64,000 nt of DNA from an uncultured Chthonomonas sp. (lineage in GTDB: Bacteria; Armatimonadota; Chthonomonadetes; Chthonomonadales; CAJBBX01). Below the pieces are notes generated by a model. It did not search any database and was not told the DNA's origin. It saw only the letters and a program-made list of their open reading frames with translations. Within the stretch, counting starts at the first letter, position 1, and every line of letters starts with the position of its first letter. The DNA lies in assembly GCA_903951425.1 (NCBI GenBank), contig CAJBBX010000066.1, positions 1-64,000 on the forward strand, given 5' to 3'. Both the position numbers and the translations under genes were made by a program. Of the stretch, positions 1 through 64,000 are shown in pieces.

Positions 1-959
1 AGGCCGAAGCGCATCACCAACACCATACGCTCTCGCGGGGTGAGCAGGTTCAATGCCTGCTCAATTCGCTCGCGGAGTATCAAATGGGACGCGGCGTCCG
101 ATGGCGAGACCGCCTCATGATCTTCGATGAAGTCGGCGAGGTGGCTGTCATCTTCCTCGCCCACCGGCATCTCCAACGAGAGCGGCTCAGGGGCGATCCG
201 GTGTACCTCTGCCACGCGCTCTACCGGCATCTCAAGTTCCCGGGCGAGCTCTTCGATGGTGGGTTCACGGCCGAGCTCCTGCAGGAGCTGGCCGCTGGCG
301 CGCATGAGCCTGTTAATTGTCTCAACCATGTGGACGGGGATCCGGATAGTCCGACCCTGATCCGCGATGGCCCGCGTGATGGCCTGGCGGATCCACCAGG
401 TCGCGTAGGTGCTGAACTTGTAGCCCTTACGGAAGTCGAACTTCTCCACGGCGCGGATCAGGCCGATGTTGCCCTCCTGGATTAGGTCCGAGAAGGACAT
501 TCCGCGGCCCGTGTACCGCTTGGCAATCGAGACGACCAGGCGGAGGTTCGCCCTGGTGAGCTCATCCTTGGCACGCTGGCAGCCCTGTTCGATCTCTTTG
601 GCGAGATAGATCTCGCGCTCCATATCGAGCAGGGGCGTTCGGCCGATCTCGCGGAGCCACATCCGCACAGAGTCGTCGAGGGCCAGCAGTTCGAGGTTGG
701 CCTCACCATCAGCAGCAGTTGGATCCTCTGACGCGTGACCATCCACATGCGCAGCCACGGCGGAGATCTCGCCGGTGCGGCTCCGCGCGACCACTTCAAC
801 GCCCTCTTCGGCGAGGGCGTGCAGAAGGTCTTCAATCTGTTCCGAGTCCAGGTCCTCATTGACGAAGGTGTCGTTCACTTCGTCGAAGGTAAGGTAGCCC
901 TGATCCCGGCCGCGCCCAACGAGGCGCCTGAACTCAGCGTTATCTCTGACGTGTTCCAA
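1..959 (-). CDS. rpoD: RNA polymerase primary sigma factor RpoD (3' end outside window)
   Basis: This is the housekeeping sigma-70 factor that directs RNA polymerase to promoters. The minus strand encodes about 319 residues before the window edge. It opens with a short region 1.1-like segment (GYLTFDEVN), then an acidic linker, then region 1.2-2 with [31 protein letters not shown] and [10 protein letters not shown]. Region 3 ([15 protein letters not shown]) follows, and region 4 ([15 protein letters not shown]) runs off the edge. The in-frame start is uncertain. The best candidate is TTG at 959, preceded by a weak GGTGGG. No ATG or GTG exists in this frame between the dnaG stop and region 1.1. 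The gene lies 53 bases after dnaG on the same strand, the classic dnaG-rpoD pair. The family call is very secure; the start is not. Confidence 0.95.
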
Positions 960-1012
960 GTTCCCACCCGTAGCGCGACATAGATGCGCACCACCGCCGG
1001 GCTCGTCGGAAG

Positions 1013-2830
1013 TCAGCCCGAACTGGAGCCCTTGAGTTCCCGGAGGACCCTCATATACTCGGCCAGATGACGCTCATCCTCGGGCCCGAAGGACTCCCGA
1101 GCCCGGAGCAGTCCAGCGAGCTGGTCCTGTACCTGTGCTACCCTGGCCCGCCGTAGCCGCTTGGCCTCGGCGCGAACGATATCCGATGACAACCGTATAT
1201 TGGCCAGCGCCACCGAGGATTCCTGCAACAGCTGCCGCAGGGCATCGCAAAAGGTCTCGTCGCCCTGCGCTTCGGCCGCTGCAATCAGGCCGGCCTCGTC
1301 GGTGTGCGGCCCGCCCATGCCGTCGCGAACTTCCGAGAACAGCCTGGCGGCGACGGGCGAGCAGAAGTCGCCGACCACGCAGCAACTCAACACGTCGGTG
1401 CGGCACTCGACGGAAACCAGCGCCCGCACAAGCAGGAGTTCGGCGCGCCGCTCGGCGGTCAGGGCGGCCACTACCGGCGGCGGAGACGCGGGAGCGGGCG
1501 TCGGGTCACCGGACTGCACGGCCCGAGGCTGTACACGCATACGTCGCGCATACTCCTCGGCATCGCGGTGAAGCTGGTCCTTCACGATGCTCGCGCCGTG
1601 AGCCCGCATTGGATGGTAGCTCCAGACCTTCTCCATGTGCATATCGCGCTCCGTGCGTGACGGCACCGACGCGAGGATGGCAATCAGCTTCCGCAGAAGC
1701 GCCGCCTGCCCCTCGGGCGCGCCTGTGTCGGTCTCTGCCACAGCCTGGCGTAGTTGGTACTCGACGCGGCCGACGGCCTCGGTGACCGCGACCTCGAAAG
1801 CCTCGGCGCCTCGTGTCCGCAGGAGCGAGTCGGGATCCTCCCCCTCCGGGAGCGAGATCACCCGAACCTGCAGTTCCTGCTGCTCAAGTATCTCGGCCGC
1901 GCGTAGCGTGGCCTTGATACCGGCGCGGTCCGCGTCGTAGCAGAGAACCACGACAGGGGCCAACCTGACCAGCTTCTTCGCGTGGTCGCCGGTCAGGGAG
2001 GTCCCAAGCGTCGCCATGGCAGCCGTGAAGCCCGACTGATGGGCCGCGATGACATCCATGTACCCTTCCATCAGGATGGATCGGCCGGAGGCGGCCACGC
2101 TACGGCGGGCAAAGGGCAGGCCGTAGAGCAGCTTGCTCTTGGCGAACAGGGCCGACTCCGGGCTGTTGAGGTACTTCGGCTCCTCGTCTCCTACGGCCCT
2201 GCCGCCGAAACCGACGATCCGCTCCTGCTCATCGTGGATCGGGAAGACCAACCGATTGCGGAAGACATCGTAGTAGCGGCTGCCGTCCTTGCTGCCGACC
2301 AAACCGCACTGCGCCGCGACGCGCAGGTCCAGCCGGCGGGACCGCAGGAACGTGGTTAGGGCGTCCCAGCTTTCCGGCGCGTAACCTAGGCCCCATCGCA
2401 GCACGGAGTCGGCCGTGATGCCGCGTCGGTCCAGGTAGGTGCGCGCCTCGTCCGAATGCGCCAGTTGCGTTCGGTAGTAGTCCTTCGCAAGGGCATTCAT
2501 CTGAAGGAGTGCGTCGCGTTCGCCCGTGGGCATGGACGTTCCGCCGGTACGCGCAAACTCCAAGCCGGCGCGAGCCGCCAGCTTCTCGGCCGCCTCGACG
2601 AATGACATATTCTCCATGCGCTGCACGAAGCTGAACACATCGCCGCCGACGCCGCAGCCGAAACACTTGAAGGACTGCGTGACGGGATCAACGTTGAAGG
2701 AGGGGGTCTTCTCCTGATGGAACGGGCAGAGCCCCAGCCAGTTCCGGCCACGCCGCTTCAGCTGCACGTGGGCGCCGATGAGGTCGACGATGTCGGATCT
2801 CGACCGTATCTCTTCCTTGTCGGCTGCCAC
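1013..2830 (-). CDS. dnaG: DNA primase DnaG
   Basis: DnaG synthesises RNA primers at the replication fork. The 605-residue product has the N-terminal zinc-binding CHC2 domain, with C35, H38, C56 and C59 visible in CPFHQEKTP and CFGCG. The RNA polymerase catalytic core follows, with a Toprim signature EGYMDV and an acidic [10 protein letters not shown] motif. A helical C-terminal region of about 150 residues probably binds the helicase. Length matches the family (about 600). The start is GTG at 2830 with only a weak GAGGG upstream. It lies upstream of rpoD on the same strand; no rpsU is seen. A hairpin at 2850-2878 separates it from the secreted-protein gene upstream. Confidence 0.97.
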
Positions 2831-2849
2831 TTGACCCTCGCAAGAACAG

Positions 2850-2878
2850 AAGGAGCCGGTCGTAGTGACCGACTCCTT
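2850..2878 (-). terminator. Hairpin between the BamE-like gene and dnaG
   Basis: Twelve-base arms AAGGAGCCGGTC and GACCGACTCCTT (11 of 12 pair, plus a wobble) enclose the loop GTAGT. Read on the minus strand, the stem is followed by a T-rich stretch (CTGTTCTTG). It sits 50 bases after the stop of the gene at 2929-3957 and 20 bases before the dnaG start, so it probably ends the upstream transcript or attenuates dnaG. Confidence 0.6.
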
Positions 2879-2928
2879 CGGAGAAGAGCGTGCCGGAGGC
2901 TGCCAGGCGCAGCGCCAGCCGGGACAGA

Positions 2929-3957
2929 CTAGTCGGCTTCGGTCTTGGCGATGGTAATGCCCACGACGCGCATACCCTTGCCATCCTTGCGGTCAACCAG
3001 CTGGAAGGCCACATGGGCTGACTGGCTATAGTCAAGCGTCATGGTGTTGCCCGACTTCTCAATCCTGGGTGGCCAGCCGTAGAGCGTGTAGACCTTCTTG
3101 GGAGCGTCGCCGAGGATGATGCCGCGGGAGGTGACGCCGCCGTTCTTGTAGCCGAACGACTGGATCTGGATCACGCGGCCGTCCTTATTGAAGAGGAACT
3201 GCAGCGTGTTCGGACCCTTCTCGTAGACCCAGGAGACTTCGCCTTCCTCGGCCTCAGCCGCGACGCCCGGGGATCCGGCGCCGAACACGCCGCCCATGGC
3301 CCCGCCCATACCGGGCATACCCATCATGCCGGGCATACCGGAGCGGCCCTTCATGCCGGGCAGGTCGGCGTCGTCACCGGGCTCGCCGGACAGGGCGCCG
3401 CCGCGGCCCATACCGCGCAGCCCAGCCATGCCTCCCATGGTGGGCATGGGGGGAGCGCTCATGCCGCCGCCCATCATGCCGCCACTACCCATTCCGCCAC
3501 CCATGCCCATGCCGCCGGGCATACCGGCCGGGGCGCCCATGCCGCCGCTACCCATGCTACCGCCCATGGGGGGAAGCATCGGGGAGCCGCCGCCCATGCC
3601 GCTAACGCCCATGGCGCCGGGCATACGCTTGCCGCCGCCGGCAGCGCCGCCGCCCATCATCATGCCCATGCGTCCGCCGGGCATGCCGGGCATACCAGGC
3701 ATACCGGGAGCGCCGCCGGCGCCCATGAGGCCGCCCGTGGTGCTCTGGCCCATCTCACCCATCGCAGGCGCCCCAGCGGCGCCGACCTCTATCCGGGTGG
3801 GCTGACCATGCTTCTTGAGGACTTCGCGCCACTCGCGCCAGATACGGATCCCAAGCAGTTCGCGCTCAGCGGCTGGTGCGGCCTGTGCCGGGGCCACGGA
3901 AGCGGCCAACGCCAGCGCCGCCAGCGTACCGGCAAAACCGAGCAGAGATCGTCGCAT
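2929..3957 (-). CDS. Secreted two-repeat BamE/OmlA-like protein with Met/Gly/Pro-rich insert
   Basis: The function is not known. The 342-residue product starts at ATG 3957, seven bases after a perfect AAGGAGG; longer in-frame starts upstream lack this. Residues 1-26 form a signal peptide (MRRSLLGFAG..., cleavage near AQA-A). Residues 31-59 (LGIRIWREWREVLKKHGQP) and 239-275 (WVYEKGPNTLQFLFNKDGR) read like the two halves of a BamE/SmpA-type repeat. Residues about 285-342 (GIILGDAPKKVYTLYGWPP, then LDYS and VVGITIA) look like a second, intact copy. The first copy is interrupted at about residues 60-238 by a Met/Gly/Pro-rich low-complexity tract. No lipobox cysteine is present, unlike true BamE. 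The BamE resemblance is an inference from pattern. Confidence 0.75.
   Translation of the reverse strand: MRRSLLGFAGTLAALALAASVAPAQAAPAAERELLGIRIWREWREVLKKHGQPTRIEVGAAGAPAMGEMGQSTTGGLMGAGGAPGMPGMPGMPGGRMGMMMGGGAAGGGKRMPGAMGVSGMGGGSPMLPPMGGSMGSGGMGAPAGMPGGMGMGGGMGSGGMMGGGMSAPPMPTMGGMAGLRGMGRGGALSGEPGDDADLPGMKGRSGMPGMMGMPGMGGAMGGVFGAGSPGVAAEAEEGEVSWVYEKGPNTLQFLFNKDGRVIQIQSFGYKNGGVTSRGIILGDAPKKVYTLYGWPPRIEKSGNTMTLDYSQSAHVAFQLVDRKDGKGMRVVGITIAKTEAD
3244..3780 (-). repeat. Met/Gly/Pro low-complexity tract
   Basis: Degenerate GMPGMPGMPGG, MGGGMGSGGM and similar units fill about 179 codons of the BamE-like gene. About 35 of these residues are methionine, with almost no aromatic or charged residues. 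On the DNA this is an imperfect array of GGCATGCCG/GGCATACCG words that could slip during replication. Confidence 0.85.
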
Positions 3958-4081
3958 GAAATACCCTCCTTGAGCGGGACGCGCGAGGCGCCACTCCAGA
4001 ACTCCATATACCCGATTATGAGCCCACTCGATACGCCTGGTGGGCGAAAACGCATGCATCCACGTCGTCCAGCGCCGTGAG

Positions 4082-5848
4082 CTACCGTCGGGCGGCGCCG
4101 TACCTGCCAACCAACTCGTCGACCGTCACCATAGAGAAGCCCCTTGAACGGAGGCCTTTCAGGATCGCCGGAAGCGCATCCACTGTCGACTGCCTCCCAT
4201 TGTGCAGGAGGATGATCGACCCCGGCTTGCTGCTATCCACGATGTGGCGCACCAGGCCCGCCGGGTCCGTGCGCTCCAGTTTCTCGCCATTCACAGTCCA
4301 CATGCAGGGGACCATGCCCCAGGCTTCGGCCACCGCGGTCACCTCGGGGCTCAAGTTGCCCCCGGGCGGCCGGAAGTAGCGTGGCCTGCCGCCGGTTGCC
4401 GCCCGGATGGCGGCGTTCGTGCGGAGCATCTCACGCTCTACATCCAACCGAGCCAACCGGCTCACGTTAGGATGCGAGTAGGAGTGGTTCTCCACCTGCA
4501 TCCCGGCCTCTTGCAGCCGGCGGACCAACTCCGGCCGGGCCGCTGCGTGCCGGCCAATAACAAAGAACGTGGCCCGAGCCCCCTGGCTCTGCAGCGACTC
4601 AAGCAGCTTATCCGTGATGCCCGGCATCGGTCCGTCGTCAAACGTGATCGCCACCACAGCCGACTCGGTCTTCACGCGCCAGATCGGGCCTTGCGAAGGT
4701 GTACGCATCTGCGACTGGAGCCAGCTACGGACCCGGGCGTCGTCCGGATTGATCGCAGCCACCGTCTCAACGTACCGCCTTGCGCCGACCACATCACCCG
4801 CGGCTTTCGCGGCTTCGTAGGCAGCCAGGTTGAGCGCGGCGCGCCCAACCTGGAGGGTCACCAGACGCCAGACCCCGTCCAGCGCCAGCTTCCACTCCCG
4901 TGACAGCGGCGAGGCCGGCGCCTTCGGGTTGGCGACCAAGACGCGGCCACGCCAGATGGAGCCCTCGGCCCCACTCCTGTCGTACAGGCCCACCTCCAGC
5001 GGGTGGATGCCGTTCCACGCGGCGCGGCAATCCCATTGGTAGACGCTGGGGGCCGAATTGCTCACGCAGAGCGTCTCTCCGTCCACCTTGAACGCAACGA
5101 AGCCACCGGCATCAGGGCTCGATTTCGGCCGCATCTCGACGAACCCACTCGCCGGTTGCGGCGCGGCGGTCCAGAGCGAACCCACCGTGTAACCGGCCGG
5201 CACCCGCTTCGCAAAGAAGGGACGCAATGGCCGGGCTGCGTCGAACGACATCAGCAGGCCGTCGCGCTCTTGGAACGGCTCCCCGACCTGTTCGGTAAGA
5301 GCTTGGTCCAACAGCGGCACTGCTTCGGACGGTCGGCCTTGTTGCACCAGCGCCACGGCTCGAAGCGCCAGGCCCTGCTGCCGCAGGTCATTCGGAAGCG
5401 GCAGGTCGGGCACGCCGCGCGCACCGGTCATCAGCTCTGCGTAGCGCTGCGCCAGCATGCATCGGGCGCGGTCGCCACCCATGCCCGCCTTCCGGAAGCA
5501 GTCGGCGGCGGCGGCGGCATCGCGACGGTGCAGGGCCTCCAGTCCCAGGCCATACCAGGCCATGGGGCTATCCGCCTCTACCGCAAGCGTCTTCGTGAAC
5601 GCTTCGCGAGCGCCGGCCATGTCACCGACAATGAGCCGCGCAACGCCGTACAGATTTCCAAGGTTCGCATCGATCCCGCGCTGGTCCGCCCACTCGTGGA
5701 TCGCCACGATGGCATCGGCGGCCCGTCCCTGCTCCAAGAGTCCAGCCACCACGCGAGGCGCGGGAGACTGGGCCAGCACGGCCGGGCCTGCTCCAACCAG
5801 GCACATCATCGTCAGGATTCGACAAGTTGCCCTTTTGACGACGCTCAC
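4082..5848 (-). CDS. Secreted polysaccharide deacetylase with N-terminal TPR-like region
   Basis: A NodB-type carbohydrate esterase 4 domain removes acetyl groups from chitin, peptidoglycan or a related polymer. The C-terminal 200 residues contain TFDDGP (catalytic base and metal aspartates), HSYSHP (metal histidines), RPPGG and a late LLHN histidine motif, in the correct order. The first 25 residues look like a signal peptide ending near AVLAQS. Residues about 30-200 are alanine-rich helical repeats resembling TPRs, and a beta-type region follows. The start taken is GTG 5848. A much longer open frame continues upstream but runs antiparallel to nothing and overlaps the MATE gene, so it is rejected. 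The gene lies 32 bases after the MATE stop, so the two may be cotranscribed. Confidence 0.88.
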   Translation of the reverse strand: MSVVKRATCRILTMMCLVGAGPAVLAQSPAPRVVAGLLEQGRAADAIVAIHEWADQRGIDANLGNLYGVARLIVGDMAGAREAFTKTLAVEADSPMAWYGLGLEALHRRDAAAAADCFRKAGMGGDRARCMLAQRYAELMTGARGVPDLPLPNDLRQQGLALRAVALVQQGRPSEAVPLLDQALTEQVGEPFQERDGLLMSFDAARPLRPFFAKRVPAGYTVGSLWTAAPQPASGFVEMRPKSSPDAGGFVAFKVDGETLCVSNSAPSVYQWDCRAAWNGIHPLEVGLYDRSGAEGSIWRGRVLVANPKAPASPLSREWKLALDGVWRLVTLQVGRAALNLAAYEAAKAAGDVVGARRYVETVAAINPDDARVRSWLQSQMRTPSQGPIWRVKTESAVVAITFDDGPMPGITDKLLESLQSQGARATFFVIGRHAAARPELVRRLQEAGMQVENHSYSHPNVSRLARLDVEREMLRTNAAIRAATGGRPRYFRPPGGNLSPEVTAVAEAWGMVPCMWTVNGEKLERTDPAGLVRHIVDSSKPGSIILLHNGRQSTVDALPAILKGLRSRGFSMVTVDELVGRYGAARR

Positions 5849-5880
5849 GGCGATGCGGTTACTCCTGGCCAGGCGGGGCG

Positions 5881-7257
5881 CTAGACGCGGGTCGATTGCC
5901 ACTTGCCATACCTGAACATAGCGATCATGCAGACCCCGGAGACCATAGTCGAGCCCGACATGGCTAGCCACGCGCCGGTGGAGCCCAAGCCCGCATGTCC
6001 GGCCAGCAGATAGGCGACAGGTACCCGAACCAGCCAGAAGGTGAGGACTGTCACCATGGTTGGTACCACGGTGTAGCCGGCGCCCTGCAGCGAGCCGGTC
6101 AGTACCATGCTGTACGCCAGGAGCGGCTCTGAGAACGCCATGATCCGCAGGTACTCCGCCGCACATCCGCGAACGGCCAGGTCCTTCGTGAAGACAGCGG
6201 CGAACGGCGTCGCGGCGAAGTAGAAGAGGGCGCCCATGGCGCTCATCACCACGCAGGCCTGTAGCGCCGCGGCCCAACCGTACTGCCGCGCACGCGCCGG
6301 CATCTTTGCGCCGAGAGCCTGCCCGACCAGCGCGGCTCCGGCGACCCCGAAGCCCAGACCAGGCATGAAGGCGATGGACTCGGCGGCGAGCCCAATGCCC
6401 AGCGCCGCCACAGCCGCCGTGCCCTGCGGCGTCGAGGCGAGGACCGCCGTGAAAGCCATGGAGGAAGACGAGCGCAGGAGCGCCGTGACGGCCGCGGGCA
6501 CACCGATCCGAAGCACACGCGTGGCCCACTCGACGGAGGGCATCAGGCTTCCGAGACGCATGGACGGCGCCAGCGGCGTTCGACTGAGGCCGTACAGGGA
6601 CGCGCCGAGGGCCACGAACTGCGAGATGGACATGGCGAGGCCGCCGCCTGCCACCCCAAGCATCGGGAAGCCCCAGTGGCCCAGCATGAGGGTCCAGTCG
6701 CCAGCCAGATGCACCAGGTTAGCCACTATGGTTATCAGCAACGGCGTCCGTGTGTCGCCGATACCCCGGTACGCAGCTCCGATGGTCATCACGGCGAACG
6801 ACGGCACGACACCCCAGAAGGCGGCCCACACAAAACGGGTGCACTCCACACGAACCGCGGGGTGGAGATCAATGCTGTTGAGATAGGGCCCAAGCGTTAG
6901 GGCGCAGACACCAATGCCCAGAATGCCAAGGAGGGCGGAGAGCGAGACCGCCTGGGCGGTGGCCCTGCAGGCCGACTCCTGGTCGCCGGCCCCGGTGAAA
7001 CGGGAGACGAGGGCGGTGGCGCCGACCGTGATGGCGAAGGCCGCCGACACCATGACGAAGAGCACCTGGCCGCCGATAGCCACGGCCGCCAGCGCATCCG
7101 ATCCAAGGCGCCCGACGAAGAACCGGTCCAGCAGGGTGTTCAGCGTCATCAGGGAGCTGGTCAGCACGGAGGCCCAGGCCAGCCGCCAGACGTCGCCGTG
7201 AACGGAGCCCTGCGAGATCGCACTGGTGAGCTTCGCGGGGGCGGTTGGTGGTGGCAT
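5881..7257 (-). CDS. MATE family multidrug/organic cation efflux transporter
   Basis: MATE proteins export drugs or metabolites using an H+ or Na+ gradient. The 458-residue length is typical, and the sequence shows two homologous halves of six hydrophobic segments. The first segment, LTSSLMTLNTLLDRFFVGRLG, carries the conserved helix 1 pattern, and AAYRGIGDTRTP matches the helix 5-6 loop of the family. The N-terminal 20 residues are hydrophilic. The ATG at 7257 has no Shine-Dalgarno sequence, and a -10-like TAGAAT lies only about ten bases upstream, so the transcript may be leaderless. The deacetylase gene follows at once. The substrate cannot be told from sequence. Confidence 0.92.
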   Translation of the reverse strand: MPPPTAPAKLTSAISQGSVHGDVWRLAWASVLTSSLMTLNTLLDRFFVGRLGSDALAAVAIGGQVLFVMVSAAFAITVGATALVSRFTGAGDQESACRATAQAVSLSALLGILGIGVCALTLGPYLNSIDLHPAVRVECTRFVWAAFWGVVPSFAVMTIGAAYRGIGDTRTPLLITIVANLVHLAGDWTLMLGHWGFPMLGVAGGGLAMSISQFVALGASLYGLSRTPLAPSMRLGSLMPSVEWATRVLRIGVPAAVTALLRSSSSMAFTAVLASTPQGTAAVAALGIGLAAESIAFMPGLGFGVAGAALVGQALGAKMPARARQYGWAAALQACVVMSAMGALFYFAATPFAAVFTKDLAVRGCAAEYLRIMAFSEPLLAYSMVLTGSLQGAGYTVVPTMVTVLTFWLVRVPVAYLLAGHAGLGSTGAWLAMSGSTMVSGVCMIAMFRYGKWQSTRV

Positions 7258-7266
7258 ATTGGGTCT

Positions 7267-7272
7267 ATTCTA
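7267..7272 (-). promoter_or_regulatory. Putative -10 element of the MATE gene
   Basis: On the minus strand GGTAGAATAG lies about ten bases before the MATE ATG. No -35 resembling TTGACA is seen at 16-18 bases upstream. If used, transcription would start within a few bases of the ATG. Confidence 0.35.
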
Positions 7273-7420
7273 CCGCTCGAGGATGCATCCCCGACCGGCC
7301 GTGAGGCCCGCCGTGCAGGGATTGGCGGCGCCTCCGTCGTAAATGACACGAGCCGCATCTGTGCCCAGGCGGCCCGGAAGGCCAAGGCATGTGCCGGAAC
7401 AGCCACAGGAGATTGCACCC

Positions 7421-8545
7421 GTGAACGCCCACTACAGCCGTCTTGCCGACACCATCGTCAGGCACTCGCTCAGAGTCCTGCCGGGAGATAACGTGCTGGT
7501 TGAGGCTACTAACATACCGGACGCCTTCACAACGGCGCTGATCGATCGCATCGCCGCCGCCGAGGGGCGTCCCCACGCCCTCCTTCAGTCGCAGAAAGTA
7601 CAGCGGGCCATCTACCGCGCCGCAACCGTCGAGCAGATGACGTTGCTGGGGGATGTAGAGCGCACGCGGATGGAGGCCATGCAGTGCTACGTCGGTGTGC
7701 GCGGCAGCCACAACCCGTCGGAGATGTCCGACGTGCCCCAGGAGCGGATGAACCTCTATGAGCGCCACGTCTGGACGCCTGTGCACGGACAGGTGCGTGT
7801 CCCGAAGACACGGTGGGTGGTCCTCCGCTGGCCGCACCCGAGCATGGCCCAGGCGGCCCGCTTGAGCACCGAGGCCTTCGAGGAGTACTACTTCCGGGTC
7901 TGCGCCGGTGTCGACTACGACGCCATGGCACAGGCGCTGGAGCCGCTCCACGACCTTATGGACCGCACGGACCAGGTCCGCATCACCGGCCCAGGCACCG
8001 ATATCAGTTTCTCCATCAAGGGCATTCCCACGGTCCCTTGTGCCGGCGGCTGCAACCTGCCCGACGGCGAGATCTTCACGGCGCCGGTACGCGACAGCGT
8101 GAACGGCACGGTCCGGTTCAATGCACCATCACTACAGCGCGGCCGGACGTTTGAGCGCATCGAGCTGCAGTTCCGTGACGGCAAGATTGTCCAAGCCACC
8201 TGCAGCCAGAACGCCGCCGAGCTCACCTCAATCCTGGACATGGACGAGGGCGCCCGCTACGTTGGCGAGTGGTCGCTCGGCGTGAACCCCTTCGTCACAA
8301 CGGCCATCGGCGATACGCTGTTTGATGAGAAGATCGCCGGGTCGTTCCACCTGACGCCAGGCAGGGCCTACGACGAAGCGGACAATGGGAACAGGTCCGA
8401 CCTGCACTGGGACCTGGTCTGCATCCAGCGTCCGGAGTACGGCGGCGGCGAGATATGGTTCGATGGCGTGCTCATCCGCAAGGATGGCCTATTCGTGCTT
8501 CCTGAGCTCGCGGGCCTCAACCCTGACATCATGGGCGGAGCCTGA
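7421..8545 (+). CDS. M29 family aminopeptidase (AmpS/thermophilic metalloprotease type)
   Basis: M29 enzymes are dimeric cytoplasmic two-metal aminopeptidases. The 374-residue product shows the expected metal-ligand pattern: PDGEIFTAP (Glu), VGEWSLGVNP (Glu), FHLTPGRAY (His and Tyr) and DLHWDLV (His and Asp). The start is GTG 7421 with AGGAG nine bases upstream. An in-frame ATG at 7343 would add 26 Arg/Pro-rich residues with no homology feel and is not preferred. The GH42-like gene begins four bases after the stop, so they form one transcription unit, perhaps for using peptides and glycans from glycoproteins. No signal peptide is seen. Confidence 0.93.
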   Translation: MNAHYSRLADTIVRHSLRVLPGDNVLVEATNIPDAFTTALIDRIAAAEGRPHALLQSQKVQRAIYRAATVEQMTLLGDVERTRMEAMQCYVGVRGSHNPSEMSDVPQERMNLYERHVWTPVHGQVRVPKTRWVVLRWPHPSMAQAARLSTEAFEEYYFRVCAGVDYDAMAQALEPLHDLMDRTDQVRITGPGTDISFSIKGIPTVPCAGGCNLPDGEIFTAPVRDSVNGTVRFNAPSLQRGRTFERIELQFRDGKIVQATCSQNAAELTSILDMDEGARYVGEWSLGVNPFVTTAIGDTLFDEKIAGSFHLTPGRAYDEADNGNRSDLHWDLVCIQRPEYGGGEIWFDGVLIRKDGLFVLPELAGLNPDIMGGA

Positions 8546-8548
8546 GCC

Positions 8549-11500
8549 ATGAGAACCCTCAGCATTGCTGTTGCATGCCTGTCCACAGCCGTTGCCGGTG
8601 CGGCTCCGGTCGGCCTGACGTCTATCGATGTGCAAAACGGACGCATCTCGGCGAACCTGCTGAGCAACCCGGGCTTCGAGGCCGAGCGGCCCGGCGGCAT
8701 GGCGGCAGGCTGGGAGTGGGATGCCCGGAACACCACCGCAGCCGGCGCCCTGGACCGACAGGTGAAGCACGGTGGATCGGCCTCGTTCAAGATCACCAAC
8801 CGGACGCCTTTTGGAGCGCACGTCTACGGCATGCTCTGGGCTTCGGCGCCGGTGCGGCTGCAGCCCGGCACTCAGTACACGGCCAGCGCGTGGGTCCGGT
8901 CGGCCGATCCCGGCACTGCCCACCTCATGGGCGGTGCGGCGTGGCAGTTCCGGGCGGCCCTGATCAGGACCGGCGGGGAGTGGCGGCGCATCGTAACGAC
9001 CTTCACTCCGAGCGAATCGGACGCCGACTTCGTGCTGCGCGTCAGCACCGAAAGCCCCACCGAGGCGTTCTGGATCGACGACCTGAAGCTTGAGGTGGGC
9101 GGCGCCGCAACGCTGGCCCTGCACGACGGCCCCGAGGGGACCATACAGGCGGCGGCCGTTGAGAACGAGCGGACCATCGAGCGCGATGGGCCCTTTGAAG
9201 TGGACTTCGACCTGAGCCTACCGTCGCCGGTGCGCATCACCTTGTCGGCGGAAATGGCCGGCGCCGGCGCCCCGGTACACCGGACCATGGAGATGGACGC
9301 CGGCGCATGGATCGTTCGCATCGGCGGCACGGCTCAGTCGGCCGGTGCGAAGCCACAGGCTGTACGGCTCACCTTGCAGCCCGATGTCGGCCCGGCCACG
9401 TCTACCACGGCGCAGGTCCGCTTCCACTCGCCCTCCGCGGCCCGCCAGACGGTGCAAGCAGTCCGAACGAGGCTGCCGGCCTTGGCGGCCACGGTGAAAC
9501 GGCTCAAGACCACCGGACTGGATACCAGCTATGCTGACGTGGACCTGCAGGCCCTGCATGAGTTCGTCAGCTACGTGGACCGCGACATCGAGATCGGCCA
9601 GACCAAACGAGCCCTCGACGAGCTTGCCGAGATGGCGACGGTTCAGGCGCGCTTAACCGCCACGCTGGCCGACAAGCGAAGCCTCCATCGCGTGCCGCGC
9701 TGGACCGGCAAGGAGCGCCCAGTGCTGGAGGGTGGCTCGTTCGTGGCTTCCACTCGAACGCCTGGCGCGAAGGCTGATGTCCGGCAGACTACCTTCTTCA
9801 CCGGCTACGGCCACTTCGGGCGGGTCGTCACAGACCTGCCGAAGTGGAAGGCGCTGGGCTGCAACATCATCCAGGTCGAGTTCGGCCCAAGCAGCGTCCT
9901 GCCCGAGCCCGGGGTCGTCTCTATGGGCGTCGTGGAGGGGTTCCGCCGCACCCTCGACCTGGCACAGGCGAGCGGCGTGGCCGTCTGCCTTCTTATCAGC
10001 CCGCACTACATGCCCGACTGGGCGTACGCTGCGTTCCCGGGCCTTCGCGCACGCACGGGCGGCTTCCTTCCTTACTGCCTCCACGACGCCGACGGCATGG
10101 ACCTCCTGAAGCGCTTCATCCGGACCGCCTTGCCGAGCCTCGCCGACCATCCTGCTCTGCACAGCATCTGCCTATCCAATGAGCCGGTGTCCAAAGAGAG
10201 CCCCTGCACGGCGGGCGCCAAGATGTGGCATCGCTGGCTTGGCGAACGGCACGGGTCGGTGGCGACGATCAACTCCCGGTGGGGAGCGACGCTCGATTCC
10301 ATTGACGGTGCGCCGTTGCCGGACCCATTTGGGCCTCGGCCCGATCCTCGGATATGGAACGACTATGTCCGCTTCAACCAGGAGTTCTTCGCCGGTTGGC
10401 ACAAGCAGCTGGCAGATGCTATCCACGAAGTGGCGCCCAAGCTACCCGTACACGCCAAGACCATGAACTGGACGCTGCTGGGTGACCAGGAGGTGGTCTA
10501 CGGGGTCGATGCCTACCTGTTCAGTAAGCTCAGCCAGATTAATGGGAACGACGCGGTCAACAACTACACGTTCGGCGGCGGCGACATGGCACAAAACTGG
10601 GAGCAAAACGCCATGGGCCACGACCTTCAGCGGTCGTGCCTCGAGGCGCCGGTCTTCAACAGCGAGAACCACATCATCACCGATCGCGACACGCGGCCGG
10701 TGCCGCCAGAGCATGCCGCCGCCGCGCTGTGGCAGGCAGCCATCCATGGCCAGGGCGCCACGACCATCTGGGTCTGGGAGCGAACCGAGGACCCGAAGTC
10801 GGATTTCGCCGCCAGCATCATGCATCGGCCTGCAAGCGCGGCCATCGTGGGCCGCGTAGGACTTGACCTCATGCGGCTGGCGCCAGAGGTGACGGCGATC
10901 CAGCGGAGCAGGCCCGATCTGCTGTTGCTCCAGAGCATCAGCACGCTGACCTGGAACGGCGGTCGGCACGCCGACTGCCTGGGCAAGGTCTACTCAGGCC
11001 TGACGCTCCGCGGGCTGAAGGTCGGCTTCGTCACCGAAAGGCAACTGGAGGAAGGCCGCAGCCCGGCGGGCCGAACCGTGCTGCTCTGCTCCGTGACCCA
11101 CCTCTCCGACAAGGCCCGGTCCACCCTGACGGCTTCCGGCGCACGGCTGGTAAGCATCGGAGAGGACAACCTCCGCTTCGACGAGTACGGGGCGGATCGC
11201 AAGCCTGTCGCCGGCCGAGTCGCCTACCGGCACGGCGCCGACGGGCGGCGCCAGGTCTGGCGGAGCATGGGCGCGCTGGCCGCCGAGCTGGGGTTGCGTC
11301 CTGCGGCTCGTGTGGCCGTGGCAGACGGCTCCGAGCCCTACGGCGTGGCATGGCGCTGCGCCGTGAGCGGCAAAGGCGTGCTGGTGAATGTGATCAACTA
11401 CAACCACAAGCCCATTACGTTGCGCGTGTCGGCCGCCTCGGGTCCCTGCCGAGCTATGGATCTGATCGCCGACCGGCCAGTCCGGGGCATCATAACCCTG

Positions 11501-11557
11501 AAGCCGCTGGAGTACCGCCTGCTTCGCCTTGAGCCTGCCACCGGGCCTCGGTCCTGA
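8549..11557 (+). CDS. Secreted GH42-like glycosidase with N-terminal carbohydrate-binding domain
   Basis: This is probably a beta-galactosidase-type clan A glycoside hydrolase. The 1002-residue product begins with a signal peptide (MRTLSIAVACLSTAVAGA). Residues about 35-190 form a CBM4/9-like jelly roll (NLLSNPGFE, WIDDLKLE). A linker and a beta/alpha barrel follow, with LGCNIIQVEFGP, the putative acid/base in CLSNEP and the putative nucleophile in VFNSENH. The C-terminal part includes a GH42-type class I amidotransferase-like trimerisation region and a small beta domain. GGAG lies eight bases before the ATG. It is cotranscribed with the M29 gene. The substrate is not predictable beyond beta-linked hexosides. 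Confidence 0.85.
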   Translation: MRTLSIAVACLSTAVAGAAPVGLTSIDVQNGRISANLLSNPGFEAERPGGMAAGWEWDARNTTAAGALDRQVKHGGSASFKITNRTPFGAHVYGMLWASAPVRLQPGTQYTASAWVRSADPGTAHLMGGAAWQFRAALIRTGGEWRRIVTTFTPSESDADFVLRVSTESPTEAFWIDDLKLEVGGAATLALHDGPEGTIQAAAVENERTIERDGPFEVDFDLSLPSPVRITLSAEMAGAGAPVHRTMEMDAGAWIVRIGGTAQSAGAKPQAVRLTLQPDVGPATSTTAQVRFHSPSAARQTVQAVRTRLPALAATVKRLKTTGLDTSYADVDLQALHEFVSYVDRDIEIGQTKRALDELAEMATVQARLTATLADKRSLHRVPRWTGKERPVLEGGSFVASTRTPGAKADVRQTTFFTGYGHFGRVVTDLPKWKALGCNIIQVEFGPSSVLPEPGVVSMGVVEGFRRTLDLAQASGVAVCLLISPHYMPDWAYAAFPGLRARTGGFLPYCLHDADGMDLLKRFIRTALPSLADHPALHSICLSNEPVSKESPCTAGAKMWHRWLGERHGSVATINSRWGATLDSIDGAPLPDPFGPRPDPRIWNDYVRFNQEFFAGWHKQLADAIHEVAPKLPVHAKTMNWTLLGDQEVVYGVDAYLFSKLSQINGNDAVNNYTFGGGDMAQNWEQNAMGHDLQRSCLEAPVFNSENHIITDRDTRPVPPEHAAAALWQAAIHGQGATTIWVWERTEDPKSDFAASIMHRPASAAIVGRVGLDLMRLAPEVTAIQRSRPDLLLLQSISTLTWNGGRHADCLGKVYSGLTLRGLKVGFVTERQLEEGRSPAGRTVLLCSVTHLSDKARSTLTASGARLVSIGEDNLRFDEYGADRKPVAGRVAYRHGADGRRQVWRSMGALAAELGLRPAARVAVADGSEPYGVAWRCAVSGKGVLVNVINYNHKPITLRVSAASGPCRAMDLIADRPVRGIITLKPLEYRLLRLEPATGPRS

Positions 11558-11655
11558 CGCGGTGGAAGATGCCGACGCTCAGGGCTCCTACATGGCGTAC
11601 AGGTAGAATAGTGCGCTCACGAAGGCTGGCCCGCGCGGCACAGGAACCCTGAACC

Positions 11656-12909
11656 ATGGCATCGTCCATCTACAATCTGCGGCTCGATACTCTGCTCCCC
11701 CGCGTCGGCACGGCGGTAGCGCTCGGCGCCCTATGCCTGCCGGGCTACGCGCAGACCCCTGCACCCAGTGTCAGCGCCCGAGCCGCGATTCTGGTTGATT
11801 GCGCCACGGGGCAGGTGCTCTACGAGAAGGACGCCGACCGGCGCCTACCGCCGGCCAGCACCACCAAGATCATGACGTCGATCCTGCTCCTGGAGAACAC
11901 GCGGCCGGACGACGTCATCGTGGCTGACGAGAAGACCGCGCTGACGGAGGAGACGTCGATCCACCTGAAGCCCGGCGAGAGGATCAGCGCCCACGACGTG
12001 CTGTACGCGCTGCTACTCAGGTCGGCGAATGACGCCTGCGTCGCCGTGGGACACCATATTGCCGGGTCCGACGCCAAGTTCGTCGAGATGATGAACACCA
12101 AGGCAAGGGAGGTCGGCGCCGCCAGCACGACGTTCAACAACCCGAACGGCCTGCCCGACCCCAAGCACCTGACGACGGCACGCGACCTGGCGCTGATCGC
12201 TCGGTACGCAACGCAGTACCCGGACTTCAACGCCGCCACCCGCACCAAGACATACCTGATGAACTCGCGGACCACCAAGGACGACCTGCGCCTCCGCAAC
12301 AAGACACGGCTGCTCTGGGCCTATGACGGCGCTGACGGCGTCAAGACCGGATGGACTACGCAGGCCGGCAACTGCCTCGTGGGCTCCGCGACTCGGGGAG
12401 GCTGGCGCCTACTCACGGTGGTACTGAACAGCCCGGATACGACGGGCGAGACTGCGCGGCTTCTGAACTACGGATTCGGGAACTTCCACCGGGTGCCTGT
12501 GATCGCCGGGTCGCAACGCGTGGGCCAGGTTGGCGTGGTCGGCGGCGCGGCACAGAGCGTCCAAGCCGTGGCGAAGCAGGAAGTGCAGGTCGTCGTTGCG
12601 AACCGGACATCCGCCACGCCCACGGTTCAGACGAAGCTACGGCCGCTCAAGGCTCCTGTGCGCGTTGGGGCCCCCGTCGGCGTGGCTGAAGTGAGCTTGA
12701 ACGGTCGAGTGGTGGCATCCACCCCGCTACTGGCCGCCGCATCGGTGGAGATCGCCAAGGGGTCCGGCCTGCTTTGGGGCTTGATCCGGGTGTTCCTGGC
12801 GGCGCTCATAATCGTGGGGGTAATTTATGGTTCAGCGGCTTCAAAAGCTGCTCGCATCCGCCGGTATCGCATCCAGGCGAAAATGCGAATTGATCGTGGC
12901 CTCGGGTAG
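11656..12909 (+). CDS. dacA: D-alanyl-D-alanine carboxypeptidase (peptidase S11, PBP5/6-like)
   Basis: The enzyme trims the terminal D-Ala of peptidoglycan pentapeptides in the periplasm. All three penicillin-binding motifs are present: S68-T-T-K71, S123-A-N125 and K230-T-G. The signal peptide spans about residues 1-32. After the catalytic domain, a Val-rich stalk leads to a C-terminal hydrophobic segment (GLIRVFLAALIIVGVIYG), followed by a strongly basic tail; an amphipathic helix would be more usual at this position. The last 83 bases overlap the start of the rluB-type gene in another frame. A -10-like TAGAAT lies at 11604-11609 without a clear -35. The exact paralogue (dacA versus dacF) cannot be assigned. 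Confidence 0.95.
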   Translation: MASSIYNLRLDTLLPRVGTAVALGALCLPGYAQTPAPSVSARAAILVDCATGQVLYEKDADRRLPPASTTKIMTSILLLENTRPDDVIVADEKTALTEETSIHLKPGERISAHDVLYALLLRSANDACVAVGHHIAGSDAKFVEMMNTKAREVGAASTTFNNPNGLPDPKHLTTARDLALIARYATQYPDFNAATRTKTYLMNSRTTKDDLRLRNKTRLLWAYDGADGVKTGWTTQAGNCLVGSATRGGWRLLTVVLNSPDTTGETARLLNYGFGNFHRVPVIAGSQRVGQVGVVGGAAQSVQAVAKQEVQVVVANRTSATPTVQTKLRPLKAPVRVGAPVGVAEVSLNGRVVASTPLLAAASVEIAKGSGLLWGLIRVFLAALIIVGVIYGSAASKAARIRRYRIQAKMRIDRGLG

Positions 12910-14044
12910 GGTCACAGTCAACGGTAGGGTTGTCAGTGACATGGGGTCCAAGGCGGACCCCGATAGGGACGATATCAAGGTCGACGGCAAGCCGCTCAAC
13001 ACCGGGACACGCCGGATCTATGTGGCGCTCAACAAGCCTGCGGGCTTCGTGACCACGGTCTCCGATCCACACGCCGAGCGGACCGTCATGGAGCTCGTCA
13101 AAGGCATTCGAAAGCGCGTCTATCCTGCCGGACGCCTGGACGCCGACACCACCGGCCTGCTGTTGTTGACCGACGACGGCGACTTCGCCATGCGCGTCAC
13201 TCACCCGTCGCACCAGCTCGGCAAGGTCTACCGAGTGCTGGTTCAGGGCGAGGTGAGCGCGTTTGCGGCGACCGACCTTCGGACCGGCGTCATGCTGGAG
13301 GACGGCATCACAGCCCCTGCCGAGGTCGAATGGGTCGGCTACGACAAGCCGGGCGACCGGACGATGCTCGATATCACCCTGCACGAAGGGCGTAATCGCC
13401 AGGTGCGGCGCATGATCGAGGCCGTCGGGTATCGCGTGCTGGTGCTGCACCGGCGCTCCGTAGGCCCCGTCGATGTGGGCGACCTGGCGCCCGGCGAGTG
13501 GCGGTACCTGACGGAACAGGAGGTCGCCGGCTTGCTCGCGGCCACTCAGGGCTCCGAATCCGGCTCCGAAGTTGCGACTGACGAGGTCGAGCCCGTGGTA
13601 CCGGCAATGATCTCGTCCGACCCGCCGCCGCCGCCGCCTGCACGGGCACAGCGTCCCGGACGCGCGCCGCGCCAGAAGACGGGCCTCGACGCACGGAGGC
13701 CCCCGCAGCCGGAAGCGCCCGCGCGGCCGCGCGGCCCAGGATCCAGGCCCGGCGGCGGCGCTACCAGACCGGGCGGAGGCTCCAGGCCAGTCGGCTCAGG
13801 CGGCAGGCCCGGCTCCAGCGGAACCAGACCAGACGGCCCTCGACCGAGCAACGCAGGCCCCAGAGCAACAGGCGGCCCGAGGCCTGGCGGCGGCGGAACC
13901 AGGCCGGATGGCGCAGGCCCAAAGCCCGGCGGCGCTCCCCCCAGGCCTAGCGCCGGCGGCACGACGGGCGGACCGCGGAAGCCGCGTCCGGGTGCATCAG
14001 ATCACAAGCAGACCTCGCCAGACCGTGGAAAACCGAAGCGATAG
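12827..14044 (+). CDS. rluB: 23S rRNA pseudouridine synthase, RluB/RsuA family, with long disordered tail
   Basis: The enzyme isomerises a uridine in large-subunit rRNA. An N-terminal S4 RNA-binding domain (residues 1-60, RLQKLLASAGIASRRKCE) precedes the catalytic domain with GRLDADTTGLLLLT, whose Asp is catalytic, and the family motif LHEGRNRQVRRMIEAVGY. The core ends near residue 245. The remaining 160 residues are Pro/Gly/Arg-rich imperfect repeats (RPGGG, GTRPDG), unusually long for the family. The ATG at 12827 follows GTGGGGG and lies inside the carboxypeptidase gene, so translation may be coupled. The rRNA target position cannot be told. Confidence 0.93.
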   Translation: MVQRLQKLLASAGIASRRKCELIVASGRVTVNGRVVSDMGSKADPDRDDIKVDGKPLNTGTRRIYVALNKPAGFVTTVSDPHAERTVMELVKGIRKRVYPAGRLDADTTGLLLLTDDGDFAMRVTHPSHQLGKVYRVLVQGEVSAFAATDLRTGVMLEDGITAPAEVEWVGYDKPGDRTMLDITLHEGRNRQVRRMIEAVGYRVLVLHRRSVGPVDVGDLAPGEWRYLTEQEVAGLLAATQGSESGSEVATDEVEPVVPAMISSDPPPPPPARAQRPGRAPRQKTGLDARRPPQPEAPARPRGPGSRPGGGATRPGGGSRPVGSGGRPGSSGTRPDGPRPSNAGPRATGGPRPGGGGTRPDGAGPKPGGAPPRPSAGGTTGGPRKPRPGASDHKQTSPDRGKPKR

Positions 14045-14048
14045 CGTC

Positions 14049-15086
14049 GTGCAGGCCGCCGGCCGTAGCCGCGGCTGGCTGACGCCCCTGATCGCTGCCC
14101 TGCTGCTCGGCGCAGGACTGCTGGTCAGCGTAGCCATGGGGCCGGCCGACGTGCCTGTGACGCCCATGCAGGCTGTGCGCGTCGTCGCCTACCACGCCCT
14201 TGGGCGCGGCCCTGAGCCGCCGCTGGAGGTCGACGCCATCGTGTGGCAGGTACGCCTCCCACGCGCCCTGTGCGGAGCCATGGTGGGCATGCTGCTGGGA
14301 GCGGCCGGCGTCGCGCTACAGGGGCTGTTGATGAACCCGCTGGCGGACCCCTACACGGTGGGTGTGTCCGCGGGCGCGGCAGTCGGCGCCGCGACGGCCG
14401 AGGTGCTGGGGTTCGGGGGCATACTGATGGGCCTGGGCGCCGTCGCTCCTGCGTTTGCGGCAGCCCTGGGCGCGGTCGCCCTGGTCTATGCGTTGGCCCG
14501 GGTCAACGGCCGCGTGGCGGTACACACCTTCCTGCTGGCGGGCGTGGTGGTAGGCACGCTGCTCTGGTCGCTCATCCCCCTGCTGATGGTCCTGGGCCAC
14601 CGCGGCGACGACCTGCAGCGCATCTACTTCTACCTCGTCGGCAACCTGCAGAGCACTGATTGGCTCCGTGCATCCCTGCTCACACCGTTCTGCGTCATCT
14701 GCTGGGCGTTGCTCCGGCTCTGGGCCGCTGAGCTGAACCTGATGGCCCTGGGCGAGGAGACGGCCCACCACCTGGGCGTCGACACGGAACGCTTCAAGCG
14801 CAAGGTGTTGCTCGTCGGCTCGCTGGCCACTGCCGCGGCGGTTTCCGTGAGCGGCATTATCGGGTTCGTGGGCCTCGTGGTGCCACACATCGCACGCCGC
14901 CTGACGGGACCCGACCATGGCCGCCTGCTACCGGTGGCCGCCATGCTGGGAGCGGGTCTGGTGCTGGCCTCCGATACGCTGGTGCGGGTATGGCTCAATG
15001 ACCTGCCCGTCGGGATCGTGACCTCCATCGTCGGTGCGCCGATCTTCTGCCTACTCCTACGGGCGCGTCGGGGCGTCGCATGGTAG
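14049..15086 (+). CDS. FecCD-family ABC transporter permease (iron siderophore/vitamin B12 type)
   Basis: Permeases of this family form the membrane channel for ferric siderophores, haem or cobalamin. About 345 residues and nine or ten hydrophobic segments are visible. Family motifs are LPRALCGAMVGMLLGAAGVALQ near the N-terminus, NPLADPYTVGVSAGAAVGA, and GIIGFVGLVVPHIARRLTG, the coupling region. The start is uncertain: GTG 14049 lies just after the rluB stop, GTG 14025 overlaps it, and neither has a good Shine-Dalgarno sequence. No ATPase or binding protein gene adjoins it and no cobalamin riboswitch precedes it. The last 30 bases overlap comF on the other strand. Confidence 0.9.
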   Translation: MQAAGRSRGWLTPLIAALLLGAGLLVSVAMGPADVPVTPMQAVRVVAYHALGRGPEPPLEVDAIVWQVRLPRALCGAMVGMLLGAAGVALQGLLMNPLADPYTVGVSAGAAVGAATAEVLGFGGILMGLGAVAPAFAAALGAVALVYALARVNGRVAVHTFLLAGVVVGTLLWSLIPLLMVLGHRGDDLQRIYFYLVGNLQSTDWLRASLLTPFCVICWALLRLWAAELNLMALGEETAHHLGVDTERFKRKVLLVGSLATAAAVSVSGIIGFVGLVVPHIARRLTGPDHGRLLPVAAMLGAGLVLASDTLVRVWLNDLPVGIVTSIVGAPIFCLLLRARRGVAW

Positions 15087-15845
15087 ACCTCCCCCGCCGC
15101 GGGCCAGCGCCAGTACGTGGATCGACTGTGTACCCGCTTTCAGCAACGCCACGCTGCATGCGTTGGCCGTGGCCAGTGTGGTCACCACATCGTCGATGAG
15201 CAGCACGTCTCTGCCCACCAATGCGCCGGGCAAGCCCTCGAAGGCGTCTTCCACGTTGGCAAACCGGTGGCGCCCCTTGAGCAGCGCCTGAGGCTCCGTG
15301 GCCCGGACACGCCGGACGGCGTCCAGCTCCAGCGGCAGGCCGGTCTTCGCTGCCAGGGCTTGAGCGAGCAACTCGGCCTGGTTGAAGCCCCTCTGGCGCA
15401 ACTTGCTCGGGTGCAGTGGGACGGGAACCAGCACAAGCTCGCGGCCGGCGAGAGGCGCGCGGGCCAGGGCGGGCAACATGGTCAGCGCCAACGGCTCGGC
15501 CAGCCGGCGGCGGCGATCGTACTTCAGCCGGTGGATTGCCGTCCGCACTACTCCGGCGTAGGCATGGGCGCCGCGGGCCGCCACGAACGCGAAGGCCCGG
15601 CCGCCAATACACCAACGGCAAAGGCGCGCACTTCGCTCTTCGGGACCGGCTAGGGGCTCCGCTTCCGCACCGCAACGGAGGCAGATCGGGCCGGGGACCG
15701 CCTCGAACTCGGACACGCAGGCCGCGCACAGGTACTGAGGTCCGAAATCGCCGCAGACGAGGCAACGCGGCGGGTAGAGCAGATCGAGTGCGCCGTCGAG
15801 CAGTAGCCGAGTCGCCGCAACCAGGGCGGCGGCCGCGGTCGCCAC
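15057..15845 (-). CDS. comF: ComF family phosphoribosyltransferase-like protein
   Basis: ComF proteins are linked to DNA uptake and fork processing in competent bacteria; the biochemical role is unclear. The 262-residue product has an N-terminal zinc finger (CLVC, CAAC, then CLRC and CRWC pairs) and a type I phosphoribosyltransferase domain with the PRPP loop VLLIDDVVTT. PVPLHPSKLRQRGFNQAE is the family signature. The GTG start overlaps the E2 stop as TAGTG, so translation is probably coupled to E2. It ends inside the convergent permease gene. No other competence genes are in view. Confidence 0.92.
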   Translation of the reverse strand: MATAAAALVAATRLLLDGALDLLYPPRCLVCGDFGPQYLCAACVSEFEAVPGPICLRCGAEAEPLAGPEERSARLCRWCIGGRAFAFVAARGAHAYAGVVRTAIHRLKYDRRRRLAEPLALTMLPALARAPLAGRELVLVPVPLHPSKLRQRGFNQAELLAQALAAKTGLPLELDAVRRVRATEPQALLKGRHRFANVEDAFEGLPGALVGRDVLLIDDVVTTLATANACSVALLKAGTQSIHVLALARGGGGLPCDAPTRP

Positions 15846-17056
15846 TACGGCATCCCGAGCTCGGCCTCGACACCCTCCGCCTTGGCCCGAACGGCGTTGA
15901 GGAAGCGGGCGGCGCCGACGCCGTTCACCACGCGGTGGTCGAAGGTCATGATCAGGTTGGCGATGCGCCGGAAGCGCACCGAGCCATCGGGACCGGGGAT
16001 CGGCTCATGGAAGGGCGCACCCACGAAGAGCGTGGCCACTGCAGGCGCAACCACCACCGGCACACCCCGCCGCAGGCCCGTGTCGGCCAGATTGGTGAGG
16101 CTCAGCTGCATGACATCGGTCGTCTGGTCGTGCCCCGCCTTGGCGTGCTTCACGGCGCGGTGCATGGCAGCGGTGAACGCGGCGAACTCCAGCGTGTCGG
16201 CGTCAGCGATGCGGGCCATCAGCAGCTCGTCATCCTCGCGGGTAACGGCGACACCCAGGTGGAGGTGGTCGTACTGCCACAGCGTCGTCTCGTTGTGGTA
16301 GACGCTTCGGAAACGCGGGAAGTCGCGTACGGCCCTGGCGACGCACCATGCCAGCACGGTGAACGGTGTCGGGGTGCACCCGGTGGCCTCGCGCACGGCG
16401 CGCTTAACGGCGCTGTGGGCGCGCTCCACGGGTGACCATTCCACAGGAAGCTCCTCAACGGCCGGCTGAACCGCCCGCGATGACTGCACCAGGCGGTGGA
16501 CCAGCTTCCGCTGGTAGTCCGGCACGGGCACGGCCATATAGGGAGCCCGGAGTGGTTGCATGGGCTCGGGCGCGGACGGCCTGGCAGTCGCCAGCGCAGC
16601 CGCCACGTCAGCGTCGGTGACCCTGCGGCCCAAATGGGTGGCTAGCTCGGCCAGCGCCTGGTCCGACATGCCGTGGGAGCGGGCGTAGGCGCGGGTCCGG
16701 GGTGGGATAGCCGCGTTCCTGGCGACGGGCGCAGCACCCTCCGGCTCCGCCGATCGCGGCTCGGACGGGCGCGTCGGCGCGGAACCTACAGGGGCTTCAG
16801 GCGCGGCTTCGGTCTCATCCGTCTGGACATACCCGATCACCGAGCCGATGGGCACCACGTCGTTCACTTCGACAATCCAGCTGGAGACAAGCCCGGCCAC
16901 GGCGCATTCGACCTCGAGGACCGCCTTGTCGGTCTCCATCTCGAAGATGGGCTCATCCTTGCCCACGGGCTCGCCCGTAGCCTTGATCAACCGCAGGATA
17001 CGCACATCCTGCAACCCCTCGCCCATCTGCGGTACCCGGACCTCAAACACAGCCAT
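15845..17056 (-). CDS. 2-oxoacid dehydrogenase E2 (dihydrolipoamide acyltransferase)
   Basis: E2 carries acyl groups on lipoyl-lysine and transfers them to CoA. Residues 1-78 form a lipoyl domain with K44 in EMETDKAVLEVE. Residues about 115-155 are the peripheral subunit-binding domain (IPPRTRAYARSHGM, DADVAAAL). Residues about 185-403 are the acyltransferase domain. The C-terminal active-site motif reads DHRVVNG (H374, N378, G379), with Asn where HxxxDG normally has Asp. A good GAGGA precedes the ATG. The gene lies 30 bases after the fused E1 gene, so both form one operon. No E3 (lipoamide dehydrogenase) gene is nearby. Context and E1 type suggest a branched-chain or pyruvate substrate. Confidence 0.93.
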   Translation of the reverse strand: MAVFEVRVPQMGEGLQDVRILRLIKATGEPVGKDEPIFEMETDKAVLEVECAVAGLVSSWIVEVNDVVPIGSVIGYVQTDETEAAPEAPVGSAPTRPSEPRSAEPEGAAPVARNAAIPPRTRAYARSHGMSDQALAELATHLGRRVTDADVAAALATARPSAPEPMQPLRAPYMAVPVPDYQRKLVHRLVQSSRAVQPAVEELPVEWSPVERAHSAVKRAVREATGCTPTPFTVLAWCVARAVRDFPRFRSVYHNETTLWQYDHLHLGVAVTREDDELLMARIADADTLEFAAFTAAMHRAVKHAKAGHDQTTDVMQLSLTNLADTGLRRGVPVVVAPAVATLFVGAPFHEPIPGPDGSVRFRRIANLIMTFDHRVVNGVGAARFLNAVRAKAEGVEAELGMP

Positions 17057-17086
17057 GAATCGTCCTCACGCTCGAGTCTACGCCGC

Positions 17087-19072
17087 CTAGCCCATTGTAG
17101 CCCGAATGGCGGCCAGCACGTCATCTACGTCCGGCAGGCAGCCATACTCAAGCTCAGGGCAGAACGGTACAGGCGCGTCAAGCCTGGCCACAATCTGCGG
17201 CGGCGCGGCGAACAGGTCCCAGCGCTCGGGCCGGCTCGTCATCTCCGCCACAAGCGTGTCGCCGAACCCGCCGGTCCGGCTATCCTCCTGTAGCACCACG
17301 AGGCGGCCGGTCTTGCGCACCGAGGCCGCAACGCCCTCATAGTCGCAGGGAGAAATCCACCGGAGATCGATGACCTCTACCGAAACGCCCTCAGTCCGAG
17401 CAGCCTCGGCGGCCTCAAGCGCCAGTTCCACGCAGTTGCCCCACGCCACCACGGTGACGTCGTCGCCAGCCAGCCTGCGGGCCACGCGCCCCATGGGAGA
17501 CGCCTCCCACCTGCGGACCTCGTAGCGCTTGCGGAAGATGTGCTTGGGCAGCAGGTACAGCACAGGGTCGTCGCTGTGGATTGCGGTCCAGAGCATACCC
17601 GCCGCGTCCTCCGGGGTGCTGGGGCAGCAGACCCGCAGGCCGGGCAGGTGCGCCCAGAGCCCCTCGTTGGTCTGGCTATGCCAGGGACCTCCGGCAGGCA
17701 GGTAGGCGCCGCATGGCGCGATCAGCGTCATCGGACAGGACCACTCGCCGCAGGTGCGCCATCGAAGCGTGGCCGCCTGGTTTATCAGCTGGTTCAGGCC
17801 CGTGCCGATGAAGTCGATGAATTGGATCTCGAAGATCGGTCGCCAACCCACCGCCGCAACGCCCACGGCGGCCCCGATGATAGTGGCCTCAGCCAGCGGT
17901 GAGTTGAAGACGCGGTCGGGAAACTCGGGGCTCAGTCCCTTGGTGACCCCGAACACGCCGCCCTTGGGATCGGCCACATCCTCGCCGAAGACGAGGGTCC
18001 GCGTGTCCTCCGCCAGGGCGGCTCGCAGGGCGGCATTGGCCGCCGAGACCATAGTGGCGCCTCCCGAATCACTCGCCGGCAGCGGCAGCGGAGGCGGCGC
18101 GGCCTCAGGCAACGGGCCATAGACGTGGCGCGTCAACTCGGAGACCGGCGCCTTCGGCTCCACCTCGGCGGCGGCGTAGGCGGCCTCGACGTCGACGGCC
18201 ATGGCCTCGCGGACCCCCTCGACCTCAGCCTCGGTGAGGAGGCCCTCGGCCACCAGTGTGGCCGCGAAGGAGGAGACCGGGTCGCGTTGGACGATGGCGG
18301 CAAGTTCCTCCGGCGAGCGGTAGACGCGATGGTCATCCGACGAGGTATGCGACGCCAGCCTGTCCAACTCGCACCAGAGCACCGTGGGGCCACCGCCCGC
18401 CCGCGCCAGGGCGACGGCCTCAAGGCCGGCCCGGTAGACGGCCCTCGGATCACGACCATCGACCTGCACCACGCGATCCATGGACAGCGCACCGATGCGG
18501 TAGGGGTTGTGGCCCTCTGTTGGGGTGCTGATGCCGTAGCCGTTGTCCTGCACCACGAAGATGCAGGGCAGCGCCTCCTGCAGCGCGAAGGCCCAAGCCT
18601 CGAAATACTCGCCCTGGCGAATGGCAGCCTCTCCCACGCAGCAGAGCGTCACACGCGTCGTGCCGCCAAGCTTCTGGACCCAGGCCGTACCTGCAGCGGG
18701 AACGCACTGGCTAGCCGTAGGCGTGGCCACGGAGACGATGTTGCGCTCGCGGGAGCAGTAGTGCCCATGCATGGGCCGGCCCGCGCCCGACGATGAAGCG
18801 GTGGCGTAGAAGGAGCGGGCGATCTCGAGGTTCTTCATGCCGCGGGCCAGACAAAGCGCCCGGTCGCGATAGTAGGGATAGACGACGTCATCCGGCTCCA
18901 GCGCAAAGGCCAGCGCCGCCATCGCCTCGTGGCCAAGACCGGCCACCTGAAACCAGCCACGGCCCTGCCGCAGCAGGATGCCTTCACGGCGGTCCCCTTG
19001 CCGCGACGCCTCCATGATCCCCAAGAGGCGCAGCTCAGGCAATCCGCCAACCAACGCTGCATCGGATCCCAT
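17087..19072 (-). CDS. 2-oxoacid dehydrogenase E1, alpha-beta fusion
   Basis: This thiamine-diphosphate decarboxylase acts with the E2 downstream. Residues about 1-320 match the alpha subunit (YYRDRALCLARG, SSSGAGRPMHGHY) and residues about 340-661 the beta subunit (LVFGEDVADPKGGVFGVT, FNSPLAEATIIGAAVG, LQEDSRTGGFGDTL). The two are normally separate genes in BCKDH and PDH, but fused forms are known. The thiamine motif GDG-x26-N appears as GEA (147-149) with N177 in VVQDNGYGIS, so the metal-binding Asp is replaced by Glu. The start is ATG 19072, with GGGAGG thirteen bases upstream, which is distant. The branched-chain assignment is likely but not proven. Confidence 0.9.
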   Translation of the reverse strand: MGSDAALVGGLPELRLLGIMEASRQGDRREGILLRQGRGWFQVAGLGHEAMAALAFALEPDDVVYPYYRDRALCLARGMKNLEIARSFYATASSSGAGRPMHGHYCSRERNIVSVATPTASQCVPAAGTAWVQKLGGTTRVTLCCVGEAAIRQGEYFEAWAFALQEALPCIFVVQDNGYGISTPTEGHNPYRIGALSMDRVVQVDGRDPRAVYRAGLEAVALARAGGGPTVLWCELDRLASHTSSDDHRVYRSPEELAAIVQRDPVSSFAATLVAEGLLTEAEVEGVREAMAVDVEAAYAAAEVEPKAPVSELTRHVYGPLPEAAPPPLPLPASDSGGATMVSAANAALRAALAEDTRTLVFGEDVADPKGGVFGVTKGLSPEFPDRVFNSPLAEATIIGAAVGVAAVGWRPIFEIQFIDFIGTGLNQLINQAATLRWRTCGEWSCPMTLIAPCGAYLPAGGPWHSQTNEGLWAHLPGLRVCCPSTPEDAAGMLWTAIHSDDPVLYLLPKHIFRKRYEVRRWEASPMGRVARRLAGDDVTVVAWGNCVELALEAAEAARTEGVSVEVIDLRWISPCDYEGVAASVRKTGRLVVLQEDSRTGGFGDTLVAEMTSRPERWDLFAAPPQIVARLDAPVPFCPELEYGCLPDVDDVLAAIRATMG

Positions 19073-19169
19073 GACGTGGGGCGTACCTCCCTACGGTCGG
19101 CAGACGCCTCGGCGCGCTGCCAGAACAAGTTACCGCACAACAGCGGCGCAAGCCCCTCTGGTTGGGCTG

Positions 19170-21026
19170 CTAGTCGACCAAAGCGCGGGCGGCAGCCTCT
19201 CGTGCGGCAGGCATGAACCGCTCACACGCGGCGCAGAGCGTGCAGGGACCGGTGTGGCAGTCATCCGTCAACTGCGCGGCCTGGGCCCGACGCCACTCGG
19301 CCTTCAGGTACGCCTTGCTGACGCCACAGTCTATGTGGTCCCACGGCAAGGCCTCGGCCAGCGGCCGACGCCGCTCCGCCGCCTCCTGGACCGAGACGCC
19401 CGTAGCCTCGAACGCCGTAAGCCAGCGCGAGTGCAGGAAGCCCTCGTCCCACGCATCGTACTTGGCGCCCGCCCGCCATGCGCCCTCGATGGCATCAGCC
19501 ACCGATCGGTCGCCGCGGGCAAGCACGCCCTCGACCTGCGACGGAGCCGACCGGTTGAACCGCAACTGCACCGCCTTGTCGCGGCAGGAGTCCCGCAGAA
19601 GTTTGGTCTTGCGCTCAATCTCGGAGAGCGGGTCCTGGGCACACCATTGGAAGGGCGTATGGGGCTTAGGTACGAAGGGCGATACGCCCACGCCGATGGT
19701 GATGTTGCGGACTCCCATCCGCCGCGCAACATTGGCCACGCGCGACGCCAGCGCGGGGATGGCGACCACGTCCTCGTCGGTCTCCGTGGGCAGCGAGATC
19801 ATGAAGTAGAGCTTCAGCCTGCGCCAGCCGCTTGAGAAGGCCGCCTCGGCAACGGACATCAGGTCGGCCTCGGTGACGTTCTTGTTGATGACGTCGCGCA
19901 GGCGCTGAGTGCCGGCTTCCGGCGCAAAGGTGAGGCCCGTCTTGCGCACGGACTGGATGTCGGCGGCCAGCTTCACGCAGTCCCGGTCGGCCCGGAGCGA
20001 CGGTAGCGAGACGCCGATGCGACGACCACCATGCTCACGCAGCAGACCCCCCACCATGGCCTCCACGCCGGTATGGTCGGCCGTGGAGAGCGAAACCAGC
20101 GATATATCGTCGTGCCCCGTGGTGGCGACCATGCGGCGGGCGATCTGGAGGACCTCGTCCACCGGGCGCTCCCGCACCGGCCGCGTGACCATGCCTGCCT
20201 GGCAGAAGCGGCATCCGCGGGTACAGCCGCGCATCACCTCGATGGCGATGCGGTCATGCACGGCCTCGATGTAGGGCACCACGGGTTCGGTCGGGTACCG
20301 GAGGCCGGTGATGTCGGGCACCAGCTGCCGCCTGATCCGGCGCGGCGCACCGGGCATGATCGGACGAACGCCCTTCCCATCGACCGGCGCGTAGAGCGAA
20401 GGGACGTAGACGCCCGGCACGGCCGCCAGAGACTTCAGCATGTCGGTGCGGGAGCCCTCGTGGGCCTCGACGGCGGCGAGGAGAGCGGGCAGCACCGGTT
20501 CGGCCTCGCCGATGACGAAGGCGTCAAAGAAGGGCGCCATGGGCTCGGGGTTGAAGGTGCAGTGTCCGCCGCCGAGGACGAGGGGCCAGTCGCCTTCGGC
20601 CCGCTGTTCCGCCCTGAGGGGGATGCCCGCCAGGTCCAGCATGTTCAGGACGTTGGTGTAGCAGAGCTCGTTAGCCAGCGCGATGCCGAGGACGCTGCAC
20701 ATGGCCAAAGGCGTCTTCGTCTCGAGCGTGAACAGCGGTAGCCCCGCCGCGCGCATCTCCGCCTCCATATCGAACCATGGGCAGAAGACGCGCTCGGCCG
20801 CCCAGCCGGGGATGCTGTTGACGGCGTCGTAGAGGATCGAGATCGCCAAATTGCTCATGCCCACTTCGTACACATTGGGGAACGCCACGGCCATGCGGCG
20901 CAACCCGGGTTCGAAGGGCCTGACGATCTGGTTGAGCTCGCCACCGACGTATCGGGCGGGCTTGGACACGCGCGGCAGCAGGTCCGCGAGCCGGTCGGCC
21001 AGTTCAGAAGCTGGGATTGGGGTCAT
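19170..21026 (-). CDS. B12-binding-type radical SAM protein (TIGR03960-like)
   Basis: The product probably belongs to the radical SAM family in which an N-terminal B12-binding-like Rossmann region precedes the SAM barrel. The 4Fe-4S motif is CTRGCRFCQAG. Upstream, VYEVGMSNLAISILYD and VLGGGHCTFNPEP fit the Rossmann part. The C-terminus carries a late cysteine cluster (DDCHTGPCTLCAACE) typical of this family. In many genomes it is followed by a second gene (TIGR03936) and ribosomal L21/L27 genes, absent here. ATG 21026 is preferred because the family begins near there; a GTG at 21053 is the alternative. The reaction is unknown. Confidence 0.87.
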   Translation of the reverse strand: MTPIPASELADRLADLLPRVSKPARYVGGELNQIVRPFEPGLRRMAVAFPNVYEVGMSNLAISILYDAVNSIPGWAAERVFCPWFDMEAEMRAAGLPLFTLETKTPLAMCSVLGIALANELCYTNVLNMLDLAGIPLRAEQRAEGDWPLVLGGGHCTFNPEPMAPFFDAFVIGEAEPVLPALLAAVEAHEGSRTDMLKSLAAVPGVYVPSLYAPVDGKGVRPIMPGAPRRIRRQLVPDITGLRYPTEPVVPYIEAVHDRIAIEVMRGCTRGCRFCQAGMVTRPVRERPVDEVLQIARRMVATTGHDDISLVSLSTADHTGVEAMVGGLLREHGGRRIGVSLPSLRADRDCVKLAADIQSVRKTGLTFAPEAGTQRLRDVINKNVTEADLMSVAEAAFSSGWRRLKLYFMISLPTETDEDVVAIPALASRVANVARRMGVRNITIGVGVSPFVPKPHTPFQWCAQDPLSEIERKTKLLRDSCRDKAVQLRFNRSAPSQVEGVLARGDRSVADAIEGAWRAGAKYDAWDEGFLHSRWLTAFEATGVSVQEAAERRRPLAEALPWDHIDCGVSKAYLKAEWRRAQAAQLTDDCHTGPCTLCAACERFMPAAREAAARALVD

Positions 21027-21155
21027 AGGGAGCACACGAAGAGAATAGCACACGCATTCGCCGCCATACCGGGCAGGAATCAGGTCGGCCGACAGCCAAT
21101 GTTACGCAGCCCAATTCGAAGCCACTCCCGATCTTCCACGCAGGAGGTCCCCATC

Positions 21156-22481
21156 GTGTCTTCCCAGACGCGGACCGAGGGCGGCCGGCCAAGCCCAGGC
21201 GCCGCAGCCCCGTCCATTCCCGCATACACGCCGGATGCCATCTGTGCCATCGCCGCGAAGTTCGGCCTCACCGAGGGCGTCGATGTACAGGAGTTCGCCA
21301 GCAAGGGGAACATCAACGCCGACACCTACCTCGTTCACGCCGGGCCTGCGGACGCCCGCAGGGGCTACCTGGTCCAGCGGCTGAACGACGCCGTCTTCAC
21401 ACGGCCAGACCGCGTGATGGCCGCCATGGATGCCTGCCTGGCAGCGCAGCAGAGCTACCTCGGCGCCGAACCACGGCCAGGTGGGCGCGACTGGCAACCC
21501 ATGAATCTGCTCCGCACCCACGACGGCGAGTTGCTCGTGGCCGCGCCCGGCGCCGGCCAGAAGGCCAGTTGGCGGTGTGTGGACCTCATAGAAGGGTGCC
21601 ACACCTACAAGAGCCTCGGCGAGATCCCGGACGTCGATGAGCGGCTCCGCATCGCCGAGGAGGCGGCGCGGGGGCTTGCGATCTTCGGCGATGCCACCTC
21701 GTCCATCGATGTGGCGAGCCTGGCGGACCCGTTACCCGGCTACCGCAACACGCGGATGTACTTCGACCAGATGCTCTCAGTCCTTCGCGGTAGCCGAAGC
21801 CTGGCCGAGGCGGCGCCCTACCTGCCGGAGGACGGCGACCTGCGCGACAGCACGGCGCACCTCTACATGGTAGCGCTCTCGTCGCGCCAGTTCCGCCACA
21901 GGCTGGAAGACCCCGACCTGGAGCACTACATCACGCAGGCCAAGGCGCACATGGAGTATGCCATGACGCTGCGCCGTGGCATGGACTCGGGACGCATCCG
22001 CCGAAACGCCACCCACGGCGACACAAAGCTGGACAACTTCCTGTTCGACGATGCCACGGGCCTGGTGCGGTCGCTCGTCGACCTCGATACGGTGATGCCC
22101 TGCACCTGGCTGGCCGATTGGGGCGATATGGCGCGGAGCCTCTCGAACGTGGCAGGCGAGAAAGAGCCCGACCCGGCGAAGATCGACGTGAACCTGCCCG
22201 TGTTCGAGGCGCTGGCCCGGGGCTACCTCTCCGCCACGAAGCTCGTGACGCGTGTGGAAGTGGAGCTCATGGTCGATGCTGTGCGCATCATCGCGCTGGA
22301 ACTGGGCGTCAGGTTCATGACGGACTTCCTGCGCGGCGACACCTACTTCACGCCAGGGCCCACTGACCCGCCGGAGATCAACAAGATCAGGGCGGTCGCG
22401 CAGATCACCCTCTTCGAACGGGTCACCGAACTGGCTCCCCGCCTCAAGGCCATCATCGCCCACTACGCCACGCAGGCGTAG
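21156..22481 (+). CDS. NahK-like sugar kinase (aminoglycoside phosphotransferase fold)
   Basis: This is probably an N-acetylhexosamine 1-kinase or related anomeric kinase. The 441-residue product has the APH/choline kinase fold. The catalytic loop reads THGDTKLDNFLFD and the metal motif SLVDLDTVMPC, closely resembling the NahK motifs HNDTK and IIDLDTVMPG. GTG 21156 has AGGAGG eight bases upstream and is chosen over ATG 21099. NahK usually sits with a lacto-N-biose phosphorylase; no such gene is nearby. It ends at a bidirectional hairpin before the convergent thioredoxin gene. Confidence 0.82.
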   Translation: MSSQTRTEGGRPSPGAAAPSIPAYTPDAICAIAAKFGLTEGVDVQEFASKGNINADTYLVHAGPADARRGYLVQRLNDAVFTRPDRVMAAMDACLAAQQSYLGAEPRPGGRDWQPMNLLRTHDGELLVAAPGAGQKASWRCVDLIEGCHTYKSLGEIPDVDERLRIAEEAARGLAIFGDATSSIDVASLADPLPGYRNTRMYFDQMLSVLRGSRSLAEAAPYLPEDGDLRDSTAHLYMVALSSRQFRHRLEDPDLEHYITQAKAHMEYAMTLRRGMDSGRIRRNATHGDTKLDNFLFDDATGLVRSLVDLDTVMPCTWLADWGDMARSLSNVAGEKEPDPAKIDVNLPVFEALARGYLSATKLVTRVEVELMVDAVRIIALELGVRFMTDFLRGDTYFTPGPTDPPEINKIRAVAQITLFERVTELAPRLKAIIAHYATQA

Positions 22482-22490
22482 CAGGCAAGC

Positions 22491-22527
22491 AAACAGCCCG
22501 GGCGCCTGATGGCTTCCCGGGCTGTTT
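22491..22527. terminator. Bidirectional hairpin terminator
   Basis: Perfect 12-base arms AAACAGCCCGGG and CCCGGGCTGTTT enclose a 13-base loop. Because the stem begins AAA and ends TTT, it offers a short U run on either strand. It lies between the convergent kinase and thioredoxin-like genes. Confidence 0.85.
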
Positions 22528-22546
22528 CCGATCTACTGCGCCGGCG

Positions 22547-22996
22547 TCAGGCGACGCCCAGCACCCGCTTCAGGGCGCCCTCCAGCATCGAAAGACCGGT
22601 GTAGCCGGCCGTCCGGCTCCGGAGGTTGCCCTCCGCGTCGAACAGGAAGTAGGCCGGCACGAACTCGTTCTGGAAGGCGTCGGCCACGGCGTGGCTGTTG
22701 TCTACCGCCAGGGGCTCGGTGATGCCCATCGAGGCCGCATCCACCCTCACGCGCTCTACGTCCGTATCCTCCGGTTGGCGCGGCATATGCACCGCAACCA
22801 CCTTCAGTCCGTTGGCCGCGTACTGCTCGCGCCATGCTGCCACGGTCGGCATATTGTCGTGGCAGACATGGCAACTGATGGCCCAGAAATGGACGAGCAG
22901 GGGCGAACCGACCAGGTTAGTCCGGATAACCGAGTTGTTGATCCACTCGGTGGCTCCGCTCAACTCCGGCAGCGGGGTCCCTGTGCGCATGGGCAT
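22547..22996 (-). CDS. Thioredoxin-fold (TlpA/redoxin-like) protein
   Basis: The product is a thiol-disulfide oxidoreductase-like protein of 149 residues. The redox motif is SCHVC, preceded by PLLVHFWAI, and the cis-proline segment is EFVPAYFLFD. No signal peptide is present, so it is predicted to be cytoplasmic, unlike exported TlpA or ResA. The ATG at 22996 has AGGAG nine bases upstream. The peroxiredoxin gene ends only 20 bases upstream on the same strand, so this could be the reductant partner for that enzyme. That partnership is inferred from position. Confidence 0.88.
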   Translation of the reverse strand: MPMRTGTPLPELSGATEWINNSVIRTNLVGSPLLVHFWAISCHVCHDNMPTVAAWREQYAANGLKVVAVHMPRQPEDTDVERVRVDAASMGITEPLAVDNSHAVADAFQNEFVPAYFLFDAEGNLRSRTAGYTGLSMLEGALKRVLGVA

Positions 22997-23016
22997 GACG
23001 TGTTGCTCCTACCGGA

Positions 23017-23583
23017 TCAGACGTGGGCCTGGCCTGGCTTCCAGTTCGCCGGGCAGCGGCCGCCGGACTGGATCGCTTCCAGCACGCGAAGAGTCTCGTC
23101 AACGCTACGGCCGACGTTCAGGCTGTGCACCACGGAGTACTGAAGCGTACCCTCGGGATCGATGATGAAGAGGCCACGCAAGGCGATGCCCTCCTCCTCG
23201 ATCAGCACGCCGTAGTCCGACGCCACCTGCTTGGTGATGTCGGAAGCCAGCGGGTACTGGAGGCCGGCGATCCCGTTCTGTCCCCGAGGGGTGTTGATCC
23301 AGGCCTTGTGCGAGAAGGCGGAGTCGATGGATACGCCAAGAATCTCGGCGCCCAACTCCTTGAACTCGCCGACGCGATCCGAGAGGGCCAGAATCTCAGT
23401 CGGGCAGACGAACGTGAAGTCCAGCGGGTAGAAGTAGAGCACCAGCCACTTGCCGGCGTAGTCCGAAAGGCTGACCTTGGTATCGTCGATCGCGCCGTCG
23501 ACGACGACCTTCATCGCGAAATCGGGCGCGGGCTGGCCCACCTTGGCGCCGGCGTCGCAGCAGCAGTCGCAATCACAACTCAT
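23017..23583 (-). CDS. Typical 2-Cys peroxiredoxin (AhpC/Prx1 type) with Cys-rich N-terminus
   Basis: The enzyme reduces hydrogen peroxide and organic peroxides. The peroxidatic cysteine is in FTFVCPTE and the resolving cysteine in GGRCPANW, as in the AhpC/Prx1 class. The ATG at 23583 has GGAGGA seven bases upstream. The mature core begins at VGQPAPDF, and ahead of it the protein starts [10 protein letters not shown], with five cysteines in nine residues. This is not needed for catalysis and may bind metal. The total of 188 residues fits the family. Its likely electron donor, a thioredoxin-like protein, is encoded 20 bases downstream. Confidence 0.95.
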
Positions 23584-23783
23584 TGTGCAGTCCTCCAATG
23601 AAATGGGACGAGAAGCCGTGTCTGAGGCGCAGTGAAGCCCTCGCGGCCTTGTCTTCGGACCTAGATACGTACACAGCAGGCTGAATGACGCCCCGCAGGC
23701 ACGGCTCCGGCGGTTTTCGGTATCATTTGGCACACACTCAGGGTCGGCCGTTGGGGCCGCCCGGTCAGGTTCAGGTATTACGC

Positions 23784-24632
23784 ATGCGACTCACGAAGCC
23801 CAGCTCCGGCCTCTTCATCCCGGACGGCTGCCCTGCCGAAGCCGCCCTGTCCCGCACCACGCATCTGGCCATCGGGGCCCATGCAGACGACATCGAGATC
23901 ATGGCCATGCACGGCATACTGGCGGGCTTCGCCAGTTCTGAGCGCTGGTTCACCGCGGCGCTGGTCACCGACGGCTCCGGATCGCCGCGCGACGGAGCCT
24001 ACCGCACCTACACCAACGAGCAGATGCAGGCGGTCCGCCGCCGGGAGCAGGACAAGGCGGCAGTCGTCGGGGAGTACGCGGCGGTTGCTTACCTCGATTT
24101 CACCAGCGCCGAGGTGAAGGACCCCACCTGCGGGGCCACGGCGGCCGACCTGCGCAAACTGCTTCTCGCCACTCGGCCGCAGGTGGTCTATGTGCACAAC
24201 CCGGCCGACAAGCACGCCACGCACGTGGCCGTCTGCCTACGTACGCTGGCGGCGCTGCGAAGCCTCCCCGCCGATGCCCGGCCCGAGCGCGTGCTGGGAT
24301 GCGAGGTCTGGCGCGACCTGGACTGGCTGTCCGCCGCCGACAAGGTGATCCTGGACGTGAGCGAACACGACAACATCGCGGCGGCGCTGGTGGCGCTGTT
24401 CGACTCGCAGGTGGCAGGCGGCAAGCGTTACGACCACGCCACCATGGGTCGCCGGCGAGCCCACGCCACCTACCTTGAGAGCCACGGCGTGGACCAAGCC
24501 GAATTCGTGAGCTACGCCATGGATCTGACCCCGTTGGTGGCGGACCCGACACTCGACGTACAGCAGTTCGTCGGGGCACTGATGGGCCGGTTCGCGGCCG
24601 AAGTGGCAGGGAACCTGTCATCGCTAGGCTGA
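23784..24632 (+). CDS. PIG-L family N-acetylglucosaminyl deacetylase
   Basis: PIG-L enzymes are zinc-dependent deacetylases of GlcNAc conjugates such as bacillithiol and mycothiol precursors or antibiotic sugars. The 282-residue protein shows the zinc motif [10 protein letters not shown] (family AHPDDE) and a second histidine motif [12 protein letters not shown]. The start ATG 23784 has a weak Shine-Dalgarno sequence; earlier in-frame starts read through likely promoter sequence. A -10-like TATCAT sits at 23721-23726. It is divergent from the peroxiredoxin. A role in a low-molecular-weight thiol pathway is possible but no partner genes are here. Confidence 0.87.
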
Positions 24633-24695
24633 GTAGCCTGCAGCGGCTCATGAAACCTTCCGGCGCCGTTCGTCGTCATATCAGATGCAGTACAC

Positions 24696-25047
24696 GGGGG
24701 TGATTGGTGTCGACCTGAGCGATGCCGTGTCCGGTTGCGAGCCGAGGTGCCGCTGGCCTCGTTAATAAGCGGCAAACCAACAAACGCGAACACTAACCAG
24801 TACGCGCTCGCAGCCTAAGGGCTGCGCGTCCGTCCCCCTCCTGTCGGCCGAGGGGAGCCCGGGCGTAACCTAAGCCGTCTAGCTACCGGAAGTCTGATCG
24901 CCGCTCCGGTAGCGAAACCAAGGTGATCTGGCGCGGCAGGATCCTGTCTGTGGGAGCCGAGAGCGCGAGATCAAAACACAGAACACGCTCGTAGTAGCCG
25001 GGGGCGGGTCCTCTGGGACCGGGGTTCGAGTCCCCGCACCTCCACCA
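24696..25047 (+). ncRNA. ssrA: tmRNA (transfer-messenger RNA)
   Basis: tmRNA rescues stalled ribosomes and tags nascent peptides for proteolysis. The 5' end GGGGGTGATTGG pairs with the 3' end CACCTCC to form a seven-pair acceptor stem, including the G3-U pair that identifies an alanine tRNA. The T arm is CGGGG-TTCGAGT-CCCCG at 25020-25036, and CCA is encoded at the 3' end. The mRNA-like part is preceded by GGCCTCGTTAATAAGC, close to the E. coli counterpart. The length of 352 is typical. A minus-strand open frame across the 3' end (24883-25080) is an artefact of this gene. Confidence 0.95.
24786..24818 (+). other. tmRNA tag reading frame
   Basis: Ten codons from a GCG resume codon encode ANTNQYALAA and end at TAA. 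The YALAA ending is the conserved degron for ClpXP-type proteases. The resume codon is placed by alignment with the E. coli tag ANDENYALAA. Confidence 0.85.
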
Positions 25048-25053
25048 TTTCGC

Positions 25054-25078
25054 GCCGGCCGACGCCCCGTCGGCCGGC
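25054..25078. terminator. Hairpin between ssrA and ddl
   Basis: Perfect ten-base arms GCCGGCCGAC and GTCGGCCGGC enclose a GCCCC loop, starting seven bases after the tmRNA CCA end. No U-tract follows on either strand. It may end both ssrA and the convergent ddl transcript. Confidence 0.75.
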
Positions 25079-25088
25079 ACGACTGCCG

Positions 25089-26075
25089 TCAGTCCTCCAG
25101 CGCCAAGCCGATGATCCGGTCCAGCAGGTCTGGGAACGGTATCCCTGCCGCCTGCGCCGCCTCCGGCAGCAGGCTGGTTGGGGTCATGCCCGGTATTGTG
25201 TTCGTCTCCAGCACGACCAACCCGCGATCCGACACGATCATATCCGTACGCGACATGCCCCTACAACCCAGGGCCTGATGGCAATTGCAGGCAAGCTCGG
25301 CGGCCTCGGCCAGCGTCTCTTCGGGCAGGCGGGCGGGGATAACATGCCGGCTCCCACCGGCGGCATACTTGGCCTCATAGTCGTAGAAACCGCTAGTGGG
25401 TACGATCTCGATGGTGGGCAGCGCCTCGGGCGTGCGGTTGCCCAAGACGCCCACGGTGATCTCCATACCAGGGAGGAACTCCTCCACGAGGACCACGCTG
25501 TCCCGTGCGAAGGCCGCATCTAGAGCCGCCGCCAGTTCATCCCGTGACCTCGCGATGGAGCAACCGAAGGTGCTTCCCTCGCGGCTGGGCTTGACGACTA
25601 CGGGGTAGCCAAGGGCCTCCACGATGGCTGCGTCGACGTCGTCCGCATTGGCCGCGGAGCGATTATCCAGGACGAGCCCATCAGGCACAGGGACGCCCTC
25701 GTGCCGGAGGACCCGCTTGGCCGCCGCCTTGTCCATGGCCAGCGCGCTTGCGAGGATGCCCGAGCCGGTGTAGCGAAGCCCAAGCAGTTCGAGGAGGCCC
25801 TGAACCGAGCCGTCCTCGCCTCCCCTGCCGTGCAGGGCCACGAAGACGACATCGGGGCGGGGCCTGCCGGATGCTTCCGCCAGCGCCGCCAGATCGAAAG
25901 GCGCCATGTCGCCTGCGTCCGATCCGGGAACACGCCCGATCGCTGCCGCGTCGATGCCGACCGGTGTATACTTGTCCTGGTCCAATGATTGCAGGATTTG
26001 GCGGCCGGTAGAGAGCGACACGGTCCGCTCCGCCGATATGCCGCCCATGAGTACGGCTACGTCGATCTTGCTCAC
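25089..26075 (-). CDS. ddl: D-alanine--D-alanine ligase
   Basis: Ddl makes the D-Ala-D-Ala dipeptide used by MurF. The 328-residue ATP-grasp protein shows VLMGGISAERTVSLSTG, ALHGRGGEDGSVQGLLE, the ATP-binding VVVKPSREGSTFGCS, and ETNTIPGMTPTSL near the end. GTG 26075 has GAGGTG seven bases upstream; a TTG five codons earlier is unlikely. It is divergent from murF across 97 bases, so the two consecutive steps may share a control region. Confidence 0.95.
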   Translation of the reverse strand: MSKIDVAVLMGGISAERTVSLSTGRQILQSLDQDKYTPVGIDAAAIGRVPGSDAGDMAPFDLAALAEASGRPRPDVVFVALHGRGGEDGSVQGLLELLGLRYTGSGILASALAMDKAAAKRVLRHEGVPVPDGLVLDNRSAANADDVDAAIVEALGYPVVVKPSREGSTFGCSIARSRDELAAALDAAFARDSVVLVEEFLPGMEITVGVLGNRTPEALPTIEIVPTSGFYDYEAKYAAGGSRHVIPARLPEETLAEAAELACNCHQALGCRGMSRTDMIVSDRGLVVLETNTIPGMTPTSLLPEAAQAAGIPFPDLLDRIIGLALED

Positions 26076-26172
26076 CCCGTTGCACCTCAAGTCGCATGCC
26101 GTCCGTCGCCGGAGGCTGGCTTGATGGTAGCACGATGGGGCAACGCAGACCCGACGTCAGTAGCGAGGTGCC

Positions 26173-27549
26173 ATGAAGCCGATCACCCTTGAAGATGCCT
26201 CACGCGCCATGTCCGCCACGCCGATAGGCCTCCATGGGCGGACATTCAGGAGTGTCTGTACCGATACCCGCGAGGGGACGCAGGAGGCGCTCTTCTTCGC
26301 CCTCCACGGCGACCGCAGCGATGGGCATTCGTTCGTGGCATCCGCCGAGATCGGCGGGGCCGCCGGCGCCGTGGTGGAACGTCAGGTGCTCGGCGTCCAG
26401 ATGCCGCAACTCCTGGTGGCCAACACCTATACGGCCCTTGGGCAACTGGCCGCCTTTTACCGGAGCCTCTTCACGCCCAAGGTAGTCGGCATCACGGGAA
26501 GCGTGGGAAAGACATCCGTCAAGAATATGCTCGGCACGATCCTCCAGCTCACCATGCCGACGGTGGTATCTCAACGGAACCACAACAACGAGATCGGCGT
26601 GCCCAAGACGCTCTTCGCCATCGAGGATCAGCACAAGGCCGCCGTTGTCGAGATGGGTATGCGGGGACTCGGACAGATCACCTACCTCGGGTCCATCGCA
26701 AAGCCGTGGGCCGGCGTCATCACCAACATCGGCGTGAGCCATATCGAGTTACTCGGTAGCCGCGACGCCATCGCCGAGGCCAAGGCAGAGCTCCTGCACG
26801 AGCTACCGCCCGACGGCGCGGCCGTGCTTCCCTTCGACGACGACTACTTTCCCGTGCTGTACCACCACGCTCCCAGCAGCACCATCACGTTCGGTGCGCG
26901 AAGCGGCGCCGACCTGCAGGTGACGGACATCCAGCTGGTCGACTCCGGCCACACGGAGTTCCGCATCAACGGACACCTGTTCCGAATGGCGAGCCCGGGC
27001 GCGCACCTGGCGATCAACGCCGCGGCGGCCTGCGCTGCAGCGACGCTCTTCGGGATCGGCCCCGACGTCTGCGCCGGGGCGCTGGCACACTACAAGCCCA
27101 GCGCCATGCGGATGGAAGTGAAGGAGCGCGCCGACGGCCTGACCGTGCTGAACGATACATACAACGCGGCTCCGGACTCGATGGCCTCGGGCCTGACGAC
27201 GCTGGTCTCCATGGCCAACGGCCGGCACGCCCGCGCCGTGGCGATCCTGGGCGACATGCGCGAGTTGGGCGCCCACTCGGCCAACGCCCACCGCCAGGTC
27301 GGCAAGCACCCGGCCATGCGCAAGGTGAGCCTCCTGATCACCGTGGGAGACAACGCCGCAACCATCGGCGAGGCCGCCGGCAAGACCGTGCAGCACCACA
27401 TCCACATGGACGATACCGCCGCTGCAGTGGAGGCCGTGGCCGCCCTGCTCCGACCCGACGATGTGGTCCTTGTGAAGGGTTCGCGCGCCCTTGAGCTTGA
27501 GAGGGTTGTGCAGGCGATCCTGGGCCAGGAGGCCGACGCAGGGGACTAA
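26173..27549 (+). CDS. murF: UDP-N-acetylmuramoyl-tripeptide--D-alanyl-D-alanine ligase
   Basis: MurF adds D-Ala-D-Ala to the UDP-MurNAc tripeptide in the cytoplasm. The 458-residue protein has the three Mur ligase domains: an N-terminal UDP-binding domain, a central ATPase with P-loop GSVGKTSVKN and the NHNNEIGVP motif, and a C-terminal domain with NDTYNAAPDSM and LGDMRELG. GAGGTG precedes the ATG. It is divergent from ddl, whose product it uses. A strong hairpin follows at 27571-27604. Confidence 0.96.
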   Translation: MKPITLEDASRAMSATPIGLHGRTFRSVCTDTREGTQEALFFALHGDRSDGHSFVASAEIGGAAGAVVERQVLGVQMPQLLVANTYTALGQLAAFYRSLFTPKVVGITGSVGKTSVKNMLGTILQLTMPTVVSQRNHNNEIGVPKTLFAIEDQHKAAVVEMGMRGLGQITYLGSIAKPWAGVITNIGVSHIELLGSRDAIAEAKAELLHELPPDGAAVLPFDDDYFPVLYHHAPSSTITFGARSGADLQVTDIQLVDSGHTEFRINGHLFRMASPGAHLAINAAAACAAATLFGIGPDVCAGALAHYKPSAMRMEVKERADGLTVLNDTYNAAPDSMASGLTTLVSMANGRHARAVAILGDMRELGAHSANAHRQVGKHPAMRKVSLLITVGDNAATIGEAAGKTVQHHIHMDDTAAAVEAVAALLRPDDVVLVKGSRALELERVVQAILGQEADAGD

Positions 27550-27570
27550 GCGCGTTGCGGCGGCAAGCGA

Positions 27571-27604
27571 GACGGCCCGGCCGGAGGAGTGCGGCCGGGC
27601 CGTC
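27571..27604. terminator. Hairpin between murF and the DUF4838 gene
   Basis: Perfect 13-base arms GACGGCCCGGCCG and CGGCCGGGCCGTC enclose the loop GAGGAGTG. It sits between convergent stops, six bases from the minus-strand stop. No U-tract follows. Confidence 0.85.
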
Positions 27605-27609
27605 CTGAG

Positions 27610-30600
27610 CTATGGGACGAAGACCTCGTACTCCCGCTCGAGGGTAATAGAGGCTCCCGGAGCCAGGTCGACCTCAGGCGAGAAGAGCTCCAGGTTCACG
27701 CGCCCCGACGGCGCCGAGCGGTTAAGCAGGCATCGGGCCACCTGCCCGGCCCCGAAGCGGCTCACCACCCTGGCACCGTCCGGCCAGACCAGGCTCCACG
27801 CGCCTGTGGGGAGGTTGGCGCCCTCCAGCCAGGTGTTGGTCTCGTCCGCGCCGCCGGAGAGCTGCGTCACGGACGCCGCCCCCGTGCTTGTCGCCGCCTC
27901 CACCCTGGCGCCGGCCATGATCGGCGTGGCGAACTGCGGGTGTACCCGTAGGCAGGCCTTGCGCACCGCGCCAGAGGCGTTGGTGAGCGTGGACCGCACC
28001 TTGAGCATGGGCCGCGCCGCGTCCACGGAGACTACCCGCGTCAGGCGCATTCCGTTGGAGAGCATCGCGGCCAGCGTTACCGAGGTCGCGCTCGCGTCCA
28101 GAACCTCGTACCGGTCGAGCCAGCCCGGCGACCTGTAGCCGGACTCGGAGTACTCATCCCAGCCCGAGTCCTCGGCCGTCAGTCCCCCACCGGACCGCGA
28201 CTGGTAGGCCAGTTCGCGGCCACTCGCGCCCTGCAGGCTCAGGATGCGGCCGCCAAGCTCCGGCGCCACAGCCACAGTAAGCCCGCCGCCCCTCAGTGTA
28301 CGGAGGGAGACCCGGGGGGCTGTGCGCGGCACTGTGGCAAGCCAGGCCTCCAGCGCCGCGTCGCCGCCACCCTCGCGGACGGCTGTGACACCCTCGGCGC
28401 GGGCAGTGGCGGCGAAGGCTTCGGCCAGCGCGGTCACGTCGGTGGCGCCCTGCTTCACCAGTGCGTCGCCCTCCTTCACCCAGAGCCCGGACTGGGCCAT
28501 GGCGATCTGAGCGTAGATCACCGGCAGGCGGGCGACCCTCACGCGGTGTAGCATCACCGCATCGCTACGCACCGCCGCCTCGGCCTCGTCGAACAGGCCC
28601 GATGCCGATGCCAGGAACGCAGGGGTCAGGTACTTCGACGGATGCGTGTAGATCTGCATATGGATGCCGTCCTGGGCGAGTACGGAGTCATGCATCAGGC
28701 CGAGGTACCGCATAACCTGCGGCGCCGCGGCGCCGTAGTAGGCCGAGCAGAACTCACGCGTCGCCTTGGCAGTGTCGTAGGACGGGTCCCAGAGCGTCTT
28801 GGCGAGGATGTAGTTCCGTAGCTCCTGCAGCTCGGAGCCCTTGGTGAAGTAGCAGGACTCCTCGTAGATGCCCGTGACGCCGTTCTTGATGAAGAACTCG
28901 ATATTGGGCCGAAGCACCCGCAGGTTCGGGAAGGGGCAGATCGAGTGCGCGTAGTTGATGACGTAATCCCAGATCCAGAGCCGCTTGCATATGCGGGCCC
29001 AGCCCTGGAGATCGGCCACGAACGACTTGTTGAACTCGTCGCGCCCCAGTGGGTGGAGGAAGCAGCACTCAATGCTGCAGAGGCAGATGATGACGTTGGG
29101 CCGTGGCTTGGTGATCGTCGGCGGCTTGCGGGTGTACTGGTAAGCAAGCGTCTCGATGGCCACGTCCGGGTGGTCCTTGCCAATGGCATCCGCCACCGCG
29201 TTCACGAACCGGAGCATGGGGCCGGCCTGGCTACCCTCCTCGCGGGCCACCGCCGAGCAGGCGTCGCACTCGCAGTAGTTGAAGGTGTCATTCTGCGAGA
29301 CGGAGAAGACCTTGGTGCCGGGGTTCTGGTCGATCCAACGGCGCACACCCTCGATGGCGATCTTCAGCACTTGCGGGTTAGTGAGGCAGAGTTGCGCGTA
29401 ACCTGACTGCCGCTTGCCACCCACCAGCGAGAAATACTCGGGATGCTCGGCGAAGTAGCTATCCGGCGAGCAGAGAGCCGCGAACGTGTGGGCCAGGCTG
29501 TGCACGCCGACATTGCCGCCCTGGAGAGGACTGATGGCATGGAAAGCCCCGTTCATCCGCACGCGCGAAGCGAACTGACCCCCCTTGGCCACGGGGTAGT
29601 CGCCCCCGCGGTACTCCAACGGCGGCAGGTATTGCTTATCTAACTTACCCACAGTGATCGTGCCACTAGTAGGCCAGGTCGAGCAGTCGGGCGTGAACCA
29701 ACGGCACCCGACGACCTCCTCCAGGAAGCTGTAGACGGCGTAGAGGGCGCCTCGCCGCCGTCCGCCGGCGAGGTAGGCCGATCTGCCGTCGGTCTTCAGG
29801 TGGATGCCCTCGGCCCCGAGGCCGTCAACCTTCAACGGGGCCGACTTGCAGCGCCCGACAAACAGGCCGGGGCGGTCGCCTCGCTTGCTCTCCAGTACGA
29901 TCGGGAGAGTCTCGCCGGTGACCAACTCCAGATGTGCGCGAAGCTCCCGAGCTGCGTAGGCCTCCTGTGGGCTCGCCTTGTCCGGAATGATGATGCAGTG
30001 CGTGGCCGAACGAACCGGCTCGCCGGCGAGGGTCAGCCTGGCGTGGCCCAGCGACCGCTGAACGGCTTCCAGTTTGGCGGCAGCCGCCGCCAGCGACGCC
30101 AGCGCGGCCGCGGCGCCGGCCGACGACTGCGACCTCAGGGGCGCCATGGCCGACGTTGCTGACGCCAGCCTCGCCTTGCGCTCAGCAACCGTCGACGGAC
30201 CGGCCGGGCCGTTGAGGATTGACTCCACGACCATCTGGAGGGATTTGGCGGCGCGCTCGTCATCCGTGGTACGGCTGAAACCGGCGACGGCGGCGCCGAT
30301 CCGCTCCGCATCCGTGAAGCCGTGCGTCGCTTCCGCGAAGCGAACCATGCCCTCGTGGTAGGTCGGACCGCCGCAGGCCACGATCTCCGACACGAAGCGG
30401 CGCCGTTCCGCGATGGTTCGGGTGGCTGCAGCGATGATCGTGGCCAGATCCGCCCGCGTCAGGCCCTGGGCGGCCTCCATCAGCTTCACGACCTCAAGCC
30501 TCTTGCCCCTGGTGATAAGCCAGCGGCCCAGCAGACGGACCTCGTCGGCCGAGGGCGAGGGCTTGGCGGCGATCTCCGCCATGGTCGCCGAAGCCGACGC

Positions 30601-31074
30601 AACCTTCACCACCTCGATGTCATCGATGCGGACGTCCGCCTGGGTGCAGTCCATAGCGGCGGCCGGGTGGACGTACATCGTGGCCGACGGAGAGACGAAG
30701 GTGATCTCGTACCGCGTCCACTCCTGCGAGGGCCTTACGGCGGCGGTGGTGACGAAGGCCCACTCATAGCTGTCCCACTCATAGCAGTAGGGCGCGTAGG
30801 CCGTGCCGCCGGTAACCGATCCCCTCGCCCAGAGCACGACGCGGTACCGCGCGAAGGGCTCCACGGAGATCCGGTCGCCCACTGCTGCCCAGTGCGTGGC
30901 GGCCGGCACCGCGAGGTGGGCGGACCGGGAGCCCGACCGCGCCGATCCGGGCTCACCGGTCTTTTCGAATCCCGGATCGGGGAAGACGTTCTGGGACTGG
31001 GCCGACGCCGCCACTCCAACCAAAGCAGCAACGCCAGCGAGCAGACGTCTCGACATGGAGACTACAGGAACCAT
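27610..31074 (-). CDS. Large secreted DUF4838/alpha-glucuronidase-like protein
   Basis: This is probably a glycosidase or polysaccharide-binding enzyme. The 1154-residue product starts at ATG 31074, seven bases after AAGGAGGG, and has a signal peptide ending near AASAQS. Residues about 25-170 look like a jelly-roll carbohydrate-binding domain (FPDPGFEKTG, VRIDDIEVV). A helical section to about 380 precedes a GH67/GH20 N-terminal-like domain (IIIPDKASPQEAYAARELR, SFLEEVVGCRWFTPD). The DUF4838 barrel follows with SVSQNDTFNYCECDAC and YEESCYFTKG. The last 250 residues are beta-rich. It is divergent from the acylphosphatase-GH5 operon. Catalytic residues are not assigned. Confidence 0.8.
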   Translation of the reverse strand: MVPVVSMSRRLLAGVAALVGVAASAQSQNVFPDPGFEKTGEPGSARSGSRSAHLAVPAATHWAAVGDRISVEPFARYRVVLWARGSVTGGTAYAPYCYEWDSYEWAFVTTAAVRPSQEWTRYEITFVSPSATMYVHPAAAMDCTQADVRIDDIEVVKVASASATMAEIAAKPSPSADEVRLLGRWLITRGKRLEVVKLMEAAQGLTRADLATIIAAATRTIAERRRFVSEIVACGGPTYHEGMVRFAEATHGFTDAERIGAAVAGFSRTTDDERAAKSLQMVVESILNGPAGPSTVAERKARLASATSAMAPLRSQSSAGAAAALASLAAAAAKLEAVQRSLGHARLTLAGEPVRSATHCIIIPDKASPQEAYAARELRAHLELVTGETLPIVLESKRGDRPGLFVGRCKSAPLKVDGLGAEGIHLKTDGRSAYLAGGRRRGALYAVYSFLEEVVGCRWFTPDCSTWPTSGTITVGKLDKQYLPPLEYRGGDYPVAKGGQFASRVRMNGAFHAISPLQGGNVGVHSLAHTFAALCSPDSYFAEHPEYFSLVGGKRQSGYAQLCLTNPQVLKIAIEGVRRWIDQNPGTKVFSVSQNDTFNYCECDACSAVAREEGSQAGPMLRFVNAVADAIGKDHPDVAIETLAYQYTRKPPTITKPRPNVIICLCSIECCFLHPLGRDEFNKSFVADLQGWARICKRLWIWDYVINYAHSICPFPNLRVLRPNIEFFIKNGVTGIYEESCYFTKGSELQELRNYILAKTLWDPSYDTAKATREFCSAYYGAAAPQVMRYLGLMHDSVLAQDGIHMQIYTHPSKYLTPAFLASASGLFDEAEAAVRSDAVMLHRVRVARLPVIYAQIAMAQSGLWVKEGDALVKQGATDVTALAEAFAATARAEGVTAVREGGGDAALEAWLATVPRTAPRVSLRTLRGGGLTVAVAPELGGRILSLQGASGRELAYQSRSGGGLTAEDSGWDEYSESGYRSPGWLDRYEVLDASATSVTLAAMLSNGMRLTRVVSVDAARPMLKVRSTLTNASGAVRKACLRVHPQFATPIMAGARVEAATSTGAASVTQLSGGADETNTWLEGANLPTGAWSLVWPDGARVVSRFGAGQVARCLLNRSAPSGRVNLELFSPEVDLAPGASITLEREYEVFVP

Positions 31075-31129
31075 GGCCACGCCCTCCTTGTTGCTTGGAT
31101 CATTCGACAGACGGACGCATAACGCCTGC

Positions 31130-31157
31130 TTGGCGCGTGCATGTCGTGCGGTACGAT
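31130..31157 (+). promoter_or_regulatory. Putative sigma-70 promoter of the acylphosphatase-GH5-propeller operon
   Basis: TTGGCG at 31130-31135 and TACGAT at 31152-31157 are separated by 16 bases, 53 bases before the acyP ATG. GGTACGAT matches the recurring -10 form seen elsewhere in the window. Confidence 0.4.
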
Positions 31158-31209
31158 TCCCCAACGCTTGGAGCGGCAGACCACGACCCGCCGGCGTCGG
31201 AGGCCCCGG

Positions 31210-31500
31210 ATGAAGGAGCGGATCACAATGCGCGTGTCGGGACGGGTCCAGGGCGTCTACTTCCGCGCGGAGACGCGGAGCGTCGCCTCGCGGTACGGGC
31301 TATCGGGTACCGTTCGCAACATGCCGGACGGCTCGGTGGAGATCGTGGCAGAAGGCGAACATGACGCACTAGCGCGGCTTGCCGCATGGGCCAGGATCGG
31401 CCCGCCCGCGGCGGCGGTGACCGGGCACACGGTTCAGTTCGGCAAGGCCGACTGCGGGTTCGCGGGCTTCACGATTGCGCGGGACGGCTCCCATGGTTAG
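31210..31500 (+). CDS. acyP: Acylphosphatase
   Basis: Acylphosphatase hydrolyses carboxyl-phosphate bonds. The 96-residue protein carries the family signature RVSGRVQGVYFRAETR, whose Arg binds phosphate, and the catalytic Asn is likely in GTVRNMPDGSVEI. GGAGG lies six bases before ATG 31210; the longer in-frame extension upstream is Arg-rich and implausible. Its last eight bases overlap the start of the GH5-like gene, so translation is coupled. No functional link to glycan metabolism is established. Confidence 0.93.
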   Translation: MKERITMRVSGRVQGVYFRAETRSVASRYGLSGTVRNMPDGSVEIVAEGEHDALARLAAWARIGPPAAAVTGHTVQFGKADCGFAGFTIARDGSHG

Positions 31501-34500
31501 GCGCCCATGCGTACTCGCATGGGCGGCGCTGCTCTGCGCGGGCGCCGCCATGCCTGCCGCCGCCCAACTCGGCTACACCGTCAGCCGCGACGGGGCGATC
31601 ACACACATCAGACTGGGCAATCGGAAGGTCATCAGCGAGGCCATCGTGGTGGCCGTGAGACCGGGCTGGTCCGATGACCTCTTCCGTCAGGGCGCCGACG
31701 GCGAGATAGGCAAGCCTGCTGCGGCGACTCCCCTCCGCATCCAGTCGACGCTCGGAGCGGGCGACGGGCGGGCCACGGTGTCCCAGGTCATCACCCTCAC
31801 ACCGACCGGGTTCCGGATCGCCTACACCGTAACGCCGCTGCGTGACGTTGACGTGGAGACGCTGATGCTCCGGCTGAACCTACCCGCTGTGGACCATGCG
31901 GGCGTGACGCGGTATGCCCTGGTCGATGCCGGTTCCGACCTCGGCGTCCTCCCCGCCGATCCCACGGGCGAGCAGCACGTGATCCTGGGCTCGCGCCCGG
32001 TGGAGCAGATCTACCTCGAGACAGGCGGCGAGACTGGCCTCCGCATGCGGCTCACGGGCCTGCAGGCGCAGTTGCAGGACAACCGACGATGGAAGGACCC
32101 GACCTTCTCGTTCCTCTTGACCGCCCGTGGAGGCAGGCTTCGTGCGGGAGAGGCCATCCGCTTCGCATGGAGTGTGGAGGAAGCCCCGTCCGCGACCCTG
32201 AAGGCCGAGATGGCGGTGGCCGGCGGTCGCTCGTTCGCCGACCTACCCATGCGCGACGGGCGCCCACTGGCGCTCCAGGCCGTCACGGCCTCTCGGACCC
32301 GTTGCCGCGCCTATGAGACCATCGGGCTCGACTGCCGCGTTGCGGCCACCTACAGCAATCCGTTCGACCCCACCGACGTCGCGGTCGACTGCTGGGTGGT
32401 CGGTCCCCATGGCCGGCGTCTCACCGTGCCCGGCTTCTACTCCGTGCCGGCGAGGCTGACCAGCCGCGGCGCCTCGGAGCGCGTGACGCCTGCCGGCGCG
32501 CCGTCGTTCCGTGTTCGCTTTTCGCCTCCCGAGCCGGGCCGATACACGCTGACGGTCGTCGTCCGCGACGGCTCCGCCGTGGTGCGCGGGAAGCCGATCA
32601 CGGTTATAGCAGGACCGGCGGCGTCCAGCGGACATGTCCGAGTTGCCGGCAAGCGCCACTTCCGCACCGACGACGGCCGCTCCTTCGTGCCGATCGGCGA
32701 AAACATGTGCTGGGCCAATGCCAACAACCCCGTGGCAACCTACCGCGCATGGCTCAAGGGGCTCGGCGCCGCCGGAGGAAACTGGGTGCGCCTGTGGCTC
32801 TCGAACAACGAGAAGGGCACGGAATGGATGCCCGCGCCCACGGCCAAAGAAGGCACCGGCTCCTACTGTGGGCTCGGCCGGTACTCCATGGACAACGCCT
32901 GGCGACTGGATCAGGTAGTCTCCATAGCCGAGGCGGCAGGTGTTAGGCTCATGTTCTGCCTCGGCACCTACGGCGAGTTCACCGACGGCGGCTACTTCGG
33001 CGAGGGCAGTTGGATCAGTAACCCGTACAACGCCCGCAACGGCGGCCCGTGCGCCAAGCCTGAGGACTTTTGGACCAACGCCGACGCCCGCAGGCTCTAC
33101 AAGCAGCGGCTCAGGTACCTGGTGGCTCGGTACAGCCACAGCACGGCGCTCTTCGCCTGGGAGTTCTGGAACGAGGTGCCGCCCACGCCCGCGCAATCAA
33201 AGTGGGTGGACGAGATGGCCCGGCACCTGAAACTGATCGACCCGAACCGCCACATGGTGAGTACAACCTATGGCGACGCCGTCACATGGCGCTCGCCGGC
33301 CATCGACTTCACCATGAAGCATATGTACGGGCAGGCGGGCAACACGCCTGACTTCACACCAGGCATCCAGCGCGACGCCCAGGAGGCAGACCTCCACGGC
33401 AAGCCCTACCTGCTCGCGGAATTCGGCATCGACTGGCAGACCGCCGACAGCCGCTGGGACCCGTCCGGTACCGGCGTCAGCATGCATAACGGGGCCTGGG
33501 CCGCCCTCATGTCCGGCGCGGCGGGTACCGCCATGCTCTGGTACTGGGACGGCTACGTCCACCCGAAGAACCTGTACCACATCCTGACGCCCGTGCGCCG
33601 CTTCGCCGACCGGATCGACTGGCTGAGGGCGGGGCTGGAGCCGGTGCGCAACGTTGGTGTCCGGCAGGAGAGCCCCAGTCAGGAGCGCTTCTCGGACCTC
33701 GTGCTGCCGGGTGCCGTCGAGTGGGGCATGCCGCCCAGCACCGTATACGAGGTAGGCCGCGATGGGTCGATCTCCGGCGGACCCATGGGCATGGCCATCG
33801 GAAGCCCACAGCGCGGCAAGCCGTCCGAGCTACCGACCAGACTGACCTGGAAGGTCGACATGCCAGCAGATGGGACCATCACGCTGATGCTGGGCCAGGT
33901 CTGCACGGCGGCCAACATGGTGATCTCGCTGGACGGCAAGCCGATCGTCACCCGCGAACTGCAGGCGGGCCCGGATGGCGCAGGTCCCTGGAAGCGCTCG
34001 AAGCTACTGGAGCAGTACAACTGCTACGTCGTGGACTACGACGAGCCCATCGCTATCCAGGCGCCGGCCGGCAAGCATGTGATCACTGCGGCCAACACCG
34101 CAGGCGACTGGTACCAAATCCGCTCCGTTACCATTCCGGCCTACCGGAGTAGCCGCTACCCGGACGTGAACGCCCTGGCGCTGGCCGGGCCGCGAACGCT
34201 CGTTGCGTGGGTACACAACCGACAGAGCAGCTGGCGCACCGACTACGACGGCAAGCGCCCGGAGACGCTCGACGGCGTCGTCGTCACCGTGCCCGCCGCC
34301 GACGCCGCGTGGCGTGTGGAGTGGATCGACACCTGGACCGGTAAGGCCCTCACGACGGCTCGCACGCACGCGGCCGGCGGCAAGCTGGAACTCCGGTGCC
34401 CGCCGTTGCACCGCGACGTTGCCGCGCTCTGTACCCGTTTGGGTAACGCCGGCACGACCGGCAAGACCCTCACGCCTCGCCGAAGAAAGGCTGACCGATG

Positions 34501-34501
34501 A
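31493..34501 (+). CDS. Secreted GH5-like glycoside hydrolase with DUF5060-like N-terminal domain
   Basis: This is probably a beta-mannanase- or cellulase-like clan A enzyme. The 1002-residue product starts at ATG 31493, overlapping acyP by eight bases, with a signal peptide ending at PAAAQ. Residues about 265-380 (YETIGLDCRV, GPHGRRLTVPGFY) resemble the DUF5060 beta-domain. A TIM barrel spans about residues 390-720 with GENMCWANANNP, the putative acid/base in FAWEFWNEV and the putative nucleophile in LLAEFGID. A beta-sandwich C-terminal region follows. The next gene overlaps as ATGA. The substrate is not assigned. Confidence 0.85.
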   Translation: MVRRPCVLAWAALLCAGAAMPAAAQLGYTVSRDGAITHIRLGNRKVISEAIVVAVRPGWSDDLFRQGADGEIGKPAAATPLRIQSTLGAGDGRATVSQVITLTPTGFRIAYTVTPLRDVDVETLMLRLNLPAVDHAGVTRYALVDAGSDLGVLPADPTGEQHVILGSRPVEQIYLETGGETGLRMRLTGLQAQLQDNRRWKDPTFSFLLTARGGRLRAGEAIRFAWSVEEAPSATLKAEMAVAGGRSFADLPMRDGRPLALQAVTASRTRCRAYETIGLDCRVAATYSNPFDPTDVAVDCWVVGPHGRRLTVPGFYSVPARLTSRGASERVTPAGAPSFRVRFSPPEPGRYTLTVVVRDGSAVVRGKPITVIAGPAASSGHVRVAGKRHFRTDDGRSFVPIGENMCWANANNPVATYRAWLKGLGAAGGNWVRLWLSNNEKGTEWMPAPTAKEGTGSYCGLGRYSMDNAWRLDQVVSIAEAAGVRLMFCLGTYGEFTDGGYFGEGSWISNPYNARNGGPCAKPEDFWTNADARRLYKQRLRYLVARYSHSTALFAWEFWNEVPPTPAQSKWVDEMARHLKLIDPNRHMVSTTYGDAVTWRSPAIDFTMKHMYGQAGNTPDFTPGIQRDAQEADLHGKPYLLAEFGIDWQTADSRWDPSGTGVSMHNGAWAALMSGAAGTAMLWYWDGYVHPKNLYHILTPVRRFADRIDWLRAGLEPVRNVGVRQESPSQERFSDLVLPGAVEWGMPPSTVYEVGRDGSISGGPMGMAIGSPQRGKPSELPTRLTWKVDMPADGTITLMLGQVCTAANMVISLDGKPIVTRELQAGPDGAGPWKRSKLLEQYNCYVVDYDEPIAIQAPAGKHVITAANTAGDWYQIRSVTIPAYRSSRYPDVNALALAGPRTLVAWVHNRQSSWRTDYDGKRPETLDGVVVTVPAADAAWRVEWIDTWTGKALTTARTHAAGGKLELRCPPLHRDVAALCTRLGNAGTTGKTLTPRRRKADR

Positions 34502-35763
34502 CCCGCTCCGTCCGAGCCGCCGCAATCTCAGCCGTCCTGATCCTCCTGGCTGCCGCAGGCCGTGCCGACTGGCCCCGCTGGCGCGGCGCCAACGCCGACG
34601 GACGCGCCCCGGCCGACGCCATCGCACCCAAGGCGCTGGCTGCAGCTCCCACCATTGCGTGGCAGGTTCCTATTGGAGTGGGCATCGCCAGCCCCATCGT
34701 GGCGGGCGGGCGGGTCTACGCCATGGACGCCGTTGGCGACAAGGAGACGATCCACGCCCTGAACGCCGCCACGGGCCAGGAGATCTGGCGCGCCGAAGTG
34801 GGGCCTGTCTACACTGACTTTCAGTCGAAGCCCGGTCCGCGCTGCACGCCCATCGCCGACGGCGACAGGGTTTACGCGCAGTCCTGCGTGGGCGAGCTTC
34901 TCTGCCTGAACGCCAGGGACGGCAAGATCGTCTGGCGATGCAGCTATCAGAAGGACCTCGGGGCTGCCGCCCCAGCAGAGTCTGGAGACAACCTGGGCGC
35001 GGCGCGGCATGGGTTCAGCTGCTCGCCCGTGATCGACGGCAACCGAATCGTGGCCAACGTGGGCGCCCCGGGCGCGGGCGTGGTCTGCTGGAACAAGCTG
35101 ACTGGAGCCGTGATCTGGAAGTCGCAGGATGACCCGCCCGGCCACGTGGGCCCGATCACAGGCACTATCGGCGGTGTGCGGCAGGTGATCGTTTACTCGG
35201 CCATCGCGCTCATGGGTCTCGACGTGCAGACCGGCGCGCTACTATGGCGGATGCCACTGAAGTCGCGGTACGGGCGTCACGCCACCACGCCGATCCTGTG
35301 CGGCGACACGGTGGTGGTGGGCTCCATCACATTCGGCCTGACCGGGGTCCGCGTGACGAAGGACGGCCCCCAGTTCAAGGCCGAGCGCACATGGACCCAC
35401 AGCGATCTGGGCGTGAGCTTCGCGAGTCCGGTGGCTCTCGGAAAGCTGGTCTACGGGCTCGGACCGGGAAACCGGCTCTTCTGCGTCGATGCCGCCACCG
35501 GAGCCAAGGTCTTCGTGAAGGACGGCTTCTTCTCAGGGCTGGTGAGCACCGAGTTTTGCGCCATGATCGCCTGGCCCGGCCTGATCCTTGGGCTCTGCGA
35601 CGGCGGCAACCTCGTGACGATCGCACTGACGCCCACCGACGCCAGAATCACCTCTAAGGCCCCGGCGTGCGGGGCCAACTGGTGCCACCCGGCCATCTTC
35701 GGCGGCCGTGTGCTGGTGCAGGACGGTCAGAAGCTCACCTGCCTGGAGATCGCCAGGAAGTAG
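34498..35763 (+). CDS. Secreted PQQ-like beta-propeller protein
   Basis: The protein carries repeated blades with the sequence pattern AxxGxxxW (AATGQEIWR, ARDGKIVWR, KLTGAVIWK, VQTGALLWR), as in BamB and quinoprotein-like propellers. The 421 residues begin with a signal peptide (MTRSVRAAAISAVLILL). The tryptophan-rich DWPRWRGANADG after it is typical of such proteins in planctomycete-like genomes. No PQQ-ligand set or cytochrome motif is visible, so it is more likely a scaffold or binding protein. It overlaps the GH5-like gene by four bases. Confidence 0.88.
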   Translation: MTRSVRAAAISAVLILLAAAGRADWPRWRGANADGRAPADAIAPKALAAAPTIAWQVPIGVGIASPIVAGGRVYAMDAVGDKETIHALNAATGQEIWRAEVGPVYTDFQSKPGPRCTPIADGDRVYAQSCVGELLCLNARDGKIVWRCSYQKDLGAAAPAESGDNLGAARHGFSCSPVIDGNRIVANVGAPGAGVVCWNKLTGAVIWKSQDDPPGHVGPITGTIGGVRQVIVYSAIALMGLDVQTGALLWRMPLKSRYGRHATTPILCGDTVVVGSITFGLTGVRVTKDGPQFKAERTWTHSDLGVSFASPVALGKLVYGLGPGNRLFCVDAATGAKVFVKDGFFSGLVSTEFCAMIAWPGLILGLCDGGNLVTIALTPTDARITSKAPACGANWCHPAIFGGRVLVQDGQKLTCLEIARK

Positions 35764-35773
35764 GAGAAGCAGA

Positions 35774-35806
35774 GGCGCCCGGCCTCCAGTTGGGGGACCG
35801 GGCGCC
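35774..35806. terminator. Hairpin between the propeller and Gfo/Idh/MocA genes
   Basis: Nine-base arms GGCGCCCGG and CCGGGCGCC are extended inward by CCTCC/GGGGG pairing across a bulged A. It lies between convergent stops without a U-tract. Confidence 0.75.
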
Positions 35807-35840
35807 CTGTGCGTCAGGCAACGGCTCGCGTGCGGAGTGG

Positions 35841-37004
35841 CTACGGCTTCACGGGCTCCCCGCCGGCTGCGGCCGAGTTGTAGCTCGCCTCGATTACTTC
35901 CTGAATCGCAAGGAGATGCTCGACGCTGGTCTTGGGCGATCGGCCTGCGCGGATGGCCGCCAGCATCTCGGGCTGGGTCTTCGTGCGGCCCATGAACGCA
36001 TCGCGCGTGCTCGGATCCGTATCCGGGTTGAAGACCTTGTTGACAGTCCAGGGCCGGCCGGCCTTCTCACGGGTAGTGTAGTAGGTCGCCGTGTCGATGG
36101 CCTTGGCGTCGTCGCCGTCGTTAATCGGCCAGACGCGCTCGACCGCCAGCGTGCCCTTGCTGCCCACCAGCCGGAAGCCCATGCGCTCCTGGTCGATGTG
36201 CATGGCCCACGCTGCCTCAAGGCTCATGGTGACACCGTTCTCAAGCTGGGCGTAGGACTGCATCCGGCGCTCCACGTCGAACTGGCCGCCGGGGTTCTTG
36301 GAGCCGCCGCCGTAGGGGCCGTAGCCCGGCGCACCCGGCTCGGCCTTGTCGAAGGCGCGCGCCGAAACCCACTTCGCCTTCGGCCAATCCATGACACCGA
36401 GGAGCCAGCCCAGGACGTGCGGCATCAGGTCGATGCCGGGTCCGCCGCCGCTCTTCTCCTTGATGCCGAACCACTGGCCATAGAACGGGATGCCGTTTCG
36501 GCGAACCCACCAGCCGGAGACCGACTGCAGGTCGCCGAACGCGCCGTCATCCACCATGCCCTCGGCCAGCTCGTAAGTCGGTGTGTAGTTGTTGTTCAAC
36601 TGCGCCGCGCCCACCTTGCCCGACCGCTTGCACGCCGCCACGATGTTCTGGGCTCCGGCCAGCGTATTCGCCGCGGGCTTCTCCATGAGCACGTGCATGC
36701 CCTTGTCGAAGCACTTGACGCCCACCGGCTCGTGGAGGAAGTTCGGCAGGCAGATGCTGACGATGTCGCACCCCGAGTTCTGCACGAAGTCATCCACGCT
36801 GGTGTAGAGGAAGCCCTCCTTCGCCGGCACGGGGCCGACGCCCTGGTAGGCGTCCTCAACGACCGACCACTTAGACGGATCGGCGTCGCAGACGGCGCCC
36901 AGCGTCACGCCCTCGTCCCGCAGGTTCAGCCACCCCTGCAGGTGGAACTTGCCGATACCGCCATAGCCGATCACACCGACTTTCAGAATGTCAACCGCCG
37001 CCAT
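35841..37004 (-). CDS. Gfo/Idh/MocA family oxidoreductase
   Basis: This is an NAD(P)-dependent dehydrogenase or glycosidase-like enzyme acting on sugars or cyclitols. The 387-residue product has the Rossmann motif VGVIGYGGIGKFH and the conserved catalytic-lysine motif HVLMEKPAAN, then a C-terminal alpha/beta domain with GGGPGIDLMPHVLGW, which carries the Asp and His of the family. AAGGAGG lies five bases before the ATG. It diverges from the amidase across 168 bases. No signal peptide is present. The substrate is unknown. Confidence 0.92.
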   Translation of the reverse strand: MAAVDILKVGVIGYGGIGKFHLQGWLNLRDEGVTLGAVCDADPSKWSVVEDAYQGVGPVPAKEGFLYTSVDDFVQNSGCDIVSICLPNFLHEPVGVKCFDKGMHVLMEKPAANTLAGAQNIVAACKRSGKVGAAQLNNNYTPTYELAEGMVDDGAFGDLQSVSGWWVRRNGIPFYGQWFGIKEKSGGGPGIDLMPHVLGWLLGVMDWPKAKWVSARAFDKAEPGAPGYGPYGGGSKNPGGQFDVERRMQSYAQLENGVTMSLEAAWAMHIDQERMGFRLVGSKGTLAVERVWPINDGDDAKAIDTATYYTTREKAGRPWTVNKVFNPDTDPSTRDAFMGRTKTQPEMLAAIRAGRSPKTSVEHLLAIQEVIEASYNSAAAGGEPVKP

Positions 37005-37172
37005 AGCTCCTCCTTCGATGCCGCCGCTGACGGCAATCCCTGTGTCCTAGACGCGATGCATACCCGACGCCCGGTCAGACGGCGCCGAGTGCGTTGATGG
37101 AAGGTACGATAGCCGCGGCGCGGATTCCTGCTCGCGAGAGGCAGCGGACCAGAACGCGCCAGGGAGAAGCCT

Positions 37173-38867
37173 GTGGACGAGAAGCGCCCGATCGATCGCC
37201 GCACAATGCTCAAGGGCCTTGCCTGCGCCGGAGCGGGGTGCCTGAGCCTGGCCGCCGGGTCCCAGGTAGACGGCGCAGTACCAGTGGCCGAGATCGAGAG
37301 CCTCGGCCGCTCGGTCGGCAGGGCCTATACCGGGCCCGAGCGCGCCCTCATGGCCCGGGGCCTGGCCGAGAACCGCGATGCCCTGCAGGCCCTTCGCGCC
37401 TTCCCATTGACGGAGGCGTCCGAGCCGGCGCTCCTGTTCCAGCCGATCATACCGGGCGTTCGACTGCCGACGGGCAAGCCCGTTCTGAAGCTCTCGAAGC
37501 CGACCCATGCTACACGGACTGCCGCTGACGGCGACCTGGCCTTCGCAAGCGTTCTGCAGCTTTCGGAGATGATCCGCACGCGCAAGATCAGCTCCGTCGA
37601 ACTCACGCAGTTCTACCTCGATCGCCTGCGCAAGCATGGCGATGAGCTCCACTGCGTCGTCACGCTCACCGAGGCGCTGGCCATGCGGCAGGCGGAGCGA
37701 GCCGACCGCGAGACCATGAGCGGCAAGCGGCGGGGGCCGCTCCACGGCATCCCCTGGGGCGCCAAGGACCTGCTGGCCGTGAAGAAGTACCCCACCGCCT
37801 GGGGCGCGGCGCCATACGCGGACCAGGTGTTCACTTACAACGCCACCGTGGCGCAGAGGCTGGACGCCTCGGGCGCCGTGCTGTGCGCCAAGCTGAGCCT
37901 GGGCGAACTGGCCATGGGCGATGTCTGGTTCGGGGGCCTCACGCGCAACCCGTGGCAACCGGACAAGGGCTCCAGCGGCTCGTCGGCGGGACCGGCCAGC
38001 GCCCTGGCGGCGGGGCTGGTGGCCTTCGCCATCGGCAGCGAGACGCTTGGCAGCATCATCAGCCCCTCTGTGCGCTGCGGCGTCACAGGGCTGCGACCCA
38101 CGTTCGGGCGCGTGCCCAGGACGGGCGCCATGGCGCTGAGCTGGTCCATGGACAAGCTGGGCCCCATGGCTCGCTGCGTGGAGGACTGCGCAGCGGTGCT
38201 GGGCGCGATCTACGGACCCGACGGCTGCGACCAGACGGCCATCGTGGCGCCGTTCCAGTGGGACGCCGCAAGGCCGTTGAAGGATCTGCGCGTGGGGATC
38301 GACGAGGCGGCCTTCGCGGAGGCGGCCAGGGGAGCCGACGCACCGATCTACGCTGCGGTCGTGGACACCCTGAAGCGGCTCGGAGTGAAGCTCGTTCCTG
38401 TGAAGCTGCCGGTTATGGGGCCGGCATACGACGCGCTGGCGGGGCTGATCATCGGGTGCGAGGGGGCGGCCGCGTTCGAGCGGCTCAACTCCGACGGCAA
38501 GCTCGCAAAGCTCGCCCAGCAGACCGAGAACTCGTGGCCGAACCTCTTCCGCATCGGCAGCCTGGCTCCAGCTGCCGACTACATCACCGCCATGCGTGTT
38601 CGGCGCAATCTGCAGTTGGAGTTCGAGAGAGCCGTGGCCGACGTGGACTGCTACGTGACCCCGCCCTACGGCAGCCTGGTGGCGACCAACCTGACAGGGC
38701 ATCCCACCGTTATCACCCGCTGCGGTCTGGTCAGCAGCCTGCCCCGCATGGTGGAGTTCACCGGGCGGCTCGGCAGGGAGGACGCCGCACTGCGCGTGGC
38801 GCTAGCGTACGAGCAGGCCACCGAGTGGCACAAGCAGTGGCCAAGACGGTTCGGAGGAACGGTGTGA
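37173..38867 (+). CDS. Amidase signature family enzyme with Tat-like leader
   Basis: The enzyme hydrolyses carboxamide bonds. The 564-residue product shows the amidase signature KGSSGSSAGPASALAAGLV. The triad is visible as Lys in PWGAKDLLAV, the cis-Ser in GSSGSSAG and the nucleophile Ser in AIGSETLGSI. The N-terminus, DRRTMLKGLACAGAG, resembles a Tat leader with the pattern RRxxLK, implying export of a folded enzyme. Start GTG 37173 has AGGGAG upstream. The substrate is unknown; it is flanked by two Gfo/Idh/MocA genes on the opposite strand. Confidence 0.9.
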   Translation: MDEKRPIDRRTMLKGLACAGAGCLSLAAGSQVDGAVPVAEIESLGRSVGRAYTGPERALMARGLAENRDALQALRAFPLTEASEPALLFQPIIPGVRLPTGKPVLKLSKPTHATRTAADGDLAFASVLQLSEMIRTRKISSVELTQFYLDRLRKHGDELHCVVTLTEALAMRQAERADRETMSGKRRGPLHGIPWGAKDLLAVKKYPTAWGAAPYADQVFTYNATVAQRLDASGAVLCAKLSLGELAMGDVWFGGLTRNPWQPDKGSSGSSAGPASALAAGLVAFAIGSETLGSIISPSVRCGVTGLRPTFGRVPRTGAMALSWSMDKLGPMARCVEDCAAVLGAIYGPDGCDQTAIVAPFQWDAARPLKDLRVGIDEAAFAEAARGADAPIYAAVVDTLKRLGVKLVPVKLPVMGPAYDALAGLIIGCEGAAAFERLNSDGKLAKLAQQTENSWPNLFRIGSLAPAADYITAMRVRRNLQLEFERAVADVDCYVTPPYGSLVATNLTGHPTVITRCGLVSSLPRMVEFTGRLGREDAALRVALAYEQATEWHKQWPRRFGGTV

Positions 38868-38870
38868 AGG

Positions 38871-38903
38871 GCCGCCGGTCCCCATCGCGCGGGGACCGGC
38901 GGC
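38871..38903. terminator. Hairpin between the amidase and second Gfo/Idh/MocA genes
   Basis: Perfect 13-base arms GCCGCCGGTCCCC and GGGGACCGGCGGC enclose ATCGCGC. It lies between convergent stops without a U-tract. Confidence 0.85.
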
Positions 38904-38913
38904 TCAATCCTCG

Positions 38914-39906
38914 CTACAGCTGGATGACGCGCTTTTCCTTCTCGGACTGGTACCCGCCGAGGATCACCTTGAGCACGGTGACGCCCTCGTAGAGGCCCTG
39001 CTCCGGCGCCACACCGTCGACGATGCAGTCGACGAAGTGCTTGATCTCGCCAACGAAGCCGTTCTCCGGCTCCAGCTCATGCTTCTCGACCTCGCCCTGG
39101 AGCGGCTGGAAGTAGAGCGTGTTGCCGCGGCCGTAAATCTGGCCCTTCTCGCCGATGGCCGCGATCTGCCAGTGGCCGTTAGGCACGCCGTAGCCCCAGC
39201 TGGTCTGGAGCGTACCGACCGCGCCGTTGGCGAAGCGGACCATGGTCTGTGCGCTGTCATCGCCCTCCAGCGTGGGCTGGTTGTAGTTGGCGGTGAAGCT
39301 GACGACCTCGGTGGGAGCCGCGTTGGCCAGGGAGATCAGCATGTAGGTCGGGTGGTAGCCGGTGTCGATGGCGCAACCGCCGCCGCAGGTGTCCAGCTTG
39401 CCGCGCCAGCCCCAGTCGACCGTATTCCCGCCGCCGGCGAAGAAGCAGTCCACCGTGCGGAGGCTGAAGATGCGGCCCAGGCGGCCGTCGCGGATCCACT
39501 TGCGTGCCGTGCGGGGCGCCGGCTCAAACATCTGGTTGTGGGCGCAGACCAGGACCACGCCGTTGGAGGTGACGGCGCTCTCGATGTCGGCGGCCTCGGC
39601 CAGCGACATGCAGAGCGGCTTCTCGGTGATGACGTGCTTGCCGGCCTCGGCGGCCTGCACGATCGCGTCGCGATGCAGGTGGTGCGGCAGGGCGCAGTCG
39701 ATGGCATCGACGACGCCGTCGGCCAGCATCGCCTTCCAGTCGGCGTAGATCGCTGCGGACCCGCTGGTCTCGGCCGATCTGCGCTTGGCGTTCTCCTCAT
39801 TGACATCGCACGCGGCGGTCACTACCGCGCGCCCCTCGACGGCCTTCCATCCCGGCACATGGGCGCCCATGATGCCGCCACAGCCAACCAGTCCAACCCG
39901 GATCAT
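38914..39906 (-). CDS. Gfo/Idh/MocA family oxidoreductase, second copy
   Basis: This is a second sugar or cyclitol dehydrogenase-like protein. The 330 residues carry VGLVGCGGIMGAHVPGW (Rossmann fold), KHVITEKPLCMSL (lysine motif) and GGGCAIDTGYHPTYM (Asp and His). AGGAG precedes the ATG by six bases. It differs clearly from the copy at 35841-37004, so the pair is not a recent duplication. It diverges from the GCKR-like gene across 142 bases. The substrate is unknown. Confidence 0.92.
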   Translation of the reverse strand: MIRVGLVGCGGIMGAHVPGWKAVEGRAVVTAACDVNEENAKRRSAETSGSAAIYADWKAMLADGVVDAIDCALPHHLHRDAIVQAAEAGKHVITEKPLCMSLAEAADIESAVTSNGVVLVCAHNQMFEPAPRTARKWIRDGRLGRIFSLRTVDCFFAGGGNTVDWGWRGKLDTCGGGCAIDTGYHPTYMLISLANAAPTEVVSFTANYNQPTLEGDDSAQTMVRFANGAVGTLQTSWGYGVPNGHWQIAAIGEKGQIYGRGNTLYFQPLQGEVEKHELEPENGFVGEIKHFVDCIVDGVAPEQGLYEGVTVLKVILGGYQSEKEKRVIQL

Positions 39907-40048
39907 ACCGTACTCCTGTAGCGTGTCTTGGCCGAACCGCTGCCCGCCAGGGCCATTCGCAGCCGGCTGCGCCTAGGATTCACCGCGGCATCACCGAACG
40001 CCTGCCGTCGCGGTCCACAATGATGCATCTCTGCTTAGGAGAGCCTCC

Positions 40049-41887
40049 ATGAGCGCAGCATCCGACCGCCGCACGGCGGAGTTCCTGGCGATCGCGGACC
40101 AGTTCAGGTTGGGCCATCTGGTCACAGAGTCGGCGCATCCCCTGACCCGGGACCTGAGCGGCGCGGCCGAAGCCGGAGTAGACAGGGCGCTGGAGCTGCT
40201 CTTCGCCGTGGACGCCGACGTGGTGGAGGGCTTCCGCCGGTTCACGGCATCGGGGCTTGCCCTGGAGATGGGGAACGCCGCGGCTGAGGCGCTTTCCCGC
40301 GGAGGGCGGCTCTTCTTCACCGGTTGCGGGGCCACCGGGCGGCTGAGCATTCAGCTCGACTCGATCTGGCGGAAGTACTGGCGGCGCATGGACGGCGATG
40401 CCGCGTACGCCGCCGACATGGCCGACCGCACCTTCAGCGTCATGGCGGGCGGCGACTTCGCGCTCATCAAGTCCGTCGAAGGGTTCGAGGACTACGCGTC
40501 GTTCGGCAAGAAGCAGATCACCGACCTTGGCGTGGGACCTGGCGACGTCGTCTTCGCCATCACCGAAGGCGGAGAGACCTCCTTCGTCATCGGCACCGCC
40601 TGGGCGGGACTTGAGGCGGGCGCGAAGGTCTACTTCGTCTACAACAACCCTGACGACCTGCTCCGCTCCCGTGTGGCACGGAGCCGCGAAGTGCTGGACG
40701 ACGATCGCATCCGGAACGTGAACCTGACCACGGGGCCCATGGCGATCCGCGGCTCCACCCGGATGCAGGCGACCTCCAGCGAGTTGATCGCCATGGTAAC
40801 CGTGCTGGAGACCGCCCTCTGCCTCCTGTTGCGTAGTCGACCGGAGGGGCATCCCCTCACGCCGGAGCGGGTGGGACCGCACACGCTGGCGGCGCTGGAG
40901 CAGGCCCACGCTGAACTCAAGGCGCCCTCGTTCGTCTGTTCGCTTGCACGGCTCGCCACTCTGGAGGAGGCGGCCTACCGGTGCGGCGCCAAGGCCACGT
41001 ACCATGCCGACGGCCTGGGCATCGACGTGCTGACCGATACCACCGAGCGCTCCCCCACCTTCTGCACTCCGCCGTTCCGCAAGTTCGACGACCCCGAAGG
41101 CGCCGAGTCCTGGGTTTTCCTCTTCACCCCGCCCGACGAGACGCCCGCCGCCTGGACACGGCTGCTGGGCCGCGCGCCCCGCACCGTGCAGTGGAACGCG
41201 GACGATGTCCGCAGCATGGTCGACGTCGCCGTGGCCGATAGGCAGTGCGCGGTCGTGAACAGGATCGGCGGGGCTGAGCTCATGCGCTTCCGCATCGGCC
41301 AGGACGGCTTGCAGGCACGACAGGTGAACCCCGGAGACGTGGCGCTGGCCATCGCAACAGCCTCGGAACTGACCGATGAGGTGGGACGGAGCTTCTACGC
41401 GGATGCACTCAACCGCTGCGCGGCGGCCGGCGCACGCGCGGGCCTACTGCTCGTATCGCCCGACCCCGAAGCCCGGTGCACTCCCGAGACGCCGCCCGGC
41501 GCCGTCTGCGTTCGCCTGCCTGTGCCCCGGACGGACCTCATGCTTGACGGCGTGACCCGCGTCGCCGCCAAGATGGCATTGAACGCCTTGAGCACCAGCA
41601 TCATGGTCCGCTTGGGCCGCGTGATGGGCAACACCATGATCTGGGTTGTGCCCAGCAACCTGAAGCTCATAGACCGGGCCACCCGCTACGTCGCGGACCT
41701 GGCGGGCATGGAGTACGCCGAGGCCTGCGCCGACGTCCACGAAGCCATCGAGTACGTCGCTCCACGCATGGAGGCCGGGCAGACCTACCCGCCGGTGGTC
41801 GGCTTGGTCACCCTCAGGGCGCTGCAGGGCCTCACGTTCGAGCGGGCGGAGGAGCAGCTGCTGGCGGGCCACGGCCCGGGACGATGA
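40049..41887 (+). CDS. GCKR-like double-SIS protein related to MurNAc-6-phosphate etherase
   Basis: The product probably binds a phosphorylated sugar and may regulate a kinase, or it may be a lyase. The 612-residue length matches vertebrate glucokinase regulatory protein. The first SIS domain contains FTGCGATGRLSIQLDS, ITEGGETSFVIG and GSTRMQATSSELIAM, equivalent to MurQ motifs. The second SIS domain is degenerate. The last 110 residues contain KMALNALSTSIMVRLGRVMG and PSNLKLIDRATR, matching the end of MurQ and GCKR. The catalytic Glu region of MurQ is not conserved, so etherase activity is doubtful. AGGAG precedes the ATG. Confidence 0.8.
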   Translation: MSAASDRRTAEFLAIADQFRLGHLVTESAHPLTRDLSGAAEAGVDRALELLFAVDADVVEGFRRFTASGLALEMGNAAAEALSRGGRLFFTGCGATGRLSIQLDSIWRKYWRRMDGDAAYAADMADRTFSVMAGGDFALIKSVEGFEDYASFGKKQITDLGVGPGDVVFAITEGGETSFVIGTAWAGLEAGAKVYFVYNNPDDLLRSRVARSREVLDDDRIRNVNLTTGPMAIRGSTRMQATSSELIAMVTVLETALCLLLRSRPEGHPLTPERVGPHTLAALEQAHAELKAPSFVCSLARLATLEEAAYRCGAKATYHADGLGIDVLTDTTERSPTFCTPPFRKFDDPEGAESWVFLFTPPDETPAAWTRLLGRAPRTVQWNADDVRSMVDVAVADRQCAVVNRIGGAELMRFRIGQDGLQARQVNPGDVALAIATASELTDEVGRSFYADALNRCAAAGARAGLLLVSPDPEARCTPETPPGAVCVRLPVPRTDLMLDGVTRVAAKMALNALSTSIMVRLGRVMGNTMIWVVPSNLKLIDRATRYVADLAGMEYAEACADVHEAIEYVAPRMEAGQTYPPVVGLVTLRALQGLTFERAEEQLLAGHGPGR

Positions 41888-41947
41888 GCCGTCTCGCATC
41901 GGCCATAATGAGAGCGATGAAGCGATAGCCGGTCAGGAGGCGCCCGA

Positions 41948-43942
41948 GTGGCAACACAACTGAAGGCCGCACCCGACGGCCACGCTGAGCCCGGTCGCGC
42001 CGCGGCCAAGGTCAGGGCCGTAACCTGGCGTTCGTGCCTGGCGGCGTTCGTCCTGCTCTGGGTGAATGCCTACTGGGTGGTCCAGATGGAGCAGATTCGC
42101 TACTCCGCCCACCCGACGACCATCTCGCTCTTCTTCAACCTCATCTTCATCCTGCTCGTGATGACGCTCGTCAACCGGGCGGTGGAGCGCCGGGCTCCGC
42201 GGCTTGCCTTCAACCGGGCCGAGCTTCTCTTCGTCTACGCCGTGCTGGCCATCGGCTCCTGCGTCTGCGGTCATGACACCTTCCAGGTGCTGGTGCCCAT
42301 GCTGACCTGGCCTTACCAGTACGCCGATGCATCGAACGGCTGGCAGTCGCTCTTCATCGACCCGCACATGGCCAAGTACCCCTTCACATTCCCGTTCAAG
42401 GACCTGATGAAGGGCTACTACCTGGGCAATGACACGCTCTACCGGATGGTCTACATCAAGGCCTGGCTACCGGTTGCGCTGACCTGGTCCTGCTTCCTTG
42501 GCGTTATGATGTTCGTGATGCTTTGCATCAACTCCGTGCTCCGAAAGCAGTGGACCGAGAGCGAGAAGCTCTCTTATCCCATCGTCCAGCTCCCGCTGCA
42601 GATCTCTAGCGAGCAGTCGTTCGCGCCGAAAACGGGGCTCTTCCGCAACCGGCTGTTCTGGTTCGGATTCGTGATCGCGGCAGCCATCGACTGCATCAAC
42701 AGCCTGAACGTCTACTACCCAGGCATCCCCACGGTCTTCACGCCGGGCCGCGGATCCAGCTTCTTCAACCTGGCCGACTTCGTCACCAACAAGCCCTGGA
42801 ACGCCATCGGCTGGACGCCGCTCTCCTTCTACCCGTTCCTGATCGGGCTGGGGATGCTGATGCCGGTGGACTTCCTGTTCTCGTGCTGGTTCTTCTATAT
42901 CTTCTGGAAGTTGCAGATCGTCATCTCGGTGGCCAACGCTTGGGACCAGGATCCCCGCTTCCCCTATGCCAACGACCAGGCATTCGGCGGCTACATCGCC
43001 TTCTGCGTCTACAGCCTCTGGCTGAGCCGCGGCTACCTGAAGCAGGTGGCATTGCGGGCATTCGGCCGGCCGTCGGAACTGGACGACCGCGATGAACCGG
43101 TCTCCTACCGCACTGCCTTCATCGGCATGGCGGCCGGCATGGCGTTCCTGCACTGGTTCATGTACAAGCTCGGCATGGGCCTCTGGCTCCCCGCGGCGTT
43201 CTTCACGATCTACTTCTCCCTGGCCCTCTCCATCACGCGGATGCGGGCGGAGATGGGCACGCCGATCCACGACCTCCACTGGACCGGGCCGGACTGGATC
43301 CTCACCGAGACGCTGGGCCAGCGGGTGTTCACGCCGGGGCAGCTCACGGCATTCTCGATCTGCTACTGGTTCAACAGGGCCTACCGGTCCCACCCCATGC
43401 CGCACCAGCTTGAGGCCTTCAAGATGGCCGAGCAGACCAACTCCGAGTACAAGCGGTGGTTCTGGGGGCTCTGCGTCTTCGGGTTCATCGCGGGGGTCGT
43501 GGCGTTCTGGGCCATGTTGCACCTGATGTACGACTACGGAGCTCGAGCGCGGTCGATGGCATCCTTCGGTCCCGAGGCCTACACCCAGCTCGAGGGCTGG
43601 CTCAAGACGCCCAAGAAGTCCAACTTCGTGGCCCAGCTGGCCATCCCCGTGGGATTCCTGACTGCACTCTTCCTCCAGTACATGCGTGTGCGGTTCACCT
43701 GGTGGCCCTTCCATCCGCTGGCCTACGCCGTGACCGCCAGTTGGGAGATCAACCTTGTCTGGATGCCGCTCTTCTTCGCGTGGCTCCTGAAGGTAATCCT
43801 CCTCCGCTACTCCGGCAGGGCGGGCTTCCAGCGCTCGGTGCCCTTCTTCATGGGCCTCATCATGGGACAGTTCGTGGTGGGCAGCCTCTGGAACGTCTAC
43901 GGCATTCTGCGCGGGGTTCCAACCTATCAGTTCTGGCAATAG
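41948..43942 (+). CDS. DUF6785-type polytopic membrane protein
   Basis: This is a putative transporter of unknown substrate. The 664-residue protein has about 12-14 hydrophobic segments, beginning near residue 27 (SCLAAFVLLWVNAYWVVQ). Features include AELLFVYAVLAIGSC, a conserved-looking WTESEKLSYPIVQLPLQ between helices, and MGLIMGQFVVGSLWNVYG at the end. It resembles the DUF6784/DUF6785 oligopeptide-transporter-like proteins of Armatimonadota, Planctomycetota and Verrucomicrobiota. GTG 41948 has AGGAGG seven bases upstream. It lies 60 bases after the GCKR-like gene and 33 before GH27, so all three may be one operon. Confidence 0.75.
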   Translation: MATQLKAAPDGHAEPGRAAAKVRAVTWRSCLAAFVLLWVNAYWVVQMEQIRYSAHPTTISLFFNLIFILLVMTLVNRAVERRAPRLAFNRAELLFVYAVLAIGSCVCGHDTFQVLVPMLTWPYQYADASNGWQSLFIDPHMAKYPFTFPFKDLMKGYYLGNDTLYRMVYIKAWLPVALTWSCFLGVMMFVMLCINSVLRKQWTESEKLSYPIVQLPLQISSEQSFAPKTGLFRNRLFWFGFVIAAAIDCINSLNVYYPGIPTVFTPGRGSSFFNLADFVTNKPWNAIGWTPLSFYPFLIGLGMLMPVDFLFSCWFFYIFWKLQIVISVANAWDQDPRFPYANDQAFGGYIAFCVYSLWLSRGYLKQVALRAFGRPSELDDRDEPVSYRTAFIGMAAGMAFLHWFMYKLGMGLWLPAAFFTIYFSLALSITRMRAEMGTPIHDLHWTGPDWILTETLGQRVFTPGQLTAFSICYWFNRAYRSHPMPHQLEAFKMAEQTNSEYKRWFWGLCVFGFIAGVVAFWAMLHLMYDYGARARSMASFGPEAYTQLEGWLKTPKKSNFVAQLAIPVGFLTALFLQYMRVRFTWWPFHPLAYAVTASWEINLVWMPLFFAWLLKVILLRYSGRAGFQRSVPFFMGLIMGQFVVGSLWNVYGILRGVPTYQFWQ

Positions 43943-43975
43943 GCCAACGGCCAACGCACATTTGGGAGGCGCCCC

Positions 43976-45940
43976 ATGCTCACGACACTGCTGGCCCTGG
44001 TCATCGGACTGGCGCCGACGAACGGCACGGTAGCCCGGGCCAACGAGTGGCGGCTCGAGAAGGCCGACCTGAGCCGGATGTCCGCGGGATGGGGCAAGGC
44101 GCTGGCCAACGCGTCGATCCAGGGAAAGGGCCTGAGCGTCGGGGGCAAGGCGTTCGAGCGCGGCGTGGGGACGCACGCCTCCAGCACGCTCCGGCTCGAC
44201 CTGCACGGCACGGCCACGCGGTTTCGGGCCTGGGTCGGCGTCGATGACGAGGTAGGCGCCGGCCTTGGGAGCGTCGTCTTCCGCATCTCCGCCGACGGCA
44301 AGCGCATCTACGACAGCGGCCTGATGCATGGGGGCGAACAGGCCCGGCCGGTGGACGTGGACCTGCGCGGATGCCGCGTCCTCACGCTCAGCGCCCTGCC
44401 CGGCGACGACGGCATCGACTTCGACCACGCCGACTGGTGCGACGCCGTCATCACCCATGCCGGCAGCGCGCCGGCGCCGGTCGTGCCGCCCAAGGAGCCC
44501 TTCATACGCCTGACGCCGCCCACGCCTCGGCAACCTCGCATCAACTGGCCTCGGCTCTTCGGCGTTCGGCCGGGCTCGCCGATCCTCTTCACCGTGCCCA
44601 CGTCGGGCGACCGTCCCGTGCGGTTCCGCGCCTACGGCCTTCCGCCGGGCGTGACGATCGACGCCGCTACCGGCTCCTTCCAGGGCTCCATGGCAGCCGA
44701 GGGTGACTGGCCCGTCCGGGTGACCGCCACGAACCGCTCGGGCGCCTGCACCCAGACCGTGACGCTCCGTTGCGGTGAGACGTTGGCCCTGACGCCGCCC
44801 ATGGGCTGGTCCACCTGGTACATGGCCTACACGAGCATCAGCGACGCGTTCGTGCGGCGGCAGGCCGAGGCCATGCGGGCCAGCGGGCTGGCCGACCACG
44901 GCTACAGCTACATCAACATCGACGACGGCTGGAACATCCGTCTCGGGGCCGACGACACCGTCCTCGGCGGCGCTCCCCGCGATGGGCAGGGCAACCTACG
45001 GCCTAACGCCCTCTTCCCCGACATGCGGGGCCTGTGCAACGCGATCCACGGACAGGGCCTGAAGGCGGGCATCTATATCTCGCCGGGGCCATCCACCTGC
45101 GCCGGCTACGAGGGATCCTGGCGGCGCGAGGCGACCGACGCGAAGCAGTTCGCCGACTGGGGCTTCGACTTCCTAAAGTACGACTGGTGCTCCTACGGCA
45201 ACGTGGCAGGCGGCTCCGACCGGGTCCACATGGTGCGGCCCTACCAGCTGATGGGCGACCTGCTGCGGCTCCAGAAACGCGATATGGTCTACAACCTGTG
45301 CCAGTACGGCATGGGTGAGGTACAGCGCTGGGGCACGCAGGTGGGCGGAAACTTCTGGCGCACGACCGGCGACCTGGGCGCGACCTCGGACCTCTGGGAG
45401 AGCACCGCCGCCTGCGGGTTCGGCCAGGCGGGCAAGGAGGCCTTTGCCGGGCCCGGCGGCTGGAACGACCCCGACAATATCCTCCTCGGGCGCATCCTCT
45501 GGCGCGGCGCACTGGTGCCCACGCCGTTGACGCCCAACGAGCAGTACACCTACATGAGCCTCTGGTCGATCCTAGCCGCCCCGCTGGTACTGTCAGGCGA
45601 CCTGACCCAGATGGACGACTTCACGCTCGGGCTGCTCTGCAACGACGAGGTGATCGCCGTGAACCAGGACGTCCTGGGCATCCAAGGCAAGCCCGTGCTC
45701 CGGAGCGAGGAGACCGAGGTCTGGGCCAAGCCCCTGGCCGGCGGCGACCTGGCCGTGGGGCTCTTCAATCGGGGCGACACGGCGGCCCGCATGTCGGCGC
45801 CGTGGAAGGCCCTGGGCATCTCCGGGCAGTGGAAGGTCCGGGACCTGTGGCGTCAGCGCGGCCTCGGTATCCATGAGGATCGGTTCGGCTCCACGGTGCC
45901 ACGGCACGGCGTCGTCTTCGTCCGGCTCAGCCGGATGTGA
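43976..45940 (+). CDS. Secreted GH27 alpha-galactosidase with NPCBM and Ig-like domains
   Basis: The enzyme likely releases terminal alpha-galactose. Residues 1-22 form a signal peptide. Residues about 25-165 are an NPCBM domain (LSVGGKAFERGVGTHASS). Residues about 190-265 are a putative Ig domain (LPPGVTIDAATGSFQG). Residues about 270-570 are the GH27 barrel, with TPPMGWSTW, YINIDDGW, nucleophile Asp in FLKYDWCSYG and acid/base Asp in RTTGDLGAT. A C-terminal beta domain follows. GGGAGG lies six bases before the ATG. It follows the DUF6785 gene and ends at a hairpin. Confidence 0.93.
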   Translation: MLTTLLALVIGLAPTNGTVARANEWRLEKADLSRMSAGWGKALANASIQGKGLSVGGKAFERGVGTHASSTLRLDLHGTATRFRAWVGVDDEVGAGLGSVVFRISADGKRIYDSGLMHGGEQARPVDVDLRGCRVLTLSALPGDDGIDFDHADWCDAVITHAGSAPAPVVPPKEPFIRLTPPTPRQPRINWPRLFGVRPGSPILFTVPTSGDRPVRFRAYGLPPGVTIDAATGSFQGSMAAEGDWPVRVTATNRSGACTQTVTLRCGETLALTPPMGWSTWYMAYTSISDAFVRRQAEAMRASGLADHGYSYINIDDGWNIRLGADDTVLGGAPRDGQGNLRPNALFPDMRGLCNAIHGQGLKAGIYISPGPSTCAGYEGSWRREATDAKQFADWGFDFLKYDWCSYGNVAGGSDRVHMVRPYQLMGDLLRLQKRDMVYNLCQYGMGEVQRWGTQVGGNFWRTTGDLGATSDLWESTAACGFGQAGKEAFAGPGGWNDPDNILLGRILWRGALVPTPLTPNEQYTYMSLWSILAAPLVLSGDLTQMDDFTLGLLCNDEVIAVNQDVLGIQGKPVLRSEETEVWAKPLAGGDLAVGLFNRGDTAARMSAPWKALGISGQWKVRDLWRQRGLGIHEDRFGSTVPRHGVVFVRLSRM

Positions 45941-45943
45941 TGC

Positions 45944-45983
45944 GACTCGGGCCCGTCCGGCCGATGCCGGGCGGGCCCGAGTC
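45944..45983. terminator. Long hairpin between GH27 and flotillin genes
   Basis: Eighteen-base arms GACTCGGGCCCGTCCGGC and GCCGGGCGGGCCCGAGTC pair with one G-T wobble around a CGAT loop, starting four bases after the GH27 stop. TCCTTCG follows on the plus strand. Confidence 0.85.
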
Positions 45984-46006
45984 TCCTTCGTCATACGACG
46001 GCGCGC

Positions 46007-47599
46007 CTAAGCCGCGGGCGTCGCCTCCACGACCTCAGCGGCCTCAACGGCGGCTGGGCCGGACATTCGGCTCACCAGGTCCTGCAGCTTGATGCCCGTC
46101 ATGGCCTCGATGACCGGCGGCACCTGCGAGATGATGCCGGTAATCTCCGACGTGATGCGGCCGGCGCCGATTCCGCCCTCGCCGCCGGCGCCTGTGTTGA
46201 CGAGTACGATCTTGTCGATGCGCGACAGCGGCGCCGAGATGGCCTCGGCGATCTGCGGCAGCTTGTCCACGAGCATGCTCGCCACGGCCGCGTCGTTGTA
46301 GGCGCGGAACGCCTCGGCGCGCTTCAGCATTCCCTGCGCCTCGGCAAGGCCGCGAGCACGGATCGCCTCGGCTTCGGCCAGACCGCGGGCCTCCACGGCC
46401 TTGGCCTCGGCAAGGCCCTTGGCTTCGATGGATGCTGCCTCGGCGAACGCCTTGGCCTTGTTCACCTCGGCTTCGGCAGTACCCGTCTTCTGGACCACTT
46501 CGGCCTGCGCGGCTCCCGACATTCGGGCGGCCTCGGACTGCCCCAGCGCGGTGGTCTTGAGGCGGAACTGCTCGGCTTCGGCGATCGTCTCGATCCGGCG
46601 CCGCTCGGCCTCGGCCGGGCGCTGCACCGTGGCTGTGAGCTCCTTCTCGCGACGTAGGATTTCCTGCTCTTCCATCTGGGTCTGCTTCTGCTTGGCGATG
46701 ATCTCGACCTGGAGCTCCTGCTCCTTAACGGCCTGCGCGGTGGTGTACTTCTGCAGGTCGTAGGAGAGGTCCGACTCGGCCTTCTTCTGGTTCACCGAAG
46801 CGTTGTAGCCCTGAACCTGCAGCTTGTAGTCACGCTCGGACTCCGCGATCTTGGTGTCGGCCAGGTACTTGGCCGTGGCGGCTTCCTGGGCGGCCTGCGC
46901 GGAGCGGATCGTGGCGTCGCGGTTGGCGTCAGCCTCGCCGATCTGTGCGTCTCGCTTGACCTGCGCGATCCTCGTCTTACCGATGGCCTCCAGGTAGCCG
47001 CGGCTATCGCTGATCTCGCGGATCGTGAAGCTGACCACCTCCAGACCCATGTTGGTCAGGTCACCGGCGGAGACCTCAGCTACTTTCTGGGCGAAAGTGT
47101 CATGGGCCGCGTAGACCTCTTCCACCGTCAGGGTGCCGAGGATGGCGCGCAGGTGCCCGGCCACGGTCTGGTAGGCGATCTGCTTGATCTCTTCCTTGGT
47201 CTTGTTCAGGAACTGCTCGGCGGCGGTGCGGATGGAGACATCGTCGCCGCGGACCTTGATCTGGGCCACGCCGTCCACCTTGATGGGCACGCCCATCTTG
47301 GTGTACATCTCGGGCGTGACAATATCCAGGGTGATGAGCTCCAGGGACATGGTCTCGCAGCGCTCAAGGATCGGGTTGATGAGCGAACCGCCGCCCTTGA
47401 CCACTCGGAATCCGAGCCGATGGCGCTCACCGTTATCGTCGGTGATCGTCTCGCCCTTTCCTCCGGAGATGACCAGAACCTCGTTGGGTCCAACCTTGCG
47501 GTAGAGCTTGCTGTAGATGGTGACCAGGGTGAGCAGCAGGAGCACTACCAGTAGCGCTCCGGTGCCGATGAGCTGGATCATTGGGACGCCAGGGGGCAT
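46007..47599 (-). CDS. Flotillin-like SPFH membrane protein
   Basis: Flotillins organise membrane microdomains. The 530-residue product starts at ATG 47599 (GGAAG upstream). A membrane helix at about residues 8-30 (GTGALLVVLLLLTLV) precedes an SPFH/PHB domain to about 220. A long coiled coil follows, with Ala/Glu repeats GLAEAKAVEARGLAEAEAI. The end is a hydrophobic-tailed segment with GAGGEGGIGAGRI. Length matches YuaG/FloT. The NfeD-like gene lies 53 bases upstream on the same strand, as in known yuaF-floT pairs. Confidence 0.93.
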   Translation of the reverse strand: MPPGVPMIQLIGTGALLVVLLLLTLVTIYSKLYRKVGPNEVLVISGGKGETITDDNGERHRLGFRVVKGGGSLINPILERCETMSLELITLDIVTPEMYTKMGVPIKVDGVAQIKVRGDDVSIRTAAEQFLNKTKEEIKQIAYQTVAGHLRAILGTLTVEEVYAAHDTFAQKVAEVSAGDLTNMGLEVVSFTIREISDSRGYLEAIGKTRIAQVKRDAQIGEADANRDATIRSAQAAQEAATAKYLADTKIAESERDYKLQVQGYNASVNQKKAESDLSYDLQKYTTAQAVKEQELQVEIIAKQKQTQMEEQEILRREKELTATVQRPAEAERRRIETIAEAEQFRLKTTALGQSEAARMSGAAQAEVVQKTGTAEAEVNKAKAFAEAASIEAKGLAEAKAVEARGLAEAEAIRARGLAEAQGMLKRAEAFRAYNDAAVASMLVDKLPQIAEAISAPLSRIDKIVLVNTGAGGEGGIGAGRITSEITGIISQVPPVIEAMTGIKLQDLVSRMSGPAAVEAAEVVEATPAA

Positions 47600-47652
47600 G
47601 TCATGTCTTCCTTTCCTCGAACGTTGCGGGTCAGTCGGCCTGTCGGGCGCCG

Positions 47653-48372
47653 CTACCCATCCATGGCTATCACGTGCGCGGTGCCCTTCTCGACCCTGCG
47701 CACCCGAACGCTGGCGCCCACGGCGATGAGTTCGTCGCCGTCGGCCACCGCGCGAAACGACTGCCTTGAGCCCATATGGGTGATGCAGACCGTACCCGCG
47801 GACTGCCCCATGATGGGCGCCGTCACCTTTCCGATGATGCCGCAGATGTCCTGCTCGCGGCCGTGGCTGCTGGACTGTGCGCCGCCGAAGAAGCGGCAGA
47901 TGATCCACCAGGAGGTGTAGTAGAGGCCCGCGCCGCCGCCCGCGGCGAACAGGAGGCTGGTTCCCACGCCGGCCCCGCCCAGACGGCTCAACACGCCGCC
48001 GCCGCCCACGCCGACGAGCAGGCCCATCAGTGTCATGGGGTTGACGTATGCTAGGAGGTTGGCGCGGCCGATGCCGTCCTCGGCTCCGGCGTCATGCTCA
48101 AGGTGGCCACCGTCGTGGCCGTGGTGACCGTGGGACGCCTCCAGGCTGTGCCCGGAGTGGCCAACATCAGCGACATGGCCTGCGCCGCCGTCGTGGCCGC
48201 CGATGTGGCCGGCGCCGCCATCGTGGCCCGCAACGTGGCCTGCGCCCTCGCCGCCTGCGCCGCCATGGGCATGGCTGATTGCGTGGGTCACGCCGCCCAT
48301 CAGCAGATTGAAGCCCATGTAGACGCCGCCGAGCAGCAGGCAAGTCCAGTATACGATGTCCAACGGATGCAT
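47653..48372 (-). CDS. NfeD-like membrane protein with His-rich loop
   Basis: NfeD-like proteins partner with flotillins. The 239-residue product starts at ATG 48372 with AGGAG ten bases upstream. Residues 7-29 are a first membrane helix. Residues 30-93 form a His/Gly-rich loop with 16 histidines. Two or three further helices follow (about 105-165, LLVGVGGGGVLSRLGGAG). The C-terminal 65 residues (IIGKVTAPIMGQSAGTV) are an OB-fold NfeD domain. The His-rich loop is not part of the family as usually described. It sits upstream of flotillin. Confidence 0.87.
   Translation of the reverse strand: MHPLDIVYWTCLLLGGVYMGFNLLMGGVTHAISHAHGGAGGEGAGHVAGHDGGAGHIGGHDGGAGHVADVGHSGHSLEASHGHHGHDGGHLEHDAGAEDGIGRANLLAYVNPMTLMGLLVGVGGGGVLSRLGGAGVGTSLLFAAGGGAGLYYTSWWIICRFFGGAQSSSHGREQDICGIIGKVTAPIMGQSAGTVCITHMGSRQSFRAVADGDELIAVGASVRVRRVEKGTAHVIAMDG
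48094..48285 (-). repeat. His/Gly-rich repeat in the NfeD-like gene
   Basis: Units such as GHDGGAGHI, GHDGGAGHV and GHHGHDGGH repeat imperfectly. Codons for Gly-His (GGCCAC) dominate. It encodes an extramembrane loop that could bind Zn, Ni or Cu. Confidence 0.85.
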
Positions 48373-48475
48373 TACCGTGTTTCTCCTGCCCGACGTGCGG
48401 GGCCACAGTCCGGGGCCATGCGAATCGACGTAGATCGGGGCCGGTGCGTTTCGGGTACCTCCGGCAGCCCGACCC

Positions 48476-49303
48476 TCACCGCCACCTGGCCTTGCCGGGC
48501 TCAAAGACCGGAGGTGGGTAGGCGCTCGGCGCGTACTTCGCATGGCCGTCCATGAAGCTGAAAGCGGCGGAGTTCCGGATATGGCGCCAGTCCACCAGGT
48601 CCGACAGCCCCGTGCGGTTGGCCCCGGAGCCCTTCGCATCGAAGAGCTGAACGCACTCCGAAGGCGCCGTCACCTTACGCATGGGCAGCATCGAGACTCG
48701 TGCATTCATGGCATAGCCGTAGGGCACCTGCCTCTGGACAGGGCAAATATGCAGGCCAACGTTCTTGGTGTAGGGTAGCAAGCCGTTCGTCCAGGAGCGG
48801 CCTATGGGCACCCTCTCATCGTAGTCCTGCGTGTACATCAGGACGCCCAATGAAAGCTGCTTCACATTAGACAGGCACGATGTCGCTGCGGCAGACCTAC
48901 GTGCCTGCGAAAGGACCGGCAGGATGATCGCCGCGAAGATCGGCAGGCAGAGGGCCATGGCGCCCGAGACCACGATTGCGCCGATGGCGAGCCCGTGTCC
49001 GCCGCGCGCGTTCAGCTCGCGGTTGCTGCGGACGAGCGAAGCGATGCCCAGAGGCAAACCCACCAGCGCGGTGATGCCACAGGTCGCAGCCCCAAGGATG
49101 GAGAGTGCCAACGCGACAATCGCCATCGGGTCTGTCGGCGCTGTCGGGCGCGGCCGTGGGCCCGGCGGCGCGCCGGCGCTTGGCCCGTGGGCTCCGGTCG
49201 GGCTCGGTCGCTCCTGCGGCGCCGGAGCCCGCATGGCGCCTCCACAGAATGCACAGAACCAGGCAGCATCAGGGTTCTCTCGGCTGCACGATGGGCACAA
49301 CAT
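48476..49303 (-). CDS. Zinc-ribbon, DUF4190-like and pseudopilin-like membrane protein
   Basis: The function is unknown. The 275-residue product starts at ATG 49303 with GGAGG seven bases upstream. Residues 2-22 are a zinc ribbon (CPSC...FCAFCGG). A Pro-rich linker follows. Residues about 58-115 hold two membrane helices resembling DUF4190 (IVALALSILGAATCGITAL). The rest resembles the type II pseudopilin/DUF1559 group: TSCLSNVKQLSLGVLMYTQDYDER, then FSFMDGHAKY near the end, akin to the H-X9-DG motif. This combination is common in Armatimonadota-like genomes. It lies 103 bases from the NfeD-like gene and may be separate. Confidence 0.75.
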   Translation of the reverse strand: MLCPSCSRENPDAAWFCAFCGGAMRAPAPQERPSPTGAHGPSAGAPPGPRPRPTAPTDPMAIVALALSILGAATCGITALVGLPLGIASLVRSNRELNARGGHGLAIGAIVVSGAMALCLPIFAAIILPVLSQARRSAAATSCLSNVKQLSLGVLMYTQDYDERVPIGRSWTNGLLPYTKNVGLHICPVQRQVPYGYAMNARVSMLPMRKVTAPSECVQLFDAKGSGANRTGLSDLVDWRHIRNSAAFSFMDGHAKYAPSAYPPPVFEPGKARWR

Positions 49304-49423
49304 GGCGCTACCTCCCGGGTGGCAGATGGCTGCACTGTCATACAACAATACTGCTAACGGCGGCTGATTCGCAACGTGCTGCACAGAGAGGCCCAAGGTC
49401 GCTGCCTCCGGAGCCGGTCTGCT

Positions 49424-49453
49424 TTGCTCCGCCCGACGCCGTTCGGGTATACT
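49424..49453 (+). promoter_or_regulatory. Putative sigma-70 promoter of the ACT-lysC operon
   Basis: TTGCTC at 49424-49429 and TATACT at 49448-49453 lie 18 bases apart, 41 bases before the ATG of the ACT gene. The -10 is good and the -35 weak. Confidence 0.45.
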
Positions 49454-49494
49454 CGGCCTCTTACCGGTCAAGGCTAGGGAGCAACGGCAAGCCC

Positions 49495-49989
49495 ATGGAC
49501 AGCATCCCCCAGGGCCACCTCTCGTTCGAGCGGGAGCGCGGCGTCAGCGGCATCGAGATCTCACCGGGCGTGGCCCATCTGACCGTAGCCATCGGCGACG
49601 GCAGCGGCCGCTCCGGCCAATTGGGCAAGCTGTTCCACTCGCTGGCCCAGGCTGCGGTGCCGATATTCCTCATCAAGCTGCACGCGAGTTCGGCCACGTT
49701 CGCAGTGGAGACCGCCTCAGTGGACGCCGCCGTTGCCGCGGTCAGCGCCGCGGGCCTCAGTGCCGCGTGTCGCCAGGGGCTGGCGCTAGTCAGCATCCAT
49801 GCGTCCAACGTGCGCGACCTGACCGGCGTGATGGTGAAGGCAGTGGATGCCCTGCACGAAGCCGGCGCCCGCCTCTACGGAGCGGGCGATTCCCACAGCT
49901 CGATCCAGTGCCTCATAGAAGGATCCGCAGCGGACCGCTCCGCGGCTCGCTTGCGTCGGACCTTCGGACTGGGGAAAGCCGATGGCTGA
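49495..49989 (+). CDS. Tandem ACT-domain protein adjoining aspartate kinase
   Basis: The protein probably binds an amino acid. The 164 residues divide into two ACT-like halves, about 18-85 (ISPGVAHLTVAIGDGSG) and about 86-150 (GLALVSIHASNVRDLTGV). The second half reads as the classic beta-alpha-beta of aspartate kinase ACT domains. No catalytic domain is present. The last eight bases overlap lysC, so the proteins are likely made together. It may be an extra regulatory subunit of the kinase. ATG 49495 lacks a close Shine-Dalgarno sequence, but earlier in-frame codons lie upstream of the putative promoter. Confidence 0.8.
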   Translation: MDSIPQGHLSFERERGVSGIEISPGVAHLTVAIGDGSGRSGQLGKLFHSLAQAAVPIFLIKLHASSATFAVETASVDAAVAAVSAAGLSAACRQGLALVSIHASNVRDLTGVMVKAVDALHEAGARLYGAGDSHSSIQCLIEGSAADRSAARLRRTFGLGKADG

Positions 49990-51367
49990 CATCGTGGTCC
50001 AGAAGTTCGGCGGCACCTCCGTCGACCGCGACGAGCATCGGCGGCTTGCTGCCCGCAAAGTGATGGCCGCCCGCGAGGCCGGCATGCGCCCCGTGGTGGT
50101 GGTCTCCGCCATCGGCCGACGCGGCGCGCCCTACGCCACCGATACCCTGCGCGACTGCCTAAACGGCATCGATCCATCGTTCACGCCCAGCCTCCGCGAG
50201 ATGGATGTGATGATGGCGTGCGGCGAGCTCATCTCCACCGCGGTCATGGCCGTGACCCTGCAGTCCATGGGCGTTCCCGCTGTTGCCCTTTCCGGTGGTC
50301 AAGCGGGCATCGAGACGGACACCTCGTTCGGCGGCGCCCGCATCCTCGGCGTCACGCCGCAGGCGATCCTGGATGCCGTCGAGCGGAACGAGGTGCCCGT
50401 CGTCTGCGGCTTCCAGGGCGTCACCCGCTGCGGCGGCCTGGCCCCGCACGGCGATATCACGACGCTGGGCCGCGGCGGCAGCGATACGACTGCCTCGGCG
50501 CTCGGTGCGGCACTCCATGCCGCCCGTGTCGAGATCTACACCGATGTCGACGGCGTGAAGACCGCCGACCCCGACATGGTGCCTAACGCGGCCACGCTGG
50601 ATGTCTGCACCTACCCGGAACTCTTCGAAATCACCCACCTCGGCGCCCAGGTGGTGCACCCCCGAGCCGCCGAGATCGCTATGGACTACGGCATTCCGCT
50701 CTGGGTTAAGTCCACCTTCAGCGACCATCCGGGCACCTGCATCGTGCCGGATGGCGGCGAGCCGGCGGCGGCGCAGAGCCGGGTGACGGGCATCACCCAC
50801 TCGGGCCGCGGTGTCTTCTTCCGTATTCAGATCGACAATGAGGTCCACAAGCCGCAAATCGAGCAAGAGGTCTACCGGCTGATGGGCCGGGCCGGTATCA
50901 ACATGTACATGGTCTCGTTCAGCGAGAACAGCCTCTCGTTCGCCGTGAACCGCGACCTGTACCACCGCGCCCAGGACCTGCTGGACGGCATGGTGGTGCC
51001 CATCGGCAGCAACCCGAACAACCAGCCGGCCAGCCACTTCTACATCTTCAAGTTCGCCAAGGGCCTGGACCTCGCCTACAGCGCCCAGCGGCCCCTCCTG
51101 CGCCCGGTGGAGAGTTTCATCGAGGTGGTGGACGTGCCCGGCGAGGTCTTCGAGAACGTGACCATGGTCTCCGTCGTGGCATCGGGTCACCGGCACACGC
51201 CGGGCGTGATGTCCGCCATCTTCGAGACGCTGGACGCGGCAGGCATACCCATAATCCAGGTGGCAGATTCCACCATGTCGATCTCGTGCCTCGTGCCCGA
51301 GGCCAACCTTGAGCAGGCCGTGCGCCTGCTGCACGACGCCTTTGGGCTCAGCGGGACGCAGGCTTGA
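49982..51367 (+). CDS. lysC: Aspartate kinase (monofunctional)
   Basis: The enzyme phosphorylates aspartate for lysine, threonine, methionine and diaminopimelate synthesis. The 461 residues start VVQKFGGTSVDRD, with the ATP motif KFGGTS. They contain TTLGRGGSDTTASALGAAL and YTDVDGVKTADP. Two ACT domains lie at about 315-390 and 395-461 (VVASGHRHTPGVMSAIFET). Length is typical of LysC. The preceding ACT gene overlaps it by eight bases. The ATP synthase operon begins 27 bases after the stop without a clear terminator. Confidence 0.95.
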   Translation: MADIVVQKFGGTSVDRDEHRRLAARKVMAAREAGMRPVVVVSAIGRRGAPYATDTLRDCLNGIDPSFTPSLREMDVMMACGELISTAVMAVTLQSMGVPAVALSGGQAGIETDTSFGGARILGVTPQAILDAVERNEVPVVCGFQGVTRCGGLAPHGDITTLGRGGSDTTASALGAALHAARVEIYTDVDGVKTADPDMVPNAATLDVCTYPELFEITHLGAQVVHPRAAEIAMDYGIPLWVKSTFSDHPGTCIVPDGGEPAAAQSRVTGITHSGRGVFFRIQIDNEVHKPQIEQEVYRLMGRAGINMYMVSFSENSLSFAVNRDLYHRAQDLLDGMVVPIGSNPNNQPASHFYIFKFAKGLDLAYSAQRPLLRPVESFIEVVDVPGEVFENVTMVSVVASGHRHTPGVMSAIFETLDAAGIPIIQVADSTMSISCLVPEANLEQAVRLLHDAFGLSGTQA

Positions 51368-51394
51368 GAGTGAGCCTTCTGCTCAGGAGCCACC

Positions 51395-51697
51395 ATGCCC
51401 GACGCGCCGGAGAAGCGACCGATGGGCTCCGGACTGCCGCCGCCGCCGGTGCAAACGCCGCGCCTGAAGCGCCCGCCCAGGCCGCCCAGCGACGCGGACC
51501 CGGACCTGCACAAGGCGGGATTGGCCTACTCGATCCCGTCGGCGCTGGCCGCGCCGGTGATCGTGCTGACGCTAGGCGGCGCCTGGCTGGACGGCCGCAT
51601 GCACTGGGGCGGCGTGGCGACGCTGACTGGAGCGATCCTGGGTTTCTCCGCGGGGCTGCTGAATGCCATCCGACTGGCCAATCGACTGAACCGATGA
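51395..51697 (+). CDS. ATP synthase accessory protein AtpZ/AtpI-like
   Basis: The small membrane protein is part of F0 assembly or Mg2+/Ca2+ uptake in related bacteria. The 100 residues have a Pro-rich hydrophilic N-terminus (40 residues) and two hydrophobic segments (SIPSALAAPVIVLTLGGAWL and AILGFSAGLLNAIRLANR). The pattern matches AtpZ. AGGAG precedes the ATG by five bases. It is first in the atp operon. Confidence 0.75.
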   Translation: MPDAPEKRPMGSGLPPPPVQTPRLKRPPRPPSDADPDLHKAGLAYSIPSALAAPVIVLTLGGAWLDGRMHWGGVATLTGAILGFSAGLLNAIRLANRLNR

Positions 51698-51721
51698 GGG
51701 CGTGGGCGGTCTGCCTGAGCC

Positions 51722-52135
51722 ATGCCTGACGAAGGTCTGCCGAAGAGAACGCTCCGTACGGGTGCGTGGGTAGCCGCTCTCTTCGTACTGGTATTCGGCT
51801 TGCGCGGGCAAGCATCCATCTCGGTGGGTCTCGCCATTGGGGCGGCTCTGGGCCTGTTCAGCCTCTGGAGCCTCGCGTACGCGGTGCCGAGGGTGCTGCA
51901 CGGCCGAAGCAGGGCCAAGCAGGTTCTGCTCGCCGGCTTGCTGCTGGCGAAGCTGCCCATCTACGGGCTGGTGCTAAACTATACGATGGGTTCGCGGCAG
52001 GTCAGCGCGCTGGCCGTGCTTTGCGGCGTGGCCCTGATCCCTGCCGTGCTGACGCTCAAGGTAATCGGGTACCAGATGACCAGAGAGCCCGACGAAGCTT
52101 CCGGAGAAGACGCGTGCCGCAACAAGATGGCCTGA
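51722..52135 (+). CDS. atpI: AtpI-like membrane protein
   Basis: The 137-residue protein has four hydrophobic segments (WVAALFVLVFGLR, VGLAIGAALGLFSLWSL, VLLAGLLLAKLPIYGLVLNY, SALAVLCGVALIPAVL). AtpI assists c-ring assembly. It overlaps atpB by 22 bases. The assignment rests on position and topology more than on sequence. Confidence 0.7.
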   Translation: MPDEGLPKRTLRTGAWVAALFVLVFGLRGQASISVGLAIGAALGLFSLWSLAYAVPRVLHGRSRAKQVLLAGLLLAKLPIYGLVLNYTMGSRQVSALAVLCGVALIPAVLTLKVIGYQMTREPDEASGEDACRNKMA

Positions 52136-52944
52136 TCCAACTCGCACAAGGCGACCACAGAACTCCCGAGGCTCCTGTCACCGGTCACACGGAGACCCAT
52201 GCCGCGGCAGGGCACGGCGAACACCAGTATAAGCTGGGTGATATCCCCAGTCCGGGGCTCCTATTCACCAACGCCCTGCTGGTGGCGCTCGCCATCATCG
52301 CATTCGGCTTGCGCGCCACGCGCAAGCTGGAGGCGATCCCCAAGGGATGGCAGAACCTGGGCGAGTTCATCGTCGAGACCTTCATGAACTTCACGCGGGG
52401 CATCATCGGCCCCGGCGGCGAGAAGTACGCCCCCTTGGTGGGCACGCTGTTCATGTTCATCTACATCGGCAACCTGTGGGGCCAGATCCCATACCTGCAC
52501 TCCCCCACGGCGAACCTGAGCACGACCCTGGCGCTGGGTCTCATCGTTTTCTGCTACGTGCAGTACGTGGGCATTCGGCAGCAGGGCTTCAAGGGCTACG
52601 TGAAGCACTTCTGGGGTCCGATCCCGGCCGCGGGCATCATCCTCTTCCCCATCGAGGTGATCAGCGAGATCGTCAAGCCATTTACGTTGGCCATGCGCCT
52701 CTTCGGCAACATCTTTGGCGAGGACACGGTCATCATCGTGCTCGCCACGCTGGGTGTGGGGATGCTTCCGGCCCTGCCGATCCTGCCCCTGCACTTCCCG
52801 GTGCTCCTGCTGTCGCTACTGACGACGTTTGTGCAGGCGCTGGTCTTCACGCTACTCACCTGCATCTACATATCACTGCAGAGCCATCACGACGAAGCGC
52901 ACGGCGAGCACGGCCACGCCGCCGAAGCGCATCATGCCGCATAA
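52114..52944 (+). CDS. atpB: ATP synthase F0 subunit a
   Basis: Subunit a forms the proton or sodium half-channels against the c ring. The 276-residue product starts at GTG 52114, with GGAG seven bases upstream, inside atpI; the open frame extending upstream to 51766 is rejected. The essential arginine is in LAMRLFGNIFGED, and the last helix motif is TFVQALVFTLLTCIYI. Both termini are histidine-rich (five in the first 40 residues, seven in the last 21), which is unusual. Confidence 0.95.
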   Translation: MPQQDGLIQLAQGDHRTPEAPVTGHTETHAAAGHGEHQYKLGDIPSPGLLFTNALLVALAIIAFGLRATRKLEAIPKGWQNLGEFIVETFMNFTRGIIGPGGEKYAPLVGTLFMFIYIGNLWGQIPYLHSPTANLSTTLALGLIVFCYVQYVGIRQQGFKGYVKHFWGPIPAAGIILFPIEVISEIVKPFTLAMRLFGNIFGEDTVIIVLATLGVGMLPALPILPLHFPVLLLSLLTTFVQALVFTLLTCIYISLQSHHDEAHGEHGHAAEAHHAA

Positions 52945-52977
52945 ATCGATCTGGATTTCGTATAGGAGGTCGTTAAC

Positions 52978-53253
52978 GTGATCTACTTCGCATTTCTCGC
53001 ACTGGCAGTTGGTCTGGGACTTCCCATCGCCGTCATCGGCGGCGCCCTGGGTCAGGGCAAGGCCGCTTCCGCAGCCCTTGAGGGCATGGCGCGCCAGCCC
53101 GATTCGATCGGCAAGATCCAGACGGCCATGATCCTCGGCCTCGCCTTCATCGAGTCGCTGGTGATCTTCACCTTCGTCTTCCTGTTCCTCCTGAAGTCGC
53201 AGCTGCCGGCCGATCCTGCCGCCGTGCTGACCGCGTTGCAGTCCATCAAGTAG
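52978..53253 (+). CDS. atpE: ATP synthase F0 subunit c
   Basis: Subunit c forms the rotor ring. The 91 residues form two helices joined by the polar ARQPDSIGK loop (family RQP). The ion-carrying glutamate is in LGLAFIESLVIFTFVF, and helix 1 has GGALGQGKAA. Gln in helix 1 and Ser after Glu are shared with Na+-type rings, but the usual Thr and Tyr after ES are Leu and Phe. AGGAGG lies eight bases before GTG 52978. Confidence 0.96.
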   Translation: MIYFAFLALAVGLGLPIAVIGGALGQGKAASAALEGMARQPDSIGKIQTAMILGLAFIESLVIFTFVFLFLLKSQLPADPAAVLTALQSIK

Positions 53254-53323
53254 CTCGGAGCTCGACACGTTTCCGGGCCGCCACGGCGCGCCCGGACGAT
53301 TCCGCGCTCGGAGTGAACACCGG

Positions 53324-53851
53324 ATGCTCAACTCTCTGCTTCAGAGTCTCAACATAGACCCGCTGGTCATCGTGCTGAACGTTGGCCTCTTCCTGATCCT
53401 GCTTGCGGTGATGAACATCATCTTCTGGCGCCCCATCACGCGTCACCTCGATGCGCGCAAGCAGCAGATCAAGGGGGCGCACGCTCAGGTCGATCAGACA
53501 CGGCGTGACATGGAGGCGCTTCGAGCTGAGTACGAGCAGCGCATCGCCCAGATAGAAGCCGAGGCGCGCGGGACCATCCAGCTGACGGTCAAGACAGCCC
53601 AGGCCCAGCGGGAGGAGATCCTCAGCGCCGCAAGGCGAGAGGCGGACCAACTCCTAAGCGACGGCAAGTCCCAGGCGCAGTCCGACCACGACAGGCTCTC
53701 CGCCGAGATGCGCGCCACGCTGGACGACATGGCCATGCAGGTGCTCCTCAAGGCGACGGGCTCGGCTCCGTCGGCCGACCAGAAGCGCCTCGTGGACGAG
53801 TACATCGGGCGGGTAGCCGCCGCCAACAGCCAACCTCAGCAGGCAGGATAG
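53324..53851 (+). CDS. atpF: ATP synthase F0 subunit b
   Basis: Subunit b forms part of the peripheral stalk. The 175-residue product has one N-terminal membrane helix (VIVLNVGLFLILLAVMNIIFW), followed by a long charged coiled coil (ARKQQIKGAHAQVDQTRRDM). GGAGTG precedes the ATG by eight bases. A second b-type gene follows six bases after the stop. Confidence 0.92.
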   Translation: MLNSLLQSLNIDPLVIVLNVGLFLILLAVMNIIFWRPITRHLDARKQQIKGAHAQVDQTRRDMEALRAEYEQRIAQIEAEARGTIQLTVKTAQAQREEILSAARREADQLLSDGKSQAQSDHDRLSAEMRATLDDMAMQVLLKATGSAPSADQKRLVDEYIGRVAAANSQPQQAG

Positions 53852-53857
53852 CGACGA

Positions 53858-54382
53858 ATGCCACTTCACGCCCCCTGGGCCCTTGAACATACGCCGGACG
53901 TCACCGATCCGCAGTGGCTCATCATCCGCATGGTGGGCTTCATCCTGCTCGGGCTGATCGTCTGGAAGTTCGCAGTGCCCGCCGTTGCCTCCATGCTGGC
54001 CGAGCGCCAACAGGACGTGGCCGACACGGCTGAGCAGGTCCACCAGACCATGCAGGACGCCGAGATGCTCCGGGACGACTATCGAGCCCGCCTTGAGAGC
54101 ATCGAGGACGCCACCGAGGCCCGCATGGCGGAAGCCGTCATCGAGGCCGCTGACCTCAGGGAGCACATCCTGGCCGAGGCGGCGACCCTGGCTGAGGCCG
54201 TGCGCCAGCGAGCTAGGGACGAAGTGCTGCACGAACAGGCGCGGACCACCGTGAAGCTGCGCCAGGAGTTCGCCAACAACGTCGTCGCTGCGGCGGCCCA
54301 TGCTGCGCGGCAGTCGCTGACCACCGAGGATAACAGCCGGCTTGTTGCCGACTTCGTGGCCGATCTGGGAGCCAAGGCGTGA
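53858..54382 (+). CDS. Second ATP synthase b-type subunit (b')
   Basis: The 174-residue protein has an N-terminal membrane helix (MVGFILLGLIVWKFAVPAV) then a coiled coil (LAERQQDVADTAEQVHQTM), like subunit b but divergent from the copy before it. It probably pairs with that copy as a b/b' heterodimer, as in cyanobacteria and alphaproteobacteria. The stop overlaps the atpH start. Confidence 0.85.
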   Translation: MPLHAPWALEHTPDVTDPQWLIIRMVGFILLGLIVWKFAVPAVASMLAERQQDVADTAEQVHQTMQDAEMLRDDYRARLESIEDATEARMAEAVIEAADLREHILAEAATLAEAVRQRARDEVLHEQARTTVKLRQEFANNVVAAAAHAARQSLTTEDNSRLVADFVADLGAKA

Positions 54383-54918
54383 GCGGCGCCGATCCCAGGG
54401 CGGCGAGCCGCTATGCATCGGCTCTCTTCGCGGCCTCGCAGAAGACCGGGCAGACCGACGTGGTCGGGGAGGATCTCGCGGCCCTCGCCGGCATCTGGCG
54501 GTCTACTCCTGCAATGTCCGCGTTGCTGACCAGCCCGACGGTCTCGTCGGAGCGGAAGCACAGCCTCGTGGACACGGTCTTCGGCGATGCGTGCCACCTG
54601 ACGCGCTCGCTGCTGCACCTGCTCATTGCCAAGCGTCGCGAAGCAGTCCTGCCGCAGCTCCAGCTGGACTTCGGCAGGCTTGCCGATGAGGCCAAGGGCG
54701 TGGTTCGGGCCGAGGCCTCGGTGGCCTTCCCCATCTCCGACCAGGAGACGGCCATGCTCGCAGCGGCGCTATCGCTTCGAACCGGGAAGAGCGTCGAGCT
54801 CAAGGTTCGAGTCGATCCCTCCGTCATCGGCGGCGTGACGGTACGACTGCAGGATACGGTGCTGGACGGGAGTGTTCGCGGGGCGCTGGAGCGCGCGCGG
54901 GAGTCGCTGCTCAGATAG
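54379..54918 (+). CDS. atpH: ATP synthase F1 subunit delta
   Basis: Subunit delta links the stalk to F1. The 179-residue product has the family start ASRYASALFAASQKTGQ and the C-terminal DPSVIGGVTVRLQDTVLDGS. The GTG start overlaps the b' stop by four bases. It lies between b' and atpA, the usual position. Confidence 0.93.
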   Translation: MSGADPRAASRYASALFAASQKTGQTDVVGEDLAALAGIWRSTPAMSALLTSPTVSSERKHSLVDTVFGDACHLTRSLLHLLIAKRREAVLPQLQLDFGRLADEAKGVVRAEASVAFPISDQETAMLAAALSLRTGKSVELKVRVDPSVIGGVTVRLQDTVLDGSVRGALERARESLLR

Positions 54919-54975
54919 ATTGCGCCGACCCGCAGCGACCCGGGTGCGGGCGGATCTCATGACGGAGAGGTGATC

Positions 54976-56667
<1,692 letters not shown>

Positions 56668-56691
56668 CCCGCCGGTCCTACGAGCCCCATC

Positions 56692-56730
56692 AAGGGCGTC
56701 CCGCCTCCGTGAACGGGTCGGGACGCCCTT
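56692..56730 (+). terminator. Terminator of the atp operon
   Basis: Perfect 12-base arms AAGGGCGTCCCG and CGGGACGCCCTT enclose a 15-base loop, 25 bases after the atpA stop. The tail CTGCTTTGG is partly T-rich. It implies that the operon ends with atpA. Confidence 0.85.
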
Positions 56731-56839
56731 CTGCTTTGGCGGCGTCGTACGCGGCGAGGCAGGAGGATCGACCGCCCGCGTCCAACCTAGGGCGCAAGCC
56801 GTGACCTCGTTGCGGCCACACGCACCATAGGAGCTCGCA

Positions 56840-57700
56840 ATGGCGGATTTCCCACGCACCATCGTCGGCGGCGTTTCCATGCCCCGGATGATCATAGGCA
56901 CGAACTGGTTCCTCGGCTACAGCCACAGCACCGCGGCCAAGGACGCCCTGATCACCGGCACATTCAACGAGCACAAGAAGCTGGCGGACGTGGTCGCGGT
57001 CTTCCTCGGAGCGGGCGTCGACGCCATCATGGGCTTCGGCCGCAATCCCCTGCTCCAGGCCGGCGTCCACGAAGCCGAGCAGCGCGTCGGGCGCAAGTGC
57101 CTCATCGTCTCCACGCCGACGTTGCCCGTGACGGCCCAGACGCCATCTCAGGGCTTCGATATGGATGAGATCCGCACGCTGCTTGATGGTGAGGCCGCCT
57201 GCGGAGCCTCGCTCTGTATGCCCCACACTTCGTCCACGGACGCGCTCGTTGACGGCTGCACGCGCGAAGTCCGCCAGATGGCACCGGTCTTCGCGGCCAT
57301 GCGCGAGCGCGGCCTGGTGCCGGGGCTCAGCACGCACCTGCCCCAGACCATCGTCTACACCGACGAGACAGGCTTGGACGCCGAAACCTACATCTCCATC
57401 TACAACGCCATGGGCTTCCTCATGCCGCTGGAGGTGGATTGGACACACCGGATCATCACCAATGCACGCAAGCCGGTGATCACCATTAAGCCCATGGCGG
57501 CGGGCCACATTCGACCGTTCCAGGCGTTCCATTTCGTCTGGAGCACGCTTCGCCCACAGGATATGGTCACGGTCGGCACATTCACGCCGGACGAGGCCAA
57601 GGAATGCGTCGACCTCTCGATGAGCATTCTGGAGGGCCGGCAGGCCGACCTCACGCTACAGGAGACCCGCAGCAAGGCGGCCGTGAAGACCGCGAAGTGA
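56840..57700 (+). CDS. Conserved TIM-barrel-like cytoplasmic protein, function unknown
   Basis: No family is recognised with confidence. The 286 residues begin [23 protein letters not shown] and have no signal peptide or membrane segment. Alternating strands ([55 protein letters not shown]) suggest an alpha/beta barrel of aldo-keto reductase or dehydratase type. AGGAG lies six bases before the ATG. The next gene overlaps by four bases as GTGA, so it is cotranslated with a large secreted glycosidase-like protein. Confidence 0.7.
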
Positions 57701-60579
57701 CCGGCGGCGGCAGGTTCGGTCTGACGGCCCTTGCGGTCGCCCTGTGCAGTCTGGGCAGCCCGGCCGTTGCCGCACCTGCCACCTCGGCCACCATCACCGC
57801 GCCGAGCGGCTCACCGTTGGCCGGATGGCTCCGGGGACCCATCCGGCTGGGGCTGACCGACCTGGCTGCCAGACGCCAGGTTCGCCTCTCGGCCGTATCC
57901 GACGCGCCCAGCACGGATGCCACATTCACTGTGCAGTGGTCGGTCTCGGGCTCCAAGACGAGCCTCGACCTCCGGATCGTGCGCAAGGTCAGCCCATGCG
58001 AGCACGAGGTCGTCGTGGAGTTGCCGATCCTGAACCCCGCCCTGGAGCTCTTCACGCCTACGGAATTGGGCAACATGGAGTTGGGTAGCCTGCCGACGCA
58101 TACCGGGACGCCGTATGGGCGCATGGCTTGGGACGACGGCGCCTGCTGGGTCCTGCCGCTCGTCAGCGCGCTGGACGGGCACAAGGACGCCGGGCTCACG
58201 GTGGCCTTACCGCCGGAGCCGTCGGTCCCCCACCTCGTCGTCGAGTGGCGAAACGCGAGGCGGCTCCTCCTGCACATGGGGCGCAGGGGCCTCGGCGCGG
58301 GAGCCGACATCAACGTCCGCCTGCTCTTCTACGCCCATCACGCCGACTACCGATCCGCCCTGAAGGCCTACGCCGACGACTTCGCGGCCTACTTCCGACC
58401 GGGCCTCCCAAGGGGGCCTTACGAAGGGACGTTCTGGTACCACCACATCCACGACCAGCCGCCGACCGATGAGGTCGAGAACCAGGATGCCCGGTTCGTC
58501 TGGTCGAGCTTCTGGTTCACGCACCTCGGGAACTACCTGCCGGACGGGCCGACGTGGGAGCCCTACACCTTCGCCAACTGGTGGGCGCTACGGCGGCCCA
58601 TGGACGACAACACGATCCGGGAGTACAGCAGGGATTTGAGCCGGCGCGGGATCGGCGTGTTCGCCTACTTCAACGTCACGGAGTTCGGCGGACGCGGCGG
58701 GGCAGGCGGCGGCGGCGATGAGGCGGCGGCCCTGCTGCGTGAGAGGTTCGCGGACGCCCTGATGAAGGACCCGAACGGCGCGGCCATACCGACATGGGAG
58801 GGCGCCATGGCCATGAGCGCAGCGCCGGGCCTCTCGCTCTTCCCGTTCCTGCAGGACCAGGTGGCTCGGCACCTGCGCCGGTTGCCGGAGCTCGCGGGCT
58901 TCTGCATCGACCGGCTGGACTGGGCGAGCACGCTGGACTATGGCCACGATGACGGGCGCACCATGGTCGGCCGACGCCATGTGGCCGACATGGCCGACGC
59001 CGTCTCCGCCGGGGTGCAGGAGGTCGTCAGGCAGGCTCATGCAGCCGGCAAGCGGGTCTACGTGAACCAGTTCTACCGGCTCGAACCCCTGAAGGACGTT
59101 GACGGCTACTGCCACGAGAACGACTACCTGCTCGGCCTCAACTGGCTGTCACCGTTCCGCCCCGTCTCGGCATGGCACAAAAGCACGACCTATGCCACGG
59201 ACCCGCTGCGGTTCGAGGCGGAGATGAAGCGGAGACTGCTCTGGGCGGTCTTTCCGCAGATGGTCAGCCGCAAGTTCCCCATCTCGCAGCAGGCGGCCTC
59301 GGAGCATGGCGCGGAGGTGGTCGAGGCATATACTCCCCTCTTCGCGACCCTCCGCGGCATGTCGCAGGCGCTTGAGGCGCACTGCGTCCGGATATCGGGG
59401 GCCAATGCCGCCAACCTGTTCGTAGCGCCGGGCGGCCGATGGGTCGCACCGGTCGTCTCGCGCACCACGTTCCGGTGCGCCTCAGCCGCAACACAGGCCT
59501 CGCCTCCGCGCCTGTCGATCCGATGCGCCGGCGCGTCGAGCATCCGCTGGGGCAAGATGGTCAGCATCGGCCGCCCGCCCGTCATGCTGGCACCGATCCG
59601 TCGAAACGGGGGCGTGGACTTCCTGCTGCCCGGGTTTGCCGACGCCGCTGTCGTCGTGGCAGGTACGAATGCCGAGGCCGCCGTACCTGCAGGAGATCCA
59701 GGCCAACCAAGCCCCGTCAAGCAGGAGCCCGAACGACGCCTCGGCCGGATCGCGGCGATCCGGTCCGCCCTGGTCGTCTGGGGATCGCATGTGGGCGCCA
59801 GGTCCGGCGCGGCGTGGCTCTGTGCAGGCAAGTCTTCGATCCGGCTGGCAGACGGCGCCAATCGGCTTGCCATCCCTTGCCGGGGCAAGGCCGCACCAGT
59901 GATCTCAACAATCGCCATACGGACCCGAGACGATGGCTCCTGGTTCGTCCCCACGGCCGCGGAGATGCGGGTTCAGGGCGCCGACGGGCTGTGGCGCCGC
60001 GCGGCCCGCTGGGATCCCCGTGCGGCATCAGCCACGGACGGCTATGGCAGGACCATCGTCCTCCGCCTCGCGCCTGTCACTCCCGAAACGATCCAGCGAT
60101 CCACGGCATCGCTCACGGGCACTACGGCCACCGGAGGAGAGCGGCCAATCGGCGCGTCACGCCTTCTCGCGCCCAGCCCTGCCGGGGAGGGCGTTGGCAG
60201 GTGGCGGATCGACGCCAGCGGTGCGCCATGCATCTGGGAACACCCGAGCCGCGATGCCCGCGCACTGCCCGTAGGCGGCGCCGAAGGCCGTGCGGCGGTC
60301 TGCTGGTTCGGGAGCGACGCGGTGACCCTTCGACTAGCGCCTCCCGACCGCGCGCCCCATCGGATCTGGGTCTACATCCTGGACTTCGACCACAACGGCC
60401 GGGAGCAGACCCTCAGCGTCGGGGACGAGGAGGGCGCACTTGCGTCGATCCGCGTCACCAAGGCACAGGCGGACGCAGGAACATGGGTTGCGTGGACTGT
60501 GACCGGGCCGGTGAGCATCACCGCGCAGAAGCTCACCGGCTACAACGCCGTCATCTCGGCCGTCGCAGTCGAGGATTGA
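57697..60579 (+). CDS. Large secreted glycosidase-like protein, function unknown
   Basis: The 960-residue product starts at GTG 57697, overlapping the previous stop, with a signal peptide (GLTALAVALCSLGSPAVA). A beta-sandwich N-terminal region to about 240 precedes a barrel-like section with FWYHHIHDQPP, VFAYFNVTEFGG, FCIDRLDWAST and RVYVNQFYR. Acidic residues at strand ends fit a glycoside hydrolase, and CIDRLDW is a candidate nucleophile motif. The last 350 residues are beta-rich and Ala/Pro-rich. No known family is assigned. Confidence 0.7.
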   Translation: MTGGGRFGLTALAVALCSLGSPAVAAPATSATITAPSGSPLAGWLRGPIRLGLTDLAARRQVRLSAVSDAPSTDATFTVQWSVSGSKTSLDLRIVRKVSPCEHEVVVELPILNPALELFTPTELGNMELGSLPTHTGTPYGRMAWDDGACWVLPLVSALDGHKDAGLTVALPPEPSVPHLVVEWRNARRLLLHMGRRGLGAGADINVRLLFYAHHADYRSALKAYADDFAAYFRPGLPRGPYEGTFWYHHIHDQPPTDEVENQDARFVWSSFWFTHLGNYLPDGPTWEPYTFANWWALRRPMDDNTIREYSRDLSRRGIGVFAYFNVTEFGGRGGAGGGGDEAAALLRERFADALMKDPNGAAIPTWEGAMAMSAAPGLSLFPFLQDQVARHLRRLPELAGFCIDRLDWASTLDYGHDDGRTMVGRRHVADMADAVSAGVQEVVRQAHAAGKRVYVNQFYRLEPLKDVDGYCHENDYLLGLNWLSPFRPVSAWHKSTTYATDPLRFEAEMKRRLLWAVFPQMVSRKFPISQQAASEHGAEVVEAYTPLFATLRGMSQALEAHCVRISGANAANLFVAPGGRWVAPVVSRTTFRCASAATQASPPRLSIRCAGASSIRWGKMVSIGRPPVMLAPIRRNGGVDFLLPGFADAAVVVAGTNAEAAVPAGDPGQPSPVKQEPERRLGRIAAIRSALVVWGSHVGARSGAAWLCAGKSSIRLADGANRLAIPCRGKAAPVISTIAIRTRDDGSWFVPTAAEMRVQGADGLWRRAARWDPRAASATDGYGRTIVLRLAPVTPETIQRSTASLTGTTATGGERPIGASRLLAPSPAGEGVGRWRIDASGAPCIWEHPSRDARALPVGGAEGRAAVCWFGSDAVTLRLAPPDRAPHRIWVYILDFDHNGREQTLSVGDEEGALASIRVTKAQADAGTWVAWTVTGPVSITAQKLTGYNAVISAVAVED

Positions 60580-60585
60580 CGCGAA

Positions 60586-61692
60586 CTACCGGGCCGTAGC
60601 CAACAGCTTCCGGAGCAGGGGCTCCAGTGCGTCTGCGTGCTGCACGAAGCCCAGGTCGGTAGGATGCACGCCGTCCACCGTGCCCTCGTCGCCGCGCAGC
60701 AGGTCGGCGCCCGGAGCCACATGCACCCCGGTCACCCGGGACTGCTTCAGGGCGGCCACGGCCCGGGCCTGCACCTGCGAGGCATGGCTCTCCTTGCCGC
60801 CAGAGTGGATGCTAGACTGGCCCACGAACAGGATCGGCGTACTCGGGTGCGCCTTGCGGAGCGCCATGGCGAGGTAGGTCACCTTCCCCGCCATCTCGGC
60901 GTCGGGCATGCCGGCCATGTTCCAGAGGCAGTCGATGACGTAGGCGGCCGGGTCCAGTTCGGCCAGCAGGTCCGCCACCGCTGCCTCCATCCTGCCCGAG
61001 CCGCTGAAGCCCAGGTTGATCACGCTGCGGTCCAGCCTGCGTCCCAGGATGGCCGTATGCGCCATGCCCGGCCTGCTGGCGCAACCGCCCTGCACGATGG
61101 AGGTGCCGTAGAAGACCACGGGCCGTCCACGACCACCAGGCCTCTCCGGCGCGGGGTCAAGGGTCTTGCCCGATGGGACGCCCACCTCCACCGACTTGCA
61201 GCCGTTATAGAGCGGCAGGTAGACGAGGCACTCCACCAGCCCGGCCTTGCCCTGGGCGACGGCCTCCAGCCCGGCCCTCATCTCATGCGACAGCCCGCCG
61301 GCAGGCCGGCCGTTCTGCACAAAAGACCATGGCCCATCGCCGACGCGAGCATAGAGGTCCAAGCCGCTCACCCCTGTGGCCGGCATGTGCGGCATGGCCT
61401 GTTCGGCCTCCAGGAGCGTCCATCGAACCGTCACCGTGGGCGAGTTGGTCACGAAGCGCACCGCGACGCCTGCTGAATGCCGGCCGAGGCCCCAGAGCGA
61501 CTCCGGTACGCGGCCGTGCGCTGCCGCAGGAAGGCGACTGAAGGGCTCGGCCACCGCCGTCCAGCCCATGCCCTCAAGCATCAGTTCGTGCGCGGGCCGC
61601 CATCTCACGTCTTGAGCCTGCGTCGCGGCGTCGCCACCGACGGTGCAGAGCATCAGGACAGCACAGAGCCCGGTCGTCATCGCCATCAGCAT
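60586..61692 (-). CDS. Secreted SGNH/GDSL-type esterase
   Basis: The product is probably a carbohydrate or polysaccharide esterase. The 368 residues begin with a signal peptide. An N-terminal beta-domain (to about 190) precedes an SGNH domain with the nucleophile block VVFYGTSIVQGG (Ser), NLGFSGSGRME (Gly), the Asn-equivalent region around LWNMAGMP, and DGVHPTDLGF (Asp and His). It resembles the bacterial SGNH proteins with an N-terminal GxSYxxN-like domain. AAGGACGG precedes the ATG. It converges with the preceding gene across six bases. Confidence 0.87.
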   Translation of the reverse strand: MLMAMTTGLCAVLMLCTVGGDAATQAQDVRWRPAHELMLEGMGWTAVAEPFSRLPAAAHGRVPESLWGLGRHSAGVAVRFVTNSPTVTVRWTLLEAEQAMPHMPATGVSGLDLYARVGDGPWSFVQNGRPAGGLSHEMRAGLEAVAQGKAGLVECLVYLPLYNGCKSVEVGVPSGKTLDPAPERPGGRGRPVVFYGTSIVQGGCASRPGMAHTAILGRRLDRSVINLGFSGSGRMEAAVADLLAELDPAAYVIDCLWNMAGMPDAEMAGKVTYLAMALRKAHPSTPILFVGQSSIHSGGKESHASQVQARAVAALKQSRVTGVHVAPGADLLRGDEGTVDGVHPTDLGFVQHADALEPLLRKLLATAR

Positions 61693-61827
61693 GGTGTTCC
61701 GTCCTTCTCAGGCCGCGCGAAACTGGCCCTGAAGCCTATTGCTGAACCTGTAGGCGCCAGGCACCGAGGTCAGGGCAGACTCAGTCTAGCGTACGGATCG
61801 CGCTGCGGGCTCCAGCCCGGGCGCCGA

Positions 61828-62265
61828 TCAGAGCCCGATGGCGACGCTCAGAGCGTCATCGCCGCGGCTCGCGCGGTCGGCCAGGTCCTCAAGCGTCACC
61901 GTTGAGAGCCATCGGTGCAGCCGCTGATGCGTCTCACGCTCCAGTTGCCCCACCACTGCCGCCGCGGCTAGCGAGCTGGTCACCACCGCTGCCGGCACCT
62001 CACACGGCACAACCGCCCCCACAGCCAGTGCGGCATCCCACACGGTGACCTGCGACGTGGGCCGAGCCAGTGCGTGGCCACCGCCCGCGCCCCGAGTACT
62101 GCGCACCAAGCCTGCGCGCTTGAGCATCAAGAGGACCTGATCGAGGTATGCGTCGCTGAGGCCCTGCCGTGCCGCCACGTCCCGGCTCTGGGTCACGGCG
62201 CCCGCCTGCGCAAGGTCGATCAGCGCCTGGAGGGCGTACTCCAGCTTGCTGCCGAAGGGTGTCAT
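61828..62265 (-). CDS. Rrf2 family transcriptional regulator (CymR-like)
   Basis: The winged-helix regulator has 145 residues: KLEYALQALIDLAQ, then SDAYLDQVLLMLKRAGLV and STRGAGGGHALAR, the family wing. Only one cysteine (VPCEVP) is present, so an IscR-type Fe-S cluster is unlikely. It lies four bases after the metB-like gene and downstream of cysK. In CymR systems the regulator represses sulphur genes and senses cysteine through CysK, which fits this context. Operator sites would lie upstream of cysK, outside the window. Confidence 0.88.
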   Translation of the reverse strand: MTPFGSKLEYALQALIDLAQAGAVTQSRDVAARQGLSDAYLDQVLLMLKRAGLVRSTRGAGGGHALARPTSQVTVWDAALAVGAVVPCEVPAAVVTSSLAAAAVVGQLERETHQRLHRWLSTVTLEDLADRASRGDDALSVAIGL

Positions 62266-62268
62266 GCG

Positions 62269-63408
62269 TCAGGCCTTCAGGGCCTGGTCGAGGTCGGCAA
62301 TGAGGTCATCGACGTGCTCGATGCCGACCGAAATGCGGACCAGATCGGCCGTGATGCCGGCCTTAACCCGCACATCCTCGGGCATGGAGGCGTGGGTCAT
62401 GGTCCAGGGCTGCTCTATCAGCGACTCGACGCCGCCCAGCGACTCGGCCAGCGCAAAGAGCTTTACGGTGTTGAGGAAGCGCTGCACGGCCTCATCGCCG
62501 CCCTTCAGCCGGAACGAGAAGGTACCACCGAACCCGCGCATCTGGCGCTTGGCCAGTTCGCGTTGCGGGTGGGAGTCCAATCCGGGATGATGCACGGCAG
62601 AGACCTCCGGATGGGCCTCCAGCCAATGTGCGATTGCCAGGGCGTTGGTGTTGTGGGCCTCCATGCGGAGGGGCAGCGTCTTGATGCCCCGAAGGACGAG
62701 GAAGCAGTCGTGCGGCGCAGCGCACGTGCCCATGGCGTTCTGCAGGAAGTAGAACTGCTGGCCGAGCGCGGCGTCGCCGGTGATCAGCGCGCCGCCTACC
62801 ACATCGGAATGCCCGTTGATGTACTTCGTGGTGGAGTGCATCACGATGTCGATGCCCAGCGCCAGCGGGCTCTGGTAGTAGGGCGAGAGGAACGTGTTGT
62901 CGCAGACCGTAAGCACCGATCGACGAGATGCCAAGTCCGCAATGGCTTCCAGGTCGAGCAGGTTCATCAGCGGGTTCGTGGGCGTCTCCGTCCAGATCAT
63001 GCGCGTGTTGGGCCGGAAAGCCGCATCCAGCGCCTTCAGGTCGCGCAGGTTCACGAACTCGGGCTCAATGCCCTTGTTCGCCATGATGGACGTGAGCAAG
63101 CGGTAGGTGCCGCCGTAGAGGTCATCATGGACGATGATGTGGTCGCCCGCCTGCAGCAGGGCCAGCGCCGTGGCCTCGGCCGCCATGCCGGTGGCGAACG
63201 CCAGGCCGCGCACGCCGCCTTCCAGCGCCGCCAGACACTCCTCGAGGGCGTGGCGGGTGGGATTGCCGGTCCGTGAGTAGTCGAACTGGCCGGGCTCTCC
63301 CACCGCGCGGAACGCGAACGTAGAGGTCTGGTAGATCGGCTGCATGACAGCGCCAAAGGATGGATCGGGCCCCTGCCCGGCGTGAACGGCCAACGTTGCG
63401 AACTGCAT
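62269..63408 (-). CDS. metB: Trans-sulfuration PLP enzyme (cystathionine gamma-synthase/lyase)
   Basis: The enzyme joins or cleaves cystathionine-type thioethers. The 379 residues carry the PLP lysine in HSTTKYINGHSD and the substrate/PLP motifs YSRTGNPTRHALEE and VCDNTFLSPY. ATG 63408 begins FATLAVHAGQ, the usual family start; upstream in-frame codons are not preferred. Synthase, lyase and gamma-lyase activities cannot be separated by sequence alone. It lies in an operon with cysK upstream and Rrf2 downstream. Confidence 0.9.
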   Translation of the reverse strand: MQFATLAVHAGQGPDPSFGAVMQPIYQTSTFAFRAVGEPGQFDYSRTGNPTRHALEECLAALEGGVRGLAFATGMAAEATALALLQAGDHIIVHDDLYGGTYRLLTSIMANKGIEPEFVNLRDLKALDAAFRPNTRMIWTETPTNPLMNLLDLEAIADLASRRSVLTVCDNTFLSPYYQSPLALGIDIVMHSTTKYINGHSDVVGGALITGDAALGQQFYFLQNAMGTCAAPHDCFLVLRGIKTLPLRMEAHNTNALAIAHWLEAHPEVSAVHHPGLDSHPQRELAKRQMRGFGGTFSFRLKGGDEAVQRFLNTVKLFALAESLGGVESLIEQPWTMTHASMPEDVRVKAGITADLVRISVGIEHVDDLIADLDQALKA

Positions 63409-63467
63409 GGCGACGTAGTCTCCCCTTGGCGCCCACTCGACGCCCATTTGCCCGACAGATGACGGTG

Positions 63468-64000
63468 TTAGGCCAAATCCGCATACAGCGGCGTGGAAAG
63501 ATACCTCTCACCGGTCGAAGGAAGCACTACGACGATCAGCTTGCCGGCGTTTTCGGGGCGCCGGGCCACCTGCACGGCCGCCCATACGGCGGCCCCCGAC
63601 GAGATGCCGGCGAATACGCCCTCAGTTCGGGCCAGCCGCCGCGCGGTGTCGACGGCATCCGGTGCGTCGACCTTGATGACCTCATCGATCAGGTCGGTGC
63701 GAAGCACAGACGGCACGAAGCCTGCGCCGATGCCCTGGATGGGATGGGGACCGCGCGGCTGACCCGACAGCACGGCGGAGGCGGACGGCTCCACGGCGAC
63801 CGCCTGGAAGCCGGGCCTGCGCTGCTTTAGCACATCGGCGACGCCGGTCAGCGTTCCGCCTGTGCCGACTCCCGCGACCAGGATATCGACCTGGCCATCG
63901 GTATCTCGCCAGATCTCCTCGGCGGTGGTGCGGCGATGGACCTCCGGGTTGGCCTCGTTGTCGAACTGCCGCGGGATGAAGTAGCGCGGATCAGCAGCGG
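63468..64000 (-). CDS. cysK: Cysteine synthase (5' end outside window)
   Basis: O-acetylserine sulfhydrylase makes cysteine from sulfide. About 177 C-terminal residues are seen: [17 protein letters not shown], the phosphate loop [36 protein letters not shown], and [16 protein letters not shown]. The order and motifs are those of CysK. It leads the operon cysK-metB-rrf2. The PLP lysine and start lie beyond the edge. Confidence 0.95.

Follow-up and report, generated by a model that had tools for sequence, protein, structure and literature searches.

A genus-level gene trio in an uncultured Chthonomonas sp. encodes a predicted OPT-fold membrane protein, a two-SIS MurQ/GKRP-family protein, and a GH27 glycoside hydrolase

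Transporters of the OPT family carry, to our knowledge, peptides, glutathione, and metal chelates rather than sugars. Barley Yellow Stripe 1 (HvYS1; PDB: 7wst and 7wsr), a member of this family, transports Fe(III)-phytosiderophore, and DALI returned other structural homologs for neither of its domains (PMC9691689). Bacterial ribokinase operons place the kinase gene after a transporter gene, which is of the ABC or MFS type. MurQ, the MurNAc 6-phosphate etherase (PDB: 4s12 and 4lzj), and GKRP (PDB: 4bb9 and 3w0l), which combines two SIS domains with a lid, are related, and GKRP is thought to derive from MurQ in evolution, according to a passage of PMC3613411 that cites Veiga-da-Cunha 2009. Our literature searches found no paper on GKRP together with MurQ and none naming DUF6785.

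Here, we describe a locus in which proteins comparable to these are encoded side by side. The window, the whole stretch of DNA that was analyzed (64,000 nucleotides), contains the following features:

39907..40048, no strand: divergent intergenic region of 142 bp, between a Gfo/Idh/MocA oxidoreductase gene (minus) and the trio (plus)
40049..41887, plus strand: two-SIS MurQ/GKRP-family protein ("GCKR-like"), 612 aa
41888..41947, plus strand: 60-bp gap between the GCKR-like and DUF6785 genes, with a Shine-Dalgarno-like AGGAGG ahead of the DUF6785 GTG start
41948..43942, plus strand: DUF6785 + DUF6784 membrane protein, 664 aa, GTG start, predicted OPT-fold secondary transporter
43943..43975, plus strand: 33-bp gap between the DUF6785 and GH27 genes, with a Shine-Dalgarno-like GGGAGG ahead of GH27
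43976..45940, plus strand: GH27 glycoside hydrolase, 654 aa
46007..47599, minus strand: flotillin, convergent to the trio and outside the unit; its match to the NCBIfam FloT model is below the model cut-off

The reading frames, plus strands, and gaps of 60 and 33 bases given in a preliminary description of this DNA were confirmed. A Shine-Dalgarno-like AGGAG/GGAGG precedes the start of each of the three trio genes, and a search of both gaps for terminator-like sites found none. The gene order is kept in two congeners: in one (G001), a contig carries the GCKR-like and DUF6785 genes and then ends, and a second contig starts within the same DUF6785 gene and runs on into GH27; in the other (G002), the GCKR-like gene opens one contig and DUF6785-GH27 opens another. 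The divergent intergenic region is of equal length in both, and the GCKR-like and GH27 proteins are 87-91% identical across the three species of the genus. Because the three genes are linked in all available species (3/3), the trio is supported as a genus-level unit, and, with its spacing, its Shine-Dalgarno sites, and its persistence across the three species, the single operon proposed earlier is likely within this genus.

Beyond the genus, this linkage is not seen. Two-SIS orthologs occur in approximately 14 other genomes of the phylum, none of them neighboring DUF6785 or GH27, and 3 of these genomes have no DUF6785. A phylum-wide system is thereby ruled out, and the co-conservation that the preliminary description had named as a check on a conserved uptake operon is absent beyond the genus. 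The GCKR-like gene appears to be joined to the DUF6785-GH27 pair in this genus only, its usual context in other genomes being MurNAc recycling or none fixed. Because flotillin sits just upstream of the GCKR-like gene in two genomes (G009 and G011), the DUF6785-GH27 pair may have been inserted between them.

Our preferred reading, to which we give not quite an even chance, is that the trio forms a genus-level, probably co-transcribed sugar-scavenging unit built on an OPT-fold secondary transporter. We infer the function of each gene as follows. The GH27 enzyme, judged by its family, would be exported and would cleave a terminal sugar (of alpha-galactose type) off a glycan outside the cell. The DUF6785/6784 protein, whose fold is modeled, would act as an elevator-type OPT-fold symporter and import a small sugar, which would be phosphorylated by a kinase encoded elsewhere, the ribokinase gene being directly attached in relatives. 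The two-SIS protein would then bind the resulting sugar phosphate, either as a composite-site enzyme or as a sensor.

The membrane protein carries Pfam DUF6785 (PF20581; 4.6e-155, 517 bits) followed by DUF6784 (PF20580; 3.6e-30, 105 bits), both above their curated cut-offs. Its AlphaFold2 model has a pLDDT of 89.3 and a pTM of 0.91, and the only significant Foldseek matches in the PDB are the barley YS1 chains 7wst (E = 3.5e-9) and 7wsr (E = 5.6e-8), whose fold the model follows along almost its full length (TM 0.61-0.66, probability 1.00); as a computed prediction, it has the OPT fold. Because the YS1 domains lack other structural homologs in DALI, this match is specific. Identity to HvYS1 is, however, 13%, sequence searches of the PDB (phmmer and hmmsearch) found no match, and the Pfam OPT model (PF03169) does not match the window protein. 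One family member (L277) reaches that model exactly at its cut-off in hmmscan (25.8 bits, over OPT 343-612); in single-genome searches, other members scored 27.8-33.6 bits against the same cut-off, and hmmscan drops two and keeps L277 only. Profile alignments (hhalign) between DUF6785 and two OPT-like proteins gave only weak positives, at E 3e-4 to 3e-3 against 0.18-0.47 for the reversed controls. Given the match of the model to the OPT fold and the one member at the Pfam cut-off, the DUF6785 protein is very probably a transporter, which backs the possible transporter suggested previously. The predicted fold makes candidate transporters of a large anonymous membrane family, with 24 copies in the window's genome and members in 55/61 relatives; plasmid records searched for DUF6785 relatives held none.

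Directly 3′ of the order-wide DUF6785 ortholog lies a ribokinase gene in eight genomes from six genera (G005, G006, G007, G008, G009, G010, G011, and G012), and the three of these ribokinases that were tested all exceed the TIGR02152 cut-off. Together with GH27 close to the ortholog in one genus (g7; G008 and G010), this arrangement makes a sugar a plausible substrate. It follows the order of bacterial ribokinase operons, except that DUF6785 stands in place of the ABC or MFS transporter, and in the window's genome rbsK lies on a different contig from the trio. In contrast to HvYS1 and its Fe(III)-phytosiderophore substrate, nothing here points to metals, and the gene context is a sugar kinase and hydrolases. 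Alpha-galactose as the cargo, as first proposed, fares less well: nothing but the adjacent GH27 gene speaks for it, and the orthologous transporter genes have ribokinase as their partner instead. The earlier remark on the lack of a sugar ABC transporter in the vicinity is true of the locality, the genome having 13 SBP_bac_1 ABC binding proteins elsewhere, and DUF6785 is therefore not required for sugar uptake as such.

Family-wide, the neighbors of DUF6785 genes are mixed, and for 45 of 101 any co-directional gene is more than 150 bp away. Several other copies adjoin GH29 plus sulfatase, GH43, PL8, MocA, or DUF6259 genes, and carbohydrate genes are visible among the listed neighbors, a picture that we do not read as enrichment, the list for the 72-gene control covering 25 of 124 families. 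A broader reading, which we consider somewhat unlikely, is that DUF6785/6784 represents an unrecognized, much-expanded branch of the OPT fold in bacteria, one that switched to sugars and serves as a main route for mono- or oligosaccharide uptake in Armatimonadota, its copies specialized by neighboring hydrolases and kinases. If DUF6785 does carry sugars, then the OPT fold would serve more kinds of substrate than peptides and metal chelates. The copies are also scattered and frequently solitary, which, like the absence of the trio outside the genus, would fit chance neighbors, that is, three genes in a row with separate functions in a genome with poorly ordered operons. We regard this as quite improbable, given the order and gaps conserved in three species, the high GCKR-like and GH27 protein identity, the ribosome sites in the short gaps, and the second occurrence of DUF6785 near GH27 in g7.

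The hydrolase of the proposed sugar-scavenging unit is a GH27 member by its Melibiase_2 domain (1.7e-42; 146 bits versus a cut-off of 23) and aligned catalytic KYD and WNDPD motifs. From a hydrophobic N-terminus, it continues through NPCBM, He_PIG, the Melibiase_2 catalytic domain, and Melibiase_C. Its PDB relatives are the putative alpha-galactosidases 4nzj (E = 3.7e-89) and 4ogz (E = 1.9e-85), which share the catalytic domain, the preceding Ig-like domain, and both catalytic motifs but lack the additional N-terminal NPCBM module.

The GCKR-like protein matches Pfam GKRP_SIS_N (6.6e-9). SIS1 contains the P-loop GCGATGRLS (residues 92-100) and E144 at the position of MurQ Glu114, both invariant or nearly so in two-SIS homologs (n = 87); SIS2 contains the invariant DTTERSPTF (residues 330-338) with E333, present in 85/85 homologs with residues at that position; and the C-terminal lid includes K508...R546. 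Its AF2 model (pLDDT 86) has the GKRP architecture of two SIS domains plus lid (TM 0.69/0.70 versus GKRP) and also matches MurQ. Identity to GKRP is, however, 15-18%, and the protein is bacterial. SIS1 and lid are homologous to MurQ (profile E = 4.6e-38), although both MurQ NCBIfam cut-offs are missed (148.2 versus 168 and 116.9 versus 302 bits). MurQ Glu83 and Glu114 (E. coli numbering), which we take to be the catalytic residues, occupy one SIS domain in MurQ; here, the Glu114 position is in SIS1 and the Glu83-like motif only in SIS2, which has no P-loop. The MurQ motif DASECPPTFG is absent from SIS1 and aligns with DTTERSPTFCTPP of SIS2. This loss in SIS1 and retention in SIS2 suggest one composite active site built from both domains, a proposal from sequence, as the SIS2 motif loop is of low confidence in the model.

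Bacterial loci with relatives of this protein number at least 520, and the 80 best matches come from Verrucomicrobiota, Armatimonadota, Planctomycetota, and Acidobacteriota. A eukaryotic derivation is ruled out by these loci; of the "eukaryote-like GCKR architecture" noted at first, the architecture stands, and the eukaryote-like character gives way to a widespread bacterial MurQ/GKRP family.

Some of these loci point to cell-wall recovery. The two-SIS protein would then be a fused MurQ-type etherase acting on MurNAc 6-phosphate through E144 and E333, and DUF6785, consistent with its predicted fold, would keep OPT chemistry (small peptides, glyco- or muropeptides, metal chelates), with GH27 an unrelated passenger. 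The two-SIS gene adjoins NamZ in one genome (G032), and in two Planctomycetota loci (L177 and L179), it is divergent to AnmK-MurQ and beside NamZ. The window's genome has AnmK and one NamZ, and a search for a second MurQ-family protein found none. Across 61 genomes, AnmK co-occurs with any MurQ or two-SIS protein (37/9/6/9, Fisher p 0.007, kinship ignored), but this association is not significant when only genomes without MurQ are counted (p 0.27). Within family f1, where every AnmK-positive genome except the incomplete G003 has MurQ or the two-SIS protein, never both, a plain MurQ replacement is tempting; yet the two coexist in Planctomycetota and five Armatimonadota genomes, so the two-SIS protein is not simply a MurQ substitute. 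With the composite site drawn from sequence and ribokinase paired with DUF6785 orthologs, we consider this account unlikely.

We give similarly low credence to a GKRP-like regulator, in which the two-SIS protein would inhibit a sugar kinase (e.g., ribokinase or AnmK) in a manner gated by sugar phosphate and the operon would couple uptake to kinase control. The GKRP architecture extends over the whole length, SIS1 lacks the Glu83 of MurQ, an absence also seen in the GKRP alignment, and kinase genes lie near the two-SIS gene in some genomes (ROK in G009 and G011; AnmK in Planctomycetota). No adjoining partner kinase is conserved, however, and both Glu motifs are still in place, which suggests an enzyme; we know of no bacterial case of GKRP-type sugar-kinase control. 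BadF-type kinases (PF01869) occur in nearly all genomes and do not discriminate. With this two-SIS family, a counterpart of GKRP becomes open to testing in bacteria. Judged by its P-loop, E144, and modeled GKRP fold, the protein may bind a phosphosugar.

Three adjacent genes on the forward strand of the window were previously proposed to form one operon for alpha-galactose release, uptake and sugar-phosphate sensing, and their coordinates, spacing and Pfam domains match that preliminary description:

40049-41887, + strand, GCKR-like gene with two SIS domains (MurQ/GKRP family; Pfam GKRP_SIS_N)
41948-43942, + strand, DUF6785+DUF6784 membrane-protein gene (Pfam)
43976-45940, + strand, GH27 gene with NPCBM and Ig-like modules (Pfam)

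The open reading frames are separated by 60 and 33 bp, a Shine-Dalgarno-like sequence is present at all three starts, and a scan of both gaps found no terminator-like hairpin; we infer transcription as a single mRNA. The window belongs to a draft genome of 6.08 Mb, and the gene order is retained in both other species of the genus. In one (G001), the GCKR-like and DUF6785 genes reach a contig end, and a second contig opens with the final 141 residues of that same DUF6785 protein, followed by GH27; in the other (G002), DUF6785 adjoins GH27, and the GCKR-like gene begins at the end of a different contig. Because the three species concur, the trio is likely a genus-level unit. Beyond the genus, however, co-conservation fails: about 14 other genomes in the phylum carry a full-length two-SIS ortholog, no neighborhood examined there contains a homolog of the window DUF6785 or GH27, and three genomes with an ortholog (G032, G059 and G049) lack DUF6785 genome-wide. 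The observation is confirmed and its interpretation partly supported, with the functions of all three genes being predictions.

DUF6785 genes number 24 in the window genome (one of them split) and are found in 55 of 61 relatives, and in none of 14 well-known control genomes. An AlphaFold2 model based on an alignment of 23 paralogs (pLDDT 89.3, pTM 0.91) was searched against 350,542 PDB chains, yielding just two matches beyond E 0.001, both to barley Yellow Stripe 1 (YS1) of the OPT transporter family (E 3.5e-9 and 5.6e-8, probability 1.00, TM 0.59-0.66). The two YS1 domains were described as lacking structural homologs, and an elevator mechanism with proton coupling has been put forward for this protein (PMC9691689). 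Sequence-level support is weak, yet agrees with the model: DUF6785 proteins account for three of the five Pfam OPT matches in the 61 genomes, hmmscan places one of them at the OPT cut-off, with 25.8 bits and a colinear match to OPT 343-612, and in profile-profile alignments two OPT-like proteins score better than reversed controls. The DUF6785 protein is very probably an OPT-fold transporter, which bears out, as a prediction, its proposed transport role.

Orthologs of the window copy are 57-72% identical across the order, and a ribokinase gene directly follows them in eight genomes from six genera and two families (G005 to G012); the three linked kinases that were checked all score above the TIGR02152 cut-off for ribokinase equivalogs. 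A GH27 gene lies farther downstream in G008 and G010, and in the window genus GH27 occupies the slot adjoining DUF6785, with rbsK on a separate contig (G000:C163). Because of these neighbors, a monosaccharide substrate, pentose or hexose, is favored; galactose is not singled out. Against a sugar stand the known substrates of OPT proteins, which are peptides and chelates, the mixed neighbors of DUF6785 genes taken together (45 of 101 are alone), and the presence in the window genome of 13 SBP_bac_1 proteins, an ABC sugar-binding family. The OPT-fold assignment of this large family and its ribokinase link are the most valuable outcome, rather than the trio itself.

In the window genome, DUF6785 genes are dispersed as singles over 24 places (L010-L031), many without operon partners. 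Individual copies lie beside GH29 and sulfatase genes (L017), an HD-domain gene and then GH123 (L014), DUF6259 (L018), or APH and polysaccharide deacetylase genes (L026). At two loci (L193 in G020, L196 in G018), a second copy in the same orientation, 37% identical, precedes the ortholog of the window gene. A RecN/SMC-like gene directly follows another DUF6785 group in several genera (L239, L254, L256, L265 and L011).

The GH27 protein contains both catalytic motifs, and its closest PDB entries are the putative alpha-galactosidases 4nzj and 4ogz; it is an ordinary GH27 enzyme and is probably exported.

The two-SIS protein is the sole MurQ/GKRP-family protein detected in the window genome, where no MurQ (N-acetylmuramic acid 6-phosphate etherase) was found and AnmK and NamZ are both present. 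Its model matches GKRP over the full length (TM 0.69/0.70) and MurQ over part, in keeping with the GCKR-like architecture first suggested. The label "eukaryote-like" is misleading, as the family is bacterial and widespread; it splits into two deep clades, and the nearest named record among the matches listed is from an Armatimonadetes MAG (90% identical). Across 87 homologs, SIS1 retains both the P-loop GCG(A/S)TGRLS and E144, the Glu that corresponds to MurQ position 114, with xSxWR in place of the MurQ motif DASECPPTFG that carries catalytic Glu83; SIS2 has no P-loop and an invariant DTTERSPT(F/Y) with E333, which hhalign pairs with DASECPPTFG. This alignment to MurQ is strong when the C-terminal half is taken as a whole (E 2.8e-28) and weak for SIS2 alone (E 6.7e-5). 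Because the losses in SIS1 and SIS2 are complementary, the motifs suggest that the fused protein would hold one composite, pseudo-dimer-like site, provided that the SIS2 motif extends into the SIS1 pocket. The loop bearing the SIS2 motif is poorly modeled. Human GKRP also retains a similar motif in SIS2, which we treat as a lead only.

Elsewhere, the genomic context of the two-SIS gene points to MurNAc metabolism: it adjoins NamZ in G032 and GH20C in G038, and in Planctomycetota it is divergent to an AnmK-MurQ-SSF operon with NamZ beside it. No such link was seen in most Verrucomicrobiota two-SIS loci. Since canonical MurQ is also present in those Planctomycetota loci, the two-SIS protein is unlikely to be simply a duplicate, and is probably either a second enzyme of the MurNAc pathway or a regulator. 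The Planctomycetota clusters L177, L179 and L180 (AnmK-MurQ-(SSF symporter) divergent to the two-SIS gene, with NamZ alongside in L177 and L179) are a good place to probe this role.

The two-SIS gene of G009 and of G011 comes after flotillin and a small partner gene, and in the window this flotillin pair sits on the far side of DUF6785-GH27; the DUF6785-GH27 pair may thus have been inserted beside the two-SIS gene. Flotillin with a small membrane partner lies near the two-SIS gene both in the window (46007-48372) and in two family members besides the window genome (L067 and L069), with orientation changed. In L103 and other Verrucomicrobiota loci, the two-SIS gene is often (8 of 72 loci) followed by a gene that by eye resembles ribosome recycling factor, a housekeeping setting that does not resemble a sugar operon. 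The second-clade two-SIS genes of L075 and L076, which come from two families, each overlap the gene upstream; these upstream genes are homologous, and the one in L075 encodes DUF6259.
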